A stretch of DNA of 27,150 nt from a virus, in IMG/VR virus record IMGVR_UViG_3300025598_000145, positions 1-27,150 of that record. One strand, given 5' to 3'. Below the pieces are notes generated by a model. The model saw nothing but the letters and a program-made list of their open reading frames with translations, was not told where the DNA came from and made no database searches. Shown here one piece after another: positions 1 to 27,150 of the stretch; position 1 is the first letter of the stretch, and the number at the start of each line of letters is the position of its first letter. Position numbers and translations under genes: made by a program.

Positions 1-242
1 TTGTATGTGGTTCCTGGAGTAACAGCAAGGTTACGGGTTACTACGGCACCGCCACCGCCTCCACCACCAGCAGCGTTACCGCTAGACTGGCCACCACCTC
101 CACCTCCACCAACGAGGATAACCTGTGCAGCGTTAACACCTGCAGGTGCAGTCCATGTACCAGAAGAGGTAAAGACTTGCTCGAGAATTCCTAAACGACC
201 GGCGTTAGGGTCTGAGATTGTGAAGTCAGTTAGAAATGACAT
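1..242 (-). CDS. Glycine-rich tail adhesin, N-terminal part (cut by window edge)
   Basis: The ATG at 242 lies one base after the TAA of the 1052-aa fibre gene, so the two are translationally coupled. The visible 80 residues begin MSFLTDFTIS, pass a stretch of the type FTSSGTWTAPAGV, and then enter two runs of six to seven glycines separated by QSSGNAA. This arrangement (a short beta segment, GTWTAPAGV, then polyglycine) is typical of glycine-rich domains at the receptor-binding tips of phage tails, where polyglycine helices pack into a sandwich. Function by family knowledge: host-surface recognition at the tail tip. The C-terminus lies outside the window, so length and any specificity loops cannot be judged. 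The plus-strand proline-rich ORF over the same bases is its shadow. Confidence 0.75.
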   Translation of the reverse strand, partial: MSFLTDFTISDPNAGRLGILEQVFTSSGTWTAPAGVNAAQVILVGGGGGGGQSSGNAAGGGGGGGAVVTRNLAVTPGTTY

Positions 243-243
243 A

Positions 244-3200
244 TTAGACTAGTCTCCATCCATAGGTGGTACCTGAGTATACCAGGGTTACCGTTGCATT
301 TTTTACGTTGAGTATGAGGTTGTTTGAGGCGATACCCATAATCTTTGAGCTGTCAGATACTACCACAGTTACGTTATTTGTGGCAAAGGCTGAGGCAACG
401 TCAGTGATCCAGACCCTTGTGTTAACCGTTGGGTTAGCTGGGAGGGTCAGGGTAAACGCACCTGCGGAGCTGTCGCACCATAGGGCGTCAAATGGGTTCA
501 TTGTGTAGTTTGAGTTTACGGTTGTACGAGTACCGATGTAGGACTGAACCGTGCTTACGGTAGCCGCATCTGTAGACGCACTTGGGGTTCCGCTGATAGT
601 TGCCTTGTTGATCGTCAGGTTATTAAGCTGAAGGTCTGCGAAGGCTACTGTTGAGTCAGCGAAGTTTACGGTATTTGTAGGCTTGGTTGTGAGGGTCTTG
701 AGGAGCTTGAAGACTCCGGTGCTGTGATCACGAACGATACCTGCATAGTAGGTTGTTGAGCCAGTTACATACTGTCCGAAGAGACCCATATCCAAAACGT
801 CTGATGGGTTGCTGTTTCCTACGAAGACTACTGGGTTAGTAACAGCCAAGTTAGCTGAGGTAACCTGGGTTCCAGAACCACCGAAGGTAATGTTACCGGT
901 GATATTTACGTTACCGCCAACGTTCAAGTTACCGGTAAGACCTACGCCGCCGTTAACAACCAAAGCACCGGTTGTCGTAGAGGTAGAGGCTGTTGAGATA
1001 GCAATGTTGACTGAGGTATCTGGGATGATTGTCATCTGAGTACGGCCAGTAACAAAACCACCAGCAGCGAAGACAATACGGTTCTGGAGACCGTTAACAC
1101 CTGTTGCTAGAACAAGGTTACCGTTACCAATCTTAGGGCTAATGTTTGGAGCATCTACAAAGAGATAACCATCGTTAGGTCCTGTGATGCCATAGGTAGC
1201 AGAGTTAAAGGTAGAGCCTGTGATACCCATATCAATCCAGCCATCAGCGTCATTTCCATTATCTGGATATGCGATGAAGTCAGCTGAAGATGATGAGGTT
1301 GGGTTACGAAGAGCAACCTGTGCGTAGGTATTAGCAGGAGAGGTCTGCTCAAATACTGCAGCAGGAGCTGTCAAGAATGCGGTGTTAAAGAAGTTTTCTA
1401 CACCAGCGTCACCAGCAAGAAGTGTTCCGTGAGCGTGGATAGTTCCACCAACCCACAAATCTCCAACAAGACCGGCGCCACCAGATACTGTCAAAGCACC
1501 TGTTGTGGTTGATGTAGCTGCTGTAGAGATTGCAATGTTTACGGTTGTTGAAGGAATAATTGTCATCTGAGTTGTTGCAGATGTCAAACCACCTGCAGCA
1601 AATACGATGTTATTCTGTGTACCGGTGCTATCGGTAGCAAGAACCAAGTTACCGTGACCGGTAGGCATTGTAACGCTAGCGTATGGGCTAAGGCTTACTG
1701 TGCCGGAGGTGTTAGTTGTGGTTGTTGCAAAGGTAAGGGTGTTGGTTGTTGGGACAGAGATAACTGTCTTAGAACCGTTGATAGCTCCGGTGTTAAAGCC
1801 AGAGGTTGTAATCAACGCACCAATTGGAATATTGTGAGCCGACTGAGTAGTAATAGTTACTACGTTAGAGGTTACAGAGTATGCCGTGATAGCAACTGTA
1901 ACTTGCTGTGGAGCAGACATAAAGATGTAACCATCGTTAGGTCCGGTAATACCGTACGCAGCTTGGCTAAATGACTGGGAGGTAATACCCATATCAATGT
2001 AACCATGGTTATCGTTACCGTTAGCTGGGTAGGCGATAAAGTCGGTTGAGCTGTTACCCTGGTTTCCTTCGTTGATGAAGGCAATCTGAGCGTAGCTGTT
2101 TACGTTTGAAGTAAAGACTGCATTTGTATTAGAGAGCAGAGCAATGTTTGCTGCTGTCTGGGCATTAAGTCCACCGTAGAAAACGCCGGTTGTCGAGATG
2201 CTTCCAAGGGAGTTAATATTGCCAGTAATACCAGCACCACCAGCTACAACAAGAGCACCAGTAGTTGGGCTTGTTGAAGCGGTAGAGATTGCGATATTAA
2301 CAGACTGATCAGGAATGATAGACATCTGTGTACGACCGGTGAAGAAGCCACCCGCAGCAAAGATGATTTGGTTAGCTGTACCAGAAAGGTCAGTAGCAAG
2401 AACAAGGTTACCAGTTCCTAGTGGACGGTATGCTGTTCCTGGAGTACCGAGAGACTGGGAAACAAATGGCGTTGATCCAGCTGGAGCAGCATAGCTTACT
2501 GTGCTAGTTGTAACGGCTGTGATTGTGTATTCGCCATTTACAAATACTGTTCCGCCTAGTGGGACACCCTCAACACGTACAGTTTGTCCAACTGTCCATC
2601 CGTGTGGGGTACCTGTAGTAAGAGTTACTACGCCACCCAAGCTCTGTGCAAGAAGAATTTGTTGGGTTGTTCCACGAGGACCAGACATGAAAATATAACC
2701 ATCATGTGGGCCAGTAATTCCGTAGTTAGCTGCACTAAATGTGCTGCTTGTAATACCCATGTCAATGTAGCCAGAGTTATCATTTCCGGTATCAGTATAG
2801 GCAATAAAGTCTGTAGAAGCATCAGATCCAGTACCCTTATTTTGGAAAGCAATTTGGGCAAAGTTCTCTGGATGATTTGTTACAACAACTTCTGCTGCAT
2901 TTGTAAGGGTAGCGCTTGTTTCAAAAGCAATAGCGTCTTGTCCTTGATTGCTACCAAGATATTCTTTTGTAAGCTCAACAGTGTCAACCCAGTTGGTATT
3001 TGCCCCGTTGTTAGAAAGAACCTTATTTGATTGAGAAATAAGAGATGGAAGTTCAGTGTTACCTAGAGCTAAAAGATTAAAAGCAGAGTCAGCAGTGATA
3101 GCTCCAGTGCTTGGAGATGTGTGCTGAGATGTGGAGATCCATGCGCTAACGCCATCTGTTACTACATCGTTTAGGTAGTAAAGGGTGCTGTGGGTCCAGG

Positions 3201-3402
3201 TTCCACGCCATTCAAAACCCTGTACAACTAGAGTCCAGCTACCAGTGTTGGTAGGGTCAACGTTAGTTGCACTTGTTGCTGAGGTGAATGCGTAAAGGTT
3301 TGGTCCAAACGTGACAACATCGTTGTAGCTATAGGTTGTTGTTGACGAGTATGCACCGGCCCAGTTAAAGCGGATCTTACCCAGGTCTAGGATCTGAGCC
3401 AT
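244..3402 (-). CDS. Large tail fibre / tail surface protein with three internal repeats (1052 aa)
   Basis: Start ATG has a strong site (GGAGG about 9 nt upstream) and follows the previous stop by one base. Residues 1-115 contain two modules of the kind STTYSYNDVVTF and STLYYLNDVVTD, resembling small carbohydrate-binding or chitin-binding-like modules common in phage fibres. The body has three copies of a block containing DFIAY...GNDN.GYIDMGIT, YGITGPNDGYIFM, GNLVLAT, and VNIAISTAST..TTGALVV (GYIFM-type motif near residues 237, 492 and 747). Copies 1 and 2 carry an extra beta-rich insert of about 70 residues that copy 3 lacks. The C-terminal ~90 residues (NYTMNPFDALWCDSS...FTLTLPANP) are a beta-rich cap found in other fibre proteins. 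Probably a trimeric, elongated, surface-exposed tail protein. Exact attachment point is unknown. Confidence 0.75.
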   Translation of the reverse strand: MAQILDLGKIRFNWAGAYSSTTTYSYNDVVTFGPNLYAFTSATSATNVDPTNTGSWTLVVQGFEWRGTWTHSTLYYLNDVVTDGVSAWISTSQHTSPSTGAITADSAFNLLALGNTELPSLISQSNKVLSNNGANTNWVDTVELTKEYLGSNQGQDAIAFETSATLTNAAEVVVTNHPENFAQIAFQNKGTGSDASTDFIAYTDTGNDNSGYIDMGITSSTFSAANYGITGPHDGYIFMSGPRGTTQQILLAQSLGGVVTLTTGTPHGWTVGQTVRVEGVPLGGTVFVNGEYTITAVTTSTVSYAAPAGSTPFVSQSLGTPGTAYRPLGTGNLVLATDLSGTANQIIFAAGGFFTGRTQMSIIPDQSVNIAISTASTSPTTGALVVAGGAGITGNINSLGSISTTGVFYGGLNAQTAANIALLSNTNAVFTSNVNSYAQIAFINEGNQGNSSTDFIAYPANGNDNHGYIDMGITSQSFSQAAYGITGPNDGYIFMSAPQQVTVAITAYSVTSNVVTITTQSAHNIPIGALITTSGFNTGAINGSKTVISVPTTNTLTFATTTTNTSGTVSLSPYASVTMPTGHGNLVLATDSTGTQNNIVFAAGGLTSATTQMTIIPSTTVNIAISTAATSTTTGALTVSGGAGLVGDLWVGGTIHAHGTLLAGDAGVENFFNTAFLTAPAAVFEQTSPANTYAQVALRNPTSSSSADFIAYPDNGNDADGWIDMGITGSTFNSATYGITGPNDGYLFVDAPNISPKIGNGNLVLATGVNGLQNRIVFAAGGFVTGRTQMTIIPDTSVNIAISTASTSTTTGALVVNGGVGLTGNLNVGGNVNITGNITFGGSGTQVTSANLAVTNPVVFVGNSNPSDVLDMGLFGQYVTGSTTYYAGIVRDHSTGVFKLLKTLTTKPTNTVNFADSTVAFADLQLNNLTINKATISGTPSASTDAATVSTVQSYIGTRTTVNSNYTMNPFDALWCDSSAGAFTLTLPANPTVNTRVWITDVASAFATNNVTVVVSDSSKIMGIASNNLILNVKNATVTLVYSGTTYGWRLV
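940..2890 (-). repeat. Three diverged in-gene repeats of the fibre gene
   Basis: The protein motif pair GYIDMGIT / YGITGP.DGY is encoded near 2680-2800, 1915-2030 and 1155-1270. The motif NIAISTA...TTGALVV is encoded near 2290, 1535 and 1000. Spacing between copies 1 and 2 is about 760 bp, but between 2 and 3 it is shorter for the second motif because copy 3 lacks one inserted module. The copies have diverged at DNA level, so this looks like an old duplication rather than a recent one. Confidence 0.7.
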
Positions 3403-3403
3403 G

Positions 3404-3670
3404 TTATAAAACCTCCATTAGAAGATGTCCTGTTGCGTTGTTCCAGCTAAATGTGAATGTGTTATTTGTCCACATCCAATTTCGATAGTCATTAGCCGAC
3501 TGGCTTGTGGCACTTGGTAGGCTAATTGGAGAGTCCCCCGCAATCTTCTCAATTGTAGCATGACCCGTGGCAGAGTCTTGGCGAACCCCGTAGAAAATCT
3601 TATCTACAAAGTCCTCAAGGGTTGCTGAGTTGGAGTCTATGGTTGAGGGATACCAGACGAAGTCTGCCAT
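3404..3670 (-). CDS. Small tail-associated protein, unknown (88 aa)
   Basis: The ATG at 3670 overlaps the previous stop as TAATG and has AAGGAG about 7 nt upstream. The protein is short and acidic-to-neutral, with many Ser, Thr, Asn and Trp residues (DYRNWMWTNNTFTFSWNN) and no membrane segment or cysteine. It lies between two small virion-like beta proteins and the big fibre protein, and is most likely part of the tail-fibre assembly or a fibre adaptor. I do not recognise the family. Confidence 0.7.
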   Translation of the reverse strand: MADFVWYPSTIDSNSATLEDFVDKIFYGVRQDSATGHATIEKIAGDSPISLPSATSQSANDYRNWMWTNNTFTFSWNNATGHLLMEVL

Positions 3671-4083
3671 TATTTAACTCCTTCAGAGAAGTTTACGGTG
3701 ATATTAATAGCCCCAGCTACTGGACAAGATGCCTTAAGGATATCGCCCGTGTTGAGGATAATCTCGGTCAAAGTTCCAGATAGGGTGCTGTCTGTGTCGC
3801 CAACCCTTGGATCCCCAGCAACCAGTGGCATAACTGCATAGCGGTTCTTAAGGACTCGGGTATATAGAATCTGCTCATCGGTAGACTCATCTGAATCCCT
3901 AAGGTATAGGTAGACAGGTAAGATTCCACCGGAGGTGTTGGTGATAAGGACTGAGTTAATCTGGGTCTTAAGGGCAGCTGTCCAGATAGTAGTGACGCCG
4001 GTTGTGCTTAGAGGTACGGTGACAGAGTTAGCTGAGCCAGTGCTTCCACTAGCCCCGACTGGGTATGCGTATCCTTGAGCCAT
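3670..4083 (-). CDS. Small beta-rich virion protein (137 aa)
   Basis: ATG at 4083 with AGGAGG five bases upstream. After an N-terminal Gly/Ser-rich segment (YPVGASGSTGSANSV) the protein has a single beta-sandwich-like domain: TIWTAALKTQINSVLITNTS, VYLYLRDS, then near the end LNTGDILKASCPVAGAINI. The pattern of an N-terminal strand pair, 'VLITN', a middle loop, and a late 'GDIL.AS' strand matches the neighbouring 111-aa protein (VVATNLAV..., GDSVYVSGS), so the two look like diverged paralogs. They are likely small structural proteins of the tail or its fibres. No enzyme motif is visible. Confidence 0.7.
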   Translation of the reverse strand: MAQGYAYPVGASGSTGSANSVTVPLSTTGVTTIWTAALKTQINSVLITNTSGGILPVYLYLRDSDESTDEQILYTRVLKNRYAVMPLVAGDPRVGDTDSTLSGTLTEIILNTGDILKASCPVAGAINITVNFSEGVK

Positions 4084-4095
4084 TCTATCCTCCTA

Positions 4096-4431
4096 TTAAG
4101 ATACCTGAGCCATGCCTTGGGCATGAAATGAAATATTTGCAGAACCTGATACATATACAGAATCGCCCTGCTTTACGGCTATCTTTGATGTCTCATATGA
4201 GTTCTGAGATGGTAGGGGCAGGTTATATACAATATAGGCCCACTGGGTAGGTGAGACATCCCCAGCATGGTTTACATGCACATAAATTACCCCATCAGTT
4301 ACGGCTAAGTTTGTAGCCACAACTTCTAACAAAAAATTAGATGGAGCTGTATAAAGCAAATTTGGGCTAGAAGTAGGCGTGGTTGCTGTAGAGTTGTATA
4401 CAACTCCAAGGTCTGCTACGATCGATGCCAT
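4096..4431 (-). CDS. Small beta-rich virion protein, paralog of neighbour (111 aa)
   Basis: ATG at 4431 overlaps the upstream stop (TAATG) with no clear Shine-Dalgarno, so translation probably depends on coupling. The sequence runs LLYTAPSNFLLEVVATNLAV, VIYVHVNHAGD, YIVYNLPLP, then VKQGDSVYVSGSANISFHAQG, which is a compact beta-sandwich layout. The late GDSVYVSGS strand and the TN-containing strand align by eye with the 137-aa neighbour. Probably a virion surface or fibre-associated protein, with function inferred only from context. Confidence 0.7.
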   Translation of the reverse strand: MASIVADLGVVYNSTATTPTSSPNLLYTAPSNFLLEVVATNLAVTDGVIYVHVNHAGDVSPTQWAYIVYNLPLPSQNSYETSKIAVKQGDSVYVSGSANISFHAQGMAQVS

Positions 4432-4631
4432 TATTCAGTCCAATAGTTAAAGTAGGTTATGTCCGCAATTGCTCCACTACCTGAGGCAAATTGTTGCCAG
4501 GTTGTCCCATTAAAATAGAACATAGCGTTGCTGGAAGTATTGTAGTACATATCTCCAGCTTTAGCGGTAGGGGTGGCCGGATTAGCTACAAACGCCGGAA
4601 TATTTACCGGGGTTAGGTTCAGCTTACTCAT
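4431..4631 (-). CDS. Mini tail-fibre protein / fibre adaptor (66 aa)
   Basis: The ATG at 4631 overlaps the stop of the 462-aa fibre gene (TAATG). The protein begins MSKLNLTPVNIPAF, close to MSRLFLTPINLNKN of its upstream neighbour. It continues with a short module ending AGDMYYNTSSNAMFYFNGTTW, matching TGQVYFDTVANQLKVYEGTGW of the same neighbour. It is thus a single copy of the N-terminal anchor plus one beta repeat of the larger fibre protein, with nothing after it. Likely to occupy the same attachment site on the virion or to cap it. Inferred from this similarity only. Confidence 0.7.
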   Translation of the reverse strand: MSKLNLTPVNIPAFVANPATPTAKAGDMYYNTSSNAMFYFNGTTWQQFASGSGAIADITYFNYWTE

Positions 4632-6019
4632 TATCCGTGGATCACTACTCTATAGGCGCTAGAGGCTGGGGCCACTGAGAAGGCAAAGGTTACGGTATTT
4701 ACCGTTGTGTGAGTAATGTCGCAACCAACTTCAGCATAAGTAGCCGCATCGTAGATGACTACCGTTACATCCCTAGTGTTAAGGTTGTGGGTAACTGTAA
4801 TAGAGGTAGAGGAACCATCACCGATGGTAGCCGCATATTTGCGAACTACTACGTCAGTATTGATTGCTACCTGGTTAGCTGTAGCAGCTCCCGCAGCTCC
4901 TTGAGCTGTGGTAGTGATACCAAGACCTGGAATTACCGCAATAGTGTTTCCGCTAAAGTTTAACGCACCGTTAGTAGCATTAATCCAAGAACCTACACCA
5001 GAGAACTGGGTAAATTGAATTGGGTCTGTGCCAACCTTGATTCCATCAGCAGGAGTTGTGGCAGTTCCCTGAAGAATCTGAGTCCAACCAGTGTTGCCGT
5101 AAACAGTTCCTGAAGCAACGAATACGAATGTACCTGCAATTACTTGACCAAGAATGTGGTTGTCATAGTCAGTTGAACGAGTAAGAACAGTAGCAACTCC
5201 GGAAGTTCCCTTTGTTGTTACGGTATAGAGACCGTTTGCAATAGAAGACGAACCTGAAAGAGCAGTAGTACCGCCCATAACAAGAATACGATCGCCAAGT
5301 TGTAGTACATCTGGTCCATTATCAACTGTTGTTGTTCCAGTTGCAGTAAAGGTAATCTTTGCACCAACACCGGTACCACCATCTGCGCCAGTTGAACCAG
5401 CGGAGTAAGTTCCTGGAACAGGAACAGTTGGACCATACGCATACTCAACAGATCCTAAGACTACAAGACCTTGAGCAGTTGCATCTACATAGTTCTTAGT
5501 CGCAGCATCTTGTGCGTTAACCGGATCAGCAAGGTTCGTAATATTATACGTACCCATTGAGTAGTTGCCGGTTGCTGTAGCAAGAGCATTAAGATGAATT
5601 CCAGAGTGATCTGCATCGGTGTGGCGGTGAACGTGATCTGCACGAGCTACCTTAAGAGATGAGCCACCATTGTTTGCAGTATTGAGGGATGCCATGTCTG
5701 AAGTAAGACCGTATGGCATTGATGGAACCCAGTTAGCTGAAGAGCTAGTTCCATTAGATACATAAAGTACGTTATTAGTTGTATCAAGATACATTGAGCC
5801 TGTAGAAAGTGGGGCACTAGCAGGTGCTCCAGAACCGTAGGCTACTCCACCTACTGGTGCCCAGCCGGTACCTTCATATACCTTAAGCTGGTTGGCTACT
5901 GTATCAAAATATACTTGACCGGTCGTGGGAGAAGACGGCGCCGTAGAAAGGTTCTGAATGACGGCATTCTGCAGTTCATTCTTGTTTAAGTTTATCGGCG
6001 TTAGAAATAAACGTGACAT
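4631..6019 (-). CDS. Tail fibre protein (462 aa)
   Basis: ATG at 6019 with AAGGAG about 11 nt upstream. N-terminus MSRLFLTPINLNKNELQNAV is a probable virion-attachment segment. Next come two copies of a short module (TGQVYFDTVANQLKVYEGTGW and TGSMYLDTTNNVLYVSNGT), common in phage fibres. Residues about 105-180 contain SSLKVARADHVHRHTDADHSG and NLADPVNAQDAATKNYVD, the DPxxxxDAATKxYVD signature of many fibre proteins. The C-terminus (TSITVTHNLNTRDVTVVIYD...) is a beta domain also seen in the 116-aa neighbour. The domain order supports an elongated receptor-facing fibre. The receptor cannot be predicted. Confidence 0.85.
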   Translation of the reverse strand: MSRLFLTPINLNKNELQNAVIQNLSTAPSSPTTGQVYFDTVANQLKVYEGTGWAPVGGVAYGSGAPASAPLSTGSMYLDTTNNVLYVSNGTSSSANWVPSMPYGLTSDMASLNTANNGGSSLKVARADHVHRHTDADHSGIHLNALATATGNYSMGTYNITNLADPVNAQDAATKNYVDATAQGLVVLGSVEYAYGPTVPVPGTYSAGSTGADGGTGVGAKITFTATGTTTVDNGPDVLQLGDRILVMGGTTALSGSSSIANGLYTVTTKGTSGVATVLTRSTDYDNHILGQVIAGTFVFVASGTVYGNTGWTQILQGTATTPADGIKVGTDPIQFTQFSGVGSWINATNGALNFSGNTIAVIPGLGITTTAQGAAGAATANQVAINTDVVVRKYAATIGDGSSTSITVTHNLNTRDVTVVIYDAATYAEVGCDITHTTVNTVTFAFSVAPASSAYRVVIHG

Positions 6020-6033
6020 TTACTCTGGTCTCC

Positions 6034-6384
6034 TTATGACAGGTAAGCGTTACCGCTAAAAGCTGATTGAAATGTGAGGATTATGTTGTTCTGGTCCACG
6101 TAGTTAATTTCACCTTCACAGATCGTTCCTGCTGAGTCTACAACAGTTACGTTCGGATAAAAGTTTAAATTGTGTTTAATTGTCCAGGTGGCTGAAGCAA
6201 GCTGCTGAGAATAGGTAAAGGCGATGGCCGGAAAGCCATTACCCTCATTGGTAAGGGTAATCGGGGTAGGTTCAACGATGGTTATGGCGTCTTGTTGTCC
6301 ACATGCACAGGTGCTAGTGCCAGTACAGGCATAAGTTACTGTGGTTTGGGCTGATGTACCGGACGGTGTCCATACTGTAGGCAT
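6034..6384 (-). CDS. Small tail protein with fibre-type C-terminal beta domain (116 aa)
   Basis: ATG at 6384 overlaps the connector stop (TAATG). Residues 1-35 are Thr-rich with three cysteines (YACTGTSTCACG). Residues about 65-116 read ATWTIKHNLNFYPNVTVVDS followed by EGEINYVDQNNIILTF and AFSGNAYLS. This 'W.I.HNLN.YP.V.V.D..G' domain is a widespread phage tail-fibre or fibre-associated module, also present in shorter form at the end of the 462-aa fibre (VTHNLNTRDVTVVIYD). Probably a structural tail component. The cysteine cluster could bind metal or form disulfides. Confidence 0.75.
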   Translation of the reverse strand: MPTVWTPSGTSAQTTVTYACTGTSTCACGQQDAITIVEPTPITLTNEGNGFPAIAFTYSQQLASATWTIKHNLNFYPNVTVVDSAGTICEGEINYVDQNNIILTFQSAFSGNAYLS

Positions 6385-7730
6385 TATACGACCCCACGAT
6401 TATAGGAATTGGTTACGGATGGGAAGGTATAGACCTTGCCCCCAAAGTAGGTCTTGATTTTGCCGCTTGAGTCGGTCAAGCGTAGGTCATAGTAGGAGAC
6501 CTTTGGAAGCTCCTCTGTAACACTAGCTGGCAAGGTAAGCTTAAGTAGGGTTGGGTATACCCCTCCCGTAGCTGTTACCTTTTCAATGGTAAAGGTGCCA
6601 AGTACAACCGGCCCAACTTGAGAGAATTCGCTGTTCTGATAAAGAACAATCTCAGAAGCTGCGGTGTAGTTAGTAAGATCAAAGGAGAAGCCGAACTCCT
6701 GATAGAAGTCGTCTCCCGAGTACATTTCAAGATCTTGAACCACAATAGGTTCGTCTGGTGTTTGATCCCCATAAGTAGGTGTGGGTAGCATGACCCTTTG
6801 AGGAAGCGACCAGTCATCCACCTCTTGTGGGCGATAGATAGGTACGTACCTGTTTGTTAGGCGGCTTATGCGGCGTAGGCTAAATACCTCAATGCGGTAT
6901 AGGCCGATATTCAGCATAGTGCATAGCTCAGTATATTGAGCTTTGCGAGTCTGAACCATCTCCATTAGCTGGCGGTAACGCTCAGTACGAGGAATAGATA
7001 CTCCATCTGGTGAGATGATATCAATATCAAAAGCAGCATCGTTAGCCAAAGTATATAAGGCCATTGTAGATGCAAAAAGTACTACAGGATATTCTTCAAT
7101 TGCTGGAAGATAAGCAAGCTGAGTAATGCGACTTCCCAAACTTGTCGTTTCTGTATTGGTATGCTGGGCAAAAGCAGTGTTTATATAGTAGGCAATCTCA
7201 GAATCAGTAAAGTACCTATATGCCTGTCCAGACACTGTTATAACAGAGCCATTAATAGGGACAGCAGTTGAAGGGAGGGTTAGAACACCTACACCTTCTT
7301 CAATAATAGAAATGTTTGAGATATCCTCTGTGGCCGGGAATCCTACGGCAGTTCCGGTAGTAGAGTTGGTTACAGTAGTTCCCGTAGCAGAGTTTAGGAT
7401 AGTAAAGCCTGTTGAGGTGGCCGAGGCCACTGTACCGGTAATATTAAAGGCGGGGGTTGATAGGCCAGTAATGTTTACTACCTGACCTACGACAAAGTTA
7501 TTATTAGCTGAGTAGTAGCTAATGCTGCCGCCAAATGCATAGGCCCCCGTAACAGCTTGGGTGCTTTGGGGAATTGAGATAACTACAGAAAGAGTAGCTC
7601 CCTGTACTGGAGCTTGAGAAAGTTGATAGCGAGTTGTAATTCCGTCGCTAGTAAATTTGTCCACAAAGGATCGTGCTGTGTCGCCAATTTCAGAGCGTAA
7701 TCTGCTCGAAAGCGTATTTAAATCTGCCAC
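6384..7730 (-). CDS. Head-tail connector / adaptor-like virion protein (448 aa)
   Basis: The start is GTG at 7730, four bases after GGAGG. The N-terminus (LSSRLRSEIGDTARSFVDKF...) and a helical middle (FTDSEIAYYINTAFAQHT, then VLFASTMALYTLANDAAFD and RYRQLMEMVQTRKAQY) resemble head-completion or connector proteins coded just after the capsid gene. Between them, residues about 60-130, sits a Thr/Ser-rich beta module (FVVGQVVNITGLSTPAFNIT), like modules in the 1052-aa and 367-aa proteins of this window. The C-terminal ~100 residues (SGDDFYQEFGFSFDL...YYDLRLTDSSGKIKTYFGGK) resemble the N-terminal beta domain of baseplate upper proteins. A connector with tail-side domains is the best reading. A tail-tube role cannot be excluded. 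Confidence 0.6.
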   Translation of the reverse strand: MADLNTLSSRLRSEIGDTARSFVDKFTSDGITTRYQLSQAPVQGATLSVVISIPQSTQAVTGAYAFGGSISYYSANNNFVVGQVVNITGLSTPAFNITGTVASATSTGFTILNSATGTTVTNSTTGTAVGFPATEDISNISIIEEGVGVLTLPSTAVPINGSVITVSGQAYRYFTDSEIAYYINTAFAQHTNTETTSLGSRITQLAYLPAIEEYPVVLFASTMALYTLANDAAFDIDIISPDGVSIPRTERYRQLMEMVQTRKAQYTELCTMLNIGLYRIEVFSLRRISRLTNRYVPIYRPQEVDDWSLPQRVMLPTPTYGDQTPDEPIVVQDLEMYSGDDFYQEFGFSFDLTNYTAASEIVLYQNSEFSQVGPVVLGTFTIEKVTATGGVYPTLLKLTLPASVTEELPKVSYYDLRLTDSSGKIKTYFGGKVYTFPSVTNSYNRGVV

Positions 7731-7795
7731 AAATCCTCCACACCGGTAGTAGGATAATCATCTAACAAAGTTGATGATTCGTCAAGGTAAAAGGG

Positions 7796-7829
7796 CCCCC
7801 ACAGACAGGAGGGCGGTTGTCTGTGAGGG
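7796..7829 (-). terminator. Hairpin with short U tract, probable (partial) terminator
   Basis: CACAGACA (7800-7807) pairs with TGTCTGTG (7818-7825), and a further three G-C pairs follow after one mismatch. Read on the minus strand the stem is followed by CCCTTTTACC, a short U tract. It lies between the 122-aa gene and the connector gene and may reduce transcription into the tail genes. Confidence 0.5.
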
Positions 7830-7846
7830 CGATCTAGGGGTGCGGC

Positions 7847-8215
7847 TTATAGGCGGTCGTACAAATAACCTTTTTCTTGTAAGTGTGCCGCTACATGCTT
7901 TGGAACTTTGTACTTTTTACCTGCTTGGAAAGAATAATGATTTCCAGAACCAATTGTGACCATATCTAGGTTTTCTGCCACTCGGATAACAACCTGATCA
8001 TCAGCAAGACTTACACCGACGCTCTCGACTTCATCAAGAACTGTGGGTGCTTCTGGGTTAGATGTTAGGTCCACAACTTCAGTCTCATCTTTATGAGCTT
8101 TTGTCTGGGTAGCTAATGAAATTTCGTTAGCTCGTTCTGCTAGTGCCTCAGCATTTGCTGCTAGAAGGGCTTCACGTTGACGTCCTGTAACGTCAGTTAC
8201 TTTTGCTTTTGCCAC
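7847..8215 (-). CDS. Head-associated protein, unknown (122 aa)
   Basis: The start is GTG at 8215 (AGGAG upstream at about 10 nt), reading MAKAKVTDVTGRQREALL. The first half is helical and Ala/Glu-rich. The second half ends with a compact motif, HYSFQAGKKYKVPKHVAAHL then EKGYLYDR. Proteins with this 'F..G..Y.VP..VA..L...GY' ending occur directly after the capsid gene in many phages and are treated as small head or completion proteins. It lies between two stem-loops, which suggests its output is set separately from the capsid gene. No catalytic motif. Confidence 0.7.
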   Translation of the reverse strand: MAKAKVTDVTGRQREALLAANAEALAERANEISLATQTKAHKDETEVVDLTSNPEAPTVLDEVESVGVSLADDQVVIRVAENLDMVTIGSGNHYSFQAGKKYKVPKHVAAHLQEKGYLYDRL

Positions 8216-8249
8216 GATGTATATTCTCCTATTAGATTGATTTTAAGGT

Positions 8250-8277
8250 GGGGGAGAGGCTTCAAGGTCTCTCCCCC
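8250..8277 (-). terminator. Strong GC hairpin after the capsid gene
   Basis: GGGGGAGAG (8250-8258) and CTCTCCCCC (8269-8277) form a perfect 9-bp stem with a 10-nt loop, 10 bp after the capsid stop. On the minus strand it is followed by ACCTTAAAATC, without a proper U tract. It may be a leaky terminator or a 3'-end stabiliser that keeps capsid mRNA abundant relative to downstream genes. Confidence 0.55.
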
Positions 8278-8287
8278 GGGTATTAAA

Positions 8288-9364
8288 TTAGTTGGTTTCT
8301 GCGATAACTACAGACTGGTCAGTGATAAGACCAAGACCGTAGATTGCGTACCAAGCAAGAGCGTGTTCACGACCGAAGTCAAGAATACCGCCGTCACGAA
8401 GCTCAACTGGAAGTGAGATAGCGTGACCGAATGCATTGTCTCCAATGAAGATAGCTGAGTAGCGGTCAGATGAGCCGTTACCTGTAGCTGTTACTGGAGT
8501 GGTGTAACCTCCACCTGTTGGGTACTGGATTGATCCTGGAGCTACAGCTGTATCAGTTGTATATCCTGAACCTGCACCATTGGTTACCTTGGTGATCTGG
8601 GTGGTCTCAATGAAGACGGTGTCATAAAGACGGCCGATCTCACCGAGCATGAAGTTACCTGGAGCAGCATACTTTGTTACTTCAATGAACTCTGGGAGGT
8701 CACGAAGACGACGGCTCTGGTGTGGGTGAACGAATGCAACGTAGGTCTCGCCAAGCCTTGGGATGTTCTTGGTTGCGAGGGTCTCAACTGCGTCCTTAAC
8801 GGTACGGGTTGAGAGGTATGATGCACCGGTCATGGTTGCACGAGAAGTTGCTTCTGTGCCATATGCATACCAGTTGTTAACTGCTGAGAGGTTAGAGCGA
8901 TCTTCGCCATAGATGACTGAAGATGCTGCCATAAGGGTGTCACGAGCCTGGCCATCAAGATAGAGAGCCATGTTGCGACCAAGAAGACGTGAAGCAGAAG
9001 CCATAACGTCATCGAAAGAAGCGTTGAGAAGAAGCTCAGATACTGCGATTGCGTATCCCTGCTCTGCAACGGTGATTGAGAACTGCTGTGCTGTCAATGC
9101 GTTGGTTGACATACGGACGCCTTCAACGAGAGTTGAAGCGAATCCGAGGTTGTTGTAACGCATGAAGTTGATCTGGAGACCAGGAGCTACGCCAAGTTCT
9201 GTCTTCTTGACTGCGAACTGCTCGAAGCGCAAGATAGGCATTGACTGGAATAGAATTTCCTTAGACCAGATGGTCTGAATTGCTTGTGTAAGCTGGCTGT
9301 TAGCGCCAGAGTACGCTGTAGGTGCTGCGGCGAGATTGCCGGTACCTGTTACGGCTGATGCCAT
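8288..9364 (-). CDS. Major capsid protein, N4-gp56 family (358 aa)
   Basis: ATG at 9364 with AAGGAG upstream. The sequence has the family pattern of N4-gp56-type capsid proteins: LTQAIQTIWSKEILFQSMPI, RFEQFAVKKTELG, GLQINFMRYNNLG, TLVEGVRMSTNALTAQQFSI, AEQGYAIAVSELLLNASFDD, RLLGRNMALYLDGQARDTLM, then VAFVHPHQSRRLRDL and GEIGRLYDTVFIETTQ. These proteins take the HK97 fold and form the icosahedral shell. Length fits the family. It follows the scaffold gene directly and is followed by a strong stem-loop. Codons and context are uniform with neighbours. Confident call. Confidence 0.9.
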   Translation of the reverse strand: MASAVTGTGNLAAAPTAYSGANSQLTQAIQTIWSKEILFQSMPILRFEQFAVKKTELGVAPGLQINFMRYNNLGFASTLVEGVRMSTNALTAQQFSITVAEQGYAIAVSELLLNASFDDVMASASRLLGRNMALYLDGQARDTLMAASSVIYGEDRSNLSAVNNWYAYGTEATSRATMTGASYLSTRTVKDAVETLATKNIPRLGETYVAFVHPHQSRRLRDLPEFIEVTKYAAPGNFMLGEIGRLYDTVFIETTQITKVTNGAGSGYTTDTAVAPGSIQYPTGGGYTTPVTATGNGSSDRYSAIFIGDNAFGHAISLPVELRDGGILDFGREHALAWYAIYGLGLITDQSVVIAETN

Positions 9365-9416
9365 GTCGGTGTTACTCCTTATTCATATATGTTTAGGTTA
9401 GTAAAAAGGTAATGAC

Positions 9417-10190
9417 TTACCCGAAGATTCCCTTGTTACGATCATTAGCTGCTGAACCCAACAGACGTGATCGGTTTTTTGCGTAATCAGCTACCGACAT
9501 AGAAGCAATTTGCTCCGGTGTATACGATTGTTGGTCCGAATTGTTTTCCAAGGTTGGTGGCAAGGTTGTCCTTGTACCGGTCATATCACGACGCTGAGCC
9601 TGAATAGCCTGCTGCGCCGATTCCAGAAGCTTTGAGGTTTTATCCTTCAGTCTGGTAATACTCTGTTCTATCTCTTCTACATTGTTACCAGTGACCATAT
9701 CGATCAATTCTGGTGCAATGTTATCTTGCTCCTCACTAATGCGGCGATTGAGATACTGTGTTAGTTCAGCATACTCACGCTCACGCTCAAGGAGAGCAAA
9801 TGCACGTTCACGCTCTAGGCGCTCCGCCTCAATCTTAGAAGCCCATTCCTTTTCTTTTGTTTCAAGGAGTGTTCGAACGTCCATATCGGCTTCAAGCCTC
9901 TTACGTTCTGCTTCTGCTGCAGCTTCTGCTGCCTGGCGAGCCTCTGCTAGGCGCTCTTCACGATCCTTCTTAAGAAGATTAAGTTCTTCTTTAAGAGAGT
10001 CGATTTGTGGGTACAGTTTTGATTTTTCTTGCTCACGTACTTTTTGCAAGTCTTGCTCTGTGTATCCCTTAACTTGAGTGAACTGATCTTCAGCCACTGC
10101 CTGCTGGGCTACAGGTGCGGTTTGGTTTACCTCAGATGCAAACGCATCTTGAGCCACTGCACTGTCTACTGCTGTTGAGTTTTCTGACAT
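9417..10190 (-). CDS. Capsid scaffolding protein (257 aa)
   Basis: ATG at 10190 with AAGGAAT upstream. Residues about 50-170 are a long charged coiled coil (Glu, Lys, Arg and Ala-rich: DSLKEELNLLKKDREERLAE, then RKRLEADMDVRTLLETKEKE). A Gln/Thr-rich linker follows, then the C-terminal tail MSVADYAKNRSRLLGS...NKGIFG. A coiled-coil protein with a basic C-terminal tail placed between portal and capsid genes is the usual scaffold arrangement, in which the tail binds capsid subunits during procapsid assembly. No protease domain is fused to it. The plus-strand Arg/Ser-rich ORF here is a shadow. Confidence 0.8.
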   Translation of the reverse strand: MSENSTAVDSAVAQDAFASEVNQTAPVAQQAVAEDQFTQVKGYTEQDLQKVREQEKSKLYPQIDSLKEELNLLKKDREERLAEARQAAEAAAEAERKRLEADMDVRTLLETKEKEWASKIEAERLERERAFALLEREREYAELTQYLNRRISEEQDNIAPELIDMVTGNNVEEIEQSITRLKDKTSKLLESAQQAIQAQRRDMTGTRTTLPPTLENNSDQQSYTPEQIASMSVADYAKNRSRLLGSAANDRNKGIFG

Positions 10191-10301
10191 GCTTATTCCT
10201 TAGGTTTGAGAGGTCGTTGTCCGAATGAGTGCCACGATGACCTGCGGGTTTTGTTTAGTGGTATATAGACTCGCAAACTATGACTAGTTTGTCTGCCTAA
10301 A

Positions 10302-12023
10302 TTACTTAGCGTTTTCTTCTGAGCTAGGGCTATCCTTCTGATCGTTAGATACGCCTCGTCCAGGAAGCTTTGTTCCATAGGCCTTTGTTACAAGCTCTGC
10401 TTGCATCTGAGCCAAGGTTTGCTCTTCAAATGGTGTGATGACTCCAGGTTGTCCTAGAGGTCCAGGACCTGTTCCATCAGCTGGAGCGGCTCCAGGAGGA
10501 AGAGTTCCATCCGGCATCATACCAGTTAATGACGTAATTGCTGAAGCGATCTGTTGCTTTATGAGGGCTAGGGCGCCATCAGCTTTAGCATCAGCAATAA
10601 GCTCTGCACGAATTTCTTCAAGCTTCTCATCTGGGAACTCCTCGCCTAGCTGGCGTAGAGCACCTTCACGGGATTCAAGATTCATCTGCATCTTGGCCTG
10701 GATTTCCTGCAAAGTAATGAGCTTATCAAGAGGTAGTGGAGGTGGGAAGTGGACTACAGACTCGTAGGTCAATGGATCATTAAGATCCAAGGCAAAGAGC
10801 TGCTGGTCCTTAATAGGTCCATTTACATCTGGATTATAAACAAATGCTTCTGGCTCCTTGAATGCAAGGGTTAGGAGGACTAATTCATTGATACGTCGAA
10901 TACCCTCGCTATACTGCACAATCTTCTGGTGGTAGCGATTCATCAGAGGTTGATACTGGATAGCGAGGGCAACACCTGAGGTATTAGAAATAGGCTGTAC
11001 TTGTCCAAGAGCGGTCTCTGGGACACCAACCATTTCGTGCATAGCAGTCTTAACTACCTTAAGATACTCAAGAGCTCCTGCAAGACCGGCTCCGCCGCCC
11101 TCTAGGTTCTCAACACGAGCATCCTTTGGAAGACCGCCCCAAACCTTCTTAGGGCCCTTCTCAAGGGCTGAGGCCTTAGCTCCGATAATAACTGTAACGG
11201 GGGCTGCGTGATAGTTGACGATATCGGCAATATCAGTAGCCACTTCATTATAGTTACGGTTCAAGACAATAAGGTCGTGGCAATCAGATAGGCCCCATGG
11301 AGATCCTGAAACTAAGACGTTTGGAATATGAATGATAGGAACTACGCCGATTGGATTAGGGCGTGAATCAATTAGCTCGTCGTTAATGTATTCTTCGATG
11401 CGATCATCGGTCAAGATTTCAGTATAGGTATAGACCTGACGAGTACCTTCGATAGATGTGCCCCAGAAACGGTACTTGAGCTTAAAACGAATCAAACGTG
11501 TGCGGTCGTGTGGGTGAAACTCTGGGAAGCAGAAAGATGAGTTCAGGGGAAGGATACGAACTCGTCCTGGATGAGGGCGACCAATAGAATCTTCAAATGC
11601 TTCTTCGTAAGCTACTTTAACAAAGCAGTCACCAGATACTCCGCCTTGCTGTCCCATTTCCCATAGAACGCCATGCTTGTTATTATCAATCTCCCAAGCA
11701 CGCTTTAGGATATCTGGAACGATTGCTTCTGTAGCCACTGGGCTGCGGAATGAAACTCCACGGCTAAATGTAAAGTTAGTAATAAAATCTGTAAAGGCAC
11801 GATAGTAGTTATAAACCATCTGTGCTTCGCCAATTTCACGGCGATAGGACCAGTGATGTCCTAAGTACATTGCCCAGTTAAGAGAATAACGATTTAAACG
11901 TGGACCATGAACTTCAAACTCTTCATCTGCTAGTTCTACAAGACCAAGAGGTGAAATTGAGATGGTTAAGTCTGATGACGCCGCCCTATAACTGGGAGGT
12001 GAAAAATCGATACCACCACTCAT
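10302..12023 (-). CDS. Portal protein (573 aa)
   Basis: Identified by position (downstream of TerL, upstream of scaffold and capsid) and by sequence: an N-terminal segment with YLGHHWSYRREIGEAQMVYN, a core with GDCFVKVAYEEAFE, IPNVLVSGSPWGLSDCHDLI, and a helical stretch MHEMVGVPETALGQVQPISN then SGVALAIQYQPLMNRYHQKI typical of SPP1-gp6-like portals. The C-terminal ~100 residues are Pro/Gly-rich (MPDGTLPPGAAPADGTGPGP) and likely flexible. Its ring forms the DNA entry and exit vertex and docks the terminase. The start ATG at 12023 has only a weak site (GGAAT). A 61-aa ORF covering 10193-10378 overlaps its 3' end out of frame and is not called. Confidence 0.85.
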   Translation of the reverse strand: MSGGIDFSPPSYRAASSDLTISISPLGLVELADEEFEVHGPRLNRYSLNWAMYLGHHWSYRREIGEAQMVYNYYRAFTDFITNFTFSRGVSFRSPVATEAIVPDILKRAWEIDNNKHGVLWEMGQQGGVSGDCFVKVAYEEAFEDSIGRPHPGRVRILPLNSSFCFPEFHPHDRTRLIRFKLKYRFWGTSIEGTRQVYTYTEILTDDRIEEYINDELIDSRPNPIGVVPIIHIPNVLVSGSPWGLSDCHDLIVLNRNYNEVATDIADIVNYHAAPVTVIIGAKASALEKGPKKVWGGLPKDARVENLEGGGAGLAGALEYLKVVKTAMHEMVGVPETALGQVQPISNTSGVALAIQYQPLMNRYHQKIVQYSEGIRRINELVLLTLAFKEPEAFVYNPDVNGPIKDQQLFALDLNDPLTYESVVHFPPPLPLDKLITLQEIQAKMQMNLESREGALRQLGEEFPDEKLEEIRAELIADAKADGALALIKQQIASAITSLTGMMPDGTLPPGAAPADGTGPGPLGQPGVITPFEEQTLAQMQAELVTKAYGTKLPGRGVSNDQKDSPSSEENAK

Positions 12024-12083
12024 CGGTTAATTCCATTCATTTGTTTTGCCCCCGAATGCACAGTCTCTGATGTTAAAGGTTCA

Positions 12084-12112
12084 CCAGCCCCGGAGAAAGG
12101 GAACGGGGCTGG
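12084..12112 (-). terminator. GC-rich hairpin upstream of portal
   Basis: CCAGCCCCG (12084-12092) pairs with CGGGGCTGG (12104-12112), a perfect 9-bp stem with an 11-nt loop, in the 112-bp gap between the 135-aa gene and the portal gene. No U tract follows on either strand, so this is either a weak terminator or an RNA-processing or stability element. Confidence 0.45.
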
Positions 12113-12135
12113 GAACAGGTATAGTCTATCGTACT

Positions 12136-12543
12136 TTAGTCGTTTACTGATGCAGGGTTCAAACGCTCCTGGCGTGAACCGTTGCGTACAACTTCTTCGA
12201 TTACAACTGTTGAGTGGTCTCCGAAGTTACCCTGAGCAAACTCGCCAAGGAATGTTGGAGCTTCGACCCAAGCAGCTGAACCCACGTGAGCACGTTCACG
12301 CATTGTCTCATCAGCATACTTTTCAAAGACGTTGTTGTTGTGGTTAGGACGTCCATCTGGAGTCTCGTAACCTTGATCCAAGCCAACTTGGAAATCATTT
12401 GGAACGTCGGTGTCTGTAGCGATACCTTCTTCAAAACGAAGTGGGCCACGGAGACCTGAAGTTGCAGGAGAGAACTTGCGCTCGTATACGTTTCCTGGAC
12501 GCTCTGGGTACTGTGGAGTTGGTGCGATATTTGGTGTTGCCAT
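12136..12543 (-). CDS. Unknown structural-module protein (135 aa)
   Basis: ATG at 12543 with AGGAG about 7 nt upstream. The protein is Pro- and Asn-rich at the N-terminus (MATPNIAPTPQYPERPGNVY), hydrophilic throughout, with no cysteine, membrane segment or coiled coil. It is coded between TerL and portal, has its own good ribosome site and is followed by a stem-loop, a pattern seen for abundant small virion proteins. A decoration or neck protein is possible. I do not recognise the family. Confidence 0.7.
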   Translation of the reverse strand: MATPNIAPTPQYPERPGNVYERKFSPATSGLRGPLRFEEGIATDTDVPNDFQVGLDQGYETPDGRPNHNNNVFEKYADETMRERAHVGSAAWVEAPTFLGEFAQGNFGDHSTVVIEEVVRNGSRQERLNPASVND

Positions 12544-12622
12544 TGTTTATCTCCTATAGGATAAGGGATTGAGGTTCCTCAGGGTTAATTCTGTCTTGTA
12601 GTAGGTGTTTTGTCATAGTAAA

Positions 12623-14206
12623 TTAAAAGAAAGGATTGGAGCTTACCTCTACGGTAGGCATAACCATTTCTTGGGTCAGGGAGCAGGCAAGGGCCAAAGA
12701 GTCCACAAAATCGTCGTGGGCGTGGACTTCATCCGGCGCAGCCACTAAAAAGTTAGGCCCCTTATACTGAACTTCAGCATCTGTCATCTGTTGGTAAAAC
12801 TTCTTCCAGATACGAAGGCGACGGGTTTTAGCGTGGGCAGGCCAAGAGACCATCTGACGTTGAATCAGGGCCTGAAGGTGCTTCCACCGCTTTGACTGCT
12901 CAGTAGGGCTGGAAGTAACTGGCACCACTTCTGCTCTAGGCATAAGAATCTTTAGACGTCCGGCCACTGCATCACCTACACCATTAGCATCTACTCCGAT
13001 AGCAAGTACATCATAGTTTCCAAGGAACTGCTGGATTTGGAAATATTGTTCTTCCCAGTCATCTCCTTGAAGCTCCAGCCAGTTGAGCACCCTATGATCA
13101 TAGTATCCATATTCATCTGGACGATCCCAGTCTACCCAAACTACTGTGACCACTGTGCTGTCCATCTTACGGGCCGGGTCAATTCCAACCACAACAGGAG
13201 AGCGGTGCCAAGATTTAACTATTTCTTGTGAAGTATCTCCAAGATCATCCATAATGTTGGATGTTACGAACATACCTCGCTCAAGTAGCCACTTGCAGTT
13301 ATAGGATAGCTGGAACTCATCAGAGTCCTCGCCAATACGAAGCATCTCTTTCTTAATAAACTTTTCATAGTTAGGCTGAATCTTAGCCACATCTTTCCAG
13401 TCCCACTGGAAATGATTCTGCTTAGCCTTAGAGTTCTGTGTTTGACGGCGCTTATTAAGTTGAATAGAACGATAGAAACCATTCTTGTGGGTTGTAGGAG
13501 TGCCTGTTTTAACCATGGTGGCGTTATAGTACGCACCCATAGGCGCAATAGACTTTGATACCACAAAGTCATCTGCTTCTTGACACTCATCAACAATAAT
13601 AAGGTGGAAAGACTTAGACTCAATTTTAGCTCTTGGGTTAGCTGTCATCATCATGATGGTGCTTCCAGACTTCTTTAGCTTTAAGTTTCTTACAACGCCA
13701 GGAGTCTTAGTAGGAATATCATCAATTTCAGGGTCACCAAAGACTTCCATAGCTCTTTCAGAGGTAAGGCGGGACACTGTACGGGAGTATAGAGTTTCTA
13801 CCTGGTTTTGAGTAGGAGCAAACATTCCCACCCAAATTCCATCACCAAACTTACCTAAAAGCTCTGGATAGATCTTAGCTAGTCGTGGAAGGATAACCAT
13901 CAGTGTGGCCACTGTATTAGCGATGGTTTCTGACTTTCCTGACTGACGTGATGCGAGGGCGGTGATTTCTTCGCCATCATTGATAATGACTGATTCGATA
14001 ACACGGCGTGCCAAGGGTTCCTGGTACGGGTGAAGCTTATGTCCTACAAGCATCTCCATGAAGGCCATGATCTTAGTGATCAAGATCTTAACAAATTCTT
14101 TGGAGAGTTCGTCTAGAGTGTCCTCTTCCTCATCTTCAGGAATAGGATTGAAGGATTCATCCTCCACTGCCTCAAGATCTACCTCTTCAAACTCGTGTTC
14201 GTTCAC
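12623..14206 (-). CDS. terL: Terminase large subunit (527 aa)
   Basis: The packaging motor ATPase and nuclease. The ATPase domain has a variant Walker A (SRQSGKSET, K91), Walker B with catalytic Glu (HLIIVDECQE, D207-E208), and the coupling segment VKTGTPTTH near 232-240. The RNase H-like nuclease domain has acidic residues D343 (VVGIDPARKMDS), D406 (IGVDANGVGD) and the terminal DDFVDSLALA (D498/D499/D502). All expected catalytic positions are present. The N-terminal ~35 residues are strongly acidic. The start is GTG at 14206, overlapping the stop of the upstream 75-aa ORF as GTGA. No obvious small-terminase homologue is adjacent. One of the three short upstream ORFs might fill that role. Confidence 0.95.
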   Translation of the reverse strand: MNEHEFEEVDLEAVEDESFNPIPEDEEEDTLDELSKEFVKILITKIMAFMEMLVGHKLHPYQEPLARRVIESVIINDGEEITALASRQSGKSETIANTVATLMVILPRLAKIYPELLGKFGDGIWVGMFAPTQNQVETLYSRTVSRLTSERAMEVFGDPEIDDIPTKTPGVVRNLKLKKSGSTIMMMTANPRAKIESKSFHLIIVDECQEADDFVVSKSIAPMGAYYNATMVKTGTPTTHKNGFYRSIQLNKRRQTQNSKAKQNHFQWDWKDVAKIQPNYEKFIKKEMLRIGEDSDEFQLSYNCKWLLERGMFVTSNIMDDLGDTSQEIVKSWHRSPVVVGIDPARKMDSTVVTVVWVDWDRPDEYGYYDHRVLNWLELQGDDWEEQYFQIQQFLGNYDVLAIGVDANGVGDAVAGRLKILMPRAEVVPVTSSPTEQSKRWKHLQALIQRQMVSWPAHAKTRRLRIWKKFYQQMTDAEVQYKGPNFLVAAPDEVHAHDDFVDSLALACSLTQEMVMPTVEVSSNPFF

Positions 14207-14430
14207 TCAGGGTATCTTTCTTTAAGCGTAGTTAGAATGGCATAGATAGATTCTGCGCCAACTCGTGCCTCTTCTAGATTAAAATTATCTTCTGTTTTCT
14301 GCCAGCTAGATAAGTTACGGCCAATTGAATACAAGACTTGGTCAGACCAGGTAAGCAGCTCTGCTGTAGAAAGCTTAGCCACTCTTTTTTCAATGCGGCT
14401 CTTAACTCGTTCTTCTTTTTTCTTAAACAT
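14203..14430 (-). CDS. Small charged protein upstream of TerL (75 aa)
   Basis: ATG at 14430 with GGGGAAG upstream, overlapping the previous gene by 8 nt and TerL by 4 nt. It starts with a Lys/Arg/Glu-rich helix (MFKKKEERVKSRIEKRVAKL) and continues as an all-helical protein (AELLTWSDQVLYSIGRNL, EARVGAESIYAILTTLKERY). Tight coupling to TerL makes a packaging role plausible. It could be a minimal small-terminase-like or TerL-associated factor, but it lacks a recognisable helix-turn-helix. Confidence 0.7.
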   Translation of the reverse strand: MFKKKEERVKSRIEKRVAKLSTAELLTWSDQVLYSIGRNLSSWQKTEDNFNLEEARVGAESIYAILTTLKERYPE

Positions 14431-14713
14431 CGTATTCTTCCCCTCGTACTATATCCCAATCAAATTCGCCTTCAGCCACTGCCCTACCTGCAATTGCATT
14501 GGTCAATGCTTGGCTTTCATCATATTGTGCTACCCACTTACCTACGACAATAGATAATCGGGTAAACGGCAACCTAAATACCAGGCCACTGCCATACCTA
14601 AAGGGCTCTTCGATTTCTTGTGTATTAGAGCGCTCAATAATTACTTTAGGCTTTATAGGATAAACCATAGCATGCCAAAAGTACTTTTTGCCCATATCGT
14701 GCGTTCTAGCCAT
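14423..14713 (-). CDS. Unknown protein in packaging operon (96 aa)
   Basis: ATG at 14713, overlapping the previous ORF by 8 nt and the next by 8 nt. It starts MARTHDMGKKYFWHAMVYPI, with a mixed alpha/beta composition, a segment of alternating hydrophobics (SGLVFRLPFTRLSIVVGKWV) and an acidic tail (EFDWDIVRGEEYDV). No cysteine pairs or membrane helix. The overlaps show it belongs to the packaging transcript. Function unknown. Confidence 0.7.
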   Translation of the reverse strand: MARTHDMGKKYFWHAMVYPIKPKVIIERSNTQEIEEPFRYGSGLVFRLPFTRLSIVVGKWVAQYDESQALTNAIAGRAVAEGEFDWDIVRGEEYDV

Positions 14714-14975
14714 TGTCGCCTAATCTTTCGCACATGTGGGTAGGAATCTCATGTTCCAGAACCAAAGCTGAGCAATCCCGGCATTTAAATACTTTTGGTG
14801 GATTAAAGTTGTTCTGAGCAGTAGCTCCTTCAACAACATCGTCTTGTCCAGGCCTAAAGTACTCATGAACTACCTCTGGGCGCATAAAAATTTCTGGTGG
14901 GAATGGTCCCTTGGCAGCTTGCGATGAACGTGGAACAGGATGACCTTGTTTGGTCTCTATACGCTCAATTGTCAT
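14706..14975 (-). CDS. Small zinc-binding protein, first gene of packaging operon (89 aa)
   Basis: ATG at 14975 with AAAGGG upstream, about 17 bp after the -10 of a minus-strand promoter, so it is the first gene of the packaging and structural transcript. Residues 1-60 are Pro-rich and probably extended. The C-terminus has a zinc-finger-like arrangement CRDCSALVLEHEIPTHMC (two Cys, two His spaced like a treble-clef or C2HC finger). It may bind nucleic acid or a protein partner. Family not recognised. Confidence 0.75.
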   Translation of the reverse strand: MTIERIETKQGHPVPRSSQAAKGPFPPEIFMRPEVVHEYFRPGQDDVVEGATAQNNFNPPKVFKCRDCSALVLEHEIPTHMCERLGDNG

Positions 14976-14991
14976 ATTTTGCCCTTTTCTC

Positions 14992-15021
14992 TGTATAGTG
15001 ACTAATATTACACCATGTTAG
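14992..15021 (-). promoter_or_regulatory. Promoter of the packaging/structural operon (minus strand)
   Basis: Minus-strand -10 TATACA (14992-14997) and -35-like CTAACA (15016-15021) are separated by 18 bp. The expected start is about 10 nt before the first ORF at 14975. It is divergent from, and only a few bases away from, the endolysin promoter. Confidence 0.55.
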
Positions 15022-15025
15022 AGGT

Positions 15026-15054
15026 TTGCACGACACTGTATTTACGGCTATACT
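15026..15054 (+). promoter_or_regulatory. Endolysin promoter (plus strand)
   Basis: TTGCAC (15026-15031) and TATACT (15049-15054) with a 17-bp spacer match a sigma-70-like promoter. The expected start near 15061 gives a leader of about 135 nt before the endolysin GTG. The GGC-TATACT-G context recurs at the hsp20 and tRNA promoters. Confidence 0.65.
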
Positions 15055-15059
15055 GGAGG

Positions 15060-15194
15060 CAGGAGATTAAACCCTCCGACACTAACAACGAAACAAAAGA
15101 GTTACAACTTGTTCGGTAGAAAGAGACCGAACTGCTGAGGACCTAGTGACAGTAGGTCAATAGTTCGGGTTGGCTCTCTAGCCTAGGAGATAGT
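15060..15194 (+). promoter_or_regulatory. Structured 5' leader of the endolysin mRNA
   Basis: The leader contains a hairpin GTTCGGT/ACCGAAC (15111-15117 with 15126-15132, 7 bp, 8-nt loop) and a second hairpin GACCTA/TAGGTC (15140-15145 with 15153-15158). A second GTTCGG (15163-15168) could compete for the same CCGAAC strand and enclose the second hairpin. A GGCTCTCTAGCC stem comes just before the AGGAG site. This layout suggests alternative folds controlling expression. It matches no riboswitch class that I recognise. Confidence 0.45.
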
Positions 15195-15716
15195 GTGAAT
15201 CTGAATGACAAAAGGAAACTTATAATCCTTGGGCTCGCAGCCCTCTTAACAATCTCAAATTTAATAACGTTTACGGCCAAGGCCACGGCCCCGATGCTAC
15301 AAAGGTGCTTAACACCTGTCGGAAAGCTTGAAGTGGCTAAAAAGCTCACCCCAAAGCAGCTCTACCAACTTTTACAGCATGTAGGGTTTAAAGGCCATTC
15401 CCTTAAGGTCGCTTGGGCTGTAGCTATGAAAGAAACCCACGGCAACCCTCTTGCCCATAATTTCAACCCACGAACGGGAGACAACTCTTATGGGGTCTTC
15501 CAGATTAACCTTTACGGGGCTCTGAAGGGCCGTATAAAGGACTTTGGCTTAAAGTCGGCACAAGACCTCACCAACCCTGTAAAGAACGCTCAAATCGCCT
15601 ACAAGATGAGTTCTGGGGGTACTAACTGGTCCCCTTGGCACGCTGACCCAGGTGAGCGTGATCACAAGCTAGTTCAAATGTGGATTAAGATCTGCCCTCA
15701 ATTTTTGGCAGCTTAA
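15195..15716 (+). CDS. Endolysin: transglycosylase/lysozyme-like with N-terminal membrane anchor (173 aa)
   Basis: The start is GTG at 15195 with AGGAG five bases upstream. Residues about 7-30 are a basic end (KRK) plus one hydrophobic helix (LIILGLAALLTISNLITFTA), a signal peptide or signal-anchor-release segment. The rest resembles soluble lytic transglycosylase/lysozyme domains: helix AWAVAMKETHGNP with the likely catalytic Glu80, then GDNSYGVFQINLYG (98-108), the conserved 'SYG.FQIN' element. It would cleave peptidoglycan outside the membrane for lysis. It is the only plus-strand gene inside the long minus-strand block and has its own promoter and long leader. Its stop meets the HNH stop tail to tail within TTAA. 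A virion-associated role is less likely given the separate promoter. Confidence 0.8.
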   Translation: MNLNDKRKLIILGLAALLTISNLITFTAKATAPMLQRCLTPVGKLEVAKKLTPKQLYQLLQHVGFKGHSLKVAWAVAMKETHGNPLAHNFNPRTGDNSYGVFQINLYGALKGRIKDFGLKSAQDLTNPVKNAQIAYKMSSGGTNWSPWHADPGERDHKLVQMWIKICPQFLAA

Positions 15717-16009
15717 GACTTCTTACCGGCCCTACGCTTATTCTCCTTGGCAGTATTTTTGCCATGCTTGAGTGGGCGTAGGTTGCTGGAAGAATCGTTA
15801 TCGTGGTTATTATCTTTGTGATCCACGTCTGTACCCTTAGATAGCTTGCCATGCTTCTTTTCATATTTAGCACGAGCAGCATTCTTAGAGGTGGTGTGCC
15901 ACTTACCTTTAGAGTCTTTGTAGTGCTCAACAATAATTTTACGGCCGCCATTAGCAGCAGAGCCTTTATACTCTTTGCCGCCAGCTACTTCTTTTTTCTT
16001 AGTTGCCAT
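15713..16009 (-). CDS. HNH-type protein (98 aa)
   Basis: ATG at 16009 with GAGG eight bases upstream, overlapping the previous gene by 11 nt. The protein is Lys-rich. The core KGTDVDHKDNNHDNDSSSNL followed by RPLKHGKNTAKENKRR fits the HNH beta-beta-alpha-metal motif (D-H pair, then N..L, then N). HNH proteins nick or cut DNA, and in phages small ones near the packaging genes can assist terminase. A selfish homing role is also possible. There are no zinc-knuckle cysteines. Last gene of the minus-strand train before the endolysin. Confidence 0.65.
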   Translation of the reverse strand: MATKKKEVAGGKEYKGSAANGGRKIIVEHYKDSKGKWHTTSKNAARAKYEKKHGKLSKGTDVDHKDNNHDNDSSSNLRPLKHGKNTAKENKRRAGKKS

Positions 16010-16562
16010 CTGTTAAACCTCGATATTCTCTATCTATATCATCCTCTGGTTTTTTATCGTAACCAGCAAAAAATTGATCACTAAACTGTTGTGATCTAAG
16101 AAGTGTTTTTTGAATTTCGGGTTGCTCATAAAAATCATTATTTTGTAACTCTACGTGATCACAAAAAGGGCATGCAGAGTGGTCCAACTTAACCGGCGTA
16201 TATTTTGAACCATCTGGATAATCTCTACCTTCAGTTCTAGACACCCCATGGCGATCATGACCTCGCAAAATACCGTCATAAATTGCACCATCAGCTATAG
16301 TTGGGTGATCGGAAGGGACTAGGAGCCTAGTCTTATGCTCGTTCTTTAACGCTTCCATCTCAGGCGTATAAGTACCTGCTTTTTTAAAGTGGTCTGAAAT
16401 ATTATCTAATGTTCTTAAATTAGAGTTTTGAATTGTCTTTTCTACTTCAGACTTATTTTGGTAATAATTTGGTGACATAGTAGCGTCAACAATTCTATCC
16501 AGCTCTTCTCGATCACGGTCTGTGTACTTACCAAATTCAAAATCGTTAGTATTGCGTCCCAT
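15999..16562 (-). CDS. Unknown hydrophilic protein with CxxC (187 aa)
   Basis: ATG at 16562 overlaps the stop of the 54-aa ORF as TAATG. The protein is hydrophilic and charged, with a central segment LDHSACPFCDHVELQNNDFY carrying one CPFC pair. The N-terminal half is helical (DREELDRIVDATMSPNYYQN). The CPFC with nearby histidines could hold a metal, but only one Cys pair is present. Similar small CPxC/CPEC elements occur near the C-terminus of the 946-aa protein and in neighbouring small ORFs. Function unknown. Confidence 0.75.
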   Translation of the reverse strand: MGRNTNDFEFGKYTDRDREELDRIVDATMSPNYYQNKSEVEKTIQNSNLRTLDNISDHFKKAGTYTPEMEALKNEHKTRLLVPSDHPTIADGAIYDGILRGHDRHGVSRTEGRDYPDGSKYTPVKLDHSACPFCDHVELQNNDFYEQPEIQKTLLRSQQFSDQFFAGYDKKPEDDIDREYRGLTDGN

Positions 16563-16726
16563 TACTTGCTCTTCTTTTTAGACACAGCCATATTATCAAT
16601 TAGATTTGGGTATGGACGACCGGCAGCTTTAGCACGTGCTTTAGCGGCAGATTTCTTCTTTGATGACAACTTCTTATGCTTGCCACCATCAGGATCTTTT
16701 TTATCCCAAACTTTTTTCTCAGCCAT
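16562..16726 (-). CDS. Small basic protein (54 aa)
   Basis: Found by reading the gap between annotated-length genes. ATG at 16726 overlaps the previous stop (TAATG), and the TAA at 16562-16564 overlaps the next ATG (TAATG). The sequence begins MAEKKVWDKKDPDGGKHKKL and contains AKARAKAAGRPYPNLIDNMA then SKKKSK. It is extremely Lys/Ala-rich, like a histone-tail-type or DNA-coating peptide. The 'GRPYPNL.DNMA' end recurs in small phage proteins that I have seen, without a known function. The perfect coupling on both sides makes it a convincing gene. Confidence 0.75.
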   Translation of the reverse strand: MAEKKVWDKKDPDGGKHKKLSSKKKSAAKARAKAAGRPYPNLIDNMAVSKKKSK

Positions 16727-17019
16727 TAGCAGTCCCACGCCCTCAATGACTTATTAATGCGGCTATTTGGATCTTTAGCGGTCTTTGACGAGGTATTGTG
16801 CTTCTTCATGCCTTCCATACGAGCACAGAAAGATTTACGACGAGCGGCAGACTTCTTAGACTTAGCGGCCTCTTCCTTTTTAACAGGCGGCTTTAGATTG
16901 TGACCTTCTTTTTTAGCAGAAGCACGCCCTCTAGCGTTTAGACCACCTTCAGGATTTTGACCTTCTTTACGAGTCCAAGCTGGTGACTTGTGGTGTTCTT
17001 TTTTCTTAGTAGTTGTCAT
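16726..17019 (-). CDS. Small basic protein, DUF6321-like (97 aa)
   Basis: I chose ATG at 17019 over an upstream ATG at 17070. It has GGAAGGA nine bases upstream and overlaps the preceding stop as ATGA, while the longer form would run 54 nt into the previous gene. The sequence SPAWTRKEGQNPEGGLNARG followed by RASAKKEGHNLKPPVKKEE and RRKSFCARMEGMKKH matches my memory of the DUF6321 phage family (GGLN..GR.S...EG..LK.PV...RR.SF..RM). It is strongly basic and probably binds nucleic acid. The family's function is not known to me. Confidence 0.7.
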   Translation of the reverse strand: MTTTKKKEHHKSPAWTRKEGQNPEGGLNARGRASAKKEGHNLKPPVKKEEAAKSKKSAARRKSFCARMEGMKKHNTSSKTAKDPNSRINKSLRAWDC

Positions 17020-17219
17020 CCGAATATATCCTTCCGATCTTTTTCTGCATGTTGAGAAGTATCCACACAATCGTGGTTATTTGCTTCCTTTTTACCAGCA
17101 CGAATGGCAGAAGCCCCACCAAGTTTGGTTACATGATAGGCACAAGTACGACAAGTCCAGGAATGGCTTGTAAGGCCGTTTACCTTACCACCAACCTGGT
17201 AGTCAATCTTTCTTGCCAT
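17016..17219 (-). CDS. Small zinc-finger-like protein (67 aa)
   Basis: ATG at 17219 overlaps the previous stop (TAATG). Contains HSWTCRTCAYHVTKLGG followed by NNHDCVDTSQH: a CxxC pair plus later His and Cys, a likely single zinc site. Basic and very small. It sits in a run of five overlapping small genes, most of which carry Cys pairs or Lys-rich tails. Function unknown. A nucleic-acid-binding role is plausible. Confidence 0.7.
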   Translation of the reverse strand: MARKIDYQVGGKVNGLTSHSWTCRTCAYHVTKLGGASAIRAGKKEANNHDCVDTSQHAEKDRKDIFG

Positions 17220-17416
17220 TAGTTGCTCGATTCACCATTAGCACCACGTCCAGGACGTGCTACAAAAGTTTCCCTATTAGGATCCTTCTCATACCGTTGA
17301 TTGGTAAGAAAAGTCTTTGCTTCATTAGCCCTATATCGTAAGTTTGGTGGCATCTTGCCACAAGACTCACAAAATGTAGCGCTATCTTGAAAGATCTGAA
17401 AACGATAGTCTTTCAT
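17219..17416 (-). CDS. Small CxxC protein (65 aa)
   Basis: ATG at 17416, three bases after the 946-aa gene's stop codon region, with a poor Shine-Dalgarno, so coupling is likely. It starts MKDYRFQIFQDSATFCESCG. There is one CESC pair and no second cysteine pair, and the C-terminus is Arg/Gly/Asn-rich (ARPGRGANGESSN). Function unknown. Confidence 0.65.
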   Translation of the reverse strand: MKDYRFQIFQDSATFCESCGKMPPNLRYRANEAKTFLTNQRYEKDPNRETFVARPGRGANGESSN

Positions 17417-17421
17417 AGGAA

Positions 17422-20262
17422 CTACTCTGCTGAAGTGTCAGGCTTGTTATTTCCACGCTTCTTACGAGTTTCAAATACTTCTCTAGGGTTTGGAAGAATA
17501 AACTTATCATCAGAAGGCTTAACAGTGTCCATAAGCTTAGCTTCAGGCTCTGTTCCTTCTAGTACTTTATTCTCACCATTAACCTGAATAGACAAGGTCC
17601 TACCTGGTACTCCGTTGCTTGCAGCAAGAGGTGGCTTGCCTTCTTCCAAAAGACTCTGACGAAGTGGGTCAAAGCTAGCGGCAGCTTCCTGTCCACGCTT
17701 TCTAGACGCTGCACTAGCAAGCTTTACACACTCTGGGCACTGAGGGTTATTTGTACCGCCAGCTACGTGAGTTTGGTGCTCAGCTTCCATATCAACAGGC
17801 TTTCCATCACGATGGATAGGTCCTTGTGAAATATAGCGCTTATTCTCACCGCTTCTAAAACCCATTTCAGAACCACGCTTTAGACGTGTCATCATGTTAC
17901 CGAAGCTGCGACCACGCTTAATAGAGTCTGTAACTAGATCAGCAATATGGGTTGCTCCGGATACACTGTGGTTTTCAAACACACGGTTTCCGTTTTGATC
18001 CTTATATGGATGCCAACCTTCATGCAGCCAGTCAACGCCCTTACCGATCTTTCCTTTGGCCGTAGGCTTAATACCACTTTGAGACCTAGAGTCTCCATTG
18101 AATCCCATAAATGGTGATTCTGAACCACGCATAGGTCCATTACGAAGTGGGTTATGTGGATGGCTCATATCACTCAAAGGAATGACTTCATTGCCATGCC
18201 TAAAGAAGTCTGTTGCTACATCAACGTTGCCGTTATTAGGATGGTATTCAACCATCTTTCCTGATTGGAAACGCTTCTTATTATCAATGACTTGACGAGC
18301 ATATTCAAGATTATTGCTAAAGTTGCTTGAATTAGTACCCAAGAACTTAGTTAAATGATTGTAGTCTCCGTTATCCCTAGTCTCAGGGATTCCGGCATGA
18401 TTCATAACAAAGGCCATCTTTGCATAGTCACTACGAGCAAAGGCTGGGTGATTTGGGTGACCCGAATCAGTTTCAGGAAGATCTGGGGCCAATCGAGCAG
18501 AAAGACGCTTAGCACGATCAATAACGTGCGGCTCCATGGTAGTAATCTCTGTGCCGGCATTTGCACGGTTTATCATCCTACCGGTTTCAATAGCATTTCG
18601 CTCTGAAGTCTTAGCAGGAGGACGACCAGCAGTGGTTTCATTTAGATTTAGGTCATGAGTGCCCAGGCCTCCTGGCATACGACGCTTTCTAACCCTAGCA
18701 TTTTCTTCTTCAAGAGTCTCTGGACGACCTAATTGGTCCTCAACCTCAACGCTTTCAAAAGTTCTTCCAACACCTGGCTCACTAGCTGTGCTGCGATTAA
18801 CAACATTTTTAGCAGTTAGGCGAGGCTCTTTAACAATTGGCTTTGCAACTTCTTTAACTTTACCTTCGTAGAAGTCAGAATCATCTCCTGGCTCATAATT
18901 AGGAACCATCTCACGATCTTCCCAATTATCACGGAAGTAACCTTCGGCAGGCTCAGCGTGCTTCTGTTCAAACTCGCTGCGCTCAGCTACACGGCGATTG
19001 TGTGCAGCCTCTTGCTCTGAATCAGAAAGATTTCCTTCTTTTGAAATTTCATCTTCATGGCGAGCGTTCATTTCAGCAAACGCTGCTTGACGTGCCTTAT
19101 GCATACGCTTATGCTTTGGAGAACGATAAATACCTGGGGAGATATCCTTCATACGCATAGTGGTTGTGCTAAGAGGATCGGCAGCATTATTGCTTAGGTT
19201 ATACTCGTCCTTTAGATTGCCGTTTTCATCCCAAAGATTTTGCTCAGACCAATTCTTAGGCTCTTTAACACCAGAGGTAGATCCAGACTCTTCATCCTCA
19301 GACAATGACAAGTTGCGCTTGTTTTCTGCAGCCGTGTCTTCTTCATCAATGCTTGCTGCTTCACGCTGCTTTGAGCCTGAAGAACCCACTAAAGGAGTCT
19401 CTACATCTTCTTCAGATACTGCACGCTCTGCGTCAGTAGATAGCTTATCTAGCTCAGCATCCTTAGATGAACGGAATTGCTGACCCTTAAGACTATCTGC
19501 TTTTTCTGCAGCCGTGACAGTATCTCCCTTAGGAGTTCTAAATGCCTGATTAAGTCCAGACTCTATAACACGTGCAGGTCCAGTCTCAGATACTGTAACT
19601 TTTTCTCCACTTTTTAGCTTTCCTTCTGCACCAAGACGGTATGTAGTACTAGCTGGAGATCTTGGATCATTATATGGATAGTTTAGTTCGCCATTTGAAT
19701 CATATTCAGGAATAGGAGTATCTGCAAGAGCACCGCCAGAATTAGCTGCGGTATCTTTTGTTCCCTTACCAATTAGGGTGTTTTTAATTCTATCCAGACG
19801 TGATCGAGCTTCAGTGCGGCGATTAGCCTTTGCAGCTTCTTGCGCCTGTTGTTCTGGTGTAAATTGACCTACAACACGGTTGGCAACTCGCTCACGAGTG
19901 CCACGATTAAGATCTTCTAGATCGTACTCTTTACCATTAGGTCCCATACGCATAGTGGTAGTTGCTAAGTTTTTAGCAGTTTCTACACGCTCACGCTTTG
20001 CTTTTCTGGCAAGACCACGCTTTGCTAAGCGAGCATCTTTATCTTGCTCTCGCTTTGCTGCCATTCTTTCCAAGACATCTGGTGCAGGCTGATCACTGCG
20101 ACGTTCTGCAGCAACTCCCGTAGAGGTTTCTTCAAAACGCTCTGGATTTTGCTCAATGTCGCTTGTCTCAGTGCGTACAATCTCAGGACGATCTGCAAAT
20201 GGCAAACGGACAACACTTTGTCCGCCTTTTCCAGGAGCAGTGTACTTATCAAATTGGCCCAT
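17422..20262 (-). CDS. Very large hydrophilic protein, unknown, possible internal virion/ejected protein (946 aa)
   Basis: ATG at 20262 with GGAGG about 7 nt upstream. Almost the whole protein is charged and low in hydrophobics, so largely disordered or helical: Arg/Lys/Glu-rich near residues 60-95 (REQDKDARLAKRGLARKAKR), acidic Ser-rich near 280-340. A short motif TTTMRM occurs twice (about 102 and 367). From about residue 600 it is more ordered (HVIDRAKRLSARLAPDLPET, NHPAFARSDYAKMAFVMNH, DWLHEGWHPYKDQNGNRVFE). Near the end is NNPQCPECVKLASAASRKRG, a CPEC pair similar to that of the 44-aa ORF at 23780-23914. No enzyme family is recognised. Candidates are an internal head protein, an ejected protein, or a host-modifying protein. 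Confidence 0.75.
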   Translation of the reverse strand: MGQFDKYTAPGKGGQSVVRLPFADRPEIVRTETSDIEQNPERFEETSTGVAAERRSDQPAPDVLERMAAKREQDKDARLAKRGLARKAKRERVETAKNLATTTMRMGPNGKEYDLEDLNRGTRERVANRVVGQFTPEQQAQEAAKANRRTEARSRLDRIKNTLIGKGTKDTAANSGGALADTPIPEYDSNGELNYPYNDPRSPASTTYRLGAEGKLKSGEKVTVSETGPARVIESGLNQAFRTPKGDTVTAAEKADSLKGQQFRSSKDAELDKLSTDAERAVSEEDVETPLVGSSGSKQREAASIDEEDTAAENKRNLSLSEDEESGSTSGVKEPKNWSEQNLWDENGNLKDEYNLSNNAADPLSTTTMRMKDISPGIYRSPKHKRMHKARQAAFAEMNARHEDEISKEGNLSDSEQEAAHNRRVAERSEFEQKHAEPAEGYFRDNWEDREMVPNYEPGDDSDFYEGKVKEVAKPIVKEPRLTAKNVVNRSTASEPGVGRTFESVEVEDQLGRPETLEEENARVRKRRMPGGLGTHDLNLNETTAGRPPAKTSERNAIETGRMINRANAGTEITTMEPHVIDRAKRLSARLAPDLPETDSGHPNHPAFARSDYAKMAFVMNHAGIPETRDNGDYNHLTKFLGTNSSNFSNNLEYARQVIDNKKRFQSGKMVEYHPNNGNVDVATDFFRHGNEVIPLSDMSHPHNPLRNGPMRGSESPFMGFNGDSRSQSGIKPTAKGKIGKGVDWLHEGWHPYKDQNGNRVFENHSVSGATHIADLVTDSIKRGRSFGNMMTRLKRGSEMGFRSGENKRYISQGPIHRDGKPVDMEAEHQTHVAGGTNNPQCPECVKLASAASRKRGQEAAASFDPLRQSLLEEGKPPLAASNGVPGRTLSIQVNGENKVLEGTEPEAKLMDTVKPSDDKFILPNPREVFETRKKRGNNKPDTSAE

Positions 20263-20264
20263 TA

Positions 20265-20933
20265 TTAGTCCTCCAAAAGTCCTGTAGCGTGTTCTTCATT
20301 GAAAAGTGGGCCGGTAGTGCTACCACTTTCATCTTTAACGTCTTCCCAGTCACCCTGAGCATTCTTAATCTGACCTAGAGGTGTTTTTGCAGTAGCTAGG
20401 CTTTGATTAAATACGCCAGTACGTCCTTCAGCACCGGTCGTATTTTCTGAAAAGGTTGTTCCAGGCTTAAGTGCGTTGAAAACATCAGAGGCTGCAGGCT
20501 TTGCATTTTCTGTTTTAATTTTTTGCCTATCTGCGGCATTCTTTTCTTCTTGAACCCTAAGGGAGATATCTCCTAGGACACCATTACGAATTCCAGCAAG
20601 TGCGGAGTGTTCTTTCCACAAACGATTGCCTTCTTCTTCGCCATGGGTATCAATGTAAGATTGGCGATTAGCCTCAAAGTTAGATTGGGTTCCGAGACCC
20701 TCAGCCATGTTCTTTGCGACGTGGTTAAACGCATCACGCTCTAAACCTTGTTCATGTTGCTTATCCATGCGATCACGCATTAACTTATCATTAAAAAGAG
20801 CAAGACTTTGCTGAAGTTGCATCTTATTCTTCATCTGACGAATACTTCCTACACCACCTAGAAGTTGGTTCAAGAAGTTTCCTCCTCCTGCACCGCCGGC
20901 TGGGGAGATATTCTGACCGCCATTAAGATTCAT
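20265..20933 (-). CDS. Unknown helical protein with Gly-rich N-terminus (222 aa)
   Basis: ATG at 20933, AGGAT upstream, overlapping the previous gene by 11 nt. The first 30 residues are Gly/Asn-rich (NISPAGGAGGGNFLNQLLGG), followed by a long helical Gln/Met-rich region (RQMKNKMQLQQSLALFNDKL) and a hydrophilic C-terminal half. It is coded two bases before the 946-aa gene and shares its hydrophilic character. They are probably partners in the same structure. The Gly-rich amphipathic N-terminus is like those of ejected or pilot-type virion proteins, but this is a guess. Confidence 0.7.
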   Translation of the reverse strand: MNLNGGQNISPAGGAGGGNFLNQLLGGVGSIRQMKNKMQLQQSLALFNDKLMRDRMDKQHEQGLERDAFNHVAKNMAEGLGTQSNFEANRQSYIDTHGEEEGNRLWKEHSALAGIRNGVLGDISLRVQEEKNAADRQKIKTENAKPAASDVFNALKPGTTFSENTTGAEGRTGVFNQSLATAKTPLGQIKNAQGDWEDVKDESGSTTGPLFNEEHATGLLED

Positions 20934-21165
20934 CTAAAGATCCTGTCTTTTCCGATATGGACAAAAGTTTAGCAACTCCGCCCTGTTCTGTAAGCACATG
21001 AGAGTTTTTATTATAGTGGTGGATACAGAAGCTCAAAACCCCGTATGGGAGCTCTACTAGGACTTTAGCCCTAGCTGAGCAGCTATCACATTGAATTCGC
21101 TCCTGAGATTCCTCCGCCAGCGGCATTGCCTGTAACTCCGGTTCCAGTAGCTGTGTCATCTGCAT
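20923..21165 (-). CDS. Small zinc protein, DUF7455-like (80 aa or shorter)
   Basis: The core QCDSCSARAKVLVELPYGVL then FCIHHYNKN matches the pattern of small actinobacterial proteins (CDxCGAxAxVRVxLPxGxLxFCxHH), known to me as DUF7455. Two Cys, one Cys-x-His-His and beta hairpins form a zinc ribbon. Start choice is uncertain: ATG 21165 or 21159 (AAGGA upstream) overlaps the 85-aa gene by about 80 nt, while ATG 21126 has a better GGAG at 9 nt and a 41-nt overlap. The motif is retained in each case. Its presence is one hint of an actinobacterial host. Function unknown. Confidence 0.7.
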   Translation of the reverse strand: MQMTQLLEPELQAMPLAEESQERIQCDSCSARAKVLVELPYGVLSFCIHHYNKNSHVLTEQGGVAKLLSISEKTGSLDES

Positions 21166-21343
21166 CCATTCCTTGGTATTGATCCATGTCTATATCAGAA
21201 TCTGGGCCTAATCCATAGTAAAGCTGGTCGTAGTCTACTACAGAATTGGGGAGGGGAAAGCGAGCATCACCCAGCCGCCCTACTGTTGCAGGGTCCTTTA
21301 GAGGCACCTTGAACTGGCGATGCTCTTTCTTTGGGTGAGTCAT
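21086..21343 (-). CDS. Unknown acidic protein (85 aa)
   Basis: ATG at 21343 with GAGAG upstream. First gene after a strong terminator, so it probably relies on read-through or an unseen promoter. N-terminal half is basic (MTHPKKEHRQFKVPLKDPAT), the middle is acidic (YYGLGPDSDIDMDQYQGMDA), and the end is Gly/Thr-rich. The 3' part overlaps the DUF7455-like gene in another frame. No family recognised. Confidence 0.6.
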   Translation of the reverse strand: MTHPKKEHRQFKVPLKDPATVGRLGDARFPLPNSVVDYDQLYYGLGPDSDIDMDQYQGMDADDTATGTGVTGNAAGGGISGANSM

Positions 21344-21360
21344 ACGAGTATTCTCTCACT

Positions 21361-21393
21361 AAAGCAAAAAGCCGGGAGCGTTAACTCCCGGCT
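21361..21393 (-). terminator. Rho-independent terminator (minus strand)
   Basis: AGCCGGGAG (21370-21378) pairs with CTCCCGGCT (21385-21393), a perfect 9-bp stem with a 6-nt loop. On the minus strand it is followed directly by TTTTTGCTTT. This is the clearest intrinsic terminator in the window and closes the transcript of the PASTA-like protein gene. Confidence 0.85.
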
Positions 21394-21409
21394 AATTACA
21401 TTTAGGCTA

Positions 21410-22513
21410 TTAGGCCCAAGGTGTGATTGTGATCGCAGCACCAGCAGCGGTTGATGCAGTACCTGCAGCAATGCTCTGGGTCTTGATTGTTGCAGAAGCA
21501 CCCTTGACTGTTGGGGTACCTGTAGGTGAAGCAACAGCGATAGCGGTTGTTCCGTTAGAGACAAATGAGACGGTGTTTGTCGCACTTGCGGTAACAGTCC
21601 ATGTACCGTTAAGTTCTGTTGTTGTAGCATCTGCAAGACCAGCGATTGTGATCTTTGTACCAATTGGGAATGCAGCGCCAGCACCTGTAGCAGTAACAGT
21701 TGCAGTAGCTGAGCTAGCTGTACGAGCAGCAGCTGTGATTGAGATCGGTGTGTTGGTTGCAGCAGAAGCTGTGGTAGCAACAAGCTCGACATCACCAAGA
21801 AGTGTTTGAGCATTAGTGGTCGAAAGACCTAGAACTGATGGAACACTTACATAAGCAGTTCCGCCTACGAATGAACCATCTGAGTCAGATGCCCCAGCAC
21901 CAAGTTGTGCGTAGCCTGTTTGACCAGTGATTGATACGCCTGAACCAGCTGCATTAGTTACTGTGAACTGGTATGCAGTTGCTGATGCGATTGTAGCGTT
22001 TGTAAGGTTGAATGCAGAGGTTGTGAGACCTGAGATCGATACGTTCTGTCCAACCAATGAAGCTGGATTGATTCCGTTTGATTGAGCTGTATAGGTGACG
22101 GTTGTTCCGTTGCCCGAAGCAGCTGTTACACGAAGGATTGGGTCTCCAGCAATAAAGCTTGGGAATCCTGAGTAATTAGCTTCTGCGATGTTCTGGGTAT
22201 CCTTGGTGTAATCCAAGTATGCAGAGTTTACGGTAGAAGTGTTGGTCCATTGGACGTTCTGTGAGCCGCCAACTGTAACAGTTGCGGAAGGTGTTCCTGC
22301 AGAACGCTCATCGTTTGGTTGTAGTGGGAAGTTACCCCATACGAAATCAACGTTAGGGCGACCCGTAACAGTTGATGTGGTTACATTTTGCAACATTGCG
22401 TATGCGTATGTTGCTGAGGTTGTTGACACAGACAAGCTTGTGTTACCGGTAATTGGGTTACCAGTATAAACTGTCCATGACTCTAGGCTATTGCCTTCGA
22501 GATTAGTTGCCAT
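21410..22513 (-). CDS. Beta-rich surface/decoration protein with PASTA-like segment (367 aa)
   Basis: I chose ATG at 22513 because AGGA lies 8 nt before it. The ATG at 22519 would have only 2 nt spacing. The protein is almost entirely Ser/Thr/Ala beta-rich. Residues about 120-200 (TVTYTAQSNGINPASLVGQN, VSISGLTTSAFNLTNATIAS) and about 270-350 (FPIGTKITIAGLADATTTEL, NGTWTVTASATNTVSFVS) are two copies of a beta module that also occurs in the connector and the 1052-aa fibre. Between them lies AYVSVPSVLGLSTTNAQTLL, the start of a PASTA domain, which in other proteins binds peptidoglycan. Probably a virion decoration or cell-wall-binding protein. Monocistronic, or expressed with the hydrolase, and ended by a strong terminator, so high expression is likely. 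Confidence 0.7.
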   Translation of the reverse strand: MATNLEGNSLESWTVYTGNPITGNTSLSVSTTSATYAYAMLQNVTTSTVTGRPNVDFVWGNFPLQPNDERSAGTPSATVTVGGSQNVQWTNTSTVNSAYLDYTKDTQNIAEANYSGFPSFIAGDPILRVTAASGNGTTVTYTAQSNGINPASLVGQNVSISGLTTSAFNLTNATIASATAYQFTVTNAAGSGVSITGQTGYAQLGAGASDSDGSFVGGTAYVSVPSVLGLSTTNAQTLLGDVELVATTASAATNTPISITAAARTASSATATVTATGAGAAFPIGTKITIAGLADATTTELNGTWTVTASATNTVSFVSNGTTAIAVASPTGTPTVKGASATIKTQSIAAGTASTAAGAAITITPWA

Positions 22514-22547
22514 GTACATAGTCCTATCTAGAGAGGGTTAGAGAGTC

Positions 22548-22567
22548 TTGCCCAAGAGACAGGGCAA
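22548..22567 (-). other. Small hairpin between hydrolase and decoration genes
   Basis: TTGCCC (22548-22553) pairs with GGGCAA (22562-22567) around an 8-nt loop in the 68-bp gap. No U tract follows. It could be a weak attenuator or a processing site. Confidence 0.3.
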
Positions 22568-22581
22568 TGGTAACAGAGGTA

Positions 22582-23166
22582 CTAGGCTTCTTGTACGTAA
22601 ATGCGGGTTTCTCCACCAGAGTTGACATCAAATTCCCTTGAAGCATCAATTGCCGTAGTCATAGCCTTCTTAGCGTACTCTATATCGGTAAATAGACGTG
22701 AGCTAGTCTTTGCGGCCTGGAATAAAGAGCCTTGAGCAAAGTCTCCACCACTACCTGAGGTAATGTAGTTACGGATGTCACGGTCGTATGAGTAGTCTTC
22801 ATCAATAATATAGACGATACCTTGGACAGCTATGATAAACACGTTCTCATATTGTGCGTAATCGCCATCATCCTTCATGTCGTATCCGCCATCAATAAAT
22901 AGCTGACGCATGCCGGGAATAAAAGTCTTAACCATCCAGGTGTCTAACTGTTCAACAGTAGAGTTAGCACGTGGCTTTGGGGCCTTCCAAGCTCGTTGTA
23001 GGAGGTTCATACCTCGACCAAGCCCACAACCTGCGATAAGGATGCCGTTGTTATCGATAACCTTATGATCGTTCATTTGCACTTTACGGTACTCGTAATA
23101 GGTTGCTTGGGTATCTGCACCCATAACTACCCAGCCGTCACCCTGAATTGCAGCGATTGTTGTCAT
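22582..23166 (-). CDS. Proteasome beta/HslV-type Ntn-hydrolase (194 aa)
   Basis: ATG at 23166 with GAGGG upstream. After Met removal the protein would begin with Thr (MTTIAAIQGDGWVVMGADTQ), like proteasome beta subunits and HslV, where Thr1 is the nucleophile. D18 (GADTQAT) fits Asp17, K35 (DHKVI, before GILIAGCG) fits Lys33, S139 in TSGSGGDFAQG fits Ser129, and D180-x-x-S183-GG fits Asp166/Ser169. All catalytic-site positions are therefore present with no long propeptide. Length fits a single subunit. No alpha subunit or ATPase partner (Mpa or HslU type) is coded here. Roles to consider: head-maturation protease, turnover of host proteins, or modification of the host proteasome. It lies just upstream of a virion-like decoration gene. 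Confidence 0.8.
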   Translation of the reverse strand: MTTIAAIQGDGWVVMGADTQATYYEYRKVQMNDHKVIDNNGILIAGCGLGRGMNLLQRAWKAPKPRANSTVEQLDTWMVKTFIPGMRQLFIDGGYDMKDDGDYAQYENVFIIAVQGIVYIIDEDYSYDRDIRNYITSGSGGDFAQGSLFQAAKTSSRLFTDIEYAKKAMTTAIDASREFDVNSGGETRIYVQEA

Positions 23167-23196
23167 TTTTCCCTCTCGTAGGTTCCCCTAAGGGTA

Positions 23197-23622
23197 TCAC
23201 ATGTACTCTTGAACGCCTACCTCAAAGGTCTCAGCCCGAGTACGGGGTAGAGTTCCATATGAGGTTCTGAGCCAAGGAAGGCCCAATAATGCATCATTTA
23301 CAAAGTCATTAGTGGAATTGGCTGTTTTTAACATATCCCACATTTCGGGCAAAACGCCATCGTACTGAATCCAAGTATATTGGGCTCTTCCGCCGACGGA
23401 CGGGTCTGTCATTACAATGACAAGAGTTTCAGTATTAGAGTTATAGCAGCACTTCTGAGCTCGGGGGCGTGGACCACCGGAGGTGGGGGCGGGAATCTCT
23501 TCATATCCTGGCCCACATACACGGCTACGCTCTCTATCGTACTTTAAGGCAGCAGCAATAGCGGCATAGTTATCGTAATCGACAACAGGCCTAAAGTGCC
23601 TTGCACGATATCGATCGCTCAT
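23197..23622 (-). CDS. KTSR-like domain protein 1 (141 aa)
   Basis: I chose ATG at 23622 because it forms an ATGA overlap with the FmdB-like stop and has GGGGAGG just upstream. A TTG four codons earlier is less likely. The core CCYNSNTETLVIVMTDPS, YTWIQYDGVLPEMWDMLKTA, NSTNDFVNDALLGLPW follows the KTSR-domain layout (strand 'T.TL.V.F', 'Y.Y..VP...W..L..A.S...Y....I...Y'). The protein at 25196-25732 has the same core, so the two are paralogs. KTSR domains occur alone in phages and bacteria and are thought to bind nucleic acid or protein. Function unproven. Confidence 0.75.
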   Translation of the reverse strand: MSDRYRARHFRPVVDYDNYAAIAAALKYDRERSRVCGPGYEEIPAPTSGGPRPRAQKCCYNSNTETLVIVMTDPSVGGRAQYTWIQYDGVLPEMWDMLKTANSTNDFVNDALLGLPWLRTSYGTLPRTRAETFEVGVQEYM

Positions 23623-23780
23623 TGTCCTCCCCAACCTCCACCCTTAAAAACGGCGGGGGTAGCTTGGAAAATCTTACTCATAGACTGTTGGCAACAGACA
23701 GGGATACTGTCATCACCAAAAGACTGATAAATCTCTTGAACGCCTCCACAGACGTTGCACTTGTAATCGTAGTTAGGCAT
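23619..23780 (-). CDS. FmdB-family zinc ribbon protein (53 aa)
   Basis: Found by translating the gap. ATG at 23780 overlaps the previous stop (TAATG), and its TGA overlaps the next ATG (ATGA). The sequence begins MPNYDYKCNVCGGVQEIYQS and continues VCCQQSMSKIFQATPAVFKG then GGWGGQ. This matches the FmdB/Zn-ribbon family (MPxYDYxCxxCG..FE..QS...C.xC...., then a VFKGxGW ending). The second knuckle is CC rather than CxxC, so metal binding may be altered. FmdB-type proteins are small zinc ribbons of uncertain regulatory role and are common in actinobacteria and their phages. Confidence 0.85.
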   Translation of the reverse strand: MPNYDYKCNVCGGVQEIYQSFGDDSIPVCCQQSMSKIFQATPAVFKGGGWGGQ

Positions 23781-23914
23781 TATGCCTCTACCAGATCAGC
23801 ACCACACTCTGGGCAAGGAGATACATTCACAGTCTTTGCATCAGCGAGAAGTTCACCAATTTCAATATCGGCACTCCACTTGCAAGAAGGACACTTATAT
23901 TCTATTGTAGCCAT
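23780..23914 (-). CDS. Tiny zinc ribbon protein (44 aa)
   Basis: ATG at 23914 with GGAGAAG upstream, stop TAA at 23780-23782 overlapping the FmdB-like ATG. The sequence has two perfect knuckles, YKCPSCKW and SPCPECGADL, separated by 23 residues, which is a complete rubredoxin-like zinc ribbon. There is no other domain. Likely a small adaptor or nucleic-acid-binding factor. Too short for most gene finders but well supported by its signals on both sides. Confidence 0.8.
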   Translation of the reverse strand: MATIEYKCPSCKWSADIEIGELLADAKTVNVSPCPECGADLVEA

Positions 23915-23948
23915 TTACTTCTCCATACTTTCGGCGGGACGGGTGTAG

Positions 23949-24086
23949 TTACTCTTCAAATGACTGCTGGGTCTCCCAGATAGCATCCATCTGTTCTTTA
24001 CTTGGGACAATTGTAGCACTATGAGTAGTTTCGTACTCTTCAGCCCATTTGTCTAAATCTTCGGGTGTTACTTCTTTCTTTTCCAT
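23949..24086 (-). CDS. Small acidic protein (45 aa)
   Basis: ATG at 24086 with AAGGAAG four bases upstream, coded directly after the tRNA-Gln gene. Sequence begins MEKKEVTPEDLDKWAEEYET and ends IWETQQSFEE. It is helical and acidic with no cysteine. Good start signals and position in a run of small genes support it. Function unknown. Confidence 0.65.
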   Translation of the reverse strand: MEKKEVTPEDLDKWAEEYETTHSATIVPSKEQMDAIWETQQSFEE

Positions 24087-24113
24087 AATACTTCCTTACA
24101 TTCGTTGCCCTAG

Positions 24114-24184
24114 CTCCCGAACATGGATTCGAACCACAACTGAGTGCTCCAGAGGCACCTGTACTACCGTTATACGATTCGGGA
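24114..24184 (-). tRNA. tRNA-Gln (anticodon CTG)
   Basis: A complete 71-nt cloverleaf: acceptor TCCCGAA/TTCGGGA, D arm GTA/TAC, anticodon arm GGTGC-CTCTGGA-GCACT with CTG in the loop, and T arm TGTGG-TTCGAAT-CCATG. The weak first pair U1-A72 and discriminator G fit glutamine identity. CCA is not encoded. It serves CAG codons. Confidence 0.92.
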
Positions 24185-24243
24185 AAAAATATGGGCGGCA
24201 CGCAGATCGCAATCTTTCATACGGAATCACACTCGTACCGTCG

Positions 24244-24316
24244 CTGACCTTCCTGGGATCGAACCAGGGACAACTCGATTAACAGTCGAGTGCTCTGCCT
24301 GCTGAGCTAAAGGTCA
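24244..24316 (-). tRNA. tRNA-Asn (anticodon GTT)
   Basis: 73 nt: acceptor TGACCTT/AAGGTCA, D stem GCTC/GAGC, anticodon arm CTCGA-CTGTTAA-TCGAG with GTT, T arm CCTGG-TTCGATC-CCAGG, discriminator G. All stems pair perfectly. CCA is not encoded. Confidence 0.95.
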
Positions 24317-24415
24317 AAGTATCAGGTCGGTTTATCTTTCACCACGCCGTAAGGTCTCGTAACCGAGTCCCCTGATGAGACCGTCTAGGTCGTGCTAGCG
24401 TCCGCCTAGATACTT
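24317..24415 (-). ncRNA. Candidate tRNA-sized structured RNA between tRNAs
   Basis: A closing stem AAGTATC/GATACTT (24317-24323 with 24409-24415, 6-7 bp) brackets three possible arms: CTAGG/CCTAG (24385-24389 with 24405-24409), GGTCTC/GAGACC (24353-24358 with 24377-24382), and a weak CGG/CCG arm. The first base abuts the 5' end of tRNA-Asn. There is no TTC-type T loop and no normal anticodon loop, so it is not a standard tRNA. It could be a degenerate tRNA, a tRNA mimic or another small RNA. Confidence 0.4.
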
Positions 24416-24460
24416 GCGTAAACTTCAAACCAAATGAGAAGCAATACAAGTGTTACCTCG

Positions 24461-24534
24461 TTGCAGAGACGGGATTTGAACCCGTGACCTCTTGGTTATG
24501 AGCCAAGCGAGATGCCGAACTTCTCCACTCTGCG
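24461..24534 (-). tRNA. tRNA-Met (CAT), initiator-type
   Basis: 74 nt with anticodon CAT (CTTGG-CTCATAA-CCAAG). The acceptor is CGCAGAG/CTCTGCA, so the first pair is a C1-A72 mismatch, the hallmark of bacterial initiator tRNA. The D stem GAGA/TCTC gives the A11-U24 pair also typical of initiators, and the T loop is TTCAAAT. The anticodon stem has two rather than three consecutive G-C pairs above the loop (T29-A41 instead of G-C). Discriminator A. CCA is not encoded. Confidence 0.85.
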
Positions 24535-24537
24535 TCG

Positions 24538-24577
24538 GAGCCCCTAGCCACGTATTCGCCGTAGAAACTAGGGGCTC
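24538..24577 (-). other. 10-bp inverted repeat upstream of the tRNA cluster
   Basis: GAGCCCCTAG (24538-24547) and CTAGGGGCTC (24568-24577) are perfectly complementary with a 20-nt loop. On the minus strand the hairpin lies between the tRNA promoter and the 5' end of tRNA-Met and lacks a U tract. It may therefore be a precursor-processing signal rather than a terminator. Confidence 0.5.
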
Positions 24578-24584
24578 TACATAC

Positions 24585-24614
24585 AGTATAGCGTGATTAT
24601 TTGATTTTGATCAA
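24585..24614 (-). promoter_or_regulatory. Promoter of the tRNA cluster (minus strand)
   Basis: TTGATC (24609-24614, inside the end of hsp20) and TATACT (24585-24590) with an 18-bp spacer. The context GC-TATACTGTA is the same as at the hsp20 promoter. It would transcribe the tRNA-Met to tRNA-Gln cluster independently of hsp20. Confidence 0.6.
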
Positions 24615-25109
24615 CTTTGGTTGCAACTCTTCGGGTAGCTCTTGCTTCAAGAGAATACGAAGCATGCCGTCCTTCATCTCTGCTCCATCTACCACAACGT
24701 ACTCTGCCAACACGAAGTTTTGCTTGAAGTCACGGGTAGCGATTCCGTTGTGTACGTACTCGTCCACAGATGGCAGTTTAGAGCCTTCTACGGTCAACTG
24801 GAGCTCTTTTACTGTGATGGTGATATCTTCCTTACCAAAGCCTGCTACAGCGATCTCCAGGACGTAATTGTCCTTAGATTTGAAGATGTTGTATGGAGGA
24901 TAGCTAGCTTGCTTAGCTGCCTGGCTAACGCTCTCTAGAGTTTGCAAGAGCGGATCAAATCCAATAGCCCAACGATTAAACTGTGGGAACAAGGATTGGA
25001 TTGTTAGCGGCTGTGGAGGCGCTGGTTGCTTAGGATGCTTAGACCATGGGTCCTGATAACGATCCTTAAATGGATCATGTGGACCTGTATTTTGATATGG
25101 ATGTGCCAT
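24597..25109 (-). CDS. Small heat-shock protein, Hsp20/IbpA-like (170 aa)
   Basis: ATG at 25109 with AAGGAG eight bases upstream. Residues 1-50 are Pro/Gln-rich and end with RWAIGFDPLLQTLESV, the N-terminal signature of class A IbpA-type chaperones. The alpha-crystallin domain spans about 70-158: YPPYNIFKSKDNYVLEIAVA, GFGKEDITITV, then FVLAEYVVVDGAEMKDGMLR with the A-x-x-x-n-G-x-L motif. The C-terminus LIKIK carries the I-x-I-type anchor. It holds unfolding proteins as an ATP-independent chaperone. Hsp20 genes are recurrent in phages of aquatic bacteria and may aid head or tail assembly. It has its own promoter and a folded leader. Confidence 0.9.
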   Translation of the reverse strand: MAHPYQNTGPHDPFKDRYQDPWSKHPKQPAPPQPLTIQSLFPQFNRWAIGFDPLLQTLESVSQAAKQASYPPYNIFKSKDNYVLEIAVAGFGKEDITITVKELQLTVEGSKLPSVDEYVHNGIATRDFKQNFVLAEYVVVDGAEMKDGMLRILLKQELPEELQPKLIKIK

Positions 25110-25111
25110 AG

Positions 25112-25134
25112 TTATATCTCCTTAGACGATATAA
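25112..25134 (-). promoter_or_regulatory. AU-rich hairpin around the hsp20 ribosome-binding site (possible RNA thermometer)
   Basis: TTATATC (25112-25118) and GATATAA (25128-25134) form a 7-bp, almost all A-U stem. The 9-nt loop plus the first stem base hold AAGGAG (25118-25123), and the stem covers the spacer to the ATG at 25109. A weak hairpin over the start site of a heat-shock gene fits a heat-opened translation switch. Pairing is seen in the sequence; the role is inferred. Confidence 0.45.
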
Positions 25135-25140
25135 GTTAAC

Positions 25141-25163
25141 TAGAAGCCCATTCGGCGCTTCTA
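25141..25163 (-). other. Hairpin at the 5' end of the hsp20 leader
   Basis: TAGAAGC (25141-25147) pairs perfectly with GCTTCTA (25157-25163) around a 9-nt loop. The predicted transcription start lies at about 25162, so the mRNA would begin with this stem. It could protect the 5' end or take part in the thermosensor fold. Confidence 0.45.
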
Positions 25164-25168
25164 ATTAC

Positions 25169-25198
25169 AGTATAGCCGACTTTTAGAGATTTTGTCTA
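25169..25198 (-). promoter_or_regulatory. hsp20 promoter (minus strand)
   Basis: TAGACA (25193-25198) and TATACT (25169-25174) with an 18-bp spacer. The -35 box overlaps the stop codon of the upstream KTSR-like gene. The predicted start gives a leader of about 53 nt with two hairpins before the hsp20 ATG. Confidence 0.6.
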
Positions 25199-25732
25199 AC
25201 TAATGAACTCACCTTGTAATTGAGTGAAATTTGTCTTACTCCAAGGATGCCCGTCAAGACCGGATGATCTCAGATAGCGACCTGTAGAGTCTGACCTCTT
25301 CAAACCCTCCCATTGAGACTTAGCCACCCCGTCATACCGGATTAGAGGCTCTGGCTCCCCGGTAGGGTCATAGGTACCAGTTGCCTTGTTCTTCTTCACC
25401 GGAGCTCTAAAGATGATTACTAGCGTCTCGCTATCGTGATGATAGCCGCACTGCTCCGCTCTATCACGTTTATCTGCTTTGTCCGATTTATCACTTGTAG
25501 GTGCTTCAATCACCTCAAAGGTAGATGGCCATGTACCGATACGATTACGAGTAGGATTAAAATCAAACTCTTCATCTTGGAGCTCTTCTAGCTCCTCAGT
25601 AGCCTCAAGCTCTTGAGCTTCCCGCTCTGCTCGTTCCCTGGCAGTACGCTGTATTAGAGACTCACGCTTAGCAGGATATAACCGCCCATTCTTACCACGG
25701 TAATATCCCTCAGGAATGTTGTTATCTGCCAT
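25196..25732 (-). CDS. KTSR-like domain protein 2 (178 aa)
   Basis: ATG at 25732, with no Shine-Dalgarno. The -10 TATAGT ends 6 bases before the ATG, so the mRNA is probably leaderless. The N-terminal 100 residues are charged and helical (RESLIQRTARERAEREAQEL, then ATEELEELQDEEFDF). The C-terminal ~80 residues (CGYHHDSETLVIIFRAP, LIRYDGVAKSQWEGLKRSDS, TGRYLRSSGLDGHPW) match the KTSR-like core of the protein at 23197-23622. The extra coiled segment distinguishes the two. First gene of the leftward accessory block, facing the rightward control region. Function unknown. Confidence 0.8.
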   Translation of the reverse strand: MADNNIPEGYYRGKNGRLYPAKRESLIQRTARERAEREAQELEATEELEELQDEEFDFNPTRNRIGTWPSTFEVIEAPTSDKSDKADKRDRAEQCGYHHDSETLVIIFRAPVKKNKATGTYDPTGEPEPLIRYDGVAKSQWEGLKRSDSTGRYLRSSGLDGHPWSKTNFTQLQGEFIS

Positions 25733-25738
25733 GGTGTA

Positions 25739-25768
25739 ACTATACCACGCCCTGATAGGCCACTGTCT
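25739..25768 (-). promoter_or_regulatory. Leaderless-type promoter of the leftward accessory genes
   Basis: -10 TATAGT (25739-25744) lies 6 nt from the ATG at 25732, placing the transcription start on or next to the start codon. A weak -35 (GACAGT or AGACAG, 17-18 bp upstream) is present. Leaderless mRNAs are common in actinobacteria. Confidence 0.5.
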
Positions 25769-25820
25769 GCATTTAGAGTTTCCTGAGAATTATTTGAGCT
25801 TGCCTATTAGAAAACACCTA

Positions 25821-25834
25821 CCTATGATCATAGG
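25821..25834. promoter_or_regulatory. Palindromic operator-like site O1
   Basis: CCTATGATCATAGG is a perfect 14-bp palindrome. The same half-sites CCTATG/CATAGG recur at 26675-26688 and, with one change, at 26697-26710. It lies between the divergent genes, so it may be the binding site of a dimeric regulator. Confidence 0.5.
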
Positions 25835-26019
25835 AGACTTGAAATCCCCCGCCAATTTTTTACACAGTGATCTAACTCACTTTCCCGCCGTTTAGGCCAC
25901 TGCTTTGTCTATATACCCTCAACCCTCCGTCTCGTCTGCCAGAAGTTTGGGTAGCAGTAGTTTAAGGGTGGGGGTCACCCATCAGGGGCAGAAGGAAGGG
26001 CAAGGGTCACTCTCCCGTA

Positions 26020-26066
26020 GCCTGCGCTGGTGCTGAAATCACTAGCGTTCGATTCGCTAGGCAGGC
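26020..26066 (+). other. tRNA T-arm/acceptor-like minihelix
   Basis: CTAGCG-TTCGATT-CGCTAG (26042-26060) is a perfect 6-bp hairpin with a canonical T loop. GCCTGC (26020-26025) can pair with GCAGGC (26061-26066) directly adjoining it, giving an acceptor-plus-T-arm shape. There is no anticodon arm, D arm or CCA, so it is not a tRNA gene. It could be a tRNA-mimic RNA or the remains of a tRNA-derived attachment site. Confidence 0.35.
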
Positions 26067-26121
26067 ACGGGTCAAACCCCATAGGCACACCGTGTGTCTA
26101 TGTATCCGAAAGGAGATTGCC

Positions 26122-26628
26122 GTGTCCCAAAACACGACAGTCATGTCATGGGAGCAAATTGCTTCCGTGTCAAATGCCCCTGAGATATTCATTATCTCGC
26201 AATCAGCCAGCCGTTTTAAGAACGACAGCGAGAAAACTCCCGCTGATGTTCTTGGGCTCTTCACCAAGCGTTCTGCCGTGAAGTTAGTCCGTGCTGGCTA
26301 CATCTCTGCCAAGTCTGGTATGTCACCAGAAGCGGTCAAGAAATATCTTGACGCTATTGACCGTGCTTGGTCAGACATTGACATCGTTGATGATTCACGC
26401 ACCCAGCGTGTTATCCTCGAAGAGGTCAAGGAAAACCTCGAAGCGAAGGCTCCTAACTGGAAGCGTCGCTTCGATTCTGCTTCAGCCGTCCTAGAAGCCA
26501 TTATGGACGGCTCTGTCTCTGTCTCCACACTAGAGGGAGAGACCCTAGAGGCGTACAACCGCCTCGTTGCCTTCGTCGAAAACCAACTCGCCGAGCAAAT
26601 CGTCAAGTTCACGAGTGCTCTAGTCTAA
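26122..26628 (+). CDS. Unknown early-region protein (168 aa)
   Basis: I chose GTG at 26122 (AAAGGAG six bases upstream) over an in-frame ATG at 26092, which has no ribosome site. The protein is soluble, helical and acidic-to-neutral: TVMSWEQIASVSNAPEIFII, SRFKNDSEKTPADVLGLFTK, RAGYISAKSGMSPEAVKKYL, RVILEEVKENLEAKAPNWKR. A possible helix-turn-helix-like segment lies around residues 57-75, but the match is weak. First rightward gene after the divergent region and followed by a terminator, so probably expressed alone. No family recognised. A regulatory or host-takeover role is a guess from position. Confidence 0.75.
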   Translation: MSQNTTVMSWEQIASVSNAPEIFIISQSASRFKNDSEKTPADVLGLFTKRSAVKLVRAGYISAKSGMSPEAVKKYLDAIDRAWSDIDIVDDSRTQRVILEEVKENLEAKAPNWKRRFDSASAVLEAIMDGSVSVSTLEGETLEAYNRLVAFVENQLAEQIVKFTSALV

Positions 26629-26642
26629 TCGGCTAGACGGGA

Positions 26643-26671
26643 GAGTCGGGGGCATACCCTGCTCCCGACTC
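26643..26671 (+). terminator. Terminator-like hairpin after the 168-aa gene
   Basis: GAGTCGGG (26643-26650) pairs with CCCGACTC (26664-26671), 8 bp with a 13-nt loop, 15 bases after the stop codon. It is followed by CTTCCTATG, which is only mildly U-rich. Confidence 0.5.
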
Positions 26672-26674
26672 CTT

Positions 26675-26710
26675 CCTATGCTCATAGGTAGCAATATCTA
26701 TGGTCATAGG
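26675..26710. promoter_or_regulatory. Tandem operator-like sites O2 and O3
   Basis: CCTATGCTCATAGG (26675-26688) and TCTATGGTCATAGG (26697-26710) share the half-sites of the palindrome at 25821. Their centres are 22 bp apart, two helical turns, which would put bound dimers on the same DNA face. Confidence 0.5.
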
Positions 26711-26929
26711 TGGGAGTGGACCATCTAGCACAGCACCAGCACCCGTAAGGGCTAACAGACTGGTGGCTTATTGGAGATGCTAGCCTGCTGTCTCCCATAC
26801 GGAACCAGAGTGACTCTTGCCCAACTATAAAATCCAAGAAAAGCCACTGGCCGACTAGTCCCATGCCTGCGTAGCCGTAGGACCAGATTAGACGGCTGGT
26901 GGCTTCTCTATTATCAGGTAGTTGGTGGA

Positions 26930-26990
26930 AGATACATAGGTGTTTACGACTTAAACGCAGTGACTATTACAGTCCTGAGCCTATGTATCT
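26930..26990 (+). promoter_or_regulatory. Structured leader with 11-bp closing stem
   Basis: AGATACATAGG (26930-26940) and CCTATGTATCT (26980-26990) are perfectly complementary. Inside are GTTTA/TAAAC and GACT/AGTC mini-hairpins, so a three-way junction is possible. A separate hairpin ACTCTC/GAGAGT (26994-26999 with 27006-27011) follows just before the AAGGAGG of the 21-aa ORF. No known riboswitch class is recognised. Confidence 0.45.
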
Positions 26991-27029
26991 CTCACTCTCT
27001 ATCTGGAGAGTATCTACAAGGAGGTTATT

Positions 27030-27095
27030 ATGGAATGTCAGTGCTGTGGTTCAAATCCATGCCTAGAGGCATTGGATAATGAGGCTCAATCATGA
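27030..27095 (+). CDS. 21-aa Cys-rich peptide, coupled to next ORF
   Basis: ATG at 27030 with a near-perfect AAGGAGG about 7 nt upstream. The peptide starts MECQCCGSNPCLEALDNEAQ and ends at TGA, overlapping the next ATG as ATGA. Four cysteines in the first eleven residues could bind a metal or form a mini zinc knuckle. It may be a real microprotein or a leader peptide controlling the next gene. Its excellent ribosome site and the coupled stop favour translation. Confidence 0.55.
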   Translation: MECQCCGSNPCLEALDNEAQS

Positions 27096-27150
27096 GCCTC
27101 TTAGACCCTATGCAATCAGGTCTGCCTATCACTATCTTGTGGTTGGGTAG
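27092..27150 (+). CDS. Start of a rightward ORF, cut by window edge
   Basis: ATG at 27092 overlaps the stop of the 21-aa peptide. The 19 visible codons read MSLLDPMQSGLPITILWLG and stay open to the window end. The stretch LPITILWL is hydrophobic and could be the beginning of a membrane helix. Too little is visible for any further call. Confidence 0.45.
   Translation, partial: MSLLDPMQSGLPITILWLG

Follow-up and report, generated by a model that had tools for sequence, protein, structure and literature searches.

The gene at positions 22582–23166 of the window (the whole stretch of viral DNA that was analysed, 27,150 nucleotides) encodes a protein that, judged by its predicted fold, is a phage-borne group I proteasome homologue of the BPH/HslV type, a kind already known. 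We propose, with a probability of roughly 0.55, that it is a self-assembling, unfoldase-independent peptidase, which is made late in infection and aids the infection of freshwater Actinobacteria. The gene is fixed in the phage clade of the window and exchangeable in podophages resembling Planktophila phage LanE43AprF5 (hereafter F5-like podophages).

Gene and translation start

The open reading frame covers exactly positions 22582–23166 and lies on the minus strand, which the original prediction had not specified. The features of the gene are as follows.

22582..23166, minus strand: gene of the proteasome-like (group I, BPH/HslV-type) Ntn-hydrolase, 194 amino acids, ATG start, Thr2 N-terminal after Met removal
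23167..23206, minus strand: 40 nt upstream of the peptidase gene; ribosome-binding site GAGAGG; stop in frame 8 codons before the ATG
22861..22881, minus strand: codons of the acidic loop DMKDDGD (residues 96–102), the pore-loop site, which follows helix 71–92 and aligns with TKEDED of BPH

With a stop in frame 8 codons before the ATG and the GAGAGG ribosome-binding site ahead of it, the gene cannot encode a propeptide. The position of the ATG together with this stop indicates that removal of Met alone exposes the active-site Thr2, as had been predicted for a protein with an N-terminal Thr and no long propeptide. The open reading frame, family matches, predicted fold and active-site residues all agree that a proteasome-type gene is present here.

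Family assignment and predicted fold

In profile searches, the protein was matched by PHROG 1040 ('peptidase HslV family') with an E value of 3.5e-22 and by the Pfam Proteasome model PF00227 with 22.9 bits against a cut-off of 22.4 (E 7.5e-5). The HslV models TIGR03692 and NF003964 gave 16.2 and 16.9 bits, far below their cut-offs of 157.75 and 137, and the archaeal 20S beta model TIGR03634 gave 22.8 bits against a cut-off of 224. A phmmer search of the PDB with the single protein returned nothing solid (best E 0.18), and a profile built from 39 relatives matched HslV, BPH and 20S beta with E values of 1e-13 to 3e-11.

The AlphaFold2 model calculated from these 39 sequences has a mean pLDDT of 92.7 and a pTM of 0.89; an input of 17 close sequences gave a pLDDT of 60, and the more diverse set raised it to the former value. 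The best fold match in the PDB is BPH from Thiobacillus denitrificans (Z 21.5 over 172 residues, 2.2 Å), followed by 20S beta chains (Z about 20) and HslV (Z 19.4). The alignments with proteasome, HslV and BPH chains extend across 163–174 residues with Z scores of 19–21.5 and correspond to the alpha-beta-beta-alpha proteasome fold; all 1000 of the 1000 PDB chains that were re-aligned with the model had Z scores of at least 8. The structural alignment with BPH begins with Thr2 placed on Thr1. In the model, residues 71–92 form helix H2, and the profile alignment pairs the conserved DMKDDGD loop with the acidic loop TKEDED in BPH. The nearest predicted viral structure comes from an uncultured Caudovirales phage and is annotated as 'HslV' (TM 0.90). 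Structure prediction and a profile search against the proteasome beta and HslV families had been suggested as checks; they gave an Ntn proteasome fold and no non-Ntn fold. The prediction of a proteasome-type Ntn-hydrolase with an intact site is therefore upheld by PHROG 1040, PF00227 and the fold of the model (Z up to 21.5).

Active site and selection

The catalytic assignment made earlier (D18, K35, S139, D180 and S183) is correct, and these residues are invariant, together with T2, in 17 close relatives. In a set of 187 distinct relatives, T2 occurs in 185 (Ser replaces it in one), D18 in 186 and K35 in all 187. The oxyanion Gly48, equivalent to Gly47 of the proteasome, is kept in 181, and position 139 is Ser in 149 and Thr in 31, so that 180 of the 187 have one or the other. 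D180 and S183 are less conserved than T2, D18 and K35, and vary in distant members of this set. The pN/pS ratio of the gene against close relatives is approximately 0.10–0.19, and close pairs range from about 0.10 to 0.23, values to be read with synonymous sites near saturation. On these sequence comparisons, the gene is under strong purifying selection with catalysis selected for, and its product is apparently a working proteasome-like peptidase. One relative (L033:2726–3307) has the catalytic Asp changed to Glu (AETNST), the sole such case seen.

Comparison with known homologues

BPH (PDB 5ovs, 5ovt and 5ovu), the closest solved fold, has neither a propeptide nor an AAA+ partner (PMC5777263), and its pore loop is long and acidic in a peptidase with no known unfoldase (PMC8665760, PMC5777263). 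The window protein shares the absence of a propeptide, the N-terminal Thr, the acidic elongated loop after helix 2 and the lack of a dedicated AAA+ gene beside its own. It differs in that the identity is only approximately 20%, BPH is encoded by a chromosomal gene of Proteobacteria rather than by an actinophage, and the ring of the window protein is putative. HslV (ClpQ) is likewise related by fold (Z 19.4) and profile match, but the HslV models score the window protein at 16–17 bits against cut-offs of 137 and 158, and no HslU was seen in the 27-kb window fragment.

Phage copies of this enzyme type were known before the window gene. Fuchs, Alva and Lupas described phage-borne group I homologues in 2021, which have no known function or partner (PMC8665760). 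The description of the gene as unusual is thus only partly right, because such homologues were already catalogued in that survey. AAH, CPH and PPH resemble the window protein as compact group I subunits encoded by phages (PMC8665760). The survey found no Actinobacteria-specific phage with AAH (PMC8665760), whereas the group of the window occurs in actinophages and is assigned here to group I as a whole. PPH has about 140 amino acids and lacks helix H2 (PMC8665760), in contrast to the window protein with 194 residues and an H2 helix at 71–92, which is accordingly not a PPH. Named phage genes placed in PHROG 1040 by profile or pairwise match are those of DSL-LC01 (OQ999401), Microbacterium phage Pumpernickel (gp135), Geobacillus virus E3 and Tenacibaculum phage pT24; they differ from the window gene in their neighbours and are 25–34% identical to it.

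Genes around the peptidase in the window

The genes of the window that bear on the interpretation are as follows.

21410..22519, minus strand: downstream neighbour, 369 amino acids, no recognised family; a homologue adjoins the peptidase gene in 11 loci and is several kb away in others
23197..23634, minus strand: upstream neighbour with a weak KTSC domain; open reading frame from TTG, a later ATG being the likely start
24597..25109, minus strand: Hsp20 small heat-shock protein, 1.4 kb upstream of the peptidase gene
12623..14206, minus strand: terminase large subunit (terL), by profile match; anchor for the sample of relatives
10302..12023, minus strand: portal of SPP1 type, by profile match
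9417..10190, minus strand: probable scaffold, from position and composition only
8288..9364, minus strand: major head protein, PHROG 1357, with no visible N-terminal pro-domain

The peptidase gene shares its strand with the virion genes; it lies upstream of terL, approximately 10 kb from the portal gene. Portal, scaffold and capsid genes are contiguous, and the head module of the window holds no other protease, in agreement with the original prediction. A virion-like decoration gene had also been named as neighbour; the gene at 21410–22519 does adjoin the peptidase gene, but the decoration label is unproven because the product matches no recognised family. Three tRNA genes (Gln-CTG, Asn-GTT and Met-CAT; 24113–24534) lie between the peptidase and Hsp20 genes, and two diverged copies of a KTSC-domain protein (23197–23634 and 25196–25732) flank this Hsp20/tRNA region.

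Carriers and host

Scans of IMG/VR yielded at least 166 confirmed window-type relatives and at least 199 of the F5 type; the collection scans were seeded by short exact patterns with the best 80 retained, the loci are non-independent samples, and many of the contigs are fragments. A broad alignment of the family (A2) contained no stretch conserved enough for scanning. A sample of the window clade was anchored on terL, independently of the presence of the peptidase. All 16 of its loci with 10 kb upstream of terL carry the gene (14 in the locus by HMM and two by a whole-contig search), and the peptidase is therefore a core gene of this clade.

WhiB is a marker found only in Actinobacteria and in phages that infect them (PMC6802176); it scored above its cut-off in 22 of the 30 relatives' contigs examined. 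Because they carry whiB, the phages of these relatives infect Actinobacteria. In the 27-kb fragment that forms the window, WhiB was not seen, and the host of this phage, which we infer from the relatives, is probably a freshwater actinobacterium. The predicted actinobacterial host also finds support in two cultured Planktophila phages with the homologue, LanE43AprE7 (OX376640; L105) and LanE43AprF5 (OX376641; L026). Both records are unannotated and labelled 'Caudovirales sp. ct2KA10'. These actinophages (PMC10202952) share with the window the peptidase homologue and a capsid of PHROG 1357. They differ from it in that their homologue is only approximately 24–28% identical and lies directly behind the portal, and in being 39 kb podophages, whereas the window is a fragment of a phage type of approximately 90–105 kb. 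The numbers of window-type and F5-type relatives in IMG/VR show that actinophages, from which AAH was absent in the 2021 survey (PMC8665760), carry a proteasome-type enzyme widely.

In other clades (around L062–L092, L045 and L049), the gene is located among nuclease, nucleotide-metabolism or regulatory genes. A dual-specificity phosphatase is encoded near the peptidase in the L046–L060 clade (L049:10836–11357), and queuine tRNA-ribosyltransferase and ribonucleotide reductase in the L045 clade (L045:11997–15626).

The slot behind the portal in F5-like podophages

The homologue lies immediately downstream of the portal gene in 84 of 84 F5-like loci, with a gap of about 20 bp in most and within 190 bp in all. 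A second sample was anchored on the F5-like portals, unconditioned on the peptidase. Among its 74 loci with room, 42 have the homologue, always adjacent to the portal; of the other 32, 31 have an unrelated protein of 72–87 amino acids and one has neither, and no locus has both. The small slot protein (L187–L261, e.g. L206 from 11766) has the consensus YSKLDQYCIWLHEYYKSLRKAGF...YPDWV followed by an acidic tail and belongs to no recognised family.

The portal tree requires nine switches between the peptidase and the small gene, at least eight of which are forced by well-supported branches. Such repeated alternation with one other gene suggests a function that is useful but replaceable. One F5-like locus (L003) has a window-type copy (80% identical) behind the portal with F5-like genes on both sides, and another (L017) has a third peptidase type in the slot. 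Because L003 nests with the window clade and L017 with L051 on the peptidase tree, the slot has been filled at least three times independently. A chimeric assembly is an unlikely cause of the L003 arrangement, since F5-like genes flank the copy on either side.

Five F5-like genomes of 37–40 kb have no homologue anywhere (four have the small gene and one has neither), and the N-termini of capsid and scaffold have the same architecture in F5-like phages with and without the homologue. The portal relatives of LanE43AprF5 and LanE43AprE7 in cultured phages are Streptomyces podophages of the Beephvirinae type; their portal is 42% identical, and only small genes are found behind it. The position next to the portal, together with a mutually exclusive alternative gene, provides a functional clue for phage proteasome homologues. 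Its repetition in relatives makes the role easier to test, and the two cultured Ca. Planktophila phages carry this arrangement.

Possible roles of the peptidase

By analogy with BPH and HslV, the subunits would form a closed single or double ring, and the conserved acidic DMKDDGD loop would line the entrance of its chamber. Such a peptidase would need no dedicated unfoldase and would cut proteins that reach this chamber in an unfolded or flexible state. The gene order suggests expression along with the late (virion) genes, and the peptidase may aid infection by eliminating certain proteins of the host or the phage. Purified BPH showed no activity towards standard peptides or casein (PMC5777263), and for this reason a broad degradation of proteins by the phage peptidase may be the wrong picture.

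A rather doubtful alternative is that the peptidase is associated with the portal or the virion without a part in maturation, being made with the portal and either clearing misassembled portal or scaffold or riding in the virion to be injected. The fixed distance behind the portal, the strict alternation with one small gene and the repeated, independent filling of this place, including the window-type copy of L003 between F5-like genes, are consistent with it. However, the L062–L092, L045 and L049 clades keep the gene among nuclease, nucleotide-metabolism or regulatory genes, the window clade has it upstream of terL, and adjacency to the portal may only serve late expression. These differing positions indicate that coupling to the portal is not general. 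With the same low degree of belief, the peptidase could function within the virion-assembly module of freshwater actinophages: produced with the portal, it would act on portal, scaffold or ejection proteins or enter the virion, and the 72–87 amino acid protein could replace it. As far as we know, it would then be the first proteasome homologue with a role in virion assembly.

The original prediction of a head protease of an unusual class is less probable again. Such a prohead protease would be incorporated at the portal of the prohead, where it would process either the scaffold or the N-terminus of the capsid protein. The head module of the window without another protease, the absence of S78 from large window-clade contigs, the place of the homologue in the terL-portal-protease slot in all 84 F5-like loci, the lack of another peptidase among the 25 best of the 34 Pfam families matched in LanE43AprF5 and the three or more independent arrivals in the slot all point in this direction. 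Against these stand the 32 of 74 unconditioned portals with no homologue behind them, the five gene-less genomes, the like N-termini of capsid and scaffold, the Streptomyces podophages with small genes only, and DSL-LC01, in which an S78 match above the cut-off accompanies a homologue located elsewhere (four L062-type contigs have sub-threshold S78 matches only). They make a required capsid-maturation protease unlikely, and on the portal counts, the 37–40 kb genomes and the N-termini we rejected it. The window gene is also about 10 kb from the portal. SPP1 and P22 are examples of phages that have a separate scaffold and whose heads mature with no protease, which counts against this role as well. 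The comparison covered the F5-like relatives, in which many portals lack the gene and capsid and scaffold show no difference; in the window clade, no phage without the gene was found. The prediction gains from the slot next to the portal in relatives, which the letters of the window could not show, but a required maturation role is unlikely.

Action on the degradation machinery of the host is very unlikely; here the protein would be a decoy or a hybrid subunit, either incorporated into the 20S of the host or blocking it, or would work with the HslU or Mpa of the host. For the predicted effect on the host proteasome or pupylation system, the analysis yielded no evidence at all. The host is probably an actinobacterium, and many members of that phylum have a proteasome (PMC6466877), which favours this idea. 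However, the nearest fold, BPH, works with no known partner, the sequence scores well short of the cut-offs for HslV and beta subunits, and phages of Bacillota, Bacteroidota and Proteobacteria carry homologues as well. The literature searched yielded nothing usable on the function of phage proteasome homologues or on the proteasome in Nanopelagicales.

A 20S beta subunit would have a propeptide and an alpha partner; here an in-frame stop precedes the gene, and neither an alpha-like member nor a second copy was found, since each of the 22 records checked contains a single family member. In the large relatives in which both genes are internal, a MoxR/CobS-type AAA+ gene (AAA_5) is located 8.5–15 kb from that of the peptidase, and the peptidase may have an AAA+ partner there; these relatives are window-clade contigs, L049-type contigs and DSL-LC01. 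As an obligate partner across the family, the AAA_5 gene was rejected, because the clades around L045 and L062 have no match above the cut-off. Hsp20 was rejected in the same capacity, being present in 6 of 19 related records. MoxR/CobS-type genes were seen in G002–G009, G014 and W01, several with a CobT-like neighbour.

That the protein is catalytically dead or purely structural is scarcely tenable: D180 and S183 vary in distant relatives and BPH was inert in assays (PMC5777263), but T2, D18 and K35 are practically invariant across the 187 distinct sequences.

Relatives outside phage genomes

Two scans of genome contigs gave no cellular relatives for the patterns used, and a plasmid search gave weak matches only, in Bacillus and Paraburkholderia. 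Weakly similar peptidases (28–29% identity) are encoded on Bacillus licheniformis/paralicheniformis plasmids of approximately 200 kb (NZ_CP021670, NZ_CP014843 and NZ_AP025341), which are possibly phage-plasmids.
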